In this document: positions 1 to 64,000 of the stretch, in pieces
Numbering within the stretch: position 1 is the first letter of the stretch
Layout of the letters: each line of letters starts with the position of its first letter
Assembly: GCA_019637315.1 (NCBI GenBank)
Contig: JAHBVU010000006.1
Location: 1-64,000 of the forward strand
Source: Gemmatimonadales bacterium
GTDB taxonomy: Bacteria; Gemmatimonadota; Gemmatimonadetes; Gemmatimonadales; GWC2-71-9
DNA length: 64,000 nt
Direction: 5' to 3'
Translations under genes and position numbers: made by a program
Notes under the pieces: generated by a model
Databases searched by the model: none
What the model saw: only the letters and a program-made list of their open reading frames with translations
What the model was told of the DNA's origin: nothing

Positions 1-546
1 GGTCAGTCGGATGGCTCCAGAGCTGTCCGACATATGAGAGGTCGTGTCACGGAAGGACTGAACGCCGGACAGAATCACGCCCCGCAGAAAGACCCGTCGG
101 CCTGCCGTCGCCGTGCGGGCCTCCCGCACCGAGAGCTCGGGATAGGCAAGCCGAACCGACACCCGGACCGTATCCATTCCCTGGGCCACGGCAATGTGAG
201 TGGTATCGATCTGCGCAACCGAAACCGAATCTCCCAGGCTGCTTGGAGCGACCCCAATCAGATACTGTCCGAGCACGACATCCGAGAAGCGAGCCCGACC
301 CTGCGCATCGGATATGACGGTTCGCACCGTATCCGCGCCGCGGGTCAGCAACGCCACCCGCGCACCAGCATACAGGACGTCGAGTGGCGTGTTGGTCCGG
401 GAACCGTCGGCATCGAGGTACAGATGCACCACGATGGCGCCAGTCGGTTCGGCCGGAAATCCGAGGTCGACCCCGGCGTTGTCACATCCGGCGGCAAGCG
501 CCGCGACCACCGCGAGGCCCGCCCGAGACAAGGAGAAGGTTCGCAT
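1..546 (-). CDS. Lipoprotein with Ig/Cna-like and OB-fold-like regions (partial)
   Basis: The gene runs off the left edge; 182 codons from its start are visible. The start ATG lies 3 bp after the stop of the upstream TonB receptor gene, so the two are probably co-transcribed. Residues 1-21 form a lipoprotein signal with lipobox LAAGC (Cys21). Residues of about 30-130 look like a beta-sandwich carboxypeptidase-regulatory or SdrD/Cna-B-type repeat. Around residue 145-182 the pattern 'VREARTATAGRRVFLRGVI ... DSSGAIRLT' resembles the OB-fold found at the front of extracellular nucleases (YhcR/ExeM type). The catalytic part, if any, is outside the window, so the function is not assigned. The lipoprotein call is firm; the domain names are inferred by pattern. 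Confidence 0.7.
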   Translation of the reverse strand, partial: MRTFSLSRAGLAVVAALAAGCDNAGVDLGFPAEPTGAIVVHLYLDADGSRTNTPLDVLYAGARVALLTRGADTVRTVISDAQGRARFSDVVLGQYLIGVAPSSLGDSVSVAQIDTTHIAVAQGMDTVRVSVRLAYPELSVREARTATAGRRVFLRGVILSGVQSFRDTTSHMSDSSGAIRLT

Positions 547-549
547 GGC

Positions 550-3500
550 TCAGTACTCCAGGCGCAGGCCAACCCGGACCGAGCGGGGATCGCCGCGCCG
601 GACCAGGAGGGAGCCGAAATTGGGATTCGCAACGAGCGGCAGGGTCAGAATCCCCGACCCGCCGGATCCGATACTGCCCGCCGGATCGACCAGCACGAGC
701 GCACGGTCGACGATCCCGGTTTCGGTCGCCACCAGATTGAAGGCATCGACCGTTAGGGCGAGTCGATCGCCGAGCCGACCGACCGGAAGCCCGACCGAGA
801 GACTCAGGTCGAAGGCCTGATGCAGCGTTTCCCGGCAGCTGTTCCGAACCGCGAAGCCTCCGGTTGCACCACCCTCGCAACCGGCATTCCGCAGCGCGGC
901 GTCCACACCGGCGACCGCTGTACCGAGGTGGGCCGGATCGTTGTTGCCTGATCCGTCCGCATTGACGTCGACCCCGGGCCGGAATCCCGGCGTGAACGGC
1001 AGTCCCGAGCGAACCCGGTAGCGACCCGAGAGTGTCAAAGGCGATCGACCGCCCGTCGAGATTCGGAGGAGTGCGGTCCCCCGATGCGGCACGTCGAAGT
1101 CCGATCGTCCCTTGGCCCAGTCGACGCCATTCAGCCCATCGGGAAACGGGTTCAACTGATCGGTCGGATCAGCCGACCGCGACCCGATCAGATTGTCTTC
1201 AGTCTTGGAGTAGGTGTACGAGGCTATCAAGGCGACCCGACCGCTCAGCCGCTGCTCGAGCCTTGCCGCGAACTCGTAGTAGGTGGCGTATCCGGTCGGC
1301 GAAAGCCCGCTGACGAGATCGAAGCCCGTAAAGCGACGGTTGCCTTCGGGAACCGCGGCGACGAGTCCGCCGAGCTTGACCAGTGAGCCATAAACCGGGC
1401 GGCCTTCCTGCGTAGCCGCCACCGGCGCAGCCAGCCGATTGAGATCCTCGCGGCGCAGCAGGTAATCGGTGTGGTGATAGGCACCGGAGAGGTGCAACGT
1501 GGCGTCGCCCAGGCTCCGGCTGATTCCGAAATCGAGCTTAGCGGTTCGCGGCGCACGGATCGTGGTGTTGAGCAGGGTCAGGCGCTCTCCGGCAATCGGC
1601 GCCGCGCTCAGACCCGGAAGCGCCGGCCAGGCATCGAATCCGCCGACCCCGCGATGCACCATGACCTCGCGATCGAAGAGAATCGACTCGGCAAAGGCAA
1701 ACCGATCGAGGGGCGCGAAGGAATAGCCAGCGCCGCCTCGCACGACCCAGTCGCCCGCGTTCTGCCAAACGAAGCCGAGCCGCGGCGAAATGTTGACGCT
1801 GTTCTGGTAGACTTCCTCGCGTGCTACAGTGATCGCTTCCCACACCGGGTTGGTATTGACCTTGTCGGTCGGAAGCGTGAAGTAGTCGATCCGAGTTCCC
1901 AACAGAATGGAGAGGCTCGGCGACACGGACCAGGTGTCCTGCAGGAATGCTCCGAGCTGCGCCGTCGTGAAGCTCGCCGCCTCGGCGGGACCCACGACCT
2001 GTGAGAAGACGCCCTGCCCAGCGCCGAAGCCGTCCACTGATCCGAAGAGGAACGCTCCGCTCGCTCCGTAACGGTAATCCTGGCGGTAGTCGATCAGACT
2101 CGCGCTGCCACCGACCTTGATCTGGTGGACGCCCGCGCGCAGCTGGACCGCGTTCGAGATATCGAAGGTCTTCTGGTCGAAGAGGGCCGGGAGGCCCAGG
2201 GAACGACCGAAGGCTGCGCCGCTGCCGACGACCGTCGTGGACGGAACCGCGGTCCCGCCGTACTCGCGCCGCGCCAGGCCAAACCCGACGCGAAGTTCGT
2301 TCGAGATCAGAGTGCCCCGACTGGTCACGGTCAACGCCGCCGAGGCGTCGCGGGCAGAAAGTTCGCTGCCGGCTCCGGACACCAGCTCGCTGCCCAGCAG
2401 GCCGGCCTCCTCCTTCCAAACGGCCAAGCCTGCCCGCACCGCCACCTCATGTGCCGCGCCCAGCCGCCAGTCGACCCGACCCGATCCGCTGCCGCCGCGC
2501 CAGCGACGAACAGGGGGCGCGACGAGCGAACCGATCTGCGTACCGAACGAATCCGCCGCAATGGCGGGGAGCACCTCGCGCAGCGAAACGGCCTGGCCAC
2601 GATAGGTCGCGGCGTCCTGCGCCCACGCGTACGAACTCGGCGTTTCGACCGACTGGAAATCGAAGCGGAGCGCAAAGGACGCGGTGTCCGTAACGATCGG
2701 CCCGCTCAGGAAGACGCCCCCGCGGAGCGACAATGCGGTGCTGTCCGCCGGGTTGTCGAGCGGCCGAGCACCCAGCGCACCGGAGCTCGCACTGAGATAC
2801 GGCTGAAAGAGCAAGCGGTTGCCGCCCCGCCGCGTTTGCGCAGCAATCGTGGTTCCCAAGCCGCCCCGCCACTCGAGGTCTACGGGCGCGCCGAGCACGG
2901 ACACCTGGTCGAGCCCGTCGCGCGCAAAGATCGGAGTCAGGGCCGGCTGGTCCGGAAATCCAGGATGCGACAGCAGGGTCTCGGGCACCCCATCCACGAT
3001 CAGTCGACTCCGCCAGCCGGGCAAACCGCCCGCCGACAGGGCGAGGCCTGCGCGGCCATCGACCGGAGCGACGAACTCGCTCAGGCCGGATGCCACGTCG
3101 GACAGGTCCCGTCGCGCCTCGTGGCTCGTCAACTCGATCCGACTGACCAAGCGGGCACGAGCCATCCCGGAGGGAGAGGCCCTCTCGACCTGCTCTTCTA
3201 CCGCCAGAATCGGGGGCGGCCGACGTTCGAGCACGACGCTGATCGAGGTCTGCTGGCCCGGAGCGACCACGATCCCGATCCGCCGCACCGGCTGGTAGCC
3301 GGCCTGCTCCACCAGGACGCGGTACTCTCCGGCGGCGAGGAGGTTGATTCCGAAGGTTCCGGAAAATCCCGTCTGGAAGGAGCCGACCGCCCCGCCGGTG
3401 GCCGTCTCGATCGTGACCTGGGCTCCGTCGAGCGGACCACCATCAACTCCGACTACGACCCCCTGCAACGATCCCGAGGTCAGGCTCTGGGCGGCAAGGG

Positions 3501-3576
3501 GACCCGACACCCCGGCCGTGGCCAAGCAGACCGCGATCCAGACCCGAACGATTTTCCAGCGCTGGGGCAGAGACAT
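550..3576 (-). CDS. TonB-dependent receptor with N-terminal carboxypeptidase-regulatory-like domain
   Basis: An outer-membrane protein of 1008 aa, a usual size for the Oar-like or CarboxypepD_reg TonB receptor group. Residues 1-29 are a signal peptide ending LAAQ. Residues of about 35-118 form a CarboxypepD_reg-like beta-sandwich (SLQGVVVG ... GEYRVLVEQAGYQPV). About 140-255 is a plug-like region with the 'LIVDGVPE' and 'VSVLGAPVDLEWRGGLGTTI' signature, and the rest is beta-barrel ending in Tyr (LRLEY), a typical barrel terminus. No clear TonB box was recognised. The substrate cannot be read from the sequence. The stop is followed after 3 bp by the lipoprotein gene, suggesting a receptor/lipoprotein pair. 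Confidence 0.85.
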   Translation of the reverse strand: MSLPQRWKIVRVWIAVCLATAGVSGPLAAQSLTSGSLQGVVVGVDGGPLDGAQVTIETATGGAVGSFQTGFSGTFGINLLAAGEYRVLVEQAGYQPVRRIGIVVAPGQQTSISVVLERRPPPILAVEEQVERASPSGMARARLVSRIELTSHEARRDLSDVASGLSEFVAPVDGRAGLALSAGGLPGWRSRLIVDGVPETLLSHPGFPDQPALTPIFARDGLDQVSVLGAPVDLEWRGGLGTTIAAQTRRGGNRLLFQPYLSASSGALGARPLDNPADSTALSLRGGVFLSGPIVTDTASFALRFDFQSVETPSSYAWAQDAATYRGQAVSLREVLPAIAADSFGTQIGSLVAPPVRRWRGGSGSGRVDWRLGAAHEVAVRAGLAVWKEEAGLLGSELVSGAGSELSARDASAALTVTSRGTLISNELRVGFGLARREYGGTAVPSTTVVGSGAAFGRSLGLPALFDQKTFDISNAVQLRAGVHQIKVGGSASLIDYRQDYRYGASGAFLFGSVDGFGAGQGVFSQVVGPAEAASFTTAQLGAFLQDTWSVSPSLSILLGTRIDYFTLPTDKVNTNPVWEAITVAREEVYQNSVNISPRLGFVWQNAGDWVVRGGAGYSFAPLDRFAFAESILFDREVMVHRGVGGFDAWPALPGLSAAPIAGERLTLLNTTIRAPRTAKLDFGISRSLGDATLHLSGAYHHTDYLLRREDLNRLAAPVAATQEGRPVYGSLVKLGGLVAAVPEGNRRFTGFDLVSGLSPTGYATYYEFAARLEQRLSGRVALIASYTYSKTEDNLIGSRSADPTDQLNPFPDGLNGVDWAKGRSDFDVPHRGTALLRISTGGRSPLTLSGRYRVRSGLPFTPGFRPGVDVNADGSGNNDPAHLGTAVAGVDAALRNAGCEGGATGGFAVRNSCRETLHQAFDLSLSVGLPVGRLGDRLALTVDAFNLVATETGIVDRALVLVDPAGSIGSGGSGILTLPLVANPNFGSLLVRRGDPRSVRVGLRLEY

Positions 3577-3710
3577 AGCGTTCCTAAGAGATGTCTGGTA
3601 CTCGTTCCGGACAATGGCATTGCCCTAGAGAGGCATAGTTAACTGCAGAAGCAATGCCACAGGAGCGAACGGGCTGTTGCACACTCAACGCACAGTAGCT
3701 TCAGGCCATC

Positions 3711-3726
3711 GTTGCGTCAACGCAAC
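3711..3726. promoter_or_regulatory. 16-bp palindrome between divergent genes (possible operator)
   Basis: GTTGCGT-CA-ACGCAAC is an inverted repeat with 7-bp arms and a 2-nt centre. It lies in the 223-bp divergent gap between the TonB receptor and the sensor kinase. A looser copy, GTTG-N6-CAAC, sits about 35 bp upstream (near 3675). The spacing is that of a dimeric regulator site, but no regulator can be named. Confidence 0.3.
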
Positions 3727-3784
3727 AGACCGCATGCCTCAGCACAGCATCTCCTCCCCCCGTCCGTACCCGCTGATCGAGGGT

Positions 3785-3790
3785 TAGAAT
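3785..3790 (+). promoter_or_regulatory. -10 box TAGAAT of the ntrYX operon
   Basis: TAGAAT matches the -10 consensus at 5 of 6 positions and ends 9 nt before the kinase ATG. The intervening bases (ACCTCTCTC) hold no Shine-Dalgarno sequence, so transcription probably starts at or next to the start codon. No convincing -35 is visible. Confidence 0.5.
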
Positions 3791-3799
3791 ACCTCTCTC

Positions 3800-5062
3800 A
3801 TGCGCGCCCTGACCTTCCGAAGCCGGGTTTCCCTCGTGCTGCTCCTTCTCGGAGCGCCGTCGGCATTTGCCCTGCTTGGTTGGGCGTATTCCTCGCTCAC
3901 GAGTAACCCGGGCGCCCCGGCGCAGATCGTGATCCAGCCGCTGCGGCAATCGGGGCGCGACCTATTTGCCGCGCTCGATTCCACCCGGCTCACTCCCGCC
4001 GAACACCAGGCTTTGCAGGCGCATCGCGACGTCCTGAGCCGGCAGATCGCCCTGTCTCAGCGGGCCGAGTTTTACCAGAGCCGCCTGACCCGAGGGCTGG
4101 CTATCGTACTGGTCGTGCTCGGCTCCATTCTCGTGGTGCTTGCCGTCTTTCTCGGCCACAACCTGGCTCGGCAACTCAGCCAGCCGATCGACAACCTGGT
4201 CGGGTGGGCCGGCCGGATTCAACGCCAGGAACCGCTGCCGCCCGATCCTCCCAAAGGCGGTGCGCCTGAGTTCGCCGCCCTCCGCACCGCGCTTCGCGAC
4301 ATGGCGGACGGGTTGTCGAAGGCCCGCCGGGCCGAACTCGAGTCTGAACGCCTGCGGGCCTTTCGGGAAGTCGCCCGCCGAGTGGCGCACGAGATGAAGA
4401 ATCCCCTGACCCCGATTCGCTTTGCCGTGTCCTCACTGGGTCGAACCGCCACGAAGGACCAGGAAGAGGCGCTCGAGGTGCTTCGGGCGGAGTCGACTCG
4501 CCTGGAGCAGCTGGCCCGGGATTTTGCCAATCTGGGCCGGCTTCCCGAAGGCCCGCCCGCCGACGTCGACTTGGGCGAATTGCTGAGCGAGCTGCTGCGC
4601 ACCTCGCTGCCGCAGGGCGTCAAAGGCCACCTCTGGGTCGACGCCGCCGCACCTCACGTGACCGGCCATTACGATTCGCTCCGCCGCGCGCTGGCCAACC
4701 TGCTGCGGAATGCATCGGAAGCCATGCAGGGTGAGGGACGGATCGACGTGACGGTCCGTCCATGGGACGGCGGGGTTCGCGTGTCTATTGCAGACCAGGG
4801 TCCCGGCATTGCCGCTGAGAAGCGGAGCCGGATCTTCGAGCCCTATTTCACGGACAAGGCTGACGGCACCGGGCTTGGCCTGGCCATCGTCAAGCAGGCG
4901 GTTGACCTCCACCAGGGCACCATCGAGGTCGGAGAAACCGAGGGCGGAGGGGCCACGATGGTGATCTGGCTGCCGCTGACCTCGGAGAGCGCCCGGGCCC
5001 GGCCAACTGACCGACCATTCGTAGAACGCCGGGTGGCCGACCGGCGAAGGAACTGGCGATGA
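3800..5062 (+). CDS. Membrane sensor histidine kinase, NtrY-like
   Basis: A sensor kinase of 420 aa that should phosphorylate the response regulator encoded next. Residues 9-31 and 99-119 are membrane segments enclosing a short periplasmic loop with no recognisable sensor fold, followed by a HAMP-like linker (about 115-170). The HisKA H-box is VAHEMKNPLTP with phospho-acceptor His197. The ATPase domain has the N-box (Asn304), G1 DQGPG (332-336), F-box (346-350) and G2 GTGLGLAIV (356-364). The kinase is shorter than classical NtrY (over 700 aa) and has no PAS domain. Its stop overlaps the next start as ATGA. The family is firm; the NtrY label rests on the partner. Confidence 0.9.
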   Translation: MRALTFRSRVSLVLLLLGAPSAFALLGWAYSSLTSNPGAPAQIVIQPLRQSGRDLFAALDSTRLTPAEHQALQAHRDVLSRQIALSQRAEFYQSRLTRGLAIVLVVLGSILVVLAVFLGHNLARQLSQPIDNLVGWAGRIQRQEPLPPDPPKGGAPEFAALRTALRDMADGLSKARRAELESERLRAFREVARRVAHEMKNPLTPIRFAVSSLGRTATKDQEEALEVLRAESTRLEQLARDFANLGRLPEGPPADVDLGELLSELLRTSLPQGVKGHLWVDAAAPHVTGHYDSLRRALANLLRNASEAMQGEGRIDVTVRPWDGGVRVSIADQGPGIAAEKRSRIFEPYFTDKADGTGLGLAIVKQAVDLHQGTIEVGETEGGGATMVIWLPLTSESARARPTDRPFVERRVADRRRNWR

Positions 5063-6435
5063 CGACACGCATTCTGATCGTCGATGACGAGGCCAACATC
5101 AGGCGCATGCTTGGTGCGCTGCTCAAGGCCGAGGGATTCGAGGTGGCCGAAGCTCCGAACGGCAACGCGGCGCTGCTGACGCTGGAGGAGGTCCGCCCCG
5201 ACGCCATCCTGCTCGACCTGATGATGCCGCCCGGCCCCGACGGCATCGAAACGCTGGCGGCCATCCGGGAGCGCGATCCTGCGACGCCAGTCATCATGAT
5301 GAGCGGGAAAGCGCAGCTGACCGATGCGGTCCGGGCCATCAAGCACGGCGCCTTTCAGTTCCTGGAAAAGCCCCTCACACCCGAAGCGGTGCTGGTAACC
5401 CTGCGCTCCGCCCTGGAGCTGACCCGGACCCAGGCCGAGAACCGGGTGCTCAAGTCGCAGCTGTCGCGCACCCGGGCCGAGCTGATCGGAACCACGGCGG
5501 AGATGCAGCGTGTTCGTGCGGCCGTGAATCAGGTGGCGCCGACCGAAGCGCGCGTCCTGATCCTCGGCGAATCGGGAACCGGCAAGGAACTCGTGGCCAA
5601 TGCCATCCATACCGCGAGCCGCCGCGCCGGACGCGCCATCATCTCGGTCAACTGCGCCGCGATTCCGCGCGATCTCGTCGAGAGCGAGATGTTCGGTCAC
5701 GAGCGAGGCGCCTTTACCGGCGCCGTGGACCGTCGGATGGGGCGGTTCGAAATGGCCGACGGGGGCACCCTGTTCCTGGACGAGGTGGGCGACCTCAATC
5801 TCGAAGCGCAGGCCAAGTTGCTCCGGGTCCTCGAAACCGGGGAAATTCAGCGACTCGGCGCCGAGCGTGCCAAGCGTGTCGATGTGCGCATCGTTTCGGC
5901 CACGAATCAGCGCCTCGACGAAGCCGTGGCCGCGGGCACCTTTCGCGAGGACCTGTTCTTCAGGCTCAACGTCTTCCCGATCGAGCTGCCACCGCTCCGC
6001 CATCGGATCGACGACCTGCCGGATCTCGTCCGCTATCTGGCGGATCGACTGCGCGGCCACCAGGCACCGACGTTTACAGGCGACGCACTGGCTCTGCTGA
6101 GCTCGTACCACTGGCCCGGCAACATCCGTGAACTCGCCAATGTGGTCGAACGTCTGTCCATCATCGGCGGCTCGGAGATCGACTCGGCCTCGGTCCGCCA
6201 GGTCTTGCCACGGTCGGCGCCGAAAGTCGAGGGGCACACCGGACAGGACCACAGCTTCGGCCTGCCCAGCGACCACCAGGGGCGCTCGCTGTCCAACCTG
6301 CTCGATGACTATGAGCGCGCCCTGGTCCAGGACGCGCTGTCCCGAGCCTCCGGCAACGTGGCGGAGGCTGCCCGCGCGCTGCAGACCGACCGGGCCAATC
6401 TCTACCGCCGGATGAAGCGGCTGGGGCTGTCATGA
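5059..6435 (+). CDS. Sigma-54-dependent response regulator, NtrC/NtrX family
   Basis: A 458-aa activator with three domains. The receiver domain (1-115) has phospho-acceptor Asp53 and Lys104. The AAA+ domain (about 140-370) has Walker A GESGTGKE (170-177), the sigma-54 contact loop GAFTGA (217-222), Walker B FLDE (Asp241, Glu242) and a GNIRELANVVERL sensor segment. A Fis-type helix-turn-helix lies at about 418-458. The intact GAFTGA implies real sigma-54 activation, unlike some NtrX proteins that have lost it. It overlaps the kinase by 4 bp and the outer-membrane protein by 4 bp, so all should be made from one message. No target promoter is evident in the window. Confidence 0.93.
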   Translation: MTTRILIVDDEANIRRMLGALLKAEGFEVAEAPNGNAALLTLEEVRPDAILLDLMMPPGPDGIETLAAIRERDPATPVIMMSGKAQLTDAVRAIKHGAFQFLEKPLTPEAVLVTLRSALELTRTQAENRVLKSQLSRTRAELIGTTAEMQRVRAAVNQVAPTEARVLILGESGTGKELVANAIHTASRRAGRAIISVNCAAIPRDLVESEMFGHERGAFTGAVDRRMGRFEMADGGTLFLDEVGDLNLEAQAKLLRVLETGEIQRLGAERAKRVDVRIVSATNQRLDEAVAAGTFREDLFFRLNVFPIELPPLRHRIDDLPDLVRYLADRLRGHQAPTFTGDALALLSSYHWPGNIRELANVVERLSIIGGSEIDSASVRQVLPRSAPKVEGHTGQDHSFGLPSDHQGRSLSNLLDDYERALVQDALSRASGNVAEAARALQTDRANLYRRMKRLGLS

Positions 6436-8183
6436 CCGCCCGACTAGGCTGGCTCCGCATCAGCACGTTGCTGCTGGGTCTGATCGGACCGGCGCGCGCC
6501 GCGCTGGCCCAGGATAGCGTGGTGGTGATTCACCCGGATGCGGTCGACGAGCCGACCGAGGGCGCATTGCCACCCGAACTGGTGCAGCAACTGATCAACG
6601 CCTACAACGACAGCACCACCACACGCCTGGCCAGCAGCTTTACCCTTCCAGCCGGCGCCCGCATGGAGGGGCGTATCGCGATGTACCGGGGCACGCTTCG
6701 GGTGCTCGGCCGAATCGACGGTCCAGTCACCGTCATCAACGGCGACCTGGTCATCGGACCCGGCGGGGTGGTGCGCGGATCGGTCCTCGTCGTCGGCGGG
6801 CGGATCTACGTTCGCGACGGCGGCCGGCTCGACGGCGATCAGAAGACCCACGATGCGCTGGCCGCAGTGTACCGGATGCCCAATGGCCTCCTGGTCCTGC
6901 GCGAGCGCCGCCGTCCACTCGGAGAGCTGGCGGCGGCGCACACCGAGTTCCAGACCGGCGCGCTCAACACCCGACTGACCCTCGAAACCGGCAAGACCTA
7001 CAACCGAGTCGAAGGCCTCCCAATCATCTTCGGACCGACCTTCCGCAGCGAGGGCGGCCCCGGGCTCGACGTCGAGCTCGATGTCCGCGGCATCTTCCGC
7101 CCCGCGACGGATCGCACCAAGCTGCGCGACAACATCGGATTCCGAATCACCACCGAGTGGCAGATCGGAACCGACAGACGCTGGCTGCGGATCGGTGGGC
7201 GCGCCTCTCGGGAAATCGTGCCGATCGAGCAGCAGCCGCTGACCCGGGGCGAATCGGGGTGGTCAGCCTTCATGCTCCAGCGCGACTACCGCGACCATTT
7301 CGAGACCCGCGGCGCCGAGGGCTATCTGACCGTCGAGCCCGTACCGCGCCTGCAGCTGAGCTACGGACTTCGGAGCGACCTCGAGCGGTCTGTCCCGGCG
7401 AGCGATCCGGTCTCGGTCTTCCGTAATCGCGACACCTGGCGACCCAATCCCCTGGTTGACGACGGCCGCTATCTGACCCACCGGCTGGGGCTGAGGTACG
7501 ACAGTCGCAATGATCCTGCGGACCCCACCAACGGATGGCTGGTAACGGCCACGTATGAAGACAGTCGGACAGACGATGCCTCGCCGGTGTCGCTGCCCAC
7601 CGCGATCCGGCCGCCGATCCTCCCGGGACGCTATCATTTCGCGAAGCTGGCGTTCGATATCCGGCGCTACGCCCGATTCGATCCCAAGAGCCGGGTCAAC
7701 GCCCGTCTCGTGGGTGCCGGCTGGGTCGATGGCGATCCGCTGCCGATCCAGCGTCGAGTCTCCCTGGGCGGACCTGACATCCTGCCCGGATTCGGATTCC
7801 GGTCGCAGAACTGCGCCCCGCCAGGATACGTCGACCCCACCCAGGCCGCACTCTGCGATCGGTCGCTGGCCTTCCAGCTCGAGGTCCGCCGCAACCTGCC
7901 TCTCCCGCTACCGCTCAGGCTGCGCAACGCGGATCTAGCCATGCTTCAACAGTTGCTCGGCATCCAGCAGGCCGACCTGGTCCTGCTCGGCAATGTCGGC
8001 AAGGCATGGCTGACGGGTGAGGGACCGGGCCGAGTGCCCAACAATCGGATCCCACGCTTCAACGAGTGGGACGCGGACATCGGGGTCGGAATCGACGCCG
8101 GCGGGCTCGCGGTCTATCTCGCCAAGCCGCTTGCCGTGGACGACAAGTTCCGGTTCATCCTGCGCCTCGAGCGGCGTTTCTGA
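6432..8183 (+). CDS. Outer-membrane protein: bactofilin-like beta-helix fused to Omp85/BamA-type barrel
   Basis: A 583-aa exported protein. Residues 1-26 are a signal peptide (LAQ). Residues of about 75-137 are a right-handed beta-helix of the bactofilin type (GRIAMYRGTLRVLGRIDG, GPGGVVRGSVLVVGGRIYV). From about 180 the sequence is a barrel of the bacterial surface antigen (Omp85/TamA) class with the conserved segment RVSLGGPDILPGFGF and a C-terminal RLERRF ending in Phe, as the BAM beta-signal requires. No POTRA repeats are seen, so it is unlikely to be BamA itself. It overlaps the regulator gene by 4 bp. Whether it is a target or an output of NtrYX-type signalling is inference. Confidence 0.8.
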   Translation: MTARLGWLRISTLLLGLIGPARAALAQDSVVVIHPDAVDEPTEGALPPELVQQLINAYNDSTTTRLASSFTLPAGARMEGRIAMYRGTLRVLGRIDGPVTVINGDLVIGPGGVVRGSVLVVGGRIYVRDGGRLDGDQKTHDALAAVYRMPNGLLVLRERRRPLGELAAAHTEFQTGALNTRLTLETGKTYNRVEGLPIIFGPTFRSEGGPGLDVELDVRGIFRPATDRTKLRDNIGFRITTEWQIGTDRRWLRIGGRASREIVPIEQQPLTRGESGWSAFMLQRDYRDHFETRGAEGYLTVEPVPRLQLSYGLRSDLERSVPASDPVSVFRNRDTWRPNPLVDDGRYLTHRLGLRYDSRNDPADPTNGWLVTATYEDSRTDDASPVSLPTAIRPPILPGRYHFAKLAFDIRRYARFDPKSRVNARLVGAGWVDGDPLPIQRRVSLGGPDILPGFGFRSQNCAPPGYVDPTQAALCDRSLAFQLEVRRNLPLPLPLRLRNADLAMLQQLLGIQQADLVLLGNVGKAWLTGEGPGRVPNNRIPRFNEWDADIGVGIDAGGLAVYLAKPLAVDDKFRFILRLERRF

Positions 8184-8872
8184 TGCGACGCTGGCTCCTC
8201 GCTCTGGCCCTCCTGGCAGCCCAGATCGCGGCTGCGCAGGCTCAGGAAACCGGCTCCCGGACCACGGTGTCCCTCTCGATGGCGCTCGACTCGACGCTCC
8301 AGAGCAACGGGGCGCGGATGCCGATCGTCTACCTCCGCAATCTGCTGGTCGACGAACGATGGAAGGAAGCGCTGGAGAAATCGCTGCCGCTGATCGTGTC
8401 GTACACGATGCAGACCTGGCGATCGCGGGAAGGATGGATCGACGAACTGGCGAGCGAGACGAGCTGGCAGACGATCGTGACCAAGGAGCCGCTGCAGGAG
8501 GAGTACACGGTCACGTTCGTGGTCGCCAACCGTCGACTGCGGCCGTCCCGGTTTGCGTTACGCGATGCGGCCGACCGCTACCTCAACCTGCCCCAGCGAA
8601 TCGCGATCTACCCACGGCGAGACGGTCGGTTCTACTACACGGTGTCGGCCCGAATTACGGCGCTGTCGGACCGCGACATCGACCAGCTCGAGCGGTTCCT
8701 GGCAGGCGACCCGACGCTCGACGTCCCCGAGCAGGGCACCACGGTGGGACGGGGCATCCGACGCTTCCTGCTCCGGCTGGCCGGGCTGCCGAGCCAGGTG
8801 CTGCAGGCGCGCAGCGAGCAGTTTCAGGTTCAGCATGACGATGATGACGACGAGGACGACGACGCCTTCTGA
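8183..8872 (+). CDS. Exported DUF4390-like protein with acidic tail
   Basis: A secreted or periplasmic protein of 229 aa. The start ATG shares a base with the preceding stop (TGATG). Residues 1-20 are a signal peptide. The body (VYLRNLLVDERWKEALEKSLPLIVSYTMQTWR) resembles DUF4390, a family often found beside NtrY/NtrX genes in beta- and gammaproteobacteria; the same neighbourhood here supports the guess. The C-terminus ends in a run of Asp and Glu (about 219-227), which could bind cations. Function is unknown. It is the last gene of the operon and converges on asnB with a 6-bp gap. Confidence 0.7.
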   Translation: MRRWLLALALLAAQIAAAQAQETGSRTTVSLSMALDSTLQSNGARMPIVYLRNLLVDERWKEALEKSLPLIVSYTMQTWRSREGWIDELASETSWQTIVTKEPLQEEYTVTFVVANRRLRPSRFALRDAADRYLNLPQRIAIYPRRDGRFYYTVSARITALSDRDIDQLERFLAGDPTLDVPEQGTTVGRGIRRFLLRLAGLPSQVLQARSEQFQVQHDDDDDEDDDAF

Positions 8873-8878
8873 CCCGGG

Positions 8879-10789
8879 TCAGGCCCGAGCCCACCTGCCG
8901 TGCCAATCGAGGAAGACCAGAAGGGACCAGAGGGCAAGGCTGCGGTGCTCTTCACCGGCCTGGAGGCGGCTCCAGGCTTCCCGACAACGACCCGCGTCGA
9001 GCAGGTCCACCGCGCCGAGCCCGGCAGATCCAAGCAGATCATTGCCCCACGACCGCAGCGGACCACGCAGCCAGGCCGAGATGGGTACCGAGAATCCCAT
9101 CTTGGGGCGATCGACCAGTGCCTGGGGCACCTTCCGGTACAACACCTGCCGCAATATCCACTTGGTCTGATCGCCGCGGATTCGCATCGAATCCGGCAGA
9201 GTCCAGGCAAACTCGGCCACACGATGGTCGAGAATCGGCGCCCGGGCCTCGAGACTGACCGCCATGCTGACGCGATCGACCTTGGCCAGCAGATCGTCAG
9301 GCAGGTAGCTGCGCTGATCGGCCAGCATCATCCGCGCCAGCAGCGTGTAGGGACGCTGCCGCTCCATCTTCTCGACGAACAGCCCCGGCTCCTCGACCAC
9401 GCCAGGAACCAACTCCCCCGGCTCCTGCCACGCCGACAGCAGGCTCCGATAGGCATACCCCTCGGACGGCGCCGAGAGGAACTCGCCCAGCTTGCGCAGC
9501 TTGCCGGAGCGCGAGCGCAGGTCACCGCCGGAGCGACCCATCAGCCGGAGCAGGCTGCCCACCGGACGCCGCAACGTGCGCGGAACGTACTCGACCGCGT
9601 TGAGAAGCCGGCGCCCGAACCGATAGCGGTTGTATCCGGCAAACAGCTCGTCACCGCCATCGCCGGAGAGCGCCACGGTCACGTCACGCCTGGCCAGCTG
9701 GCAGACCAGAAAGGTCGGCAGCTGCGAGGGATCGGCCAGCGGCTCATCGAACCAATCGGCCAGCCGCGGTATCAGATCCAGCGCATCGGTCCCGGTCAGA
9801 CGCAGCGAGGTCTGATCGGTGCCCAGATGTTTCGCGACGGCCTCGGCGTGATGAAGCTCGTCGTAGGCCTTTTCTTCGAAGCCGATGGTATAGGTCTTGA
9901 CCGGGCGCGACATCTGCTCCTGCATCAGCGCGACCACGGTCGACGAATCGATCCCGCCAGACAGCAGTGCGCCTAACGGCACGTCGGCATAGAGCCGAAG
10001 CTTGACCGCATCGGCCAGCAGCGCTTCGAGCCGATCGACCGCCTCGGCATCGGATCCCCGGAAGGGCTGCGCCTCGCCCGCTTCGGCCACCGCCTCGAGC
10101 GACCAGTACCGGTCGGAAATGGGCAAAGGCTGATCAGGATCCCGAATCGTGACAAGCGCTCCGGGCTCGAGCTTGCGAACCCGGCGGTAAATCGACCGCG
10201 GCGCCGGTACGTAGAGGTAGCGCAGGTACTCGACCACGGCCGCCGGGTCGATCGACCGATCGAAGGACGGGCCGGCGACCAGCGCTTTGAGCTCCGACCC
10301 CCAGGCGATGTACCCGGGTTCCGCGTACACGAAGAGCGGCTTCTTGCCGAGCCGATCGCGGATCAGGTTGAGCTCCCGCTCACGCCGGTCCCAGAGCGAC
10401 ATCGCAAACATGCCCACGAAGCGCGGCAGCGCGGCCCGAACGCCCCACGCCTCGAAGGCGGCAAGGATGACTTCAGTATCCGAATGCCCGCGGAACGTCG
10501 CACCTCGGGCGGCCAGTTCCTCACGCAGCGCGGCGTAGTTGTAGATCTCGCCGTTGAAGGCCAGGACATAGCGCCCCGACGCGGAGGTCATCGGCTGGTG
10601 GCCGAGCGGCGACAAGTCGATGATCGAAAGGCGGCGGAACCCGATCGCGATGCCGGATTCGGCATCGACGAAGTTGCCGCTGTCGTCCGGACCGCGATGA
10701 TGGATCGGTACCATCATCGCGGACACGTCAGTCGTCAGGCTCTGATCGGTTCGGGGGCGTGTCGTGAAAAAGCCGGTCAGGCCGCACAT
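8879..10789 (-). CDS. asnB: Asparagine synthase (glutamine-hydrolysing)
   Basis: A 636-aa class II amidotransferase that makes Asn from Asp, Gln and ATP. Cys2 (MCGLTGFF) is the glutaminase nucleophile after Met removal, with FNGEIYNY (78-85) and GHSDTEVIL in the same domain. The synthetase domain carries the PP-loop SGGIDSS (277-283). The length matches the bacterial long AsnB form, which also modifies surface or small-molecule substrates in some clusters; nothing nearby points to that here. It lies 13 bp downstream of the HNH gene on the same strand, so co-transcription is likely. Confidence 0.93.
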   Translation of the reverse strand: MCGLTGFFTTRPRTDQSLTTDVSAMMVPIHHRGPDDSGNFVDAESGIAIGFRRLSIIDLSPLGHQPMTSASGRYVLAFNGEIYNYAALREELAARGATFRGHSDTEVILAAFEAWGVRAALPRFVGMFAMSLWDRRERELNLIRDRLGKKPLFVYAEPGYIAWGSELKALVAGPSFDRSIDPAAVVEYLRYLYVPAPRSIYRRVRKLEPGALVTIRDPDQPLPISDRYWSLEAVAEAGEAQPFRGSDAEAVDRLEALLADAVKLRLYADVPLGALLSGGIDSSTVVALMQEQMSRPVKTYTIGFEEKAYDELHHAEAVAKHLGTDQTSLRLTGTDALDLIPRLADWFDEPLADPSQLPTFLVCQLARRDVTVALSGDGGDELFAGYNRYRFGRRLLNAVEYVPRTLRRPVGSLLRLMGRSGGDLRSRSGKLRKLGEFLSAPSEGYAYRSLLSAWQEPGELVPGVVEEPGLFVEKMERQRPYTLLARMMLADQRSYLPDDLLAKVDRVSMAVSLEARAPILDHRVAEFAWTLPDSMRIRGDQTKWILRQVLYRKVPQALVDRPKMGFSVPISAWLRGPLRSWGNDLLGSAGLGAVDLLDAGRCREAWSRLQAGEEHRSLALWSLLVFLDWHGRWARA

Positions 10790-10802
10790 TGCGTGATGCG
10801 AT

Positions 10803-11354
10803 CTACCCCGCCAACGCGCGCAGCGCGTCGGCTCCGTAGAAGAGGCGGATATACTTCGCCTGGGTCGCCGTGAGGCGCCGCACAGCCCACGCCAGGTGGA
10901 CGAAGTGCGGCTCCATCGGCTCGTGCATCGGGTGCATCCCGCACTCGTCGGGCAACCGGTTGCCTTTCCTGGTGTTGCAGGTGCTGCAGGCGGTCACCAC
11001 GTTGTGCCACTCGTTCCCGCCACCCCGTGAAATCGGAATCAGGTGATCGCGGGTCAGGCATTCGCGCGGACGCAACTCGCCCTGCGTTCGGCTGCAGTAC
11101 TGACAGGCATAATCGTCGCGCGCGAAGAGGAACGTATTGGTAACCTGGCGGCGGAACTTCCGGGGAACATGCACGAACTTGACCAGCCGGATGATTGCCG
11201 GTTTAGGAAGTGCGAGCCGCGCGCTCCGCATCTCTTCCCCATGCTCCGCCTCGACGATCTCGGCTTTGCCGTCGATCACCAGGCGCAGGGCCCGCCGAAG
11301 CGGGACCATCGTCAGGGGTTCAAAAGATGCGTTGAGCGCGAGGCACCGCACCAC
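10803..11354 (-). CDS. HNH endonuclease-fold protein
   Basis: A 183-aa protein with a complete HNH_5-type centre: CQYC (Cys84, Cys87), catalytic DH (His104), Asn/His at 115-117 and a second zinc pair CSTC (Cys123, Cys126) followed by Asn127. The start is GTG, preceded by GGAG. Proteins of this size and layout are common single-copy chromosomal genes in many bacteria, with no known restriction partner. There is no methylase or other defence gene nearby. A credible sigma-70 promoter lies just upstream. The nuclease fold is firm, the role unknown. Confidence 0.88.
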   Translation of the reverse strand: MVRCLALNASFEPLTMVPLRRALRLVIDGKAEIVEAEHGEEMRSARLALPKPAIIRLVKFVHVPRKFRRQVTNTFLFARDDYACQYCSRTQGELRPRECLTRDHLIPISRGGGNEWHNVVTACSTCNTRKGNRLPDECGMHPMHEPMEPHFVHLAWAVRRLTATQAKYIRLFYGADALRALAG

Positions 11355-11380
11355 TCACTCCGCGAAAAGGGTATCCTACC

Positions 11381-11410
11381 AAGCTAGGAAGAAACCCTGG
11401 CTCGAATCAA
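11381..11410 (-). promoter_or_regulatory. Promoter TTGATT-N18-TAGCTT for the HNH-asnB unit
   Basis: On the minus strand TTGATT (11410-11405) and TAGCTT (11386-11381) are separated by 18 nt. The predicted start point lies about 20 nt before the GTG of the HNH gene. The same -10 form, TAGCTT, recurs before two other minus-strand genes in this window. Confidence 0.45.
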
Positions 11411-11451
11411 GTCTGTCCGGGCGTGGTCTGCCGCAGGGCGGTACCACCGGT

Positions 11452-12705
11452 TCAAAGCGCCCGGTGAACCATTACGCCCGAGGCAAAGGTTGCCACGACC
11501 GATTTTGCTTCAGCCGCCAGGACCAACTCTTCAACTAAATCAGGGTCTCCCGCTTCCGAAAGCCTGACGGCCGCAACATCGCCGAAGCGCCCGGGGGTGA
11601 GCGCCCCGCGATCGGCAGCCATCCCGGCGAGTTCGGCCCCGGTCATCGTACCATGCCGGAGCGTTTCCCGAGCCGAGGTCCCGAGCAGAAGGCGGGCGGC
11701 CCGCAACTCGGCGAACATGTCGAGCGCCCCGACACTCACCACGGAATCGGTCCCGACGCCCACCCTGAGCCCGCAGGCGACCAGGGCGGCACTGGCCGCG
11801 TCGCCATGCCCGTGCCGACGGTTGGAAACAGGACAGTGGGCGATGCCCGCCTGTCGCGCGGCCAGCACCTCGCGATCGGCGTCGTCGAGCTGGATCGTGT
11901 GAATGCAGAGCGTGGTCGGCCCCAGCACCCCGTGCGCATCGAGCCAGGCCACCGGCGAGCGCCGGGCCGCGACCGGCAGCGCCCCATGCAGAGCAAGCGG
12001 CGGGATGCCCCGAAGCCGCCAGGCATCGGCAAAGGGACCCTCATCCTCGGCGACGAACCGGCTTTCGGCGGGCGATTCGGCCAGATGAACGGCAATCGGC
12101 AGCGCCTCTTGCAACGCAAGCTCGGCAACTGCGCGATAGAGTGGTCCGCTCACCGTATAGGGCGCGTGGGGCGACACACCCAGCCGAACTCGATCCGAGC
12201 AATAGGCGCGCTGACGATCGAGCGCGGCCCGGAGCCCGGCCAGACTGGCTTCGCACTGCGCCGGATCCGGACCGAAGACCTCCTGGTATGCGATGCCCGC
12301 GCCGCCCAGCTCAGCCAGCGCGGGCAGCACGGCGCCGGAGTCACCGGTGTCGAGCACCATGGTGATGCCAGCGGCAAAGGCATCGCGAACGCCCTGACGG
12401 GCCGCAGACTGAAACCACTCGGGCGACAGACTCGCTTTGAGTTCGCGCACCCCGCGGATCCACCGGGTAAAGTCGTCTTCCTCGACCTGTCCACCGAGGC
12501 CGGTCAGTTCCAGGTGGGTATGGGCGTTGACGAGCCCCGGGATCAGGGCCGTGCCCGGGAACCTCAGTTCCGGGATGCCGGGCGGGGCCGGAACGGTAGC
12601 GCTCGGACCCAGCGCGGCAATCCGACCGCCGCTGTCGAGAAGCACCGCGGCCCCGGCCACTGGCGGGCCGGTCAGGGTGACGAGCCAGTCCGCCGTCAGA
12701 CGCAC
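11452..12705 (-). CDS. Metal-dependent amidohydrolase, deaminase-like (ATZ/TRZ, MTA/SAH deaminase group)
   Basis: A 417-aa cytosolic hydrolase with the amidohydrolase composite fold. The N-terminal beta strip reads 'RLTADWLVTL', and the HAHTHLEL motif follows (PGLVNAHTHLE, His62 and His64). Later ligands appear in SPHAPYTV, AVHLAESPAE, HCPVSN and GTDSVVS, as in S-adenosylhomocysteine, methylthioadenosine or aminofutalosine deaminases. Substrate cannot be set from sequence alone. The GTG start at 12705 was chosen because it fits the family's usual N-terminus; a TTG at 12729 overlapping the upstream stop is the alternative. It follows the penicillin-binding protein gene on the same strand. Confidence 0.82.
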   Translation of the reverse strand: MRLTADWLVTLTGPPVAGAAVLLDSGGRIAALGPSATVPAPPGIPELRFPGTALIPGLVNAHTHLELTGLGGQVEEDDFTRWIRGVRELKASLSPEWFQSAARQGVRDAFAAGITMVLDTGDSGAVLPALAELGGAGIAYQEVFGPDPAQCEASLAGLRAALDRQRAYCSDRVRLGVSPHAPYTVSGPLYRAVAELALQEALPIAVHLAESPAESRFVAEDEGPFADAWRLRGIPPLALHGALPVAARRSPVAWLDAHGVLGPTTLCIHTIQLDDADREVLAARQAGIAHCPVSNRRHGHGDAASAALVACGLRVGVGTDSVVSVGALDMFAELRAARLLLGTSARETLRHGTMTGAELAGMAADRGALTPGRFGDVAAVRLSEAGDPDLVEELVLAAEAKSVVATFASGVMVHRAL

Positions 12706-12725
12706 GGGCGGCCCCGATGGCAGGC

Positions 12726-14885
12726 TCAATGACTGTTGTCCGGATCGACCTGCGGCGGACGCGTACCGCCGTGGATGGGACAGCGCTCGGTCGGCTCGGT
12801 GCCCGGAGCATAGAACTCCGGACCAACCGACCTCGCGGGGCACATGGGGGTCGCGAGATAGCCGGTCGAACGGTCGATGCTCATGGTGACCACGCCTTCC
12901 GGCATCTGCCACGGCGTCGGGGCACGACGCCGCTCGTAGACTTCCTTCATCATCAGGGCCCATGCAGGCGCTGCGAGGCGACCGCCCTGCGCGTTGGACA
13001 TGATGACCTGCTTCTTGTCGAAGCCCATCCAGACGCCGGTAACGAGATCGGGGGTAAACCCGATGAACCAGACGTCCATGCCGTCGTTGGTGGTGCCGGT
13101 TTTTCCGCCGGCGGGCAAGCTGATTCCGACCCGGGGCATCATGCCCGCTGCGGTGCCCTTGCGTACCACGTCGCGCAGGCCATCGAGCACGAGCCAGGCC
13201 TGCTCCGGCTCCATGACCCGAGCCTGTTTGGTCTCCGGCTGCCAGAGGATGTTGCCGTTGGCATCTTCGACCCGGGTAATGGCGGTGGGCGGTACCCGAA
13301 CGCCCATGTTGGCAAAGGTTCCGAAGGCGGACGTGATCTCGAGCGGTGTCACCTCCGAGGCGCCGATGAAAATCGAGGGCACCCGGGGGATCCGCCGCAC
13401 GATTCCGGTCATGGCCGCCTCACGAATCACCGCCTCGATCCCGACGTCGAGACCGACCTTGACGGCCACGGTGTTGCGCGAGTCGTAGAGCGCCTCGCGC
13501 ATGCTGAGCGGCCCCCGGAACTTGAGATCGTAGTTCTTGGGCGCCCAGGCAGGCTGATCGGGAATCTCGACCTCGACCGGCGAGTCTTCGTAGATATCGC
13601 TCATCCGGTAGCCCGCACGGACGGCAGCTGCGTAGACAAACGGTTTGAAGGTCGAGCCCGCCTGGCGCTCGGCCTGAGTCGCGCGGTTGTACTTCGAGTC
13701 GCCGAAATCGCGACCGCCCACCAGGGCGCGGATATACCCCGTCTTGACTTCGACAGTGACGATCGCGCCCTGGAGATAGGGCGAAAACGGCCCTTGGCTG
13801 GCCTCGTCGGCATCGCCGTCGCGCTGGTCGAGATAGTCTCGGAAGGTCTGATGGCGGAATCGGCCGTACTCGGTGCCGGACTCGATCTTGGCCAGCTGCG
13901 CTTCGAGAGCGCGTTCCGCCGCCTGCTGCATATCGAGGTCGAGCGTGGTGTAGACTCGCAGGCCGGAGCGATAGAGATCGCCACCGAAACGGGCCTGCAG
14001 GAGCTGGCGGGCGTACTCGACGAAGTAGTCGCCCACACCGGTAAAGTCCGACCGCGACGACAGCGCCAGCGGATAGGCCTTCCACGCCTCGGCCGATTCG
14101 CGCGACAGCTTCGACTGGTCGCGGAGCAGGTTGATGATCAGGTTCCGCCGTTGCACGTTGAGCGACGGATTGCGCCGAGGGTTGTAGCGGGTGGGACCCT
14201 TGGGAATCGCGGCAAGCGACGCGGCCTCGGCCACGTTGAGCTGGCGGGCCGACTTGCCGAAGTACCGCAGCGAGGCGGCCTCGACGCCGTAGGCCCCGTT
14301 GCCCAGATTGATCTGATTGAGGTACAGCTCGAGGATCTTCTGCTTCGGGTAGCGGCGCTCGATGTCCATCGCGACGCGCATCTCGCGCAGCTTACGGGTC
14401 AGACCGAGAAACCCGGAGCGCTGGGTTCGGTCGATCATCTCGGGCCAGAGATTGCCGCCGAGTTGCATCGTTATCGTCGAGAAACCCTGGAGACGCCGTC
14501 CGCTCAGAACGGCCTTGATCGAGCCGGGAATGCGAACCCAGTCGATCCCGCCGTGCTGGTAGAAGCGACGATCTTCCGTGCTCAGGAACGCTGCGATGAC
14601 CGCTGGCGACATCTGCTCGAGCGGCACCACCGTCCGGCGCTGGAGACCAAAATCGGTCACCAGTCGCCCGTCGGCGGCATATACTTTCGAGGCCTGGTCC
14701 GGGTCGTAGCTTTCGAGGCTGGCAATCGAGGGGCAGGAATCGACCGGACCGCAGACGTTGAACCAGGCGCCGACGAGGAGGGCAACTCCGAAGACACCGA
14801 GTGCGCCGATGGTCAGGAGCACCCGGAACCGGATTTTGGGTGTTTTCCACCAGCCGAAGAGTCCCTTGAACGACCGTCGAGCCAT
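12726..14885 (-). CDS. Bifunctional penicillin-binding protein 1A/1C family (transglycosylase/transpeptidase)
   Basis: A 719-aa membrane-anchored enzyme that polymerises and cross-links peptidoglycan. Residues 20-42 are the signal anchor. The GT51 domain (about 90-265) has catalytic Glu104 in STEDRRFYQH and the GFSTITMQL motif. The transpeptidase domain has SxxK STFK (Ser411, Lys414), SRN (469-471) and KTG (595-597). Length fits class A PBPs without the large PBP1A insert. The end is proline/Asp-rich and lacks an extra domain. It is divergent from tyrS; the 81-bp gap holds a candidate -10 for each gene. The ATG is directly behind TAGCTT. Confidence 0.93.
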   Translation of the reverse strand: MARRSFKGLFGWWKTPKIRFRVLLTIGALGVFGVALLVGAWFNVCGPVDSCPSIASLESYDPDQASKVYAADGRLVTDFGLQRRTVVPLEQMSPAVIAAFLSTEDRRFYQHGGIDWVRIPGSIKAVLSGRRLQGFSTITMQLGGNLWPEMIDRTQRSGFLGLTRKLREMRVAMDIERRYPKQKILELYLNQINLGNGAYGVEAASLRYFGKSARQLNVAEAASLAAIPKGPTRYNPRRNPSLNVQRRNLIINLLRDQSKLSRESAEAWKAYPLALSSRSDFTGVGDYFVEYARQLLQARFGGDLYRSGLRVYTTLDLDMQQAAERALEAQLAKIESGTEYGRFRHQTFRDYLDQRDGDADEASQGPFSPYLQGAIVTVEVKTGYIRALVGGRDFGDSKYNRATQAERQAGSTFKPFVYAAAVRAGYRMSDIYEDSPVEVEIPDQPAWAPKNYDLKFRGPLSMREALYDSRNTVAVKVGLDVGIEAVIREAAMTGIVRRIPRVPSIFIGASEVTPLEITSAFGTFANMGVRVPPTAITRVEDANGNILWQPETKQARVMEPEQAWLVLDGLRDVVRKGTAAGMMPRVGISLPAGGKTGTTNDGMDVWFIGFTPDLVTGVWMGFDKKQVIMSNAQGGRLAAPAWALMMKEVYERRRAPTPWQMPEGVVTMSIDRSTGYLATPMCPARSVGPEFYAPGTEPTERCPIHGGTRPPQVDPDNSH

Positions 14886-14891
14886 ACCGAG

Positions 14892-14897
14892 AAGCTA
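14892..14897 (-). promoter_or_regulatory. -10 box TAGCTT of the PBP gene
   Basis: TAGCTT on the minus strand ends 6 nt before the ATG at 14885, which would place the transcription start on the start codon itself. The six bases in between carry no ribosome binding site. Confidence 0.45.
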
Positions 14898-14951
14898 ATC
14901 GGACAGCCGGACCGGGGGAACGAACCGCTTCCGCCGTTCTCGCCCGCCAGC

Positions 14952-14957
14952 TAGTTT
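14952..14957 (+). promoter_or_regulatory. -10 box TAGTTT of tyrS
   Basis: TAGTTT ends 9 nt before the tyrS ATG, with no Shine-Dalgarno sequence between (GCCGACCCT). This suggests a leaderless or nearly leaderless message. No good -35 match is visible. Confidence 0.4.
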
Positions 14958-14966
14958 GCCGACCCT

Positions 14967-16262
14967 ATGTCGAATCTCGTCACTACCTTGCGGGCCCGGG
15001 GGCTGCTCCACGACGTCACCCCCGGCCTGGAGGCACGTCTTGCTCAGGGCCCGGTGACCGGGTACGTCGGGTTCGATCCGACTGCGGACTCGCTGCACGT
15101 CGGCAACCTGGTTCCGGTCATGGGACTGGTTTGGCTTCAGCGGCTGGGCGGCCGTCCGATTGCGCTGGTGGGCGGCGGAACCGGGATGGTAGGCGACCCG
15201 AGCGGAAAGCGGAGCGAGCGCCCGATGCTCTCGCTCGACCAGGTTCGGGCCAATGCCGCGGCCATCGGGAAGCAGTTGGAGAAGTTCCTCGACTTCGACG
15301 ACACGACGGGCGCCCGGCTGCTCAACAACGCCGACTGGCTCGCTGAGCTGCCGCTGCTCGTCTTTCTGCGAGATGCGGGCAAGCACTTCACGATCAACTA
15401 CATGTTGCAGAAGGACTCGGTCAAGAGCCGCCTGGAGGCGGGGATTTCCTTTACCGAGTTCACCTACATGCTGATCCAGGCCTACGACTTCTGGCATCTG
15501 CACCGGACCACGGGTTGCGCGTTGCAGATGGGGGGCAGCGACCAGTGGGGTAATATCACGGCCGGCGTCGAGCTGATTGGCCGCAAGGAAAGCACCGACG
15601 CGCATGGCCTGGTGCTGCCGCTGCTGACGACGGCAAGCGGTGCCAAGTTCGGCAAGAGCGAAGGGGGCAACGTCTGGCTCGACCCGGCCAAGACCTCCCC
15701 ATACAAGTTCTATCAGTTCTGGCTCAACGCCGAAGACGCCGACGTGGACCGCCTGCTGCGGACCTTTACCGTGGTGCCGCTCGAAGAAATCGCTTCTGTT
15801 CTTGCCGAGCACGCTGTCGACCCGGGCAGGCGGACGGCCCAGCGGTTTCTGGCGCGGGACGTAACCAGTCGCGTTCATGGTGCGGACACGACCGACCGGG
15901 TCATCGCAGCAAGCGAAGTCCTGTTCGGCGGGACGCCGCTGGTTGGCGCCGACCTGCCGACGCTCGATGTCGTTGCCGGAGAGGTGCCGACGGTGGCCGT
16001 GACTCGGGACCGTCTGGCCGGCGGCATCGGCGTGGTCGATGCGCTGGTCGAGACCGGCCTGGCGGCGTCCAAGGCTGAAGCCCGGCGCGGCATCCAGGGC
16101 CAGGGGTTCTCGGTCAACGGCGCCAAGATCGCCAGTGCGGACCGGACCCTCGGCGTTGACGACCTGCTGGCCGGACGGTACGTGGCGCTGCAGAAAGGGC
16201 GGCGGTCCTACGCCTTCCTGGACGTCAGGGTAAGTATCCCCCGGCAAAGCCGGGGGCATTAG
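14967..16262 (+). CDS. tyrS: Tyrosyl-tRNA synthetase with IS-derived C-terminal tail
   Basis: A class I synthetase of 431 aa charging tRNA-Tyr. The HIGH-equivalent is HVGN (44-47) and the KMSKS-equivalent KFGKS (227-231). The tyrosine pocket shows [15 protein letters not shown] and [12 protein letters not shown]-terminal S4 RNA-binding domain (about 355-421) contains [13 protein letters not shown]. The natural end should be near residue 421 (FLDVR). The last ten residues, [10 protein letters not shown], are read from the end hairpin of the adjoining IS200-type element, which also provides the TAG. Catalytic and S4 domains are complete, so the enzyme should be active. Confidence 0.96.
16238..16256. 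repeat. IS200 end hairpin (tyrS side)
   Basis: An 8-bp perfect stem (CCCCCGGC/GCCGGGGG) with an AAA loop. Its sequence is read in frame as the last codons of tyrS. By position downstream of tnpA it is the right end of the element. Confidence 0.8.
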
Positions 16263-16268
16263 GTGTTG

Positions 16269-16310
16269 AGCCGCTCAAAGCGGCTGGGTGGGGGCGCGAA
16301 GGCGCCCCCA
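16269..16310. repeat. Two tandem stem-loops inside the IS right end
   Basis: AGCCGCT-CAA-AGCGGCT (16269-16285) is followed by TGGGGGCGC-GAAG-GCGCCCCCA (16289-16310). Both are perfect stems of 7 and 9 bp. They lie between the convergent tyrS and tnpA stop codons and may act as a two-way transcription stop or as transposase recognition structures. Confidence 0.6.
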
Positions 16311-16337
16311 CGGGTGTGAGCCACCAGTAGGTGGCGA

Positions 16338-16772
16338 TCAGCTCCGCCAGAGGTGCGTCTGCTCGAGGCGATGATCTTCCTCATCCTGGCGCCGAATGTA
16401 GTCCCGAATCACGGCCTCGTCCCGCCCCACGGTCGAGACGAAGTACCCCCGCGCCCAGAAGTGCTGGCCAACGAAGTTCTGCTTCCGGCCGCCATAGACC
16501 CGGGCCAGATGAATCGCGCTCTTCTCCTTCAGATACCCCACCACCTGCGCGACGGCGTACTTCGGGGGAATCGAAATCAGCATGTGAACATGGTCCGGCC
16601 GGAGGTGCCCCTCCTCGATCCGACTCTCCCGCTGACTCGCCAACTGCCGGAAAAGATCCCCCAAGTGCCGGCGCAGGCTCCCGTAGAGCACCTTGCGGCG
16701 CCGCTTCGGGATGAAGATCACGTGGTATTTGCACTCCCACTGCGAGTGGCTTAAGCTCTCGTAACGGTCCAT
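16338..16772 (-). CDS. tnpA: IS200/IS605 TnpA transposase (Y1 HUH)
   Basis: A 144-aa single-strand DNA transposase of normal family length. The HUH motif is His61-Val-His63 (RPDHVHML). The catalytic tyrosine is Tyr125 in IRDYIRRQ, after the family signature FWARGYFVSTVG (105-116). It opens with YESLSHSQWECKYHVIFIPKRRRK, typical of the REP-associated/IS200 subgroup. No frameshift or missing residue is seen, so the element could still move. The nearest ends are the two hairpins listed separately. Confidence 0.96.
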   Translation of the reverse strand: MDRYESLSHSQWECKYHVIFIPKRRRKVLYGSLRRHLGDLFRQLASQRESRIEEGHLRPDHVHMLISIPPKYAVAQVVGYLKEKSAIHLARVYGGRKQNFVGQHFWARGYFVSTVGRDEAVIRDYIRRQDEEDHRLEQTHLWRS

Positions 16773-16873
16773 CGGCGTTTCTCCTTAGGTCGTGTGCTTG
16801 GTGGCTCACGCCCGGAGTTTCGTCGATGGATCGCTTCCTTCATACTCCCGGAACTGTCAAACTTCGGGTGCCT

Positions 16874-16890
16874 CCCCGGCAGAGCCGGGG
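16874..16890. repeat. IS200 end hairpin (mscL side)
   Basis: A 7-bp stem CCCCGGC/GCCGGGG with an AGA loop, almost the same sequence as the hairpin at the other end. It is upstream of tnpA, hence the left end of the element. Confidence 0.75.
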
Positions 16891-16918
16891 GGACTCCTGT
16901 GGTGTGCTAGCCTCTTGT

Positions 16919-16972
16919 AGACCCACCGGGTCTGCGGTACATTCGCGCTCGCGGTCCCGCCTCAGGACCGCG
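16919..16972. other. Pair of stem-loops between the IS and mscL
   Basis: AGACCC-ACC-GGGTCT (16919-16933) and CGCGGTCC-N7-GGACCGCG (16950-16972) are perfect stems of 6 and 8 bp. They precede the mscL start by about 50 bp. They may be the original tyrS terminator, now separated from tyrS by the IS, or structure in the mscL leader. No T-run follows, so the terminator reading is uncertain. Confidence 0.4.
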
Positions 16973-17020
16973 ACGCGGCCTCCTGCCAGATTCACCACTT
17001 AAATCATTGCGGAGCGAACC

Positions 17021-17332
17021 ATGGGTAGCGAGTTCATGGCGTTCATGAAGAAGTACGGCGTTATCGGCCTGGCCCTCGGTGTCATTATCGGCGGCAAGGT
17101 TGGTGCGGTGGTGAGTGCGCTGGTAGATGGCATCATCATGCCGATAGTCGGCCTGCTCGTACCTGGGGGCGACTGGCGTGAGGCAGGGTTTCGGCTGGTC
17201 GAAGGGAATGAGGCATCACTGATCAAACTCGGCGCTTTTGCCGGGGCCCTGCTCGACTTCCTGATCGTGGCGTTCCTCGTCTTCTGGTTTGCCAAGAAGG
17301 TGCTCAAGGAGGAAGAGGTCGCGAAGAAGTAG
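17021..17332 (+). CDS. mscL: Large-conductance mechanosensitive channel, MscL family
   Basis: A 103-aa inner-membrane channel that opens under membrane tension to release solutes. Two membrane helices are clear: TM1 about 13-45 with the glycine-rich pore helix VIGLALGVIIGGKVGAVV, and TM2 about 67-92 (LLDFLIVAFLVFWFAKKV). The charged cytoplasmic end is short (KEEEVAKK), making it smaller than E. coli MscL (136 aa). The ATG has a GGAGCG ribosome site. It is a single-gene unit with stem-loops before and after it. Confidence 0.9.
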   Translation: MGSEFMAFMKKYGVIGLALGVIIGGKVGAVVSALVDGIIMPIVGLLVPGGDWREAGFRLVEGNEASLIKLGAFAGALLDFLIVAFLVFWFAKKVLKEEEVAKK

Positions 17333-17350
17333 CCCCTCAGCACCGCAGGC

Positions 17351-17389
17351 ACCGGAGGCGCGGGGTTGAGCCGTGCCTCCGGTTTCGCT
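17351..17389. terminator. Stem-loop terminator between mscL and the DUF853 gene
   Basis: ACCGGAGGC (17351-17359) pairs with GCCTCCGGT (17375-17383) across a 15-nt loop, followed on the plus strand by TTCGCTT. It lies between convergent stops and could serve both genes. Confidence 0.5.
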
Positions 17390-18955
17390 TCAGCGGCGGC
17401 GTTTCGTTGTGCTGGGCGGACGGGTTCCCAGCATGCCAAAGACCCCGCGGACCAGTTCGCGTCCGAGCGAGCGGGCCACCGTCGTCGTGAACGCGCCCGC
17501 CACGGCGCCGCCGATGGCCGCCGCCCATCCCTTCCCCGCCTTACGGCCTGCCGGAGCGGATGCCGGCTCCCGGAACGGGCCGTTGGACTTGGGTGGTTCC
17601 GCCGGGATCGCCGCCATGCGCTTGGCGAGCATTTCATAGGCACTTTCGCGGTTGACTGCGGTGCCGTACGCCCGCATCAGGTCCGACTCCTCGAGTTCCC
17701 GGCGATACTCCTCGGCCGTCAGGGGCGCCATCCGGGAGGCAGGCGCAATCAGTCGCGTGGCGGCAACCGGTGTCGGAACTCCTCGCTGATCGAGACCGGT
17801 TACGATTGCTTCACCGATACCGAGCGACGTCAGCGTGGCTTGCAGATCGAAGAAGGCGGTTTTCGGAAAGGTCCGCACGGTCGCCCTGAGCGCGGCTTCG
17901 TCGTCGGGAGTGTGGGCCCTGAGCGCGTGCTGGACCCGATTTGACAGCTGCGCAAGCACGGTATCCGGCACGTCCTTGGGGGTCTGGGTCACGAAAAAGA
18001 CACCGACGCCCTTGGAGCGGATCATCCGGACCACCTGTTCGACCTGGGCCAGGAACACCTTGGACGCATCCCGGAAGAGGAAGTGGGCTTCGTCGAAAAA
18101 GAACACCAGCTTGGGCTTGGGCAGGTCGCCGGCTTCGGGCAGATTCTGAAAGAGCTCGGCCAGCAGCCACATCATGAACGTCGAAAAGAGCGCCGGCTTG
18201 TCCTGGCAGTCGCCGAGTTGCAGGCAGGTGATGATCCCCTGGCCATTGCGATCGACGTGCAGCAGGTCTCGCACATCGAACTCCGGCTCCCCGAAGAACT
18301 GCTGAGCGCCCTGCCCCTCGAGCTCGACCATCTTGCGCAGCAGCACCCCAACCGTGGCGCCGGACATGCCGCCGTACTCGTCCCGCACCGCCTTGCCATC
18401 GTCACTGGACAGGTAGCGCAGCACGGCGCGCAGGTCGTCGAAATCGAGCAACGGCAGGCCCTGGTCATCGCAGGCCTTGAAGACCATGGCCATGACACTG
18501 GCCTGGGTTTCGTTGAGCCCCAGCACCTTGCTCAGCAAGAGAGGCCCGAATCCGCTGACCGTGGCCCGCAGCTGAACGCCGTTGGCGCCTGTGAGGCTGA
18601 CCAGTTCCACCGGCGCGGCCCGCGGGACCCAGGGCACCCCGACGGCCGCGGCCCGCTCGTCGATTCGGGAGCTGGGATCACCGGGCACCGCGAGGCCGGA
18701 GAGGTCGCCCTTGAGGTCCGCAACGAAGACCGGCACTCCCTGAGCCGAAAGCTGCTCGGCCATCAGCTGAAGCGTCTTGGTCTTGCCGGTACCGGTGGCC
18801 CCGGCAATCAGGCCGTGGCGGTTCATCATCCCGAGCGGAATGGCCACCTTGGGCTCAGGCAGAACGTGCTGCCCATCGAGCGGCGCACCGAGCAGTACGC
18901 TCGGTCCGTCGAACCGATACCCTGCCAGCAGGGTGTCCTGCAGTGTCGTCATCAC
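17390..18955 (-). CDS. HerA-like ATPase (DUF853 family)
   Basis: A 521-aa cytosolic P-loop ATPase of the YjgR/DUF853 group in the HerA-FtsK clade. Walker A is GATGTGKT (52-59), the Walker B segment is KLVFFFDEAHFLF (near 280), and sensor-type FFVTQTPKDVPD follows. The N-terminus has the family's GYRFDGPSVLLG and 'MNRHGLIAG' lead-in. The C-terminus (about 470-521) is Gly/Ala-rich, then basic (TKRRR). The biological role of the family is poorly defined; the fold suggests DNA or nucleic-acid translocation. It lies 12 bp after the aminotransferase gene on the same strand. Confidence 0.9.
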   Translation of the reverse strand: MMTTLQDTLLAGYRFDGPSVLLGAPLDGQHVLPEPKVAIPLGMMNRHGLIAGATGTGKTKTLQLMAEQLSAQGVPVFVADLKGDLSGLAVPGDPSSRIDERAAAVGVPWVPRAAPVELVSLTGANGVQLRATVSGFGPLLLSKVLGLNETQASVMAMVFKACDDQGLPLLDFDDLRAVLRYLSSDDGKAVRDEYGGMSGATVGVLLRKMVELEGQGAQQFFGEPEFDVRDLLHVDRNGQGIITCLQLGDCQDKPALFSTFMMWLLAELFQNLPEAGDLPKPKLVFFFDEAHFLFRDASKVFLAQVEQVVRMIRSKGVGVFFVTQTPKDVPDTVLAQLSNRVQHALRAHTPDDEAALRATVRTFPKTAFFDLQATLTSLGIGEAIVTGLDQRGVPTPVAATRLIAPASRMAPLTAEEYRRELEESDLMRAYGTAVNRESAYEMLAKRMAAIPAEPPKSNGPFREPASAPAGRKAGKGWAAAIGGAVAGAFTTTVARSLGRELVRGVFGMLGTRPPSTTKRRR

Positions 18956-18967
18956 CGGCTCCTTGTC

Positions 18968-20155
18968 TCAGACCGTCCGATCGAGCAACTCGATCAGACG
19001 GGTGACCTCGTCGGCCGTGTTGTAGCAGTGGGGGCTCACTCGAATCAAACCTTCACGAAGCGATACGACCACACCCCGAGCCTTGAGCTCCGCATGAACT
19101 CTGGCGGCATCGGGGAGCGCCAGCGACACGATGCCCGTACCCTGAGCCCCGGTGGGCGATGCGAGCCGGACGCCGCGCCCTTGTGCCCAGGCCACCAGGG
19201 GCTGCGTCAGGCGCCGCAGATGACGGGCGATCGCATCGATGCCCAGCTCGCTCAGCAGCTCGAGCGAGGCGTTCATTCCAGCGAAATCCTGGAACGGCAG
19301 GGTAATGACTTCGAACCGGCGGGCATCATGTCGCCAGCCTGAGGGATAGCCCGTCAGAGTGCCAAAATCGTCGGTCCCTTGAAACGCCGTCCATCCTACC
19401 GTGGTCGGCTCCAGCCGCTCGATCAGATCCGACCGGATGTAGGTAAAGCCTGAGCCCCAGGGCGAGAGAAGCCACTTCTGCGCACCGCAGGCCAGAATAT
19501 CGACCGGGGTCCGGGCAACGTCGAACGGTTCCTGCCCCAGGCCTTGAATGGCGTCGAGCACAAACCAGGTGCCCGTCGCGCGCGCGGCCGCGCCCAGCCG
19601 GCCGATGTCGGCAAGGTAGCCAGTATGGAACTGCACCAGGGAAAGGGCCAGGATCTTGACCCGAGGGTCTTCGAGCCGAGCCAGCAGCCGGGACTCATCC
19701 GGCCAGCCGTCCGGCCCCAGGGGAACGAGTTCGAGCACGGCACCGCGGCGCGACTGCTCCCGCCAGGGAAAGACATTGGCGGGGAACTCACCGTGGCTCA
19801 CCAGAATAATGTCGCCGGGCTCGAGCGGGATGGCCTGCGCGGCCAGGTTGATCCCGGCACTGGTGTTGGTGGCAAGCGCAATCTCGGAGGGGGCGGCACC
19901 GATCAGTTCTGCCACCAGCGTCCGCGACCGCCCGAAGACGCCGAACATGTGCTCGTCCGCCAGGCGGTACGCCTCGGCCCGAACGCGGTTGTAATCGTCG
20001 AGGCGCCGGCGGGTTCGCTCGGGCAGGGGTCCGATCGAGGCGTGGTCGAGGTAGACCACGCGGTCGGCCCAGGGAAACTCCTCCCGGCGGAGCGCGTCGA
20101 CGTCGAAATCGCCGCTGGCGGTGCCGGCCACCGCCAGCGCAGTGTCAGAGCTCAC
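18968..20155 (-). CDS. Class V aminotransferase (cysteine desulfurase/selenocysteine lyase-like)
   Basis: A 395-aa PLP enzyme of fold type I. Asp201 in LDAIQG pairs with the pyridine nitrogen and Lys227 in CGAQKWLLSPWGSGF is the Schiff-base lysine. VYLDHASIGPLP near the N-terminus is the family's opening. No reactive Cys loop of true NifS/IscS desulfurases is evident, so a different amino-acid substrate is likely. The GTG at 20155 was chosen as start because the candidate -10 (20196-20191) lies downstream of the only upstream ATG (20215), and that ATG is inside the divergent patatin gene. It is probably co-transcribed with the DUF853 gene. Confidence 0.82.
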   Translation of the reverse strand: MSSDTALAVAGTASGDFDVDALRREEFPWADRVVYLDHASIGPLPERTRRRLDDYNRVRAEAYRLADEHMFGVFGRSRTLVAELIGAAPSEIALATNTSAGINLAAQAIPLEPGDIILVSHGEFPANVFPWREQSRRGAVLELVPLGPDGWPDESRLLARLEDPRVKILALSLVQFHTGYLADIGRLGAAARATGTWFVLDAIQGLGQEPFDVARTPVDILACGAQKWLLSPWGSGFTYIRSDLIERLEPTTVGWTAFQGTDDFGTLTGYPSGWRHDARRFEVITLPFQDFAGMNASLELLSELGIDAIARHLRRLTQPLVAWAQGRGVRLASPTGAQGTGIVSLALPDAARVHAELKARGVVVSLREGLIRVSPHCYNTADEVTRLIELLDRTV

Positions 20156-20189
20156 AATGCCGTCCAGGTAGGAAGGAACGAACGATGCC

Positions 20190-20197
20190 GATAATAT
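20190..20197. promoter_or_regulatory. Bidirectional -10 region between aminotransferase and patatin genes
   Basis: The plus strand reads GATAAT (20190-20195, 5/6 match) ending 8 nt before the patatin ATG. The minus strand of the same bases reads TATTAT (5/6). One AT-rich patch in a GC-rich gap thus can serve both genes. A possible minus-strand -35, TTGAGA, lies 19 nt away. Confidence 0.45.
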
Positions 20198-20203
20198 CCT
20201 AGT

Positions 20204-21268
20204 ATGACGAGCCATTCTCAATTCAGTCTGGTTCTGAGCGGCGGCGGGCTCAAGGGGCTGGCCCATGTCGGCGTCCTGCGCGCGCTGGAAGAACGCGGGC
20301 TAGAACCCTCGGTGGTGGTCGGTTGCAGCATCGGCGCTCTGATCGCCGGCGCATGGGCCACCGGCATGTCGGTCCGCGAAATGGAAGACCGGGCGCTGGC
20401 TCTGAAACGCGCGGACATCTTCCGGGTCGCGCACTTCGACATGGCGTTCAAGCGGATGCGATCGCCGGCGGTGTACCGGGCTGAGCCACTCGACGCGCTG
20501 ATAACCTCGCTCGTGGGTGACCGGACCTTTACCGACCTGCCTCGGCGCCTGGTCGTCAATACCGTCGACCTCAATACCGGCAATCAGCTCCTCTGGGGGC
20601 TCCCGGGCCTCACCGATGCGAAGGTGGCGGACGCCGTCTTTGCCTCCTGCGCCCTTCCGGGCATCCTGCCCCCGCGAGCCATCAACGGGCATGTCTGCGT
20701 CGACGGCGCGGTAGTCGAGAACCTGCCGGTGCGAGCCTCCCTGGGGCTCTGCTCAGGGCCGATCATAGCCGTCGACGTCGGCGGAAGCGGGGGGCAGCGC
20801 CGAGCGGTCGAGCGCCAGGGCTTTGCGTCGACCTACGCCCGGGGGCTCGAGCTGGTCATGAACACCCTCGCTGCGGAGCTGCTGCGTGCCTGGCGTAATC
20901 CGCCGGTCGTGATCGTACGCCCCCGGATCGAGCGCATTCCGATGTTCGCGTTCAATCGGACGCCCTACCTGATCGCGGAGGGGTTCCACGCCCTCCACAG
21001 CACGCTGGAGAGCCTGCCCAAGGCCATGGAAGACCTTCCCCCGGGTATTCACCCGCAGCGCGAGGTGGTGCTGTCCATCGACGACGACGCCTGCGTTGCC
21101 TGCGGGGTCTGTTACTCCCGCCAGCCTCATGTCTTCCGCCGGAAACCGAACGGTCGCGCCGAAGTGAAGGTGCCCCGACACTGGTGGTCCCCGCTCGACG
21201 ACCGGATCCTCCGCGGCTGTCCGACGGGCGCCATCACGGCCGACCAGCGCTGGCCCCTGCCCGACTAA
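20204..21268 (+). CDS. Patatin-like phospholipase with C-terminal [4Fe-4S] ferredoxin domain
   Basis: A 354-aa protein. Residues 1-260 are a patatin/RssA-type hydrolase: oxyanion loop GGGLKG (13-18), nucleophile elbow GCSIG with Ser42, and catalytic Asp168 in VDGAVVENLPV. Residues of about 285-354 form a separate one-cluster ferredoxin: Cys297, Cys300 and Cys303 (CVACGVC) plus Cys339 in GCPTGAI, with the spacing of Fer4_13/Fer4_15-type ferredoxins (CxxCxxC...CP). No frameshift is needed to join them. There is no signal peptide, so it is cytosolic or peripheral. An acyl hydrolase carrying an electron-transfer centre is unusual; whether it senses redox state or serves a partner enzyme is unknown. 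Its last 35 bp overlap the convergent glycosyltransferase gene. Confidence 0.92.
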   Translation: MTSHSQFSLVLSGGGLKGLAHVGVLRALEERGLEPSVVVGCSIGALIAGAWATGMSVREMEDRALALKRADIFRVAHFDMAFKRMRSPAVYRAEPLDALITSLVGDRTFTDLPRRLVVNTVDLNTGNQLLWGLPGLTDAKVADAVFASCALPGILPPRAINGHVCVDGAVVENLPVRASLGLCSGPIIAVDVGGSGGQRRAVERQGFASTYARGLELVMNTLAAELLRAWRNPPVVIVRPRIERIPMFAFNRTPYLIAEGFHALHSTLESLPKAMEDLPPGIHPQREVVLSIDDDACVACGVCYSRQPHVFRRKPNGRAEVKVPRHWWSPLDDRILRGCPTGAITADQRWPLPD

Positions 21269-22406
21269 GTTCCCGCAACAACATCACGGTCCGCTCCCAG
21301 TTCCGCTCTGATACCGCCCAGGAGCGGCCGGCCGCTCCAAAGCGGGCCGCGAGGACCGGATCATCGAGCAGGCGGCCGATCGCCGCGACGGCCGCCGGGA
21401 GATCCTGAGGTGGCACTCGGAAGCCGGTCTCCTCGTGGCGCACCGCCTCGGCCGTGCCGCCGCTGGCGCCGGCGACGACCGGGATGGCCGCTGCCGCCGC
21501 ATCCATCAGCGCAATGCCGAACCCTTCGATATCGAGTCCTTCGGCACGGGAAAGCCCGGCGTAGACTGTCGCCGCTCGGTAGGCAGCAGGCAGTTCGTCA
21601 TCGGCAACCTGATCCAGCCAGACGATTCGATCCGCCACTCCTCTCGCGAGCGCCAGCTGGTGGAGTCGAGGGGCATCGCTACCGCGACCGACCACGAGAT
21701 AGCGTACATCCGCGAATGCCGGTCCGAGCAGCGCCAGCGCCTCGATAGTGGAATCGATACCCTTGTGCGGCACCAGGCGCGCAACGGTCAGGAGATACCG
21801 ACCGGTCGGAAGCCCGTACCGCGCCAGAAACGGCCCCGGATCTGCTTCGGGGCGGAAGCGGTCCACATCGGTGCCGAGCGGAACCGCGCGAATGCGATCC
21901 TCGACGGGAAGGCGAAGTTCATCGAACACCGCAGCGGCAAGGTCCGCCGTCCAGGCGCTGTTGGCAGCGAGGACCGTGGCCCCGCCGAGCAGGGCTCGGG
22001 CGCTCAGCGCCTTGAGCCGCGATCGCCGATACTTGGCCTGCAGTTGAAGCAGGTCGCCACCGTGCAGCATGATCCCGTACGGGATCCGCTCTCGCCGCCG
22101 CGCTTCCCGCGCAACGTAGCCGGCGGGGCGGACGGTATCGCACCAGACGAAGCCCACCTGATGTCGACGCGCCAGGTCCCGCGCGCGCCGTTGCCAGGCC
22201 CAGAGCCCGGGCAACGTCTTGAGCCGGGCCGAGGCGACCGGAACGCGATCGACGACTGCCGAAGTCCAAGTGTCGTTCGCACCAGGCATGTGACCGGTCG
22301 AGACGACGAGCTCACCTGGCGGGTAGCGGCGGGCCAGTTCCGTCATCCATCGCGCAATCCCACCACCGATCGGGGGAAAGTCATGCGCCAGGAGGAGGTC
22401 GGTCAC
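21234..22406 (-). CDS. Glycosyltransferase family 4
   Basis: A 390-aa GT-B enzyme, last in a six-gene glycan operon. The N-terminal domain has HDFPPIGGGIARW, the acceptor-side signature of GT4 enzymes. The C-terminal nucleotide-sugar domain has VARLVPHKGID, VVGRGSDAPRL and the EX7E-like segment in RAEGLDIEGFGIALMDA. The start is GTG, overlapping the upstream gene's stop by 4 bp. The 3' end overlaps the patatin gene on the other strand. Donor and acceptor sugars are not predictable. Confidence 0.9.
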   Translation of the reverse strand: MTDLLLAHDFPPIGGGIARWMTELARRYPPGELVVSTGHMPGANDTWTSAVVDRVPVASARLKTLPGLWAWQRRARDLARRHQVGFVWCDTVRPAGYVAREARRRERIPYGIMLHGGDLLQLQAKYRRSRLKALSARALLGGATVLAANSAWTADLAAAVFDELRLPVEDRIRAVPLGTDVDRFRPEADPGPFLARYGLPTGRYLLTVARLVPHKGIDSTIEALALLGPAFADVRYLVVGRGSDAPRLHQLALARGVADRIVWLDQVADDELPAAYRAATVYAGLSRAEGLDIEGFGIALMDAAAAAIPVVAGASGGTAEAVRHEETGFRVPPQDLPAAVAAIGRLLDDPVLAARFGAAGRSWAVSERNWERTVMLLRELSRAGASAGRP

Positions 22407-23392
22407 CGGGCGGCGGGAGGGTTCAGGATGTGACGCAGCCTGCGTTCGAAGCGTTCCGCCGCCGCACCGATGGTCAGGTGTGCCAGGGCACTCGGCTCGG
22501 CGACGGGCCGATAGAGGGCCGTCTCGACCGCCCGAATCAGCATCGCCTCGTCATTGGGATCGAAGTAGGTCACGGCATCACGGAGGTGCTGCCGGTGCGG
22601 CGCGATGTCAGATGCGACGGTTGGAATGCCCTGGGCCACAGACTCCATCGGGGTCAGGCCAAAGCCTTCGAACCGACTGGGCGCCACCACGACACTCGCA
22701 GCCCGATACGCAGCCGCGACGGCCTCCTCCGTTTGCCAGTCAGAATCCACCTGCAGACTGACACCCAGCTGAGCGGCAGTGTACCGCAGCGTCTCGCGTT
22801 CCGGGCCCTGGCCGATCAGGTGGATGATCGGTCGCGGGCTCATCCCCGCCGCGGCGCGAATCAGCACGATCTGATTCTTGTGCCGAACCAGGCGGGATAT
22901 CGCGAGCAGGCGCAGCGCATCAGGCGTCGAACGGGCCAGGGGCTTGAAGCGGTCCGAATCGTAGCAGTAGGGAACCACCTCGGCATGGACCCCGAACCGG
23001 GCGCGCAGGTCCTCAGCCGTCAGCGTCGACGGCGCCCAGACCGCGATCGCTCGGCGCGCAACCCAGCGCAGGCGACTGTAGAAGCCCGGGCGCTCAGGAT
23101 AGCCGCCCACCGGCCGGGGAATCCGATAGATCCGGCTTCCCGCCGAAAAAACGAAATCAGACCGCCCGCCGCCGAGTCGCCAGGGAGGCAGGTCCCAGAG
23201 GTACAGCACCAGCGGACAGCGATGCCGGCGGGCATACTCCATGCCCTCGACCGCCGATTGACCGTCCATCACAACTGCCAGCCGCGCTGGCCGATCGCCG
23301 CTGGCGACGATGCCCAAGCCCCGCTCGCGCAGCGGCTCGATGAGCAGCTCACAGAAGCGATTGGGCGCAAACCACCGGATCTCGTCCATCAT
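22403..23392 (-). CDS. Glycosyltransferase family 4-like
   Basis: A 329-aa GT-B enzyme. The first half is short and aromatic (DEIRWFAPNRFCELL) and contains LVLYLWDLPPW. The donor domain shows AISRLVRHKNQIVLI, LIGQGPERETL and the EX7E-like APSRFEGFGLTPMESVAQG. It overlaps both neighbours by 4 bp, so translation is coupled within the operon. Confidence 0.88.
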   Translation of the reverse strand: MMDEIRWFAPNRFCELLIEPLRERGLGIVASGDRPARLAVVMDGQSAVEGMEYARRHRCPLVLYLWDLPPWRLGGGRSDFVFSAGSRIYRIPRPVGGYPERPGFYSRLRWVARRAIAVWAPSTLTAEDLRARFGVHAEVVPYCYDSDRFKPLARSTPDALRLLAISRLVRHKNQIVLIRAAAGMSPRPIIHLIGQGPERETLRYTAAQLGVSLQVDSDWQTEEAVAAAYRAASVVVAPSRFEGFGLTPMESVAQGIPTVASDIAPHRQHLRDAVTYFDPNDEAMLIRAVETALYRPVAEPSALAHLTIGAAAERFERRLRHILNPPAAR

Positions 23393-24258
23393 CGAATCAA
23401 CCGGTAGTTGCGAAACTCGAACACCCGCGCCCCGGTGACACGCTCGATCAAGTCGGACGCGTAGAACCGAAGATGCTCCAGCTCAAAAAACGGTTCGGTG
23501 ACCTTCCGCTCCGGGTCGAGCCGCTGACGCGCGATCCAATCGGAGGCGACCTGCGGGTGGGTACCGCGAAAGGGTCGGATCCCGGGAAACCAGCGCAGTA
23601 CCGCACGATCATAGCTGTACTCCGGACGATCCGGATAGAGCGAGCGGTCGATCGTGGCACGGCCCCGAAGCGCGGCCGCCGACCGAATGAACCCGTAGTG
23701 AAACATCTCTGCGTCGGCGAGTCGCGACGGCACCCGACGATCGGTCGGCCCGACCCTGAAGCCCTGCGCATCCCGGAACGGGTGGACATCACGAGGCGAA
23801 TCGAGCCGCACCGCCCGAATCTCCCGCCGGTACCACCGTCGATTGACCGCCTCCAGATCCGGGCTTCCGATCAGGTGACGGTAGCGAACGACGACGCCGT
23901 CGATCCGCGAATCATCGGCGCTGGCCCTGATGGTGCTGACCAGAGCCGGACCGCCCGCCTCGTGGAGGACCTCGTCGGCCTGGATGTAGATACCCCAGGA
24001 GTGTCGGCAGGCACGCATCGCCCGGAGAGTCTCTTTCCGAAGCACCGACTTGCCGTCCGCAAAATTCCATTCGGCTTCGAGGATGCGAATCCGGGGGTCG
24101 TCGATCGAACGTACCAGATCGAGTGTACCGTCGGTCGAATGACCGACATTGACGACCAGCTCATCGACCAGCGGCAGAATCGAGCGGATACTCTCGACCA
24201 CCGGAAAGTCGAGTTCGATGGCATTTCGAACGATCGTGAAACCCGAGATCGGTATCAT
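23389..24258 (-). CDS. Glycosyltransferase family 2-like protein
   Basis: A 289-aa GT-A-type enzyme. It begins ISGFTIVRNAIELDFPV, a hallmark of the WcaA/GT2 subgroup, with NVGHSTDGT in the nucleotide-binding loop and IQADEVLHE in the DxD position. The C-terminal third carries no clear membrane helix, so it should act at the cytosolic face. It overlaps both neighbours by 4 bp. Confidence 0.85.
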   Translation of the reverse strand: MIPISGFTIVRNAIELDFPVVESIRSILPLVDELVVNVGHSTDGTLDLVRSIDDPRIRILEAEWNFADGKSVLRKETLRAMRACRHSWGIYIQADEVLHEAGGPALVSTIRASADDSRIDGVVVRYRHLIGSPDLEAVNRRWYRREIRAVRLDSPRDVHPFRDAQGFRVGPTDRRVPSRLADAEMFHYGFIRSAAALRGRATIDRSLYPDRPEYSYDRAVLRWFPGIRPFRGTHPQVASDWIARQRLDPERKVTEPFFELEHLRFYASDLIERVTGARVFEFRNYRLIR

Positions 24259-25199
24259 GACAGCGTGCGCGTGATCAAGATCTCGAGACGATGCCGCCAG
24301 GTGTGCTCGCGCAGTGCCCGTGCGCGGGCCCGGGCCGCGATTTCAGCCCGACGAGCCGGCTCGGCCAGCAAATCCAGGGCCCGATCCCGCAACTCCGCCG
24401 ACGACCGAAACAGAACGACTTCCTCGTCAGGTACGAAGCTCCGAGCGATGTCGGCCTTGGCATCGACCAGTTGGACCGTACCGATACCCGCAATCTCGAA
24501 GACCCGCCGATTGGCCCCGGTACCGTAGCGGCCCTGCGCAGCAGGTTCTCCGAAGAACTGGTGGATGTTGAGCGCAATGTCGGCGTTCGAGAACGCCTTG
24601 ATGAAGTCATCGCCGTAGAGCGGACCACGCGGCATGTCGGGGCCCCAGGCATTGAGCCCCAAGTCAGCAACCGACTCGAGCGCCTGCGCCCGAAGCGGTT
24701 CGCGGGAACCCACGAACGCGATGCCGGAATGCGGCCAGGCCGGATCGGGCAGAGGCCGGTGATACTCCGGCTCGCACCCCTCGGCCAGATACTCCGCCTG
24801 GTGACCGGCGTCGAGATGCCTGGCGACCATCGAGGTGTCGAAGATGAAGCAGCGATCGTAGGCGCGCCCGATCCGAAGCGACAGATCGAGCAGATGGGGG
24901 CTGTCGGGAAACCAGTTGGCCCAGCGTGCCGACGAGACGCTGCGAAGCGAATCGATCACCTCGGGCTCCAGCAAGCCGCCCTTGAAAACGATGACGAGGT
25001 CGGGTCGATGCGCAACGAGCAGGCGCCGGAGCCGGCTACCAAGAGACCGCCCGGTCAGGCGTTCGACGGTACCGGTCCGTTCCTCACAGGGTACCGCAGT
25101 GACCCCCAGGGACTCGAGGGCACGAATCAGCGCTCCGCCGGTGCGATGGTATCGCTCGTTGAACTTGGCCACGAGCACGGCCGTGACACCTGCGAACAT
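24255..25199 (-). CDS. CgeB-like glycosyltransferase, copy 2
   Basis: A 314-aa protein related to spore-coat CgeB and DUF3880 GT-B enzymes. Typical segments are ARWANWFPDSPHLLD, IAFVGSREPLRAQ, LNAWGPD and ALNIHQFFGE followed by RRVFEIAGIGTVQLVDAKAD. It is clearly paralogous to the gene just upstream in the operon (25202-26209), sharing the NWFPD, NLH/NIH and RVFEIA-G-QLVDA motifs. It overlaps the GT2 gene by 4 bp. Substrate unknown. Confidence 0.82.
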   Translation of the reverse strand: MFAGVTAVLVAKFNERYHRTGGALIRALESLGVTAVPCEERTGTVERLTGRSLGSRLRRLLVAHRPDLVIVFKGGLLEPEVIDSLRSVSSARWANWFPDSPHLLDLSLRIGRAYDRCFIFDTSMVARHLDAGHQAEYLAEGCEPEYHRPLPDPAWPHSGIAFVGSREPLRAQALESVADLGLNAWGPDMPRGPLYGDDFIKAFSNADIALNIHQFFGEPAAQGRYGTGANRRVFEIAGIGTVQLVDAKADIARSFVPDEEVVLFRSSAELRDRALDLLAEPARRAEIAARARARALREHTWRHRLEILITRTLS

Positions 25200-25201
25200 G
25201 A

Positions 25202-26209
25202 TCAGTCGTCGACCGGAGCTGACGCCTGTCCACCCTGGCGAGGCACCCGGACCCCAAGGGCATCGAGAAGGCGAGGGGCCCGGTGCATATGGGTATGCCT
25301 GGCAAGCAACTTCCGTCGTGCGGCCGCGCCGAGTTCGTCACCGAGCGGCGGCGCCTGGAGCAGCTCCTTGACCCGCTCTTTGAGCTCCTTGGGCGTGCTG
25401 AACGTCACGACTTCCCGGTCTGGTTCCAGATAGTGGGGCAGGTCGGCGCGAGCATCGACGACCTGAGGCAGGCCCATTGCCGCAATCTCGAAGACTCGCT
25501 GGTTGCAGGTGGCCGCATCACGACTCCCGATGTCGTGGTGCAGGTTCACGGCCACCGACGCGCCACCGTACGCGCGGACATACTCAGCCGTCGTCCGTGC
25601 TTCACCGCGGCAGTAGTCGCGCAGTGCGGTGCGACGCCAGCCTGGTCCCCAGAGCGCCAAACCGCACTCGACCAGCTCGGCGAGGTACCGCTCCCGAGCT
25701 GGCGTTGCCGCCCCGGCAAAGACGACGTTGGCCCGATACTGATCCTTGGTGCGCATCGGCCGATAGACCGAAGGATCGGCTGCGTGCGGCAACACCTCAG
25801 GGGCGGAACCAACGACGCGCTCATACGCCGCCGCAACGTCGGATCCGACGACGAAGACATGGTCATAGGCGCGGCCGCTGGCGAGGACCTCGTCGATCCG
25901 CCCCAGATCATCCGGAAACCAGTTGACGATGGGCCGGCCCGACTCACGTCGGATCGTGTCGACCATCGCCTCGGAGAGATCGTAGCCTCCGACGACGACC
26001 ACGGCGTCGGCCTCCGCAGCGTCGATCGCCTTCAGGATCCGGCTTCGCAGGTCGCTGCCGCCCAGAAAGCCGAGGAAGCCGCTCCGGCGCCGAAGGTCGA
26101 AGGTGCTGACATCGCAGCCGATCCGCTCCAACGCCCGCGCTCGCTGGTTCGAGTGGGCAAATTCGCCGTCGTCGAACGGTGCAATCAGCAGGACCGAAGG
26201 TGCGGTCAC
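25202..26209 (-). CDS. CgeB-like glycosyltransferase, copy 1
   Basis: A 335-aa GT-B protein of the CgeB/DUF3880 group. It has APFDDGEFAHSNQRARALE at the front, IVNWFPDDLGRID, VVFAGAATPARERYL and SVAVNLHHDIG, then RVFEIAAMGLPQVVDARADL near the C-terminus. It ends only 2 bp before the next CgeB-like gene and overlaps the ABC exporter's stop by 4 bp. The pair looks like a tandem duplication that has since diverged. Confidence 0.82.
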   Translation of the reverse strand: MTAPSVLLIAPFDDGEFAHSNQRARALERIGCDVSTFDLRRRSGFLGFLGGSDLRSRILKAIDAAEADAVVVVGGYDLSEAMVDTIRRESGRPIVNWFPDDLGRIDEVLASGRAYDHVFVVGSDVAAAYERVVGSAPEVLPHAADPSVYRPMRTKDQYRANVVFAGAATPARERYLAELVECGLALWGPGWRRTALRDYCRGEARTTAEYVRAYGGASVAVNLHHDIGSRDAATCNQRVFEIAAMGLPQVVDARADLPHYLEPDREVVTFSTPKELKERVKELLQAPPLGDELGAAARRKLLARHTHMHRAPRLLDALGVRVPRQGGQASAPVDD

Positions 26210-28023
26210 GCAAGCTCCTCCACGGATCGGAATTGCAGGTCGTGCAACCGGCGATAGAGCCCGCCGTTGGCGAGGAGAGCGAGGTGGGTGCCCCGCTCGA
26301 TGATCCGGCCCCCATCCAGGACGAGGATCTCATCCGCATGTTGCACGGTCGCAAGCCGGTGCGCAACCACCAGCACCGTCCGGTCCTGCATCAGGCGGTC
26401 GATCGCTTCCTGGACCAGCCGCTCGGACTCGGTATCGAGGGCGCTGGTGGCTTCGTCGAGAATCAGAATCGGCGGGTCGCGCAGCAGGGCCCGCGCAATC
26501 GCAATCCGCTGACGTTGTCCGCCCGAGAGCCGGGTACCCCGCTCACCAAGCAGGGTGTCGAACCCCTGCGGCAAGGACTGAATGAACTCCAGTGCATTGG
26601 CTGCGCGCGCGGCCTGCTCGACCTGCTCTCGGGTGGCACCGGGTCGACCATAGGCAATGTTGGCGTGCACCGTATCGTTGAGGACGACCGTTTCCTGACT
26701 CACCAGGCCGATCAGACCGCGCAACGAAGCCCGGCTCAGCTCCGTGAGCGGCACCCCGTCGAGCCGGATGGCGCCTGCGGTCGGATCGTGGAACCGGGCA
26801 ACCAGTTCGAGCAAGGTCGTCTTACCCGCCCCCGAGGGACCGACCACCGCCACCACATGGCCCTTGGGAACGACGAACGAGACCTCGTCGAGCACGGTAT
26901 CCCGATCGTAACGGAAGCCGACTCGATCGAAAACGAGCTCGCGTTCGAAGCCCGCCTCGCGCGCCCCGGACGCATCGGTTTCCGTAGCGGGGCGGTCGAG
27001 CCAGGCAAAGACGCGCTCCGCACTGGCCAGCGCAATTGCCATGACCGTGGGGAACTGCGAGAGCGCTTTGATCGGCGCCATCATCTTGAGTGCAATGACG
27101 AGAAAGCCGATCGTGACCTCGGGACTCAACTCGGCGCCGATGACGGCCGGGTTGGCCGCAGCCCAGATGATCAGGATGATGACGAACCCGCCGAAGATTT
27201 CGCTGACCGGATGGCTGAGCGACGAGAACCGTTGGGTGCGGATGTAGCGCTTCCGATACCGATCGGCCTGCTCCGCGAAGGTGTCGACTTCATACCCCTC
27301 GGCGCCGTACCCGCGAATCAGCTTGATGGCACCCAGCCGCTCGGTCACCGTCGAGGTCAGGAGACCCCGCTCCTCGGCAAACTCACCCGCGTGGCGCCTG
27401 AGCCGGCGCAGCAACTGTTGGATCCCGATGACCAGGATCGGCGCCGCCGCGAGCGTCAGAGCCGTCAGCCGCCATGAGATTCCGGCCAGGATCCAGAGCG
27501 AAACCAGAATCAGCACCAGATTCTGAAAGAACGACGCCAGCGCGGCCGTGACCGCCTGCTTGCTCTGGTCGGCATCCGAGATCACGCCCGAAATGAGCTG
27601 TCCCTGGCGGGTCCGCTGAAAGAAGCCGAGATCGATGGACAGGAGGTGGCGGTAGAGCTTGACCCGAAGGTCGCGAACCAGGCCTTCCTGAACCGCGACC
27701 GAGAGCTGTGACGCTGCGTACGTGAAGAAATTCTTGAGCACGAGGCCGGCCAGCAGCAAGATGACCAGGCGGGTGCCTGCCGTGGCCCGGTCGGCCCCGC
27801 CGATCAGGGGTTCGAGCAATCGGCTGGTAATGGCTTCGAGTTCGGTGCTGCCGGGCGCCAGGGCTCCCGCCGTGCCAAACAGCGTCTTGAGCAGCGGTAT
27901 CAGAATGACGATCGTGGCGCCGTCGAGCACCGATGCCACCAGGGTGGCGCCAAGGCCAAGACCGAACAAACCCCAGTACGGCCGAGCGACCTGAAAGAGG
28001 CGTTTCGCGACATTCCGCTGCAT
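26206..28023 (-). CDS. ABC exporter, MsbA/lipid-flippase type (permease fused to ATPase)
   Basis: A 605-aa half-transporter with six predicted membrane segments in the first 320 residues and one ATPase domain: Walker A GPSGAGKT (395-402), Q-loop VSQET, signature LSGGQ (499-503), Walker B ILILDEATS (523-527 for DEATS) and switch His in VVAHRLATV. As first gene of a glycosyltransferase operon it probably flips a lipid-linked glycan or lipid A precursor. The ATG at 28023 was preferred over upstream starts because it gives the normal family N-terminus and follows a -10-like TAGCTT by 7 nt. Confidence 0.92.
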   Translation of the reverse strand: MQRNVAKRLFQVARPYWGLFGLGLGATLVASVLDGATIVILIPLLKTLFGTAGALAPGSTELEAITSRLLEPLIGGADRATAGTRLVILLLAGLVLKNFFTYAASQLSVAVQEGLVRDLRVKLYRHLLSIDLGFFQRTRQGQLISGVISDADQSKQAVTAALASFFQNLVLILVSLWILAGISWRLTALTLAAAPILVIGIQQLLRRLRRHAGEFAEERGLLTSTVTERLGAIKLIRGYGAEGYEVDTFAEQADRYRKRYIRTQRFSSLSHPVSEIFGGFVIILIIWAAANPAVIGAELSPEVTIGFLVIALKMMAPIKALSQFPTVMAIALASAERVFAWLDRPATETDASGAREAGFERELVFDRVGFRYDRDTVLDEVSFVVPKGHVVAVVGPSGAGKTTLLELVARFHDPTAGAIRLDGVPLTELSRASLRGLIGLVSQETVVLNDTVHANIAYGRPGATREQVEQAARAANALEFIQSLPQGFDTLLGERGTRLSGGQRQRIAIARALLRDPPILILDEATSALDTESERLVQEAIDRLMQDRTVLVVAHRLATVQHADEILVLDGGRIIERGTHLALLANGGLYRRLHDLQFRSVEELA

Positions 28024-28030
28024 GAGGTAG

Positions 28031-28036
28031 AAGCTA
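28031..28036 (-). promoter_or_regulatory. -10 box TAGCTT of the glycan operon
   Basis: TAGCTT on the minus strand ends 7 nt before the exporter ATG and no ribosome site intervenes. The surrounding bases ATTAGCTTCT are the same as before the PBP gene start near 14890. Confidence 0.4.
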
Positions 28037-28084
28037 ATTGGACCGTTATCTTTCGGTCCCTTTTCCCGGCGCATCGACGCACTC

Positions 28085-29092
28085 GTGGCTCCTCGCATTC
28101 TCGTGGTTCGGATGAGCTCTCTGGGCGACATCCTGCTCACCACTCCCCTGCTCCGCGCCCTCCGGACCCGCCATCCGGACGCCTGGATCAGCTATGTGAC
28201 CAAGACGGTCTTCACGCCGCTCCTGGCCGACAACCCGCGGATCGACGAGCTGATACCCTACGATCCGGGTCAGCCCCTGAGCGTCCTGGTCGATCGCCTC
28301 AAGGCGGGCGTGTACACGCATCGGCTGGATCTCCACGGCAGTTTGCGGAGTCGGGCTCTCCGGCTTCGCGTGCCGGGCACCTGGCGGGGTTATCCCAAGC
28401 ATCGCCTGGCCCGGACCCTTCTGATCCGGACCAAGCGGAACGTCTACCGGGACCCGCGACCCGTGGTGGAGCGGTACTTCGATGCCGCTCGCGACCTGGA
28501 CGTTCAGCCGGACGGCAAGCCGCTCGAGTTCTTCATTCGTCGGGAAATGCTCGACCAGGCCGCTGACTTCCTGAGTCACCACAGCCTGGGCCAGGATCGG
28601 AGTCTGGTTGCCGTCTGCCCGGGCGCACAGCACGCAACCAAGCGCTGGCCCGTACGCCACTGGCAGGACCTGGTGACACGGCTGACGGCTCGCGGCTACG
28701 ATGTCGTCGTCCTCGGCGGCCCGGCCGAGCGCGAGATCGGCGAGGAGATCGCAGCTGCTGGCGCCGAACGCGCAGCCAGCGCTGCGGGGAGGTTCGAGAT
28801 CGGCGTTTCGGCCGCCCTGCTCAAGCGATCGGCGCGCGCCGTCAGCGGCGATTCAGGCCTGCTCCACCTCGCCACCGCAGTCGGCACTCCGTTGGTCGGC
28901 CTGTATGGCCCGACGGTCCGTCCCTTTGGGTTCTACCCCTACCAGGCCAGGGCCACCGCGCTCGAGTTGCCGCTCGACTGCCGGCCCTGCAGCAAGATGG
29001 GCGGACCGGTCTGCCCCCTGGGCCATCACCGGTGCCTGGTCGACATTGCGCCAGACCAGGTATTCGAAGCTGTTCGCAAGGTGCCCCGGTGA
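28085..29092 (+). CDS. Glycosyltransferase family 9 (lipopolysaccharide heptosyltransferase-like)
   Basis: A 335-aa GT-B enzyme resembling WaaC/WaaF, which add heptose to LPS inner core. It starts with GTG (VAPRILVVRMSSLGDILLTTPLLRAL, the family's classic opening) and has ADNPRIDELI, VCPGAQHATKRWP, and the donor-site DSGLLHLATAVGTPLVGLYGPT. A closing cysteine-rich stretch (CRPCSKMGGPVCPLGHHRC) is common in the family. It is divergent from the ABC exporter operon and overlaps the next gene by 4 bp. Confidence 0.92.
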   Translation: MAPRILVVRMSSLGDILLTTPLLRALRTRHPDAWISYVTKTVFTPLLADNPRIDELIPYDPGQPLSVLVDRLKAGVYTHRLDLHGSLRSRALRLRVPGTWRGYPKHRLARTLLIRTKRNVYRDPRPVVERYFDAARDLDVQPDGKPLEFFIRREMLDQAADFLSHHSLGQDRSLVAVCPGAQHATKRWPVRHWQDLVTRLTARGYDVVVLGGPAEREIGEEIAAAGAERAASAAGRFEIGVSAALLKRSARAVSGDSGLLHLATAVGTPLVGLYGPTVRPFGFYPYQARATALELPLDCRPCSKMGGPVCPLGHHRCLVDIAPDQVFEAVRKVPR

Positions 29093-29457
29093 GCCCGCTC
29101 CCCACCGCCGCTCGGTCCCTGGCCGAACAGATGGCTGAGGCGCGCCGGGGCCCCCGCCGCGACGCCCTGTTCGGGCTCTGGCTTACTCTTCGGGTCATCC
29201 AGGACCTGCCCGTCGCCGGCGTCGTCGACCGCCCATATCGCCGTCGGGTTGCCCTGCTGTCAAAACGCCTCTCGAGCCTGACCATGGCTCCCGGCCTCAA
29301 GCGCGCACTGATGAGCACGGTGACCGAACTCGAGACCGCCGACCGAAGCCACGGCCAGGCGCTCCTGACCGGACTCGCCGCCGCAGTCCGCGACCCGCTG
29401 GGTGCCGAAACGGCCGAAGTGCTCCAGCGCGCCGCACGGGGGTTCGCTGGCCCCTAG
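29089..29457 (+). CDS. Hypothetical protein coupled to the heptosyltransferase gene
   Basis: A 122-aa protein starting at GTG inside the GTGA overlap with the GT9 gene. It is Arg/Leu/Ala-rich and mostly helical by composition, with no signal peptide, membrane segment or Cys motif. Typical stretch: LRVIQDLPVAGVVDRPYRRR. It does not match a family I recognise. The tight coupling argues it is real and acts with the glycosyltransferase or is expressed with it. Confidence 0.6.
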   Translation: MSPLPTAARSLAEQMAEARRGPRRDALFGLWLTLRVIQDLPVAGVVDRPYRRRVALLSKRLSSLTMAPGLKRALMSTVTELETADRSHGQALLTGLAAAVRDPLGAETAEVLQRAARGFAGP

Positions 29458-29511
29458 AGGAACACCCGCCGGGGCTCTAATTTGCGTCCCGACCCGAGCG
29501 AAAGGACGTGG

Positions 29512-30261
29512 ATGGCCGGCCATAGCAAATGGAAGCAGATCAAGCGGAAAAAAGCCGTTACGGACTCCCGCCGGGCTTCGACGTGGACCAAATGCATTCG
29601 GGAAATCACCGTGGCCGCCAAAGCTGGCGGCGGCGATCCCGGCGGCAATCCACGGCTCCGCACGGCAATCGACGCAGCTCGGGCAGTGAACATGCCCAAC
29701 GACAACATCGATCGCGCCATCAAGAAGGGCACCGGTGAACTCGAGGGCGCGGTCTACGAAGAGGTGAGTTACGAAGGCTACGGGCCTGGCGGCGTTGCCA
29801 TCTATGTCGAAGGCACGACCGACAACGCCAACCGAACCGTGGCAGAGGTTCGTCACGCCTTTACCCGCAACGGGGGCAACCTCGGCGCATCGAACTCCGT
29901 GGCGTGGATGTTCGATCGGAAGGGGCTGCTCAACCTCGAGGCCAGTCGATCCGCCGAGGACCAGACCTTGGAGGATGCGCTGGAAGCCGGCGCCGAGGAC
30001 TTCGCCCGCGAGGGCGACTACTACGTGGTGACAACCGCGCCGTTCGATCTGCACACCGTGCAGGACGCGCTCAAGGCCAAGGGCTACGCGATCGAGTCGG
30101 CCGAGATCGCGATGGTTCCGCAAAACACCGTCAAGGTCGAGGGCGACGACGCGACCAAGCTGATCAAACTGATCGAGATGCTCGAAGAGCAAGAGGACGT
30201 GTCGAAAGTCTTTGCCAACTTCGACATCGATGCCGACGCACTGGTGGAAGCGGAGGGGTGA
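29512..30261 (+). CDS. yebC: YebC/PmpR family protein (translation or transcription factor)
   Basis: A 249-aa cytosolic protein with the conserved opening MAGHSKWKQIKRKKAVTDSRR and the family's LRTAIDAARAVNMPNDNIDRAIKKG block, then YEEVSYEGYGPGG. Members are reported as DNA-binding regulators and, more recently, as ribosome-stalling relief factors. The ATG at 29512 follows AAAGGA, and an in-frame upstream start was rejected because the family begins at MAGHSKW. It is the first gene of the ruv operon and overlaps ruvC as GTGA. Confidence 0.95.
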   Translation: MAGHSKWKQIKRKKAVTDSRRASTWTKCIREITVAAKAGGGDPGGNPRLRTAIDAARAVNMPNDNIDRAIKKGTGELEGAVYEEVSYEGYGPGGVAIYVEGTTDNANRTVAEVRHAFTRNGGNLGASNSVAWMFDRKGLLNLEASRSAEDQTLEDALEAGAEDFAREGDYYVVTTAPFDLHTVQDALKAKGYAIESAEIAMVPQNTVKVEGDDATKLIKLIEMLEEQEDVSKVFANFDIDADALVEAEG

Positions 30262-30767
30262 AACCCAAGCTGCCGGTCACCATCCTCGGCATCGACCCCG
30301 GTACCGGTCTGATCGGCTTCGGGGTGGTGACGCGTGACGAGCCGGGGCGGATGGGGCGGTTGATCGAGTGCGGGGTGATCCGCACGTCGCCAGGGTCGGC
30401 GCTGCCGGACCGCTTGAAAACGATCCATGAAGGGTTGAGTGAGCTGGTTGCCCGTCACGCGCCGACTGTCCTGGCCGTCGAGGACATCTTCTACGGTAAG
30501 AACGTCCGAACGACCGCAGTGCTCGGCCATGCACGCGGCGTCATTCTGCTCGCCGGCGCGCTCGCTGCGATTCCGGTGTTCGAGTATTCCCCGGCCACGG
30601 TCAAAAAGACCATTGTCGGCCGAGGTGCAGCACTCAAACCGCAGGTGGGCTTCATGGTTGCCAAGCTGCTCGGTCTCAAAGCCGCGCCCAAACCGGCCGA
30701 CGCGGCCGATGCGGTTGCGGTTGCCATGACGCACCTGCTGCTCGACCGAACCCGGAGCCTCCGATGA
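30258..30767 (+). CDS. ruvC: Holliday junction resolvase RuvC
   Basis: A 169-aa endonuclease that cuts Holliday junctions made by recombination. Acidic residues are Asp13 (LGIDPGTG), Glu75 (AVEDIFYGKN) and the C-terminal pair Asp148/Asp151 (ADAADAVAVAMTH). The GTG start at 30258 overlaps the yebC stop by 4 bp. The stop overlaps ruvA as ATGA. Confidence 0.96.
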   Translation: MKPKLPVTILGIDPGTGLIGFGVVTRDEPGRMGRLIECGVIRTSPGSALPDRLKTIHEGLSELVARHAPTVLAVEDIFYGKNVRTTAVLGHARGVILLAGALAAIPVFEYSPATVKKTIVGRGAALKPQVGFMVAKLLGLKAAPKPADAADAVAVAMTHLLLDRTRSLR

Positions 30768-31378
30768 TTGCGGTCGTGGCCGGCGTGCTCTCCGCCCGCG
30801 TGGGCGACGCCATCATTCTGCAGACCGACGGCGGCGTCGGCTACGAGGTTACGGTTCCGCTCGGTGTGATGGAGCGACTGCCTCCGGTGGGCCAGCGCGC
30901 CGCTCTGCATACGGAGCTGGTCATTCGGGAAGATGCCTGGACCCTGTACGGCTTCGATCGACCCGGCGACCGTGTCATCTTTCAGCGGCTGCTGACCGCC
31001 AGCGGGTTCGGCCCCAAGCTCGCCCTGGCCGTGCTCTCGAGCCTGGGACCCGAGCGGGCGGTGCGCTCGATCCAGGGCAAGGACGTTGCCGCGCTTTCGA
31101 CCGTTCCGGGCATCGGCCGGAAGAAAGCGGAGCGGCTGATCCTCGAGCTACACGATCGTTTTGCCGACCTGGCGATCGAGCCGAGCGGACTGCGGACCAC
31201 GCCCTCCGCAGCCGACGAAGCGGCCCGCGCACTCGTTGCACTGGGCTACCTGCCGGCGCAAGCCGACGAAGCGATTCGCGCCGCGCTTGGTGCGAACGCC
31301 GAAGGCGATTCGGCGTCGCTGATTCGCCGAGCGCTTCAGATACTGACTGCCCCGAAGGGCAAAGGAGGACGTCCGTGA
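30764..31378 (+). CDS. ruvA: Holliday junction branch migration protein RuvA
   Basis: A 204-aa protein whose tetramer holds the four-way junction for RuvB. Domain I is an OB-fold with GYEVTVPLGV; domain II carries two helix-hairpin-helix motifs (TASGFGPKLALAVLS and STVPGIGRKKAERLILEL); domain III, which contacts RuvB, is at about 155-200 after a Pro/Ser linker. It overlaps the zinc-ribbon gene by 4 bp (GTGA). Confidence 0.96.
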   Translation: MIAVVAGVLSARVGDAIILQTDGGVGYEVTVPLGVMERLPPVGQRAALHTELVIREDAWTLYGFDRPGDRVIFQRLLTASGFGPKLALAVLSSLGPERAVRSIQGKDVAALSTVPGIGRKKAERLILELHDRFADLAIEPSGLRTTPSAADEAARALVALGYLPAQADEAIRAALGANAEGDSASLIRRALQILTAPKGKGGRP

Positions 31379-31584
31379 CCGCACCCATCATTCCGCTTCC
31401 CGGCAGCGTGGCCCGAGCGCCGCGCGTCACCGCCGAGTGGCAGTGCACCAAGTGCGGGGTGACCAACCGCAAGTTTCTGCCCGCCGGCACGCCGGTGGCG
31501 CAGGACAAGTGCGTCACCTGCCACAGCAAGCATACGATCTGGCCAGGCGACCGTCCGGTGCGCTGGTACTCCGAGCCCGCCTGA
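31375..31584 (+). CDS. Small zinc-ribbon protein inside the ruv operon
   Basis: A 69-aa protein starting with GTG in a 4-bp overlap with ruvA and ending 13 bp before ruvB. It has two CxxC knuckles (Cys24/Cys27 in WQCTKCG and Cys46/Cys49 in DKCVTCH) separated by 18 residues, the geometry of a zinc ribbon, with an aromatic tail [13 protein letters not shown]. No name is known to me. The position and translational coupling make it a candidate accessory of RuvAB or simply a co-expressed gene. Confidence 0.8.
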
Positions 31585-31597
31585 TCGGCCGTCGACG

Positions 31598-32626
31598 GTG
31601 ACGCGCGTCGAGATCACGACTCCGGACGAACTTCCCGAAGAGAGCGGTGCCGACGCGGCGCTCCGCCCTTCTCGGCTCGATGACTTTATCGGGCAGGAAG
31701 GAGTCAAAGGGTCGCTGCAGATTGCAATCGACGCGGCGCGCGGTCGTCGGGACACGCTCGACCATATCCTGTTCTTTGGCCCGCCCGGGCTCGGCAAAAC
31801 GACACTGGCCATGCTGATGGCTCGCGAAATGGGCGTCCAGATTCGGACCACCTCCGGCCCGGTCCTCGAAAAACCCGGCGACCTGGTTGGCCTGCTCACC
31901 GGACTCGGCCGCGGCGACATCCTCTTCATCGACGAAATCCATCGGCTGCGTCCGGTGCTGGAAGAGTTCCTCTATCCCGCGATGGAGGATTTCCGGGTCG
32001 ATGTTCGGATTGCCGAGGGACCGAATGCCCAGACCATCCCAATGGCCATCGAGCCCTTCACGCTGGTGGGAGCCACCACCCGATTCGGCCAGCTGACGCC
32101 GCCGATGCGGGCTCGGTTCGGGATCGTCGAACGACTCAATTTCTACGGCGCCGACGACCTGGCGCGGATCGTCACTCGCTCGGCCGGGCTCCTTGGCGTA
32201 CCAACCGAGGAATCCGGCGCGCTCGAAATCGCGCGGCGGAGCCGAGGCACTCCGCGCATTGCCAATCGCCTGCTGCGCCGGGTGCGGGACTATGCCCAGG
32301 TTCGGGCCGATGGCGTGATAACCGCGGACGTGGCAGGACGGGCGCTGGCGCGGCTCAACGTCGACGAATTCGGGCTCGACGACATGGATGCCCGGATCCT
32401 GACCACCATCATCGAGAAGTACGGCGGCGGTCCGGTCGGCCTGCAGACGCTAGGCGCAGCCGTCGGCGAGGACAGCGGCACCCTCGAAGAAGTCTACGAG
32501 CCCTATCTCCTCCAGCAAGGCTTTCTCGAACGAACCCCGCGTGGTCGAGTCGCGACCGGCGCGGCCTATCGCCGCTTCGGGATGACGCCGCCGGCCGGTA
32601 GCACCGGCCAGGGCTCGCTGCTGTAA
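31598..32626 (+). CDS. ruvB: Holliday junction branch migration ATPase RuvB
   Basis: A 342-aa AAA+ motor that drives branch migration with RuvA. Walker A is GPPGLGKTT (61-69), Walker B FIDEIH with Asp112/Glu113, followed by sensor GATTRFGQL, the arginine finger region in [10 protein letters not shown] and a winged-helix C-terminus ending [16 protein letters not shown]. The start is GTG. The gap to queA is 14 bp. Confidence 0.97.
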
Positions 32627-32640
32627 CGCTGGCAGCCCCG

Positions 32641-33663
32641 ATGCGTGTCGACGATTTCGACTTCGAGCTTCCCCAGGAACTCATTGCCCAGACGCCGGCG
32701 CCCACCAGGCGGCAGAGTCGTCTACTGACCGTGAGGCGCTCGGACGGCACCATCGGCCACGGCGATTTTTCAGCGCTCCTCGAGGAGATGACGGCGGGAG
32801 ACCTCCTCGTCCTCAACTCCACCCGGGTCCGTCATGCACGTCTGCTGGGCACGCGCCCCTCGGGCGCACCTGCGGAGGTTCTGCTGATTCACCCGGGCGC
32901 CGATGGCACCTGGGTCGCGATGGGCAAGCCGGGTCATGCGCTCCGGCCCGGCAAGCGCATCATCCTGGGAGACGGTATCGAGATCGAAACGGTCGAGGTC
33001 CTCGACGGGCCCAACCGCTTGGTTCGCTTCGTCGGCGGCACCGCTGAAGCGGCCATGGCGCAGTTCGGTCGACTGCCGTTGCCGCCGTACATTGCGCGCG
33101 AACCGGACGCGACGGACGAAGACCGCTATCAGACGGTCTTTGCCGATCGGGAAGGCAGCGTTGCCGCGCCGACGGCAGGCCTCCATTTCGATTGGCCGCT
33201 GTTGTCCGCGCTGGAAGCGGCCGGCATCCGGGTCGAGTATCTCGACCTCGAGGTCGGGCCTGGCACCTTCCGTCCGGTCGAGGTCGAGGATCCTCGCGAG
33301 CATCCGATGCACCCCGAGAAGTTCCGGATTCCCGAGCGCCTCGCGGCGGCCGTCGGCGACACCCGCGCATCTGGAAAGGCGGTCTGGGCCGTCGGAACCA
33401 CGGTGGTGCGGTCGCTCGAGGCCGCGGCCGACGAGCAGGGCGCGATCCGGTCGGGGGAGCAGGAAACCAACCTGCTGATTCTGCCTGGCTACCGCTTCAA
33501 GACCGTCGATCGCCTGATTACCAACTTTCACCTCCCCCGCTCGACCCTCTTCATGCTGGTCTCGGCCTTCGGCGGCAGCGAGCTCGTCCTCCGGGCGTAC
33601 CAGACCGCCATTGCCCACCGCTACCGATTCTACTCCTACGGCGATGCGATGCTGATCCGATAG
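32641..33663 (+). CDS. queA: S-adenosylmethionine:tRNA ribosyltransferase-isomerase QueA
   Basis: A 340-aa enzyme that turns preQ1-tRNA into epoxyqueuosine-tRNA, using the ribosyl of SAM. Signatures are DFDFELPQELIAQ at the N-terminus, PTAGLHFDWPLL, and YRFKTVDRLITNFHLPRSTL near the end. Length is normal. It belongs to the yebC-ruv run; the other queuosine gene here, tgt, is 4 kb downstream past the receptor/phytase-like pair. Confidence 0.96.
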   Translation: MRVDDFDFELPQELIAQTPAPTRRQSRLLTVRRSDGTIGHGDFSALLEEMTAGDLLVLNSTRVRHARLLGTRPSGAPAEVLLIHPGADGTWVAMGKPGHALRPGKRIILGDGIEIETVEVLDGPNRLVRFVGGTAEAAMAQFGRLPLPPYIAREPDATDEDRYQTVFADREGSVAAPTAGLHFDWPLLSALEAAGIRVEYLDLEVGPGTFRPVEVEDPREHPMHPEKFRIPERLAAAVGDTRASGKAVWAVGTTVVRSLEAAADEQGAIRSGEQETNLLILPGYRFKTVDRLITNFHLPRSTLFMLVSAFGGSELVLRAYQTAIAHRYRFYSYGDAMLIR

Positions 33664-33776
33664 ACCGGGCCGGTTGCACGATTGTGGCGCGATCGTGATC
33701 CGGGCATCGGCATCCCGGACGACTTTGTGGGCGTCGTGTCACTGACCCTGCTCATTCGTACCGAGGCTCGCATTCC

Positions 33777-36455
33777 ATGGACGTTCGTCGATGGGCCCCG
33801 ATCGCCCTGGCGATCATTGTTCCGCTGCTTCCCCAAACCGTATCGGCCCAGACGTACGGCCAGCTCCGAGGGCGGATCATCACCGAAGAAACCAGAACGC
33901 CGCTGGAGAACGCCCGCATTGCCGTGATCGGCCAATCGTTGGCCATCACTACCGGCGTCAACGGGCAGTTCGTGCTCGATCAGGTCCCAAGCGGATCCCA
34001 CACGATCCGGATCTCCTACATCGGGCGCCAACCGGTGACCCGGACGGTCGAGATCCGCGCCGGCGAAACCACGATCGCAGATGTCGCACTGGGCCTCTCC
34101 GTGGCCACGGTGGCCGATCTCGCTGTGATCGGATCGCGTTCGATGTCCCAAGCCGAAGCGCTCAACATCCAGAAAAACGCGCCCAACATCATCAACGTCG
34201 TCGCCTCCGATCAGATCGGCCGCTTTCCGGATATCTCCGCGCCGGAGGCGGTGCAACGACTGCCGGGCGTGGTTCTGGCGCGCGATCAGGGTGAAGGCCG
34301 CTACCTCCAGATCCGCGGCGGATCCGCGGCGAATACGCAGGTCACGTACAACGGCTTGCAGATTCCGGCGCCCGAAGGGGAGGTCCGCCAGATAGCGCTC
34401 GATGCCGTCCCGGTCGACTTGCTTGAAGCCATCGAAGTGGCCAAGGCAATCCTGCCCAGCATGGACGCGGACGCCGTCGGTGGCGCGGTGAATCTGGTCA
34501 CCAAGCGCGCGCCGTTGACCCGCTTGGTGTCCTTCGAGGCGGCCGGCGGCTTCTCGACCTTGCGCGAACGGACCGCCGGGAGCGTCACCGGCACGTTCGG
34601 CGACCGGTTTGCCGAGGGCCGTTTTGGCTTGCTTCTGACCGGATCGTTCAACCGCCGCCCGTTCGGTTCCGACAACGTCGAAGCCGCCTATGACCTGGGC
34701 GACCCGGGCCTTTCGGACGATGCGCTGGAAACCCTGGAAGTGCGCCACTACACCCTGACCCGGACCCGACAGGGCGCCACGGCCGTCTTCGACTTCCGTC
34801 CGAGCGAGCGCAACGTCTTGACCCTGTCGGGGATCTACTCGAAGCTCGCCGACGACGAACAGCGCCGCGTCCTCGTCAACGAGGTGGAGGACGGCGAGCT
34901 CAACTTCGAGCACCGCGACCGCTACGAACATCAGCAGATTCTCGGCGTGTCGTTCCAGGGTGAGCACCTGTTCCGCCGGAGCGGCCTGTTCGACTATCAG
35001 ATCGGCTATACCCGGGGCAGCGAAGACCAACCGCGATCCTCGACGATTGCATTCGTTCAGGAAGACGTCTCGTTCGCACCGTCCTTGAGCCGGACCCAGC
35101 CGCGGGCCAACCCGGCCGGCGGCGCGCTCGCGGGCAGCTACCTCTTCGACGAGATCGAGCAGAACACCTATGCCACCCGGAACGGCGAATGGCTCGGCGC
35201 CACGAACCTGGCGCTCCCCTACCGACTCGGCCGAGCCAGCGGGCAAATCCGGATGGGACTCAGATTGCGGAGCAAGCACAAGACGGCCGCCAACCTGACC
35301 GAAGTCGCCGAGCTCGCCGACGGCGACCTGATTCTTGGCAGCGATGTCGGCTCCGCATTCAATGGCGTGGTGCGCCACCCCGGCGTCTACCCGCTGCCGC
35401 CCTTCTCGACCATGCCGGACGACATCCGCTCGTTCCGCAACCGGTTCAGCGCCCGCCTGGAGGACGAAATCATCCTGGAGGAGGAGACCAGCGACTTCGA
35501 CCTCAAGGAGCGGGTCACCGCAGCCTACCTGATGAGCGAGATCAACCTGACACCGTCGCTCACCATCCTGCCGGGAGTCCGCTACGAGCACACCAAGCTC
35601 AACAGCAGCGGATTCAGCTGGAACTCCGAGACCGAGACGCTCGCCCCGCAGCAAGCGACCAACAGCTACGGCAACGTCTTCCCGATGGTCCACGTCCGGT
35701 ACGCCGTGACGCCACGGACCAATCTTCGCGCCGCGTTCACGACGGCGATTGCGCGCCCCAACTACTTCGACCTGGTGCCCTACCGCCTCCGCGACGACGA
35801 AGACCTGGCGCTCGGCAACCCGAGCCTGAGCCCAACGACGTCGCGAAACATCGATCTGCTCGTCGAGCACTACGCCGATCAGATCGGTATCCTGTCGGCC
35901 GGCGTGTTCTTCAAGCAGCTGAGCGATCCGATCTTTGTCTTCCGGGAGGACAACGACCTGGGCGGCGAAACCGAACAGCCGCGCAACGGGCGCTCGGGCT
36001 GGATTCGCGGGTTCGAGGCGTCGCTGCAGCGGCAGCTCCGCTTCTTGCCCTCTCCCTTCAACGGATTGGGGCTCTACGCCAACTACACCTTCACCGATTC
36101 CGAGGCGACCCTGCCGGATGGTCGCGTCGCACGGCTGCAGGGTCAAACGCGACACGTCGCCAACGCGGCCCTCAGCTACGAACGGCGCGGCTTCTCAGCG
36201 CAACTCAGCCTCAACTACAATGACCGCTACGTCGACGAGTACGGCGAGGAGGCCGCTGAGGACATCCTGGTCGACCGGCACGTGCAGCTCGACGCGTCGG
36301 CCAGCCTCCGGCTGCCAGCCCGCGCTACCGTCTTCGCGGAACTGGTCAATCTGACCAACGAACCGTACCGGGTCTTCCAGGGCGATCCCAGTCGGCCGGT
36401 GCAGATCGAGTACTACGCGCGCTGGGGCCGGATGGGCGTCCGGCTCCACTGGTGA
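33777..36455 (+). CDS. TonB-dependent receptor with CarboxypepD_reg-like N-terminus
   Basis: An 892-aa outer-membrane receptor. Residues 1-24 are a signal peptide (VSAQ). Residues of about 27-110 are a regulatory-like beta-sandwich (LRGRIITEETRTPLENARI). The plug (about 135-245) has the signature FPDISAPEAVQRLPGV and VEVAKAILPSMDADAVGGAVNL typical of the TIGR01782 subgroup of receptors for complex substrates. The barrel ends in Trp (VRLHW). The stop overlaps the start region of the lipoprotein gene, suggesting joint expression. The substrate is unknown; see the phytase-like partner. Confidence 0.92.
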   Translation: MDVRRWAPIALAIIVPLLPQTVSAQTYGQLRGRIITEETRTPLENARIAVIGQSLAITTGVNGQFVLDQVPSGSHTIRISYIGRQPVTRTVEIRAGETTIADVALGLSVATVADLAVIGSRSMSQAEALNIQKNAPNIINVVASDQIGRFPDISAPEAVQRLPGVVLARDQGEGRYLQIRGGSAANTQVTYNGLQIPAPEGEVRQIALDAVPVDLLEAIEVAKAILPSMDADAVGGAVNLVTKRAPLTRLVSFEAAGGFSTLRERTAGSVTGTFGDRFAEGRFGLLLTGSFNRRPFGSDNVEAAYDLGDPGLSDDALETLEVRHYTLTRTRQGATAVFDFRPSERNVLTLSGIYSKLADDEQRRVLVNEVEDGELNFEHRDRYEHQQILGVSFQGEHLFRRSGLFDYQIGYTRGSEDQPRSSTIAFVQEDVSFAPSLSRTQPRANPAGGALAGSYLFDEIEQNTYATRNGEWLGATNLALPYRLGRASGQIRMGLRLRSKHKTAANLTEVAELADGDLILGSDVGSAFNGVVRHPGVYPLPPFSTMPDDIRSFRNRFSARLEDEIILEEETSDFDLKERVTAAYLMSEINLTPSLTILPGVRYEHTKLNSSGFSWNSETETLAPQQATNSYGNVFPMVHVRYAVTPRTNLRAAFTTAIARPNYFDLVPYRLRDDEDLALGNPSLSPTTSRNIDLLVEHYADQIGILSAGVFFKQLSDPIFVFREDNDLGGETEQPRNGRSGWIRGFEASLQRQLRFLPSPFNGLGLYANYTFTDSEATLPDGRVARLQGQTRHVANAALSYERRGFSAQLSLNYNDRYVDEYGEEAAEDILVDRHVQLDASASLRLPARATVFAELVNLTNEPYRVFQGDPSRPVQIEYYARWGRMGVRLHW

Positions 36456-36466
36456 GAGGGCATCCC

Positions 36467-37537
36467 GTGCATCGATTGATTGCGGTCGGCGCGACCCTGA
36501 CCACCCTGGCCGGCTGCGCCGGCGAGCGCCATCCAAGCACGCGAAAGACCGAGACGTCCGCGACGATAGTCACCGTCCGGGAGGTGTATCAGACCGAGCG
36601 AGACACGCTCCTCGACATCGATTCGCCGGCAGTCTGGCACGGCCCGAATGGCGAGCACTGGATGCTCGTGACTGCCAAGCAGGGCGACATCATCCGGGTT
36701 GCCGACGCATCGACCGGGAGGACGCTCCGCGATGTCGGCGGATCCGGGAGCGAACCTGGTCGGTTCGAACGGCCGAACGGGATTGCCGTGATCGACAGTC
36801 TGTTGTTCGTCGTCGAGCGCGACAACGCCCGAGTTCAGGTCATGACGCTGCCGGACTTCCGACCGATCGGCATCTACGGCACGCCGGAGTTGATCAAGCC
36901 GTATGGCGTCGCGGTACGGCAGCAGTCCCCCGGCGTCTACGAGACCTGGATTACCGACAGCTACGAACTGGTCGAAGATCAGGTGCCGCCGGACAGCGCC
37001 CTCGGCCGCAGAGTCAGGCAATACCGGGTCAGCCTGGCAGGCGGAACGATCGAGACCGCGCTCGTGGCCACCTTCGGCGACACCGCCGGCGCCGGTGTCC
37101 TTCGCGTGGTGGAATCGATCGCGGTCGACCCCCCGTCCGACCGTTTGATGATCGCCGAGGAACTCGAGGGGGAGTCGCAGATCAAGGCGTATACCCTGGC
37201 CGGCCGTTTTACCGGCGCCACGATTCCCGCCAGCTATTTCCCGAACCAGGCCGAAGGGATCGTACTCTTCGCCTGCGCCGATGGCGGCGGGCTCTGGATT
37301 ACCACCGATCAGGGTAAAGTCACCAATACGTTCCATCTCTTCGATCGGCGGTCGCTCGATCACCGCGGCTCCTTTCAGAGCCCGACGATTCTCAACACCG
37401 ATGGCATCGCGCTGACTCAAGTGCCCTTTCCCGGCTTCCCAGCCGGCGCGCTGTTCGCCGTGCACGACGACGGCGGTGTCGCCGCGATTTCGTGGGAGGC
37501 CATCGCCGGCGCGCTGGGTCTGCCGATGCGCTGCTGA
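36467..37537 (+). CDS. Phytase-like beta-propeller lipoprotein
   Basis: A 356-aa lipoprotein with lipobox LAGC at residue 17. The body resembles 3-phytase-type beta-propellers (PF02333): DIDSPAVWHGPNGEHWMLVTAK, NQAEGIVLFACADGGG and WITTDQGKVTNTFHLFDR match the family's metal- and phosphate-binding blades. Calcium-site residues cannot be checked without a structure. Start GTG 36467 was chosen for its AGAGG site 6 nt upstream; GTG 36452, overlapping the receptor stop, is possible. It ends in a Cys (MRC). Being cell-surface, it would release phosphate or inositol from phytate for the receptor to capture. That role is inference. Confidence 0.7.
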   Translation: MHRLIAVGATLTTLAGCAGERHPSTRKTETSATIVTVREVYQTERDTLLDIDSPAVWHGPNGEHWMLVTAKQGDIIRVADASTGRTLRDVGGSGSEPGRFERPNGIAVIDSLLFVVERDNARVQVMTLPDFRPIGIYGTPELIKPYGVAVRQQSPGVYETWITDSYELVEDQVPPDSALGRRVRQYRVSLAGGTIETALVATFGDTAGAGVLRVVESIAVDPPSDRLMIAEELEGESQIKAYTLAGRFTGATIPASYFPNQAEGIVLFACADGGGLWITTDQGKVTNTFHLFDRRSLDHRGSFQSPTILNTDGIALTQVPFPGFPAGALFAVHDDGGVAAISWEAIAGALGLPMRC

Positions 37538-39210
<1,673 letters not shown>

Positions 39211-39225
39211 GAGCCGTAGCTCACG

Positions 39226-39759
39226 ATGGCGCTGTTGGATATCCACCTGCTGGGCTCCCCGGCCCTGCGCAAGCGAGCTGCCGAGGTCACGGAGTTCGAC
39301 GACGAGCTGCGTCAGTTCATCGACGACCTGTTCGAGACGATGGATGCAGCGGAAGGGGTCGGTCTTGCGGCCAACCAGGTCGGGGTGACCCAGCGGGTGG
39401 CCGTCGTCGGCATCGACGACGATCGGTTCGTGATGGTCAATCCCGTGCTCTCGGCGCTCGAGGGACGGGTCAGGGGCGAGGAAGGCTGCCTGTCCCTGCC
39501 CGACGTATCGGGTGAGGTGATCCGCGCCGAGCGACTGGTGCTCGAGGCGCTGGACCGTGACGGGAAGCCGTACCGGAGGGAGCTCGACGGATACACGGCC
39601 CGTGCAGTGCAGCACGAGGTCGACCACCTCGATGGTGTGATGTTCTTCGATCACCTGAGTTTGCTCAAGCGCGAGCTGCTGCTCCGTCGCTGGAAGAAAG
39701 ACAACCCCAACGCCGGCCTGACGCGGAAAATCGCTCCGAAGACCGCTCAGCAACCCTAG
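39226..39759 (+). CDS. def: Peptide deformylase
   Basis: A 177-aa metalloenzyme that removes the N-formyl group from new proteins. The three motifs are intact: GVGLAANQVG (45-53), EGCLSLP with metal ligand Cys88, and QHEVDHLDG with His130, Glu131 and His134. The length and the Met/Leu-rich tail fit type I bacterial enzymes. Its stop abuts the fmt start with no gap, pairing removal and addition of the formyl group. Confidence 0.97.
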   Translation: MALLDIHLLGSPALRKRAAEVTEFDDELRQFIDDLFETMDAAEGVGLAANQVGVTQRVAVVGIDDDRFVMVNPVLSALEGRVRGEEGCLSLPDVSGEVIRAERLVLEALDRDGKPYRRELDGYTARAVQHEVDHLDGVMFFDHLSLLKRELLLRRWKKDNPNAGLTRKIAPKTAQQP

Positions 39760-40683
39760 ATGCGGATCGTGTTTTTCGGCACCCCGGACTTTGCGGTGCC
39801 GAGCCTGGAAGCATTGGTTGCTGCGCACCACACCATCGTCTTTGCCGTCACGCAACCCGACCGCCCCCGCGGTCGTTCCCGCTCCAACCTCGTCCCCCCG
39901 CCAGTCAAGGCCCGCGCCGAGTCGTTCGCGATTCCGGTGCTGCAGCCCGAACGCCCACGCGGTGAGGCGTTTGAGGCGGCCTTGCGCGAGGCCCGTGCCG
40001 ATCTCGGCGTCGTGGTCGCATATGGTCACATTCTCAAACCCGAGGTGCTCGCCATACCCCGCCTCGGCATGATCAATGTCCACGCGAGCCTGCTGCCTGC
40101 CTGGCGCGGCGCCGGGCCGATTCAGGCCGCGATCGCGGCCGGCGATTCGACCACCGGTGTCACCATCATGCAGATGGAAGCCGGGCTCGACAGCGGGCCG
40201 GCCATCCTGACGCGCGCGCTGCCGATCCGGGCGGATGAAACGACCGGCGGTTTGACCCCGAGGCTCGCCCGCCTCGGCGCAGAAGCCCTGATCGAAGCGG
40301 TCGAGTTGCTGGACAAGGGTGAGGCAACGTTCACGATCCAGGATCATGCCAGCGCCAGCTACGCTCCCAAGGTGACCCGGCAGTCGGCGCGGATCGACTG
40401 GACTGCGCCCGCAGTCAGCGTGGCCAACCGGATCCGTGCCTTCGACCCCGCCCCCGGAGCCTGGACTTCGACCCGCGGGTCCGAGGTCAAGCTGTTCCGG
40501 CCGGAGCTCGTCACGGGCGAGGGTGTTCCTGGTACGGTGTTGAGTGTCGCGCCGACGCTGACGGTTGCCGCAGGCGACGGTGCGGTGGCCATCGCCGAGG
40601 TTCAGCCGTCGGGTCGGAGCCGAATGGGCGCCGCTGCATGGCTGCGCGGCAATCCCATCGCGCCGGGCGACCGGTTGGTCTGA
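39760..40683 (+). CDS. fmt: Methionyl-tRNA formyltransferase
   Basis: A 307-aa enzyme that formylates initiator Met-tRNA with 10-formyl-THF. The N-terminal formyl-transferase domain shows FFGTPDFAVPSLEAL, the SLLP loop NVHASLLPAWRGAGPIQ and GVTIMQMEAGLDSGP. The C-terminal OB-like domain (about 205-307) binds tRNA. It follows def directly and is 3 bp from the next gene. The ATG begins right after the def stop. Confidence 0.97.
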   Translation: MRIVFFGTPDFAVPSLEALVAAHHTIVFAVTQPDRPRGRSRSNLVPPPVKARAESFAIPVLQPERPRGEAFEAALREARADLGVVVAYGHILKPEVLAIPRLGMINVHASLLPAWRGAGPIQAAIAAGDSTTGVTIMQMEAGLDSGPAILTRALPIRADETTGGLTPRLARLGAEALIEAVELLDKGEATFTIQDHASASYAPKVTRQSARIDWTAPAVSVANRIRAFDPAPGAWTSTRGSEVKLFRPELVTGEGVPGTVLSVAPTLTVAAGDGAVAIAEVQPSGRSRMGAAAWLRGNPIAPGDRLV

Positions 40684-40686
40684 CCG

Positions 40687-41310
40687 ATGCGCCCCCTGCC
40701 CCGAGTGCTCGCGGTGACCGACGCCGCGATCGTCGCGGCGGATGATTTCGCGATTCGCGCTGGGGCCATCGCGGCCGCGGGGCCCGCCATCGGGATCGTG
40801 GTTCGACACCCTGGGGCCAGTTCCGCCGCCGGGCTCGCGGCGCTGGACCGGGTTCGCGCCCTGGCCCGCCCGCCGGAGGCCGCCACGATCGCGCACGGCG
40901 ACCCGGCATTGGCTAGGATAGGTGGGGCCCACGGCGTGCAGCTCCGTGACCGGGATCTGGCCCCTCAGGATGCGCGCCGGGTCCTGGGCGCAGGGTGGGT
41001 CGGGTTGTCGGTGCATTCGGTCGACCAGGCGCGTGCCGCGCGAGACGCCGGTGTCGACTACCTCGTTGCCGGCGCTGTTTTCGAAACGGCGTCGCACCCC
41101 GGGCAACCCGGCAAGGGCTTGAACTGGCTCGCAGAGGTCGTCGCCGTCGGAGTGCCGGTCTATGCCATCGGCGGCGTCACCCTGGACCGCCTGCCCGCGC
41201 TCCACGCTGCGGGTGCATGGGGAGTGGCGGCCATCGGCGCCTTATGGCGCGCACGGGATTCGGCCAAGGCGGCCGATCAATTGGTGCGCAACTGGAGTGA
41301 GGCATCATGA
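40687..41310 (+). CDS. Thiamine phosphate synthase/TenI-family protein
   Basis: A 207-aa TIM-barrel of the ThiE/TenI family. Characteristic stretches are GVQLRDRDLAPQDARRVLG, VGLSVHSVDQARAARDAG, DYLVAGAVFETASHPGQPG and YAIGGVTLDRLPALHAAGAWGVAAIGAL. The usual N-terminal diphosphate-binding QxRxK is not preserved (the aligned stretch reads VVRHPG), which leans towards a TenI-like thiazole tautomerase rather than a true phosphate synthase. It overlaps thiS by 4 bp, tying it to thiazole synthesis. Confidence 0.85.
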   Translation: MRPLPRVLAVTDAAIVAADDFAIRAGAIAAAGPAIGIVVRHPGASSAAGLAALDRVRALARPPEAATIAHGDPALARIGGAHGVQLRDRDLAPQDARRVLGAGWVGLSVHSVDQARAARDAGVDYLVAGAVFETASHPGQPGKGLNWLAEVVAVGVPVYAIGGVTLDRLPALHAAGAWGVAAIGALWRARDSAKAADQLVRNWSEAS

Positions 41311-41507
41311 AGCTGACCGTCAATGGCGAGTCCCGGACCTTCGAGTCGGTGGCGACGCTGACCGAACTGCTCACGGCGCTGGGCCTCGACGCCCGTGCCG
41401 TGGTGGTCGAGCACAACCGCGCCATCGTGCGGCGACCGACCCTGGCGGAAACACCGGTCCGCGACGGCGACACCATCGAAATCGTCCACTTCGTCGGCGG
41501 CGGCTAA
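41307..41507 (+). CDS. thiS: Sulfur carrier protein ThiS
   Basis: A 66-aa ubiquitin-fold carrier that receives sulfur as a C-terminal thiocarboxylate for thiazole formation. It begins MKLTVNGESRTFE, contains VVEHNRAIV, and ends VGGG, giving the required terminal glycines. The start ATG overlaps the upstream stop. thiG follows after 28 bp. No thiF or thiO is present in the window. Confidence 0.95.
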   Translation: MKLTVNGESRTFESVATLTELLTALGLDARAVVVEHNRAIVRRPTLAETPVRDGDTIEIVHFVGGG

Positions 41508-41535
41508 GTAGCCGGACGCCGGGAAAGAATGACCC

Positions 41536-42309
41536 ATGCAGGACCAATTGACCATTGGCGGCGTCACCTTCCGGTCGCGCCTCTTCGTCGGCACCGGGAA
41601 GTATCGCAGCAACGCCGAGATGCTCGACGCCATTCGGACCTCGGGTGCAGACTGCGTTACCGTGGCGGTGCGTCGCGTCGACCTGAACCGGGGTAACGCG
41701 GAGGGCATCCTCCACCACCTCGACCCGAAGCAGTATTTCCTGCTGGCCAACACGGCCGGCTGCTACACGGCCGACGAAGCGATCCGCTATGCCCGCCTGG
41801 CGCGCGAGGCCGGCTTCAATGAGTTCATCAAGCTCGAGGTCATCGGCGACAAAGAGACGCTACTGCCCGACACCGATGGATTGCTCGAAGCAAGTCGAGT
41901 GCTGGTCAAGGAGGGCTTCAAGGTCCTGGCCTACACCAATGACGATTTGATCACGGCGCTCCGCCTGGAAGATGCCGGCTGCGCAGCTGTGATGCCGCTT
42001 GCCTCGCCGATCGGATCAGGGCTCGGCCTGCTCAATCCGTACAGCATCCGTACCATCAAGCGCCGGCTCCAGGTTCCCATCATCGTCGATGCGGGCGTCG
42101 GCACGGCCTCCGACGCCTGCCTCGTCATGGAACAGGGCGTCGATGGCATTCTGATGAACACGGCGCTGGCCGAAGCTGCGGAGCCGGTGCTGATGGCGGC
42201 CGCCATGCGGGATGCCACGGCCGCCGGACGCGCTGCCTACCTTGCAGGACGGATGCCGCGCCGGGAAATCGCGGTGCCGTCGACCCCCGAGCGCGGCAAG
42301 CTGGACTGA
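41536..42309 (+). CDS. thiG: Thiazole synthase ThiG
   Basis: A 257-aa TIM-barrel enzyme that forms the thiamine thiazole ring from ThiS thiocarboxylate, dehydroglycine and DXP. The Schiff-base lysine is Lys99 in NEFIKLEVIGD. Other family blocks are FVGTGKYRSN, DPKQYFLLANTAGC and the phosphate-binding DAGVGTASDACLVME. Length is normal. It ends 3 bp before rsmB. Confidence 0.96.
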   Translation: MQDQLTIGGVTFRSRLFVGTGKYRSNAEMLDAIRTSGADCVTVAVRRVDLNRGNAEGILHHLDPKQYFLLANTAGCYTADEAIRYARLAREAGFNEFIKLEVIGDKETLLPDTDGLLEASRVLVKEGFKVLAYTNDDLITALRLEDAGCAAVMPLASPIGSGLGLLNPYSIRTIKRRLQVPIIVDAGVGTASDACLVMEQGVDGILMNTALAEAAEPVLMAAAMRDATAAGRAAYLAGRMPRREIAVPSTPERGKLD

Positions 42310-42312
42310 CGG

Positions 42313-43605
42313 TTGAGCCGAGAAACCGGCCTCACCCCGCGGTTTGCCGCCTGGCGGATCCTTCACGATGTCCGCCAGGGGGTTCCTTTCGATGTTGCCC
42401 TCGGCCGAGCGGTCGTCGGGCTCGAGCCCGACGACCGCCGGCTGGCGCATCAGCTCGCTGCGGGCGTGTTTCGAATGCGGAGCCAGCTGGACAGTGTTCT
42501 CGAGGGGGCCGTGTCCCGCGGCACAGCAAGCGTCAAAGCCGACACGCTCGATGTGCTGCGGATTGGCGTCTTCCAGCTGCGGGGTCTGGATCGCATCCCG
42601 ACCCACGCAGCGGTCCAGACCTCCGTCGAAGCGGCCCGCCGCGTCGGGGGCGAGAAGGTAGCCGGCTTCGTCAATGCCGTACTTCGGCGAGTGGCTGCGC
42701 AGCCGGCCGGGTTCGACCCCGTCCCGCCCGACCTTGCTGCCGAGCACTCCCACCCGCCCTGGCTGGTCGAACGCTGGCTTGCCCGTCACGGTGAAGCCGA
42801 CACGGTTCGCCGACTCGAGTGGAACAACACCCAGCCCCCTCTCATCCTGCAGCCGGCCCGCTGGCCGATGGATCGGCTGCTGGAGGAGCTCGATCGTGCG
42901 GGGGTTGCCCATCACCCGGCGCCCTACGGCGCGGGGGTCGTGGCCTCGGTGCGCAGCCCGACCGAAATCACCGGTTTCGCCGATGGGGGCTTCGTGGTTC
43001 AGGACTCGGCCCAACGGCTGGTCGCGCAGTTCTGTGAGCCGGGTGCCGGGGTTCTCTACGACGCCTGTGCCTCGCCCGGCGGGAAAACCGTGGCGCTGGC
43101 TGGCCGGTCGCGCCAGATCGTCGCAGCCGACCGGACCCGGGCCCGAGTTGCCAGGTTGCGGGAAACGGTCGAGCGGGCTGCGGCAGGCGTGGTCTGGCCC
43201 ATTCGTGCGGATGCCGCGGCCCCGCCCCTCAGGCAGGTCGATGCGGTGCTGCTCGACGTGCCCTGCCTGGGCACCGGGACCTTTGCACGGAACCCGGACG
43301 CCCGCTGGCGGGTCACGCCCGACGCGCTCACCAGCCTGGCTGCCCAGGCACACCGGTTCCTGCGAGCGGTGGCCGAGATCGTCGCGCCGGGGGGTCTGTT
43401 ATTATTCGCGACATGCTCCCTCGAGCCGGAAGAGAACGAACTGCAGATCGATCGGTTCCTGGCCGAGGACGGCCGATTCCGCCGGGAGCCTGGTAATGCG
43501 GTTCCGGCGGAACTGCGGAGCCCGGCGGGAGACCTCGTCCTGCTGCCCGAGCGGCATGGGACCGATGGCGCCTATGCCGCGCGGCTGCGCAAGCTGACGG
43601 CATGA
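42313..43605 (+). CDS. rsmB: 16S rRNA (cytosine-967) methyltransferase RsmB
   Basis: A 430-aa RNA methyltransferase. The N-terminal half is the NusB-like domain (about 10-140) that binds rRNA. The catalytic half has the SAM motif YDACASPGGKT, the first cysteine Cys318 in DVPCLGTG, and the nucleophile Cys368 in FATCSLEPEEN. The start is TTG (SRETGLTPRFAAW). The stop overlaps the PASTA gene by 4 bp. The rest of the operon is unrelated housekeeping. Confidence 0.95.
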   Translation: MSRETGLTPRFAAWRILHDVRQGVPFDVALGRAVVGLEPDDRRLAHQLAAGVFRMRSQLDSVLEGAVSRGTASVKADTLDVLRIGVFQLRGLDRIPTHAAVQTSVEAARRVGGEKVAGFVNAVLRRVAAQPAGFDPVPPDLAAEHSHPPWLVERWLARHGEADTVRRLEWNNTQPPLILQPARWPMDRLLEELDRAGVAHHPAPYGAGVVASVRSPTEITGFADGGFVVQDSAQRLVAQFCEPGAGVLYDACASPGGKTVALAGRSRQIVAADRTRARVARLRETVERAAAGVVWPIRADAAAPPLRQVDAVLLDVPCLGTGTFARNPDARWRVTPDALTSLAAQAHRFLRAVAEIVAPGGLLLFATCSLEPEENELQIDRFLAEDGRFRREPGNAVPAELRSPAGDLVLLPERHGTDGAYAARLRKLTA

Positions 43606-44378
43606 CCCGCAAAAACCCTGTCGCCCGCCGCACGACCACCCGCGGCTCCTGGCTCCCGAAAACGGTACCGGGGCGGCGGCGTCTGACCGCCCTCGTGGTG
43701 CTGCTGGCCGCTGGAGCCGCGGGCTATCTCGCCACCTGCATAGCCTATCCGACACCGATGTTCCGCCGGGACCATGCGGTACCCCGCGTCATCGGCTTGC
43801 CGATCACCGAGGCAGAGCAGGTGCTCACCAGGCAGGGCTTCCGCGCCCATGTGGTCGGCGATGAGGCCGACCCTGAAATCCCGGGCGGGGCCGTACTCTG
43901 GCAGGATCCGCCTCCCGACCTGATTGCTCCGCAGGGCACCACCGTCGACCTGACCCGGAGCACCGGGCCGGCGCCGGTACCGGTTCCGGACGTCAGCGAT
44001 TTCGAGGTCGACGAAGCTCGGCGCGTTCTGACGGCCGCCGGTCTGCAGCCGGGCACCATCGATAGCGTACCAAGCGGGACACCCCAGGGTATCGTGACCG
44101 GGACCCGCCCGCCGGCTGGATCGGCCCGCCCGCCCGGCAGCGCGATCGACCTTCTGGTCAGCCAGGGCACCAGCGGAGCTAGTGTCCCCAACGTGGTGGG
44201 GCTCCGTCAGGACGAAGCCGAGCGACAACTGCGGGCCGCTGGATTTCAGGTCGGCCGCGTGCTCCGCGCCGAAGGGCGCCGCGGCCCACCCGGCACCGTG
44301 GTAGAGCAACGCCCCAATGCCGGCACACCGGCGCCTCGCCGAGCGCGAGTGGATCTGACCGTGACCGAGGTAATCTGA
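43602..44378 (+). CDS. Kinase-less PASTA-domain membrane protein
   Basis: A 258-aa protein with a basic cytoplasmic end (1-27), one membrane helix at about 28-48 and three extracytoplasmic PASTA repeats of about 65 aa each, marked by PRVIGLPITEAEQVL, VPDVSDFEVDEARRVL and VPNVVGLRQDEAERQL. PASTA domains bind peptidoglycan or beta-lactams in PBPs and Ser/Thr kinases; here neither a kinase nor a transpeptidase domain is attached. It may help position a cell-wall enzyme. It lies between rsmB and rpe, overlapping the first by 4 bp. Confidence 0.88.
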   Translation: MTRKNPVARRTTTRGSWLPKTVPGRRRLTALVVLLAAGAAGYLATCIAYPTPMFRRDHAVPRVIGLPITEAEQVLTRQGFRAHVVGDEADPEIPGGAVLWQDPPPDLIAPQGTTVDLTRSTGPAPVPVPDVSDFEVDEARRVLTAAGLQPGTIDSVPSGTPQGIVTGTRPPAGSARPPGSAIDLLVSQGTSGASVPNVVGLRQDEAERQLRAAGFQVGRVLRAEGRRGPPGTVVEQRPNAGTPAPRRARVDLTVTEVI

Positions 44379-44379
44379 G

Positions 44380-45060
44380 ATGACGCGCCGCCCCGCTCGT
44401 ATCGCTCCTTCCGTGCTGTCGGCCGACCTGGGACACCTGGCGGAGCAGATCAAGGAGCTGGAGGCTGGCGGCGCCGACTGGGTTCACATCGACGTCATGG
44501 ACGGCAACTTCGTTCCCAACCTGACGTTCGGTGCACCGCTGATCAAAGCGCTGCGCAAGCTGACCGAGCTGCCGCTCGACGTACACCTGATGGTTCAGCG
44601 GCCCGAGCAGTACATCGCCGAGTACGCGGCGCTCGGTGCGAATGTGTTCACCTTCCATCCGGAAGCAACCATCCACGTCCAGCGCCAGCTCGCCGCGATT
44701 CGCGATGCCGGCATGCAGGCCGGCCTTGCCCTCAATCCGGCAACGCCCCTCTCGGCCATCGAGGAGGTCATTCCGGACCTCGACCTCGTGCTGGTGATGT
44801 CTGTCAATCCTGGTTTTGGCGGGCAGAGCTATATCCCGAGTGCCACCGGGAAGATTGCCCGGATTCGCCGGTTGCTCGACGAAGCCGGCAGCAGTGCGGT
44901 CCTCGAGGTGGACGGCGGCGTCACCGTCAAGACGATCGGTGCGGCCTATCGAGCGGGGGCAGACACGTTCGTAGCCGGCACGGCCGTGTTCGGCGCCGCC
45001 CGTATCGACGGCGCGATTCGACTCCTCAAAGCTTCCTGCTCGGACGCCGCGATCGCCTGA
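44380..45060 (+). CDS. rpe: Ribulose-phosphate 3-epimerase
   Basis: A 226-aa metal-dependent TIM-barrel enzyme of the pentose phosphate pathway, interconverting ribulose 5-phosphate and xylulose 5-phosphate. Catalytic signatures are WVHIDVMDGNFVPNLTFG, the PGFGGQ phosphate loop in VMSVNPGFGGQ, and LEVDGGVTVKT. It starts 1 bp after the PASTA gene's stop and closes the operon that begins with tgt. Confidence 0.96.
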   Translation: MTRRPARIAPSVLSADLGHLAEQIKELEAGGADWVHIDVMDGNFVPNLTFGAPLIKALRKLTELPLDVHLMVQRPEQYIAEYAALGANVFTFHPEATIHVQRQLAAIRDAGMQAGLALNPATPLSAIEEVIPDLDLVLVMSVNPGFGGQSYIPSATGKIARIRRLLDEAGSSAVLEVDGGVTVKTIGAAYRAGADTFVAGTAVFGAARIDGAIRLLKASCSDAAIA

Positions 45061-45078
45061 GGGGCGCGATCACGCCCC
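45061..45078. terminator. GC-rich stem-loop after rpe
   Basis: GGGGCG-CGATCA-CGCCCC starts directly after the rpe stop and precedes the convergent PhoX-like gene's stop by 11 bp. The stem is 6 bp without a strong T-run, so it is a possible two-way terminator only. Confidence 0.4.
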
Positions 45079-45088
45079 CCTTCCGCTA

Positions 45089-46537
45089 TCAGAGCGGTCC
45101 CCGCACCCAGGGCCCCCAGAGAGCATAGGTCGCGCTGGGTCGTTTGCCCCTGGTCGACGTGTCACCCTGGATATTGAAGAAGAGCACCTCGCCGTCGCTG
45201 CTGAAGCAGACCCCGGCAAACTCGCGCGGAGGCAACTCGCCTTCGCGGATCGGCTGGCGGACGAGATCGATGATCCGGCCGCTCCGGTCGAGACCGCGCA
45301 GAAAGAGGGCGCCGCCGCCGTCCTCGCAGATCACCAGCCCGCCGCGCGGCGTGGTGCAGATGTTGTCCGGCGCGTTGAGCACCTCGGCCCCCGGCGACTC
45401 GAAGACCAGGGACAGTTCGCCCTCGGTGGCCGACAACGGCCGGTAGAAAAAGACCTGACCGGCCGTCGCGTCGCCGCCGTTGGTGGAGACGATGTAGATG
45501 CCGCCGTCTCCGTACCAGGCCCCTTCGAGACGCGCAAAGATCGCCGCGCCCTTGGCCAGCCCCTCACGAAACACAGTCGTGGGTTCGGTTTCCGCAGCTG
45601 CCGGATCCGGCGCTTCGATGTCGACCCAGGTTACCGGAAGGCTCATGCCGGCAGTCTGCCCCCGCGCCGTCAGGTAGCGCGGCTGCCCCCTCACCGCCAG
45701 AATCTGCAGCCGACCTCCCTCGGCGAGCTCGCCGGCCTGTTTGGGGATGAAGCGATAGAAGCCGGCCCCCGGTCGGTCAGCACGCTCCGGATCGTACCAG
45801 GCATCTTCCGTTTCATAGACGATGCCCGTGGCCGGGTCGACGGCAATTGCCTCGTGAACGAATCGGCCCATGGCCTTGAGCGGAACCGGCTCGACCGGCT
45901 CGCGCGCTGATGCCGGAACCTCGAACACGTAGCCATGCGGCTGGTCGAAGCCGTGGGTCGGGCCGGCACAGTTCTCTTCGCAACTGAGCCAGGAACCCCA
46001 GGGCGTCGGGCCGCCAGCGCAGTTGACTCGAGTCCCGGCCAGCGACACGAACTCGTCCAGCACTTCGATTCGTCGAGACGCCCCGGCCCCTCGAATCCGC
46101 ACCTCGAGCGAGGTCGTTCCGCCTGTGGCTTTGGGGTCGTAGCAACGGGCCGCCAGTGGCGGCGCCACCCCGGCACGGTCGCCCATCTCGTGGTTGCGGA
46201 TCAAGCGGGTGTTGCCGTTGGGCAGGCGGAACGACGCCATCCCGTCGAACGCATTGGGAACGATCAGATCAGGGCGCGTCGACGCAGACCGCAGCGCCTC
46301 GCTGATCCGGACCACATGAAAATGCTCGGGAATATCGAGTTCGGGACAGGTGGAACTCTGCCGAAGGGCACCGTACCCGACGGCCCTTTGAAACGCCTGA
46401 CGCCGCGCGGTAGCCGCTCGAGCCAGCGACGGGGTCGCGAAGTTCCAGGCTGCCAGCCCGGCCAGCGACGGGGCGACGAGGGCGGCCGCACCCGTCCTGG
46501 TCAGGGCCGATAAGAATGTCCGTCTCCGAAGCGTCAT
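45089..46537 (-). CDS. PhoX-like DUF839 protein with Tat signal
   Basis: A 482-aa exported protein. The N-terminus MTLRRRTFLSAL is a twin-arginine signal (RRxFL) followed by a hydrophobic h-region to about residue 40. The mature part is a DUF839/PhoX beta-propeller: ETEDAWYDPERADRPGAGFYRFIP, WLSCEENCAGPTHGFDQPHGYVFEVP and NAPDNICTTPRGGLVICEDGGG. PhoX enzymes are calcium- and iron-dependent alkaline phosphatases; several members are not phosphatases. The ATG 46537 has AGGA 8 nt upstream and gives the Tat motif at residue 4. Convergent with rpe. Confidence 0.88.
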   Translation of the reverse strand: MTLRRRTFLSALTRTGAAALVAPSLAGLAAWNFATPSLARAATARRQAFQRAVGYGALRQSSTCPELDIPEHFHVVRISEALRSASTRPDLIVPNAFDGMASFRLPNGNTRLIRNHEMGDRAGVAPPLAARCYDPKATGGTTSLEVRIRGAGASRRIEVLDEFVSLAGTRVNCAGGPTPWGSWLSCEENCAGPTHGFDQPHGYVFEVPASAREPVEPVPLKAMGRFVHEAIAVDPATGIVYETEDAWYDPERADRPGAGFYRFIPKQAGELAEGGRLQILAVRGQPRYLTARGQTAGMSLPVTWVDIEAPDPAAAETEPTTVFREGLAKGAAIFARLEGAWYGDGGIYIVSTNGGDATAGQVFFYRPLSATEGELSLVFESPGAEVLNAPDNICTTPRGGLVICEDGGGALFLRGLDRSGRIIDLVRQPIREGELPPREFAGVCFSSDGEVLFFNIQGDTSTRGKRPSATYALWGPWVRGPL

Positions 46538-46909
46538 GGGCAGTCCTGCGCATCCTGCGTTGAGCGATCTGCTTGCTGCGCTACTACGTCGATCCTGCCT
46601 GCAATATAGAGGTAGCTCTGGCCCGGTTACCCAACTGTGACGCTGCTCGTACACACATCACAGAACGGGGAGGCACCCGGGATCGTGGGCCGGACAAGCA
46701 TGCCGAAGGGCCGCAAGATCCTTGACCGGGAGCCGTTGCTCGGATCAGGCCTCGGAGCACAGGGGCTGTAACGATCATCGCCTTGAATCAACCAACAGGG
46801 AAGGGGTCGCATCCGATTCCGGGCGGCACCCTGTTCGTCCGGGCATCCCGCAGCCGACCGATTCTGAGTATCCTATGGGGCGGATTCACCTCGAGGTGCT
46901 GGAGGCGCC
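46538..46909. other. 372-bp gap between PhoX-like and small-protein genes
   Basis: No coding frame here looks real. On the minus strand TATATT (46608-46603) is the best -10 for the PhoX gene. On the plus strand TATCCT (46869-46874) and GGAGG (46901-46905) could serve the 46910 gene. Some imperfect inverted repeats occur, such as GATCC...GGATC near 46710-46750, but none is long enough to name. Confidence 0.4.
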
Positions 46910-47371
46910 ATGACGCTGGTACTGCCGTTCCGACTCAAAGTGCCGGGCAAGGATGAGTTCGAAGGCTTGGGCAACGCCGTCAGCACGACCTACCGGCTGC
47001 ATGGCTACCTGCGCTTCGACGGCTATATGCTTTCGATCGAGTGGGGGGGCGAGGTCGCGATTCAGGAGGTCGGGATCAGCAAGATTTCCGACGAAACTGA
47101 ACCGCTCCAGGACGAGCGGATCGACCTGCCGATCACGGACATCCATCGCGCGTCGCTGACCGGGGGCTGGTTTCGCCCCCGTCTCGAACTCCAGGCTCGG
47201 CGCCTCGGCGCCTTGTCCTGCATTCCGAGTGAGTCGCTTGGTGTGGTCAAGTTCTGGTACGACCGAGCCGAGCGGTTTGCGGCGATTGCCATGGCCAACG
47301 CGCTCGAAGCAGCCATCGCATCCGGTGGAACCCGTCCGCTGATCGACGAGTCCGCCATCACCCCGACGTAG
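46910..47371 (+). CDS. Hypothetical protein
   Basis: A 153-aa soluble protein, ATG preceded by GGAGG 4 nt upstream. There is no signal peptide or membrane segment. The sequence alternates hydrophobic and polar residues like a beta-rich fold (MLSIEWGGEVAIQEVGISKI, WFRPRLELQARRLGALSCIP), then a C-terminal helix (RFAAIAMANALEAAIASGG). This beta-sheet plus terminal helix order is reminiscent of PH-like folds, but I do not recognise a family. It converges on the esterase gene with a 6-bp gap. Confidence 0.65.
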   Translation: MTLVLPFRLKVPGKDEFEGLGNAVSTTYRLHGYLRFDGYMLSIEWGGEVAIQEVGISKISDETEPLQDERIDLPITDIHRASLTGGWFRPRLELQARRLGALSCIPSESLGVVKFWYDRAERFAAIAMANALEAAIASGGTRPLIDESAITPT

Positions 47372-47377
47372 GCCTGG

Positions 47378-48322
47378 TCAGGGATCCCGCTTCGGATAGA
47401 GAACGCGAAGCCCGCGGGCGACCACCGTGCCCACGACGTCCGCATGGCTCAGTCCCGGGTGTACTTCGGTCGTCATCCGCAGATTCGGGTAGTTCCGGGT
47501 CGACAGACTCCCCACCAGCTGCATCATCCCGCTCATGATGCGGCCCATTCCCTCATAAACCGGATGCTCCATCTCGAGCGCGCCGGCGTCGAAGTACACG
47601 CCGATCGGCAGGTCCTTGTGCGCCGCTGCCCAGCGGGCTTCCTGCCTGAGCACCTCGAGGTCGCCGTATGCCATGGCCGGACTCGAAATCAGGTAGCTGT
47701 GAAAGGGCGACTCCGCCTGAAACATCGCCCACGCAGCGAAGACTCCGCCCGCTGAGACACCGAAGAGGCCCAGCCGGTCGCGATCAATCGGATACTGCGC
47801 GGCAATCATCGGTATCAGTTCATCGGCAATGGCCTTGAGCAAACCCGGCGCACCACCGGTGCAGCGACCAGGCGGCGACTTGTAGGTCTGGCATGCACCA
47901 GAGATGACCTGGCCCCAGGCATCCTTGCGTTCCCAGCCAGGCGCCGAGAACTCGTAGATGCGGCGAGCCACCCAGACGTCCTGGCCGTCCTCGTACGAGG
48001 TGCCGATGCTGACCACGAACACTTCCTCGATGGCATTCTCTGAAACGAGGTTGTTCGCGGTTTCGTGGGTAATCGGAAACAACCAGTCCCCATCCGTGGA
48101 GACCAGCAGCGGGTAACGTCGGTCGCTGCCAGGCTGGTAGCTCTTCGGGATTCCCACGTTGACGGCAAACCGCACCCCCATCGACGGCGACTGAAACGTG
48201 AACGACGCAACCTTGAACGAGGGCACCGGTCGCGGCTCGAGCCTGACCTGCGCGACCAGCGCGCCGGAGCCGACCGCGAGACACGCAGCGCCGCAGGCAG
48301 CCATCCGAAACCATCTGTCCAT
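47378..48322 (-). CDS. Exported alpha/beta-hydrolase, esterase-D/IroE-like
   Basis: A 314-aa enzyme with a signal peptide (1-24, LVAQ). The nucleophile elbow is GLFGVSAGG, as in esterase D and siderophore esterases (IroE/Fes). PLLVSTDGDWLFPI and VVSIGTSYEDGQDVW are in place of the usual oxyanion strand, and HPGLSHADV near the C-terminus gives the catalytic His. A segment with two cysteines (ACQTYKSPPGRCTGG) may form a disulfide. Substrate unknown. Upstream starts were rejected because only this ATG gives a signal peptide. Confidence 0.85.
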   Translation of the reverse strand: MDRWFRMAACGAACLAVGSGALVAQVRLEPRPVPSFKVASFTFQSPSMGVRFAVNVGIPKSYQPGSDRRYPLLVSTDGDWLFPITHETANNLVSENAIEEVFVVSIGTSYEDGQDVWVARRIYEFSAPGWERKDAWGQVISGACQTYKSPPGRCTGGAPGLLKAIADELIPMIAAQYPIDRDRLGLFGVSAGGVFAAWAMFQAESPFHSYLISSPAMAYGDLEVLRQEARWAAAHKDLPIGVYFDAGALEMEHPVYEGMGRIMSGMMQLVGSLSTRNYPNLRMTTEVHPGLSHADVVGTVVARGLRVLYPKRDP

Positions 48323-48354
48323 CGAGTGATCCGTCAGAAATAGGAAGGAGGAAC

Positions 48355-48361
48355 TATAATA
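48355..48361. promoter_or_regulatory. AT-rich -10 patch between esterase and lipoprotein genes
   Basis: Plus strand TATAAT (48355-48360, perfect consensus) and minus strand TATTAT share the same bases. The minus reading would start transcription about 27 nt before the esterase ATG; the plus reading would give a 120-nt leader for the lipoprotein gene. No matching -35 is clear. Confidence 0.4.
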
Positions 48362-48488
48362 GGCGGCGCCTCGACACGAGGCTGAACGTGGAGGGCAGGA
48401 ATGACGGTTGCGGCAGCGTTTCGCCGTATTAACCGTTGACGGGTACACCGTTATCCGACTGCCCGCTCTACCTTGATTCGGAGTTTCC

Positions 48489-48959
48489 ATGCACAGCAGA
48501 ATCCGCTCCGCCGCCTTCGCCACGCTACTCCTGTTCGGCGCAGCCTGCGGCAGCGACACGGGTCCCAGCGATCCGACCAACGGGACGATGACTGCCCGGA
48601 TCGACGGCTCCTCGTGGCGGGCCACGGTCGCCATCGTAGCAACCTACCAGAACGGCATCCTTGCCGTGGCCGGCGGCGATCCTGTCAGCGGCGGCACCCG
48701 CACCGTAGGGTTTGCCGCACTGGCCACCGCACCCGGCACCTTTACCATCGGCGGTACCGGTCCGGCCAACGGCCTGGTCACGGTCGGATCGTCGACCTGG
48801 CAGGCGGCAGCAGGAACCGGCAGCGGCTCGATCACGATTACCGCCATCTCGGCAACCGGGGCCCGGGGAACCTTTCAGTTCACTGCCCTCCCCGTCGCCG
48901 GCACGCCGGCAAGTGGCACCCGCACCGTCACCGAAGGTGTCTTCGACGTGACCTTCTGA
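48489..48959 (+). CDS. Small lipoprotein (DUF6252-like)
   Basis: A 156-aa predicted lipoprotein, lipobox FGAAC (Cys20). The mature part is beta-rich with Gly/Thr-Ala repeats (TMTARIDGSSWRATVA, IGGTGPANGLVTV, RGTFQFTALP), resembling the DUF6252 family found in Bacteroidetes and Gemmatimonadota. GGAG lies 7 nt before the ATG. Function unknown. Confidence 0.75.
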   Translation: MHSRIRSAAFATLLLFGAACGSDTGPSDPTNGTMTARIDGSSWRATVAIVATYQNGILAVAGGDPVSGGTRTVGFAALATAPGTFTIGGTGPANGLVTVGSSTWQAAAGTGSGSITITAISATGARGTFQFTALPVAGTPASGTRTVTEGVFDVTF

Positions 48960-48962
48960 TGC

Positions 48963-48976
48963 CCGGTCGCGACCGG
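48963..48976. terminator. Perfect palindrome after the lipoprotein gene
   Basis: CCGGTCGCGACCGG is a 14-bp palindrome a few bases after the stop, embedded in a longer GCCCG...CGGGC. It could fold as a terminator stem, but no T-run follows. Confidence 0.3.
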
Positions 48977-49022
48977 AGCGGGCAACGGGGTTAGGTTTCC
49001 GGTAACTCCACCCCCTCTGCCT

Positions 49023-50264
49023 GTGTCTCCTGCCACAGTCGCGCTGATTGCGCTGCTGGTCACCATCGTGCTGTCCATGGCCACCCGCCTCAACGTTGGC
49101 GTGGTGGCCATCGCGTTGGCCTGGGCGGTCGGCTGGTACGCATCGCTGGGCGCCGACGAGATCGTCCGGGGTTTCCCCGCCGGGCTCTTCCTGACCCTGA
49201 CCGGCGTGACCATGCTCTTTGCCGTGGTTCAGGTCAATGGTACGCTGGAGCGCCTCACCCTTCGGGCCGTTTCGCTCGCCCGCGGGCGCCTGGTCTGGAT
49301 TCCCCTGGTGTTCTTTGCCGTTGCAGGCGTGATCTCGAGTGCTGGTCCAGGCGCGATTGCGGCGGTGGCGCTGATCGCACCGATCGCGTTGGCCACCGCG
49401 ACCCGCTACGGCATCTCGCCTTTTCTGATGGCGCTGATGGTTACCAACGGCGCCAATGCCGGGCTTCTGTCACCGATCAGCTCGGTCGGGGTGATCGCCA
49501 ACACCAAGATGGCCGAGGCCGGCCTCGGTGGGCACGAGGCGGTGGTCTGGCTGGGTAATTTCATCACGCATCTGCTGGTGGCTCTCGCCGCGTACCTGGC
49601 ACTGGGCGGCACCAAGCTTGGCAACACGACGGTGGCGGGTGCCGGCCCGGAAGCTCCGATGTCGCGACTGCAGCGGCTGACCGTCGTGGTCGTGCTGCTC
49701 TGGATTGCCGGCGTGCTGCTGTTCCGGCTGCCGCTCGGCCTCAGCGCGTTCGTGGCAGCGGCGGTTTTGCTCGCCGCTGGCGCCGCGGACGAGACGGTCG
49801 TGATCCGGCAAATGCCCTGGGGCGTGACCCTGATGGTCTGCGGCATGTCGGTGCTGGTGAGTCTGCTCGAACGCACCGGCGGCATGGCGTTGTTCTCGGG
49901 CATGCTTGCGCAGCTTGCAGGCCCGAACAGCATCAACGGCATCGTGGCATTCGTGACCGGAGCGATTTCGAGCTACAGCAGCACGTCCGGCGTAGTCTTG
50001 CCGGCGTTCCTGCCGATGGCCGGTTCGCTGGCAGAGCAGGCGGGCGGCGCCAACCCGCTGGCGGTGGCCTTGTCGATCAACATCGGATCATCGCTGGTGG
50101 ATGTCTCCCCGTTGTCGACTCTGGGGGCCCTTTGCGTCACCAACATCGTGGACCCGGCGGCATCGCGAAAGCTGTTTCGGCTGTTGCTGGCCTGGGGGCT
50201 CGCCATGATCCCGATCGGCGCCCTGCTCGCGTACCTGCTGGCCCCGATCCTGGCCGGCCTGTAG
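49023..50264 (+). CDS. MatC/SLC13-like dicarboxylate permease
   Basis: A 413-aa inner-membrane protein with about 11-12 hydrophobic helices. The first half matches the MatC N-terminal/DctM type (RLNVGVVAIALAWAVGWY, ADEIVRGFPAGLFLTL, GVTMLFAVVQVNGTLERLT, VTNGANAGLLSPISSVG). The second half repeats the inverted fold with GAISSYSSTSGVVLPAFLP. Carboxylate or malonate-like transport is likely by family. The start is GTG. No partner genes (TRAP small subunit or binding protein) are nearby, which favours a single-subunit carrier. Confidence 0.85.
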   Translation: MSPATVALIALLVTIVLSMATRLNVGVVAIALAWAVGWYASLGADEIVRGFPAGLFLTLTGVTMLFAVVQVNGTLERLTLRAVSLARGRLVWIPLVFFAVAGVISSAGPGAIAAVALIAPIALATATRYGISPFLMALMVTNGANAGLLSPISSVGVIANTKMAEAGLGGHEAVVWLGNFITHLLVALAAYLALGGTKLGNTTVAGAGPEAPMSRLQRLTVVVVLLWIAGVLLFRLPLGLSAFVAAAVLLAAGAADETVVIRQMPWGVTLMVCGMSVLVSLLERTGGMALFSGMLAQLAGPNSINGIVAFVTGAISSYSSTSGVVLPAFLPMAGSLAEQAGGANPLAVALSINIGSSLVDVSPLSTLGALCVTNIVDPAASRKLFRLLLAWGLAMIPIGALLAYLLAPILAGL

Positions 50265-50284
50265 CCGCCCTCGCCTCCGGCGCG

Positions 50285-50290
50285 TTGACA
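50285..50290 (+). promoter_or_regulatory. -35 box TTGACA before the exported SDR gene
   Basis: TTGACA is a perfect -35. Downstream GTGTAT at a spacing of 19 is the closest -10. The spacing is a little long, so the promoter is tentative. Confidence 0.3.
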
Positions 50291-50390
50291 AGCAGGCCCG
50301 CCGGGGCGAGTGTATCGGCGGCCGCAACCTGGAACCTTTATCCCTCGCAGGCCCGTACGGCTGCTGATAGTCACTCATCCAGAGGACCCT

Positions 50391-51353
50391 ATGTCGCGCT
50401 TCGCGTCGTTCCTGAGAACGGCCGGGATGGTCGCTGCCCTCGCCCTCGTTGCCTGGCCCGCCGCTGCCCAAAACCCGAGCAAGCAGTCGGCGGTGCTGGT
50501 AACCGGCGCCAGCAGCGGTATCGGCCGTAAGATTGCCGAGCTGCTCGCGTCGAAGGGCCATTTCGTCTACGCGGGGGCCCGGAGGCAGGAGGACATCGAC
50601 GCGCTGAGCCGGATCCCCAACATGCAGGGCATCCGACTCGACGTCACTTCACCCAGCGAGATCGCGGCTGCCGTACAAACCATCAGGGGCGCCGGTCGCG
50701 GCCTCCACGGCCTGGTCAACAATGCCGGTGTCGCGATCCTCGCTCCGCTGATCGAGGTCGACGAGAAGGAGCTGAGTTGGCTGTTCGACGTCAATGTGTA
50801 CGGCCCCTATCGAGTAACCAAAGCGTTCGCGCCGCTCCTGATCGAATCGAAAGGGCGGATCACCACGGTCGGGTCGATTTCGGGCATCCTGTCCGGACCG
50901 CTCTTCGGCCCGTACAGCATGAGCAAGCACGCCGTCGAAGCCTTTACCGATGCACTCGGCGCCGAGCTGGCACGATTCGACATCAAGGTGAGCGTGATCG
51001 AACCCGGCAACTATCGCTCCGAGATCGGCCGAAACACGGTGGCCCAAGTGGAGGCCGCCGCCGAGCGCTACCCGGGCTCTCCTTACCAGGAGCAGATGCG
51101 CAACATGGTCAAAGTCATGGGCGCCTACGAGACCTACCCTGAACCGGACGCGGTCGCCGAGGCGGCGTTGCACGCCCTGTTCGATCCCAACCCGAAGGTG
51201 CGGTACATGGTGGTGCCAGCCGCCAGGCAGGCAGAAGTCACCATCCGGAAGGCCATCGACGAGCTGGTGCAGCTCAATCAGGGGCATCAGTTCAGCTATG
51301 ATCGTGAGACCCTCATCCGGATGCTCGACTCGAGCCTCGCCAGACACAAATAG
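50391..51353 (+). CDS. Short-chain dehydrogenase/reductase with signal peptide
   Basis: A 320-aa Rossmann-fold oxidoreductase. The NAD(P) motif is TGASSGIG, with NNAGV and the catalytic Ser (VGSISGIL), Tyr and Lys (YSMSKHA) all present. The N-terminus (SFLRTAGMVAALALVAWPAAAQ) is a clear export signal ending AAAQ, which is odd because NAD(P)H is cytosolic. The ATG 50391 has AGAGGA 5 nt upstream. It could be anchored by an uncleaved signal with the enzyme facing inward, or use an external cofactor. A strong stem-loop follows the gene. Confidence 0.85.
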   Translation: MSRFASFLRTAGMVAALALVAWPAAAQNPSKQSAVLVTGASSGIGRKIAELLASKGHFVYAGARRQEDIDALSRIPNMQGIRLDVTSPSEIAAAVQTIRGAGRGLHGLVNNAGVAILAPLIEVDEKELSWLFDVNVYGPYRVTKAFAPLLIESKGRITTVGSISGILSGPLFGPYSMSKHAVEAFTDALGAELARFDIKVSVIEPGNYRSEIGRNTVAQVEAAAERYPGSPYQEQMRNMVKVMGAYETYPEPDAVAEAALHALFDPNPKVRYMVVPAARQAEVTIRKAIDELVQLNQGHQFSYDRETLIRMLDSSLARHK

Positions 51354-51375
51354 CAGGGTGGGTGCGGCAGTGCAC

Positions 51376-51408
51376 AACGGGGTTTGCGCCATCGGCGCAA
51401 CCCCGTTT
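51376..51408 (+). terminator. Rho-independent terminator after the SDR gene
   Basis: AACGGGGTTTGCGCC pairs with GGCGCAACCCCGTT around a 4-nt loop with one bulged T, followed by TTCCATTTC. It lies 22 bp past the SDR stop and 32 bp before the dapB start. Confidence 0.7.
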
Positions 51409-51439
51409 CCATTTCACCGTTCTCAAACAGGATCTTCTC

Positions 51440-52243
51440 GTGACGATTCGTGTCTGTCTCGCGGGCGCCACCGGGTGGGCCGGATCGGAACTGGCTCGCG
51501 CGATTGCTCAGGCTGAGGATCTCGACCTGGTTGCTGCCATTGGTCGTCGTCACGCCGGGCAGACGCTCGGCGAGGCTCTGAGCGACCCGCGGCTGACCGC
51601 GCCGGTGTACGGATCGGCACCAGAAGCGCTGGCGCACCGCCCGGACGTCTTCATCGAGTACACCAAGCCCGACGGCGCCAAGGCCAACATCCTCGCCGCG
51701 CTCGACGCTGGAGCCCACGTCGTGGTCGGCACCTCCGGGCTGACCGACGGTGACTATGCGGACATCGACGCGGTCGCTCGGCAGCTCTCACGCGGTGTGC
51801 TCGCCTGCGGGAACTTCTCGCTGACGGTGGTCCTGATGCAGAAGTTCGCCGAGATGGCCGCCCGGCTGATTCCCCAGTGGGAAGTCATCGACTACGCCCA
51901 CGACGACAAGGTCGATTCCCCGAGCGGGACGGCCCGGGAACTGGCCACCCGACTGGGGCGGGTTCGCCAGCCAGACCTGACGGTTCCCCTCGACCGCATG
52001 CGGGGCCCCCGGGAAGCGCGGGGGGCAACCCTGACCGGCACGCAAGTCCACTCGATCAGGCTGCCCGGATACACACTGAGCACCGAAGTGCATTTTGGCC
52101 TCCCCGATCAGCGGCTCTCGATCCGGCACGACGCCGGCCACAGCGCCCGGCCCTATGTCGACGGCGCGTTGATCGCGGTTCGCAACGTCGCTGCGCTTCA
52201 AGGTGTTCACCGTGGACTCGACGCCGTATTGGATCTCGGCTGA
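51440..52243 (+). CDS. dapB: 4-hydroxy-tetrahydrodipicolinate reductase (DapB)
   Basis: A 267-aa NAD(P)H-dependent enzyme of lysine and diaminopimelate synthesis. The nucleotide site is VCLAGATGWAGSEL at the N-terminus. The substrate loop reads AHDDKVDSPSGTA: the Lys157 and the second His (His154) of the E. coli HHRHK motif are present, but the first His (E. coli His159) is Ala153. SPSGTARELA and the C-terminal RHDAGHSARPY are conserved. Start GTG 51440 was chosen for the Rossmann motif. The neighbouring dapA or lysA is not in the window. Confidence 0.88.
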   Translation: MTIRVCLAGATGWAGSELARAIAQAEDLDLVAAIGRRHAGQTLGEALSDPRLTAPVYGSAPEALAHRPDVFIEYTKPDGAKANILAALDAGAHVVVGTSGLTDGDYADIDAVARQLSRGVLACGNFSLTVVLMQKFAEMAARLIPQWEVIDYAHDDKVDSPSGTARELATRLGRVRQPDLTVPLDRMRGPREARGATLTGTQVHSIRLPGYTLSTEVHFGLPDQRLSIRHDAGHSARPYVDGALIAVRNVAALQGVHRGLDAVLDLG

Positions 52244-52275
52244 CGTGAGCCGCTGCCGTCCCGATCCGATCCGAG

Positions 52276-52281
52276 TAAGAT
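52276..52281 (+). promoter_or_regulatory. -10 box TAAGAT before the MscS gene
   Basis: TAAGAT ends 7 nt before the ATG and no ribosome binding site is present in between. This fits the leaderless pattern seen at other operon starts. Confidence 0.4.
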
Positions 52282-52288
52282 TGACGGC

Positions 52289-52903
52289 ATGAAAGATCGG
52301 TTACCTGCCTGGATCCAGGACTGGATCGGCCTGATCATTCCGGTCAGCGAAGTCGTCCTGATCCTCCTGGCAGCCTGGCTGCTGCAGCAGATCGGTCGCC
52401 GCCTGATCCGCCGACTTCACGCGGCCTACCATCTGCCGACCGAAATGCTGACCGGCGTTCGGCGAATCGCGGCCGTGCTGATTTACGGCGCTGCGGTACT
52501 CTTGATCTTGGGTCGCCTGGGTGTGTCGGGCACGGTGCTGTGGACGGCCTTTACCGGCTTCACGGCGGTTGCTGCCGTTGCGTTCTTTGCCGCCTGGAGC
52601 GTGCTGTCGAACATCTTCTGCACCATGCTGATCTTCATCACCAGGCCGTTCCGCCTGAGTGATTACATCGAATTGCTCGAAACGAGCGACAAACCCGGCC
52701 TGCGCGGACGGGTGGCCGACATCAACCTGATCTACACTACCCTGCAGGAGCCGGAGACCGGCACGTCCGGCTCCGGCAGCATGCTGCAGATTCCCAACAA
52801 CTTGTTCTTCCAGCGCACCTTGCGTCGATGGCCTGGCCATGATGTCCCGGCAGCCTGGCTGTCATCAAGCGCCGCCCCGCCGTCGACTGGCACGGGGGCG
52901 TGA
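52289..52903 (+). CDS. Small-conductance mechanosensitive channel, MscS family
   Basis: A 204-aa membrane protein. Three hydrophobic helices lie at about 13-34, 60-80 and 86-115, the last being the pore helix (FTAVAAVAFFAAWSVLSNIFCTMLIFITRPF). The short beta domain has RLSDYIEL and ends MLQIPNNLFFQRTLRRWP. It lacks the large C-terminal vestibule of E. coli MscS. It relieves osmotic stress by solute release. Single gene, not linked to dapB. Confidence 0.9.
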   Translation: MKDRLPAWIQDWIGLIIPVSEVVLILLAAWLLQQIGRRLIRRLHAAYHLPTEMLTGVRRIAAVLIYGAAVLLILGRLGVSGTVLWTAFTGFTAVAAVAFFAAWSVLSNIFCTMLIFITRPFRLSDYIELLETSDKPGLRGRVADINLIYTTLQEPETGTSGSGSMLQIPNNLFFQRTLRRWPGHDVPAAWLSSSAAPPSTGTGA

Positions 52904-52953
52904 AACGGCCTCGGGCTGACGCGCGGGCCCGACCCACTGAATCGAGGTTTTCG

Positions 52954-53508
52954 ATGAAGCTCACTCTCGCTGCCGCTCTCCTTACCACCTGCACGGTTGC
53001 CGCTGCTGCGCAGAATGCGCCTCGCTTTCATCCCAGCGGTCGTGCCACCAGCCAGGTGACGCTGATGACCTCCGAGCCCAACGCCACCCCGCGCGTCATT
53101 CGCCTCGACTGGGGGCAGCCACACCTCCGTGGACGCGCGTTACACACCGATTCCCTGGTGCCCTATGGCCAGGTCTGGCGCACCGGCGCCAACGATGCCA
53201 CGACCCTGCACACCGACTTCGACCTGACTCTGGGCGGCGTGCAGCTACCGAAGGGCAGCTACGTCGTCTTTACCCTGCCCGGCCGAGACGGCTGGCAACT
53301 GATTCTGCAGACCAATCGCGGCCAAAGCATCGGCGGCTATCAAGCCGCCAATGACGCTGCCAGGGTGCCGTTGCGTCTCCGCACCCTCGCGGCACCGGTG
53401 GAAGCCTTTACGATGTGGCTGGTGCCCGCAGCAAGCGGGCTCGCCGGAGAGCTGCGGATGGCCTGGGGGACGTCGGAGCTCTCGGTCCCATATACCGCAA
53501 CGCCCTGA
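52954..53508 (+). CDS. Exported DUF2911 protein
   Basis: A 184-aa protein with a signal peptide of about 20 residues. The mature part has the DUF2911 signature: VIRLDWGQPHLRGRAL, YGQVWRTGANDATTLHTD and LPKGSYVVFTLPG, a compact beta-sandwich. The role of the family is not established. It starts at ATG 52954; an in-frame GTG upstream was rejected because it removes the signal peptide. Stand-alone gene. Confidence 0.9.
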   Translation: MKLTLAAALLTTCTVAAAAQNAPRFHPSGRATSQVTLMTSEPNATPRVIRLDWGQPHLRGRALHTDSLVPYGQVWRTGANDATTLHTDFDLTLGGVQLPKGSYVVFTLPGRDGWQLILQTNRGQSIGGYQAANDAARVPLRLRTLAAPVEAFTMWLVPAASGLAGELRMAWGTSELSVPYTATP

Positions 53509-53597
53509 GTCGTCCTCCCGAGCCGGATCGGCCCATGCCGGTCGGGCGACGCTGACCGACTTGAACGCATCACATTCGATCTTTCATAGAGGCCATC

Positions 53598-55079
53598 ATG
53601 TGGTTGTCCCCCCTGACTCAGGTCGCCGCGTCACTCGCCCTCGCGCTCGGTTCGCCGACCGTTGCCCCAACCGAGGCGCGTCTCGCCATCGCCACGCGGC
53701 CGGCCGCGCTATCGAGTGATTCGGCGGCACTGCGTCGCGCGAGGGCCGTCGATTCGCTGTTTGCCCGCTGGCATCGCCCTGATTCGCCCGGCGCATCGGT
53801 GGCGGTGATCTACGACGGCGAGGTGGTGCATGCGAAGGGATACGGGATGGCCAGCCTGGAGCACGGCGTGCCCAACCAGCCGCACACGGTCTTCGACATC
53901 GCGTCGGTGTCGAAACAGTTCGGCGCCTTCGCGATTGCGCTCCTCGAAGCCGATGGCCGTCTGGCCCTCGACGATGACGTCCGCAAGTACGTACCCGACC
54001 TGCCGGATTTCGGCCACGCCATTACGGTGCGCCACCTGGTGCATCACACCTCGGGGCTGCGGGACTGGCCGGGTACGCTCCGGATGGGAGGCTGGAGCAG
54101 CGAGGACGTCATGTCATTCGAGCAGATCCTCCGAATGGCTTACAGCCAGAAGACGCTCAACTTCAAGCCCAACGACGAGCATGCCTACTCCAACACGGGC
54201 TACAACGTGATGGCCGAGATCGTCCAGCGCGTCGCAGGGAAGAGCTTCAGACAGTTTACCGAGGAGCGCATCTTCCGACCGTTAGGCATGACCCGAACCC
54301 ATTTCCACGATGATCATCGTGAGGTGGTTCGCAACATGGCCGAATCGTACGCACCCGATCGGGAGGGTAATCGCGGCTATCTCCACGTCACCTCGAACCT
54401 GACCGCGCTGGCCTCGAGTTCGCTCTTCACTACGGTCGAAGACCTGGCCAAGTGGGTGCGCAACTTCGAAACCGCCGAGGTTGGCGGGCGCCGGGTCATC
54501 GAGGCCATGCACCGCCGCGGCGTTCTCAACGCCGGCGACACCATTCCGTATGCGTTCGGACAGAGCAAGGGCCAGTATCGCGGAGCGGAGACCTGGTCGC
54601 ACGGCGGCTCCTGGGCCGGCTACCGGAGCGTCCTGACCCGATACCCTGCGCACCGATTCGCCGTCATCATTCTGGGCAACACCGCTGATATGGCACCGGG
54701 AACGCTCGCCAACAGCATCGCCGACATCTACTTGGGTAATCGGCTGGGGCAGGCCGTGGCACAGTCGCGGACGCCCGATCCCGCCAACCAAGCGGCGCCG
54801 TGGCACCCGACTGTAGCCGAGCTCAGAGAGTTCGTGGGTGAGTACCGCAGCGACGAGCTCGACACCTCCTGGCACATCCGACTGGTCGACGGCAAGCTGG
54901 TCTCGAGTCACTTCCGCCTGGGCGACTCGCCGTTTCTGCCGGTGACGAAGGATCAGTTCCGTTCGCAGGGCCCCGGCGGCGAACTCACTTTCCAGCGCGA
55001 TCGCCGCGGTCGCATCACCGGCTTCGTCAGCAATTCGGTTCGGATCCGCCACTTTCTGTTCCGACGGGTCGGGAACTGA
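53598..55079 (+). CDS. Exported serine hydrolase, beta-lactamase/penicillin-binding class C type
   Basis: A 493-aa enzyme with an N-terminal export signal. The class C-like catalytic set is Ser103-x-x-Lys106 (SVSK), Tyr197-Ser-Asn199 and HGG at 335-337. A long C-terminal part (about 400-493) resembles the DUF3471/lipocalin-like tail found in such peptidases (EFVGEYRSDELDTSWHIRL). Candidate substrates are D-amino acid peptides or esters; beta-lactamase activity is not shown. Its last 53 bp overlap the convergent ankyrin gene. Confidence 0.9.
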   Translation: MWLSPLTQVAASLALALGSPTVAPTEARLAIATRPAALSSDSAALRRARAVDSLFARWHRPDSPGASVAVIYDGEVVHAKGYGMASLEHGVPNQPHTVFDIASVSKQFGAFAIALLEADGRLALDDDVRKYVPDLPDFGHAITVRHLVHHTSGLRDWPGTLRMGGWSSEDVMSFEQILRMAYSQKTLNFKPNDEHAYSNTGYNVMAEIVQRVAGKSFRQFTEERIFRPLGMTRTHFHDDHREVVRNMAESYAPDREGNRGYLHVTSNLTALASSSLFTTVEDLAKWVRNFETAEVGGRRVIEAMHRRGVLNAGDTIPYAFGQSKGQYRGAETWSHGGSWAGYRSVLTRYPAHRFAVIILGNTADMAPGTLANSIADIYLGNRLGQAVAQSRTPDPANQAAPWHPTVAELREFVGEYRSDELDTSWHIRLVDGKLVSSHFRLGDSPFLPVTKDQFRSQGPGGELTFQRDRRGRITGFVSNSVRIRHFLFRRVGN

Positions 55080-56523
55080 GCGCGGCGATCGTAGCCGGGT
55101 AGTCGCCGTCCAGCTCTCGAATGTGCTGGGCACCAAACTGTGCCCATTCGAGCGGGGTGGCACGGTGCTCGTGATCCCGGATGCGCAGGTCCGCACCGAC
55201 GGGCAGCAGCACCGACACGACCTGAGCCCGGCCCGCAATCGCGGCATGATGCAGAGGTGTCGCGCCGAACTCGTCCAGACCGTTGACGGGAAACCCGGCC
55301 GCAAGGCAAGCTTGGACGACGGGGATGTCGCCGCGACGGGCAGCATCTCGCAGCAGCCGCAGGTCCTCGGGATCGAGCTCGCGGAGTAATGCTGGCGTTG
55401 CCAGTTGCTCCGCGAGGCCGACACTTCCCGATGCGCACGCCTCCAGCAGTTGGTCAGCCGGGGACAGCGGCGTCGGCAACGCGCCAGCCAGTTCGAGAAC
55501 CGTTGCCAGGGCGGCCTGACCGCTCCGCCGGGCCAGGAGCCAGGCCGATCGGCCATCCCCGCGCTCAGCCCGAGGGTCGGCCCCTCGATCGAGCAGCAGG
55601 CGGACGACGTCGGGGCTCTGACCCTGCCGCACCGCTGCATGCAGCGCGGTCTCTCGCTCCGCGCCCGATCGGATATTCGGATCAGCCCCGTGATCGAGCA
55701 GCCAGCGAATCCCGCGACCGACGGCCGGGTGGCGCTCGACATCCCAATATCGATGGAGGAAGTACAAGGGCGTGTTGCCCCAATCGCCGACCTGATTCAG
55801 CTCGACCCCGAATTCGAGCAACAGAGCAAGCGCCTCTTCGTGATAGCGTTCTGCGGCGTGATGAACGGACTCACCGTCGGTCGGCCGAGCACCAGCCTCC
55901 AGCAGCATCCGCGCAATGACCGGAACGTTCGACTGCCCGGTCACGGCATAGAGCGCCGGCAGTGCGTATCGCGTCGCTCTCACATTGGGATCAGCCCCTC
56001 GATCGAGCAGCAGGCGGGCACATGCAGCCAGCTCCGCATCCAACGCCTCGCTGACACCGTGATAGGGAGAGAAGCAAAGCCACGCTAGCGGGGATGACGG
56101 CGGATCGCCCTCCGCTCGTTCGACCGAACCAGGATCGGCGTCGAGCAGGTCGCCCAGCTCACGCACCCGGCCGAGCGCTGCAGCCACAGCGGGACTGACC
56201 CGGGCAATGGTCGGTTCTGTCGTGAGAACCTGCTCAGCCCGAGACCGGCTCTGATCCAGGACGGCTTTCAGAAAAGTGTCGACCGCGGCACCGACTCCTC
56301 GCGATGCCGCAACTCTGGTCCGAAGCCGCGCCCAACTCGCAAAGCCATACTCCCTGGCGACCACGCGTTGTGCGTCCGTAAGCCGCAGTGCGGTCCGCGG
56401 CCCGAGGACAGCCTCGACGCGCCCGACGGCCTCCGGTACGCGCGCAGCGAACGCCCGCACCAGTGCCTTGGCTTCGTGCTTGAGATAGTCGAGATGCGGA
56501 CGCGCGGGAAGGCCCTTCGACAT
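55027..56523 (-). CDS. Ankyrin-repeat protein
   Basis: A 498-aa soluble protein. Residues of about 1-75 are a helical region (LDYLKHEAKALVRAFAARVPEAV and LTDAQRVVAREYGFASWARLRTRV) typical of bacterial ankyrin proteins; about 160-490 contain at least six ankyrin repeats (LLLDRGADPNVRA, TPLYFLHRYW, ETALHAAVRQGQSP, ATPLHHAAIAGRAQ). It should act in protein binding. The ATG has an AAAGGGGG site. No partner is adjacent. Confidence 0.9.
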   Translation of the reverse strand: MSKGLPARPHLDYLKHEAKALVRAFAARVPEAVGRVEAVLGPRTALRLTDAQRVVAREYGFASWARLRTRVAASRGVGAAVDTFLKAVLDQSRSRAEQVLTTEPTIARVSPAVAAALGRVRELGDLLDADPGSVERAEGDPPSSPLAWLCFSPYHGVSEALDAELAACARLLLDRGADPNVRATRYALPALYAVTGQSNVPVIARMLLEAGARPTDGESVHHAAERYHEEALALLLEFGVELNQVGDWGNTPLYFLHRYWDVERHPAVGRGIRWLLDHGADPNIRSGAERETALHAAVRQGQSPDVVRLLLDRGADPRAERGDGRSAWLLARRSGQAALATVLELAGALPTPLSPADQLLEACASGSVGLAEQLATPALLRELDPEDLRLLRDAARRGDIPVVQACLAAGFPVNGLDEFGATPLHHAAIAGRAQVVSVLLPVGADLRIRDHEHRATPLEWAQFGAQHIRELDGDYPATIAALSSRPVGTESGGSEPNC

Positions 56524-56703
56524 GGCAACCCCCTTTCAGTATCGCCCGGTGTCCGCGTCGTTCGGGCCGAAAGAAGGTCGTCGATGTCGAGCAATACAGA
56601 CAGGTGGACTGAGTCCTTTCCGCGGACCGGATGCGCCCTGAACGCTGCCACAACTTTAGCGCGCCGGAACAGGCTGGTCAAACGCCAAGCGGCGGCGTCT
56701 GGT

Positions 56704-56709
56704 TATACT
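56704..56709 (+). promoter_or_regulatory. -10 box TATACT before the AAC(2')-like gene
   Basis: TATACT (5/6) lies 29 nt before the ATG. No clear -35 at 17 nt. The divergent ankyrin gene starts 216 bp away. Confidence 0.4.
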
Positions 56710-56738
56710 GCAAACGACTCGTCGAAAGACCCGCACTG

Positions 56739-57269
56739 ATGTCGCTGATCGTCGAACGCGCCGCCACCGAGGCCCTGCCGGAGAGCACCCGAGCCGCCAT
56801 CCTGTCACTGTGCAAGAACGCCTACGGGGAAGACCTGACCGGATACCTCAAGGACATTGGTCCGGGCATCCACCTCCTCGGCTGGGATGGGCCCGACCTG
56901 GTCTCGCACCTGATGTGGATCGAGCGCCGGCTCGACCCTGGCAACCTGCCGCCGCTCAGAGCGGCCTATGTCGAGCTGGTCGCCACACATCCTGACCACC
57001 AGCGGCGTGGCCACGCTACGGCCCTGATGCAGCAGCTGGCCGAGGCAATCGACTCCTATGATCTCGGCGCACTTTCCCCCGCCGAAACCTCTCTGTACGA
57101 GCGCTTGGGGTGGGAACGCTGGCAGGGACCGTTGCTGGTAAAGGGCCCATCGGGAATCGAAACGGCTCCGAATGAAGCCGTCATGATCCTCCGCCTTCCG
57201 CTGACCCCCTCGGCACTCGACCTGAAAGCCTCCCTCGCGGTCAGTTGGCGCCCCGGCGAAATCTGGTAA
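56739..57269 (+). CDS. GNAT acetyltransferase, AAC(2')-like
   Basis: A 176-aa acetyl-CoA-dependent transferase. The order of motifs copies aminoglycoside 2'-N-acetyltransferases: AYVELVATHPDHQRRGHATALM (acetyl-CoA pyrophosphate loop), YDLGALSPAETSLYERLGWERWQGPL, then a closing ETAPNEAVMILRLP. The family has chromosomal members that are not drug-resistance genes, so the true substrate may be peptidoglycan sugars or another amine. Start ATG 56739 was preferred because an earlier in-frame ATG overlaps no ribosome site and adds an atypical N-terminus. Confidence 0.82.
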   Translation: MSLIVERAATEALPESTRAAILSLCKNAYGEDLTGYLKDIGPGIHLLGWDGPDLVSHLMWIERRLDPGNLPPLRAAYVELVATHPDHQRRGHATALMQQLAEAIDSYDLGALSPAETSLYERLGWERWQGPLLVKGPSGIETAPNEAVMILRLPLTPSALDLKASLAVSWRPGEIW

Positions 57270-57313
57270 GCGCTCGACGTGGTCCGCGGCTTGAACGGCC
57301 GGGTGCTTCCAGC

Positions 57314-57319
57314 TAACCT
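57314..57319 (+). promoter_or_regulatory. -10-like TAACCT before the MarR-GNAT gene
   Basis: TAACCT (4/6) ends 8 nt before the ATG. It fits the leaderless pattern but is a weaker match. Confidence 0.3.
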
Positions 57320-57327
57320 CAGGCCAC

Positions 57328-58212
57328 ATGGAGGCTGAACAGATTCGTCAGGTCCGCTTGTTCCAACGGATCGTCTCGCAGCGAACCGGTGCCCTGCATG
57401 ATCGCTTTCTGGGGCGCGACCGGCCGATGGGGGCGTCACGAGTCCTTTATGAGATCGGCTCGTCAGGTGCGGACCTGCGCGACCTCTGCACCCGCCTCGA
57501 CCTCGATTCCGGCTACCTGACCCGGCTGATCCATGACCTGGTTTCCGAGGGTCTCGCCTCGGTTGAGACCTCACCCGACGACGAGCGGGTCCGACACGCC
57601 AGCCTGACCGCAGCGGGACGGGCTGAGGTCGAGGAGATGAACCGTCGCGCGGATCAACTCACCGTCTCTCTGCTCGAGAACCTCGATCCGGCGGAGCGAC
57701 AGCGCCTGTTGGATGCAATGGCGGTGGTCTGCCGCCTGCTCCAAATCAGTGGACTGCGGATCGAGCGGGTCGAACCGGACAGCCCCGAGGCTCGCTGGTG
57801 TATCGAGCAATACTTCGAAGAACTAAGGCGCCGGTTCGAGGGCGGCTTCGACCCTTCCCTCGTCCTCCCCACCGATGAGGCCGACTTGCGCCCCCCCCGG
57901 GGCGTGGTCATGGTCGCGAGCATCGACGGCGCCTGGGTCGCCTGTGCCTCGCTCAAGACGCTCACACCGGGCGTCGGCTATCTCAAGCGGATGTGGGTCG
58001 ACGGATCACTGCGGGGTATGGGCATCGGCCGCCGCCTGCTGGCGGCGATGGAATCTGAAGCGCGCCAGCTGGGCATGACGACGCTCCGCCTCGAAACCAA
58101 CCGTGCCCTGGTCGAAGCGATCCGCATGTACCGGCACCTGGGCTACGACGAGGTACCACCGTTCAATGCAGAGCCCTACGCACACCATTGGTTCGAGAAA
58201 CACTTGACCTGA
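57328..58212 (+). CDS. MarR-type regulator fused to a GNAT acetyltransferase
   Basis: A 294-aa protein. Residues 1-145 form a MarR winged helix (SRVLYEIGSSGADLRDLCTRLDLDSGYLTRLI, then VSEGLASVETSPDDERVRHASLT). Residues of about 150-294 are a GNAT domain (LKRMWVDGSLRGMGIGRRLLAAMESEARQLG, ETNRALVEAIRMYRHLGYDEV). MarR-GNAT fusions are a known bacterial architecture. Whether it controls the neighbouring acetyltransferase gene is speculation. Confidence 0.92.
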   Translation: MEAEQIRQVRLFQRIVSQRTGALHDRFLGRDRPMGASRVLYEIGSSGADLRDLCTRLDLDSGYLTRLIHDLVSEGLASVETSPDDERVRHASLTAAGRAEVEEMNRRADQLTVSLLENLDPAERQRLLDAMAVVCRLLQISGLRIERVEPDSPEARWCIEQYFEELRRRFEGGFDPSLVLPTDEADLRPPRGVVMVASIDGAWVACASLKTLTPGVGYLKRMWVDGSLRGMGIGRRLLAAMESEARQLGMTTLRLETNRALVEAIRMYRHLGYDEVPPFNAEPYAHHWFEKHLT

Positions 58213-58245
58213 CCCTGACGTCGCACGTTCAGCAGGAGCCATCCG

Positions 58246-58770
58246 ATGCAGTTCGATCTCGATCAGAGCATCGCCGTCCTCGAGCGGACGCCGCGAGTAC
58301 TCCGCGCCCTCCTCGGCGAGTTGGGCGACGACTGGACCCGCGCCAACGAAGGCCCCGAAAGCTGGAGCCCGTTCGACGTAGTCGGTCACCTGATCGACAG
58401 CGAGGAGACCAACTGGCTGCCTCGCATCCGCGTCATTCTGGACGGCGCCGGCGATCGGCGGTTCCCGCCGTTCGACCGGTTTCGGCACCTGACCCGAAAT
58501 CAGGGTCGGGCCCTCCCGGAGTTGCTGGACCGGTTTGTCACCCTGCGGGCGGAGAGCCTGGTCGAACTGCGCGGGCTTGGACTCGATCCGAGGGACCTGA
58601 CCCGAACTGGCGTGCATCCCGAGTTTGGCGAAGTTACCCTTGACCAGCTCCTGGCAACCTGGGTCGTCCACGATCTGGCCCATCTCGGCCAGATCGCCCG
58701 CGTCATGGCGAAGCAGTACGCCGAGGCCGTCGGCCCCTGGCAGGCATACCTGACCATCCTCCGACGTTAG
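58246..58770 (+). CDS. DinB family protein (metal-binding four-helix bundle)
   Basis: A 174-aa protein. The three metal-ligand histidines of the DinB fold are present: His47 in VVGHLIDSEE, then the H-x3-H pair in WVVHDLAHLGQIARVM. An AGGAG ribosome site precedes the ATG. DinB/YfiT proteins in this group often act as thiol-dependent transferases. No partner thiol pathway is visible here. Confidence 0.88.
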   Translation: MQFDLDQSIAVLERTPRVLRALLGELGDDWTRANEGPESWSPFDVVGHLIDSEETNWLPRIRVILDGAGDRRFPPFDRFRHLTRNQGRALPELLDRFVTLRAESLVELRGLGLDPRDLTRTGVHPEFGEVTLDQLLATWVVHDLAHLGQIARVMAKQYAEAVGPWQAYLTILRR

Positions 58771-58786
58771 GCGGAACGCTCGCTCC

Positions 58787-59752
58787 TCAGGGCGACGTTG
58801 CCACCGGTGGCAGCGAACGCAGGTAGACCCAGAGCGCTTCCAGCTCGACATCGGTCATGGCCTGAGCGTACCGCATGATCAGCGTCATCGGCATCCGGAT
58901 CGAGGTGCCGTCCTTGCGGACGCCCTCTCGCATCGCGCGGACGAAGTCCTGGTGCTCCCAGGAGGCGAGGCCGGATGGGTCCGGCGTCAGATTCCGAGCC
59001 GGCGGCCAGCTCGGGTCGCCGGCCGTAATCGGGCCGCCGGCCAGGTTCGACCCATGACATCCGGTGCAGGTCGCTGCCAGGTGAGCACCAAAGGCGACCG
59101 TGGGCTCGGACGGCGGCGGAACCCGCAGGTGGGGCTGGTCGTGCGCCTCGATCCGGGCCACCGGCATCGGCAACCGGCCCGTTGCCACCAGCATCTTGCC
59201 GATCGGACCCAGCGTCGGCGCAGGCATGGTTCGATCGACCGACGGGACGGAGCGGATGTAAGAGATGATGTCCCCCAGCTCCTGATCGGACATCAGGGCA
59301 AAATCCTCCGATGGCATCATCGAGGGCCGACCATCCGGGAGAATGCCGTGCCGGACGGCCCAATCCCACTCTCGTGCGGTGTAGCTGGCCGTCACACTGC
59401 CCGAGCCCAACGTCAGATTGGGGCCGAGCAAGGTCCCCATGGGAAAGGCATCGATCATGGTTCCGCCACCGAGATCCTCGCCGTGGCATTCGATGCAGGC
59501 GTAGCGGGAGTTGACGAGGTGGCGGCCGCGGGCCACCGCGCTGGCGAGCGCCGAGTCCGCGGCCGCCGCCGGATCGAGGCCGGCCGCAGCAGCGCTATCC
59601 AGCGGCGCCGGAATCGGAAAATCGACCACGTGGGCCTGGTAGGTGGCCGAGCGAATCTGTCCGGCCGTGCGGGTCGCCCAGATGTAGCCACCCAGGACAA
59701 CGACAAGTGCCAGCGCCACAACCACGCCCAGGATCTTCAACACCATCTTCAT
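58787..59752 (-). CDS. Membrane-anchored dihaem cytochrome c
   Basis: A 321-aa electron carrier. The N-terminus (about 4-23) is an uncleaved signal anchor. Two haem sites are CIECH (Cys86, Cys89, His90) and CTGCH (Cys229, Cys232, His233), each in a c-type domain with candidate Met ligands (SMMPSEDF, IRMPMTLI). It should sit on the periplasmic side. The ATG at 59752 gives the membrane anchor; an upstream in-frame start does not. No oxidase or dehydrogenase gene is adjacent. Confidence 0.9.
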   Translation of the reverse strand: MKMVLKILGVVVALALVVVLGGYIWATRTAGQIRSATYQAHVVDFPIPAPLDSAAAAGLDPAAAADSALASAVARGRHLVNSRYACIECHGEDLGGGTMIDAFPMGTLLGPNLTLGSGSVTASYTAREWDWAVRHGILPDGRPSMMPSEDFALMSDQELGDIISYIRSVPSVDRTMPAPTLGPIGKMLVATGRLPMPVARIEAHDQPHLRVPPPSEPTVAFGAHLAATCTGCHGSNLAGGPITAGDPSWPPARNLTPDPSGLASWEHQDFVRAMREGVRKDGTSIRMPMTLIMRYAQAMTDVELEALWVYLRSLPPVATSP

Positions 59753-59904
59753 GCGATGTCCTTTCGCTGCCGCCCCAGCCACTTGGGGAGTGGATTTGCG
59801 CCTGATGTTGCCGATGGCCTCGACCGCCGAGGCCGAACTCCCGTCCCGGACAAAGATACGCCTCGGGCTACACCACGGAACGGGGTGGCCTTACTTTGGA
59901 AAGT

Positions 59905-60472
59905 ATGAAGCAGTGGATCTTCGTCGGGGCAGTGGTCCTTGGCCTCGTGGCCGGCGCCTGGGGCCTGACCAAGTACGGCAATCGGCATCTGACCGTCGAG
60001 GTTGGGCGGGCGGCGCCCGATTTTACGGCACAGAACCTCCGGACCCAGGAGGCATTCTCTCTTCGCGACCAGTACCGCAATCAGGTTGTCCTCGTCAACC
60101 TGTGGGCCACTTGGTGCCTGCCCTGCCGCAAGGAAATGCCGGATATGGAGCAGCTCTACCGTGAGCTCGGCCCTCATGGTTTCCGGATTGCCGCCGTCAG
60201 CGTCGACGAGGGTGATCTCAAGGGTGTCCTTTCCTTTGCCGACGAGTATGACCTCACCTTCGACATTCTCCACGACGGCGATGGCTCGGTCCAGAAGGCT
60301 TTCCAGACCATCATGTTCCCGGAAAGTTTCCTGATCGATCGGGAAGGCGTCGTGGTCAAGAAGGTTCTTGGTGAGCACCCGTGGAGTTCCGACGCCAATC
60401 GTCGACTGGTGGCCGAGCTCCTGGGTATCGAGTTGGGGACCCCTGCGCCGGCAACACCAGCGGGATCATCCG

Positions 60473-60480
<8 letters not shown>
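59905..60480 (+). CDS. TlpA-like thiol-disulfide oxidoreductase
   Basis: A 191-aa membrane-anchored thioredoxin. Residues 3-21 are the anchor; the active site is WCLPC (Cys71, Cys74) with the cis-Pro region IMFPESFLID. It should reduce periplasmic thiols, for instance in cytochrome c maturation, and the dihaem cytochrome gene lies divergently 152 bp away. The C-terminal tail is Pro/Ala/Gly-rich. Its stop lies inside the start region of tsaD (8-bp overlap). Confidence 0.92.
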
Positions 60481-61542
<1,062 letters not shown>

Positions 61543-61546
<4 letters not shown>

Positions 61547-62379
61547 CGACCGTCTATCCGCTGGTCTTCAGGATCGGGACCTTCGAAATCACTGGTTTCG
61601 GCATCCTGATGATGCTCGCCTTCCTCGTCGGGGGTTGGCTGGTCTCGCTCGAACTGCGGCGTCGCGGCTGGAACGAGGAGTATGGCGCTGACATCGTCGT
61701 CGCCGCAGTGATCGGCGGCATCGTCGGGGCCAAGCTGTGGTACGTCGCCCTGACCGGGGATCCGGGCGCCCTGTTCTCGCGGGGCGGGCTCGTCTGGTAC
61801 GGCGGCTTTCTCGGTGGCGTCCTGGCAGTGATCCTGAACGGCTGGCGCCGCCAGGTGCCGATCCGGGTGACCATGAACCTGGTAGCGCCCGCCCTCGCCG
61901 CCGCCTACGCGGTCGGGCGGGTGGGCTGTTTCGTCGTGGGCGATGACTACGGGCGCCCGACCGACCTGCCGATCGGCGTCAAGTTCCCGCAGGGTCTGCC
62001 ACCATCGACGGCCCAGAACCTGTCCAGCATGTTCGGGGTCCAGGTGCCCGCCGACGTCGCGCCGTCGACTGTGCTTGCCGTGCACCCGACCCAGCTCTAC
62101 GAGGTGCTCGCCATGCTGGCGGTCTTCATGATCCTCTGGCGCTGGCGGCTCAACCATCGGCCGATGGGATGGCTCTTTGGTGCCTACCTGGCCTTTGCCG
62201 GCGTCGAGCGATTCCTGGTCGAAATCCTGCGAGCCAAGGACGACCGATTCCTTGGCGTCTTCACTGTTGCGCAGCTGACCAGCGTGGTGGTGGCAGCCGT
62301 CGGCGTCGCCTTGCTGGTCCGGTATGCCAACGCACCCAATCCGGCGCCCGGAGCATATTTGACCGCACGACCGCGCTGA
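61543..62379 (+). CDS. lgt: Prolipoprotein diacylglyceryl transferase
   Basis: A 278-aa inner-membrane enzyme with about seven helices that attaches diacylglycerol to the lipobox Cys of lipoproteins, several of which are encoded in this window. Conserved segments are RGGLVWYGGFLGG, the signature GRVGCFVVGDDYGRPTD and VHPTQLYE. The C-terminal hydrophobic region ends in a short polar tail. It overlaps tsaD by 4 bp and converges on acpS. Confidence 0.95.
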
Positions 62380-62396
62380 GCGGCCGCGGTCGCTCA
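62377..62396. terminator. Stem-loop spanning the lgt and acpS stop codons
   Basis: TGAGCG-GCCGCGGT-CGCTCA: the left arm begins with the lgt TGA and the right arm ends with the acpS TGA read on the minus strand. It is symmetrical, so it could stop both transcripts; there is no T-run. Confidence 0.4.
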
Positions 62397-62777
62397 GGAC
62401 TCGAGAATCGCGGTCGCGACGGCCGACAGGTCGGAGTGGGTCAGGGACACATGGATGCGCGCGCCGACCTCAGCGTCGACAACCTGCTTGGCGAGGCCAT
62501 GCAGCGCAATGGTCGGTCGACCCGATGGGGCCCGGATCACTTCGATTTCACGCCAGCCGACGCCGCGCGCATTGGGCAACGCCTGCAGCGCCTTGTAGAC
62601 CGCTTCCTTGGCGGCCAGACGAACCGCCAGATGCCGGGGCGGATGCGGCATGGACAGGACGTAGGCAAGCTCGGCACTGGTCAGGAGCCGATCCAGGACG
62701 CGGCGTCTATGCGCAGCGAGCATGGCTTCGGCACGTGCAATGTCGACCACATCCACGCCCAGACCGATCAGCGCCAT
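62394..62777 (-). CDS. acpS: Holo-[acyl-carrier-protein] synthase
   Basis: A 127-aa enzyme that transfers phosphopantetheine to ACP. Signatures are GVDVVDIARAE with metal-binding Asp9 and RLAAKEAVYKAL with Glu58. TSAELAYVLSMP is the usual inner loop. Its start at 62777 overlaps the 3' end of the membrane-protein gene by 10 bp, so it belongs to the minus-strand run from the right edge. Confidence 0.94.
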   Translation of the reverse strand: MALIGLGVDVVDIARAEAMLAAHRRRVLDRLLTSAELAYVLSMPHPPRHLAVRLAAKEAVYKALQALPNARGVGWREIEVIRAPSGRPTIALHGLAKQVVDAEVGARIHVSLTHSDLSAVATAILES

Positions 62778-63466
62778 GGCAAACTCCAGAACCAGCGATG
62801 GACCGGATCGAGCCAGATCGGCCGCGGCAGGTAGCCGCCCAGGACCAGACCCAGCCAGATCGCTCCGGCAACACTGACCGCAAGCGCAACGATCCAGGGC
62901 CGGAGCGACGGCCGCCACTCGGCTACCTGCGCAGCTCTGCTCTGCCAGACCGCCAACTCCCGACGCACTTGCGCCTCGAGCTCGTCCCAGGCGTCCTCGA
63001 GCGCAACCGCCGCCTGGCGCACTTCATCCCACCAACCATCTCCCGCGCTGAATCCGCGCGCGACCCGTTCTTCGACCACGATGCCCGCTGCATCCAGCCG
63101 CGCGGCCAGTACCGCCCGATCCTCGGCGCTTGGCAGCAAGGCCACCAGTCGCCGGGCCGGGTAACGCGACTGATACGCGGCCCGCTCCATCTGTACACCT
63201 GCCGCAGCAATGACCGCGTCGGCAACCCGACCGGCCGCAGTTCGCCACAGCTCCAGCCAGACGTTCCGATCCAGCGCAAGCCGGGCCCCTGCCTCGTCGC
63301 CCGCCAGACGGAAGTCTCGCGCGGCGGCGGTCCGATCGAACAGCTCCGAAACGAGGTCCAGTCGAATCAGGTCGAGACCCACCGTCGGATCCTCGAACTG
63401 GCGCGTGGCGTCCGCCAGGCGCCCCAGGTACGGCCCGATCTCGGGCAGCTCGTCGGTCGCCATCAC
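62768..63466 (-). CDS. Tail-anchored hypothetical membrane protein
   Basis: A 232-aa protein. Most of the sequence (to about 190) is helical, with a Trp-rich part (GWWDEVRQAAVALEDAWDELE) that could form coiled coils; a membrane helix follows at about 193-214 (IVALAVSVAGAIWLGLVLGGY) and a short aromatic tail. The start is the first or second Met of MMATDEL. It overlaps acpS by 10 bp and the CYTH gene by 4 bp. No family recognised. Confidence 0.7.
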   Translation of the reverse strand: MMATDELPEIGPYLGRLADATRQFEDPTVGLDLIRLDLVSELFDRTAAARDFRLAGDEAGARLALDRNVWLELWRTAAGRVADAVIAAAGVQMERAAYQSRYPARRLVALLPSAEDRAVLAARLDAAGIVVEERVARGFSAGDGWWDEVRQAAVALEDAWDELEAQVRRELAVWQSRAAQVAEWRPSLRPWIVALAVSVAGAIWLGLVLGGYLPRPIWLDPVHRWFWSLPWR

Positions 63467-64000
63467 ACGCGATCCCAGACCGGGCGTTCACCTGGCTCGA
63501 GCTCGGCAAGCGCCACAGCGGCGGCGTGCCCCGTCCGAGCCGCATACCGCTCCGCAAAAGCAGCCAGCGAATCGGGGGAGCAGTCGCTCCGCGGCAACCG
63601 GAGTAACTCAACTGCGGCCTCGATCGCAGCGGCGCTGCCCTCGACTTCGACCAGAACGTCCATCCTCGGGTACCACTCGAGCCTGACAACCGCGCCTGCC
63701 ACCTCGTAGTACTCGACGAAGCGATCGATGGCGTGACACTCCCGGTAGCCGAGGGCCGCGACGAGCGACTCCGCCTCGACCACGTCGTCCGTCGTCAATT
63801 CGTGCTCGGCCCGCAGCTTGTAGCCGTCCTCGACCCGAACCGGACCCTTCCAACCGAGCTGACTGCTGACCGCCCCATCTGTCGCGCTGCGGCAGGTCCG
63901 AATCCGGAGTACCTCGCCGCGGTCAGTCAGCTCGCGCTCTCGATCATAGCGCCGATCGGCCAGCCAGCCGGTAAAACCGCGGACCGCCCCCGACCGTTCG
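63463..64000 (-). CDS. CYTH-domain protein (triphosphatase/class IV cyclase-like), partial
   Basis: The gene runs off the right edge; about 178 codons are visible. The segments YDRERELTDRGEVLRIR, LGWKGPVRVEDGYKLRAEHEL and AIDRFVEYYEVAGAVVRLEWYPRMDVLVEVEG follow the beta-strand order of CYTH tunnel enzymes such as ThTPase and class IV adenylate cyclases. The N-terminal ExExK motif would lie outside the window, so activity cannot be judged. It overlaps the membrane-protein gene by 4 bp, suggesting translational coupling. Confidence 0.8.
   Translation of the reverse strand, partial: ERSGAVRGFTGWLADRRYDRERELTDRGEVLRIRTCRSATDGAVSSQLGWKGPVRVEDGYKLRAEHELTTDDVVEAESLVAALGYRECHAIDRFVEYYEVAGAVVRLEWYPRMDVLVEVEGSAAAIEAAVELLRLPRSDCSPDSLAAFAERYAARTGHAAAVALAELEPGERPVWDRV

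Follow-up and report, generated by a model that had tools for sequence, protein, structure and literature searches.

The window analyzed here, a 64,000-nucleotide stretch from the genome of a Gemmatimonadales bacterium, carries a gene (20204..21268, + strand; 354 amino acids plus stop) in which a patatin domain is joined to a C-terminal single-cluster ferredoxin domain. The frame is open over all 354 codons, as the initial annotation of this locus had stated. The patatin catalytic domain spans residues 9-178 (20228..20737, +; Pfam PF01734, E-value 3.3e-35, 122.5 bits against a cut-off of 27.7), and the predicted structure, which follows the fold of PlpD, extends the patatin part past the Pfam match to approximately residue 272 (21019, +). 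The patatin motif set is complete in the window protein: GGGxxG is represented by the oxyanion-hole motif GGGLKG at residues 13-18 (20240..20257, +; sequence and alignment), GxSxG by the nucleophile elbow GCSIG at residues 40-44 (20321..20335, +) with Ser42 at 20327-20329, and DG[AG] by the DG motif at residues 167-168 (20702..20707, +) with the catalytic Asp167 at 20702-20704. Both GGGLKG and GCSIG stand where the initial annotation had placed them and are conserved in aligned orthologues; the catalytic aspartate, which it had numbered 168, is one residue earlier, residue 168 being glycine. A linker (residues 273-285; 21020..21058, +) is the least conserved segment of the protein, with 35% mean pairwise identity over residues 273-284.

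The [4Fe-4S] ferredoxin domain follows at residues 286-350 (21059..21253, +), as delimited by Pfam, the AlphaFold model and a match to the ferredoxin 1VJW. Its CxxCxxC...CP pattern is complete. The predicted cluster ligands are Cys297 (21092), Cys300 (21101) and Cys303 (21110), all invariant and together spanning 21092..21112 (+), and a predicted fourth ligand, Cys339 (21218-21220), which precedes Pro340 (21218..21223, +). Fer4_13 (PF13370) matches residues 292-345 (E-value 3.3e-6, 28.1 bits against a cut-off of 24.5), and Fer4_15 (PF13459) falls marginally under its cut-off in the window protein (22.3 against 22.4 bits). By the criteria tested, which are profile matches, motifs and a predicted structure, the protein is a member of the patatin family whose C-terminus belongs to the single-cluster ferredoxin family. 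Upstream of the gene, GATAATAT lies 6 bp 5' of the ATG (window 20190-20204) and may serve as a -10 element, in which case translation would start without a leader; it is absent from the consensus-scan list.

The fusion gene is flanked by a divergent class V aminotransferase gene (18968..20215, - strand, start uncertain), SufS/EgtE-like but far under the curated cut-offs for SufS and EgtE, and by a convergent GT4-type glycosyltransferase gene (21234..22406, -) that opens an envelope-polysaccharide cluster in which an MsbA-like ABC transporter is also found (26206-28143). No obvious SufS-type active-site cysteine loop could be seen by eye in the aminotransferase. This arrangement, divergent from the aminotransferase and convergent with the GT4-type glycosyltransferase, is the usual one in the window's family, where the neighbors comprise the aminotransferase, glycosyltransferases and TyrS. 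In Gemmatimonadaceae the fusion gene usually lies upstream of the aconitase gene acnA on the same strand, the gap measuring 18-184 bp where the two are closest and exceeding 1 kb in some genomes, and a YegS-type lipid kinase is often the next gene after acnA; the divergent neighbor in that family is a kynureninase, an indigoidine-synthase-A-like gene or a histidine kinase.

A structure prediction, one of the checks proposed in the initial annotation, yielded a confident two-domain AlphaFold model of the full-length protein from an alignment of 62 sequences (mean pLDDT 91.8, pTM 0.90), with high values in both domains. In Foldseek searches of the PDB, the first part of the model matched the patatin domain of PlpD with a TM-score of 0.85 by target length (E-value 1e-20, 26% identity). 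The last 60-70 residues matched the Thermotoga ferredoxin 1VJW (TM-score 0.83 by target length, 37% identity) and 1SIZ (0.79 by target length), and ferredoxins of the P450 type (8amp, 8amq and 4id8) were also among the structural matches. None of the best 50 PDB matches is described as having both a patatin and a ferredoxin domain.

To assess how widely the two domains occur in this order, a further check that had been proposed, we sampled 298 genomes of the phylum Gemmatimonadota. Matches at E<=1e-40 were found in 131 genomes of the same order and in 41 genomes of other orders of the class, the split being counted from the match table. By a tally of the same table, about 126 of the 131 in-order matches span roughly residues 6-346 and are full-length fusions; the remainder run into a contig end or are split or truncated. 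Among the matches listed for other orders, the best end near residue 270-281 and thus hold the patatin part only. The initial annotation had allowed that all homologues might lack the C-terminal domain, which is not so: CxxCxxC...C is kept in 77 of 80 named loci, the exceptions being L133 and L135, which are without the domain, and L095, which is truncated where its contig stops. The relatives in the named collection are Gemmatimonadota, many of them labeled as Gemmatimonadales, Gemmatimonadaceae or Gemmatimonas, and the window genome itself is assembled in 36 contigs. Among 62 aligned sequences, the four cysteines, Ser42, Gly44, Asp167 and Gly168 are invariant, and all 62 match both Patatin and Fer4_13/Fer4_15 in Pfam. 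A comparison of 90 fused sequences, which bears out the four cysteines named in the initial annotation, finds these invariant, Pro340 at 99% and Trp328 nearly invariant. Mean pairwise identity is 52% in the ferredoxin core versus 57% in the patatin core. In one orthologue (L041:7783-8910) the fourth ligand cysteine is present and the proline after it is missing (QCHAEAI).

The alternative of a sequencing or assembly artefact, or of cysteines arranged by chance in a degenerate tail, can be weighed directly against these counts. That such errors or pseudogenes occur is shown by one genome (G003:C6:153151-154169) in which a frame change near residue 195 breaks the fusion gene in two, through either pseudogenization or misassembly; nothing else speaks for an artefact. 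The same architecture recurs in about 126 sampled genomes, single-contig ones included, at 38-75% identity. An artefact or frameshift is ruled out by the many independent assemblies with the same fusion, and we give this alternative as a whole a negligible probability. Orthologues, Pfam and the structure model thus agree with the earlier view that an artefact was unlikely, and the fusion is confirmed as real and far beyond chance, since its motif and ligand residues are invariant or nearly so in 35 and in 62 aligned orthologues. The fusion was found in no plasmid or phage record, IMG/VR held no relative of the protein, and titles and abstracts in the literature gave no account of a patatin-ferredoxin fusion. 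It is a new domain architecture within a known enzyme family, here carried by an order of soil and water bacteria.

The history of the domain was approached through two trees, built by maximum likelihood from just the patatin domain. In both, the fused proteins group as a single clade, with SH-aLRT support of 91, and of 99 with a ferredoxin-less form nested inside, which points to a single gain of the ferredoxin domain, probably no later than the ancestor of the sampled Gemmatimonadales, and to inheritance that was mostly vertical from then on. The domain has also been lost. In L133, L135 and G026 (G026 and L133 may be one and the same genome) the patatin ends after 275 residues and the ferredoxin domain is gone; in L133 and L135 the next gene is convergent and lies 31-34 bp beyond the shortened patatin, and in G026 no close free-standing copy of the ferredoxin domain turned up when one was searched for. 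In G028 the domain is replaced by an unrelated short tail at the end of the frame. The ferredoxin domain was thus lost in at least two lineages (L133/L135/G026 and G028) that kept the patatin, and a ferredoxin-less protein with an intact patatin frame inside the fused clade means that the domain can go while the patatin persists. A ferredoxin-docking surface on the patatin had been considered from the substitution L136R in the ferredoxin-less proteins; it was dropped because the fused L015 and L016, near the ferredoxin-less protein in the trees, share the arginine.

Our preferred reading, to which we give about an even chance, is that the protein works in the cytoplasm as a serine acyl hydrolase of the patatin type and that its [4Fe-4S] domain confers redox or iron-sulfur responsiveness. 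The predicted Ser42/Asp167 dyad would form the acyl hydrolase center, and the protein is probably cytoplasmic, no signal sequence being apparent by eye. A cluster assembled in the ferredoxin domain may then act as a switch: intact or reduced, it would keep the activity or stability of the hydrolase in one state; oxidized, damaged or unassembled, it would allow that state to change, so that lipid turnover would track redox, oxygen or iron-sulfur status. By analogy with PurF of Bacillus subtilis, the cluster would serve in stability control and not in electron transfer. Of the two functions raised in the initial annotation, redox gating of lipid hydrolysis and electron delivery to a lipid-modifying partner, gating is favored because inspection of the conserved neighbors turned up no reductase, P450 or desaturase gene, the domain is not acidic as the Thermotoga ferredoxin is, and it was lost at least twice with the patatin kept. 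The position of acnA, itself encoding a [4Fe-4S] enzyme, in line downstream in Gemmatimonadaceae and sometimes only 18 bp away, was also counted in favor. The neighbors in the window's family (aminotransferase, glycosyltransferases, TyrS) are uninformative on redox.

Two other roles for the cluster were weighed. In the first, the ferredoxin domain would be a tethered electron carrier serving a lipid-modifying partner such as a desaturase, hydroxylase or P450, for which the patatin frees the acyl substrate. Electron-transfer ferredoxins have the same four ligands and the same fold, and the matches to P450-type ferredoxins point the same way; against this, the conserved neighbors seen in the window's family and in Gemmatimonadaceae include no ferredoxin reductase, P450 or desaturase, and the domain lacks the acidic surface that the Thermotoga ferredoxin has. 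The ferredoxin domain has a net charge of about 0, and of +3 in the window protein, compared with -7 in the Thermotoga ferredoxin; with one reference protein, the charge argument has a slender basis. Taken together, we regard an electron-carrying role as improbable.

In the second, the cluster would be a stable structural one, or the domain would mediate docking to a partner or the membrane, in either case without sensing anything. Structural clusters are present in several proteins of non-redox function, namely archaeal RNA polymerase subunit D, primase and MutY, which provide a precedent, and the confident modeling of the whole two-domain protein, the neutral to basic charge of the domain and the nearly invariant Trp328 would suit such a role; indeed, a purely structural cluster accounts for the conserved ligands and the confident model just as well. 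The cost in iron of conserving a typical ferredoxin core weighs against it, as do the lineages, at least two, that keep an intact patatin without the domain, which is therefore not needed for folding there. This leaves a structural or docking role somewhat unlikely in our estimation. Domain loss with retention of the patatin fits the modulatory role of our preferred reading and falls short of proof, since the loss pattern does not cleanly separate a regulatory cluster from a structural or docking one.

A bolder form of iron-sulfur gating is that these proteins represent a new class of lipase gated directly by its cluster, in which the [4Fe-4S] center senses oxygen, redox or cluster assembly and switches acyl hydrolysis, and that patatins of the phylum are more widely tied to iron-sulfur metabolism; we put this forward tentatively, as a doubtful proposal. 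If true, this wider tie would take in a related single-domain patatin whose gene neighbors the SUF operon in orders other than the Gemmatimonadales. This arrangement was observed at 14 loci (L056-L069, e.g. L066:7244-13503) of other orders of the class, where the patatin is divergent from an operon encoding SufC, SufB, SufD, a Rieske protein, SufS and SufU and is immediately adjacent to it in most. Direct orthology of these patatins with the fusion, which would have linked the fused gene to iron-sulfur assembly, is unsupported, as they group in both trees with a paralogue linked to MlaD/MlaE, and for that reason they were not used as functional evidence. Within the window's family, at least eight genomes have a separate long, PlpD-like patatin (a frame of about 700 amino acids) at a distance of roughly 4-5 kb from the SUF genes (G006:C20, G018:C52 (L083), G026:C62, G007:C4, G033:C59, G036:C128, G008:C99 and G019:C133), which makes a second, non-orthologous association of patatin and SUF. 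A second patatin of the order (paralogue 2; L070 and L071) is clustered with MlaE/MlaD, an ABC ATPase and DUF2203, which suggests a connection with the transport of phospholipids.

Patatins are a widespread lipase family, and to our knowledge few regulators of their bacterial members outside virulence have been described. With a covalent patatin-ferredoxin link across an order, and natural losses as controls, control of lipid turnover by redox or iron-sulfur status becomes directly testable in culturable relatives, Gemmatimonas among them.

Among known systems, the patatin domain of PlpD from Pseudomonas aeruginosa (PDB 5FYA/5FQU) shares the fold and is the top PDB match of the fusion protein by sequence. 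PlpD is a surface or secreted protein with a C-terminal barrel, whereas the fusion protein carries a ferredoxin domain at this end. The best NCBIfam match is RssA (NF007623, 5.9e-29), which, unlike the fusion protein, is without a ferredoxin domain; identity with RssA was rejected at 101.2 bits against an equivalog cut-off of 272. The ferredoxin part shares its Cys-x2-Cys-x2-Cys ... Cys-Pro ligands and its fold with the Thermotoga maritima ferredoxin 1VJW and with ferredoxins of the Fer4_13 and Fer4_15 families. Single-cluster ferredoxins are free, small electron carriers, that of Thermotoga an acidic one, whereas the domain described here is tethered covalently to a hydrolase and has a neutral to basic charge.

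Patatin domains under control are found in CapV and CapE of CBASS, which are among the next-best structural matches of the fusion protein, and in ExoU and VipD, with cyclic nucleotides or host cofactors acting as the controlling agents. In these proteins control comes from outside, whereas here it would come from the attached iron-sulfur domain. Assignment as a CBASS CapV effector was rejected (NF041079, 70.4 bits against a cut-off of 200); the PADLOC matches, which covered the patatin part, were limited to generic phospholipase effectors. By inspection, no neighbor (aminotransferase, glycosyltransferases and other conserved neighbors) looks like a cyclic-nucleotide synthase. The nearest parallel in working is PurF of Bacillus subtilis, a glutamine PRPP amidotransferase of non-redox chemistry in which an oxygen-labile [4Fe-4S] cluster controls stability. 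The two enzymes are unrelated, and the likeness lies in the role proposed for the cluster, which in PurF is labile. The patatin-ferredoxin fusion would then be a further example of an iron-sulfur domain placed on an enzyme whose own chemistry is non-redox.
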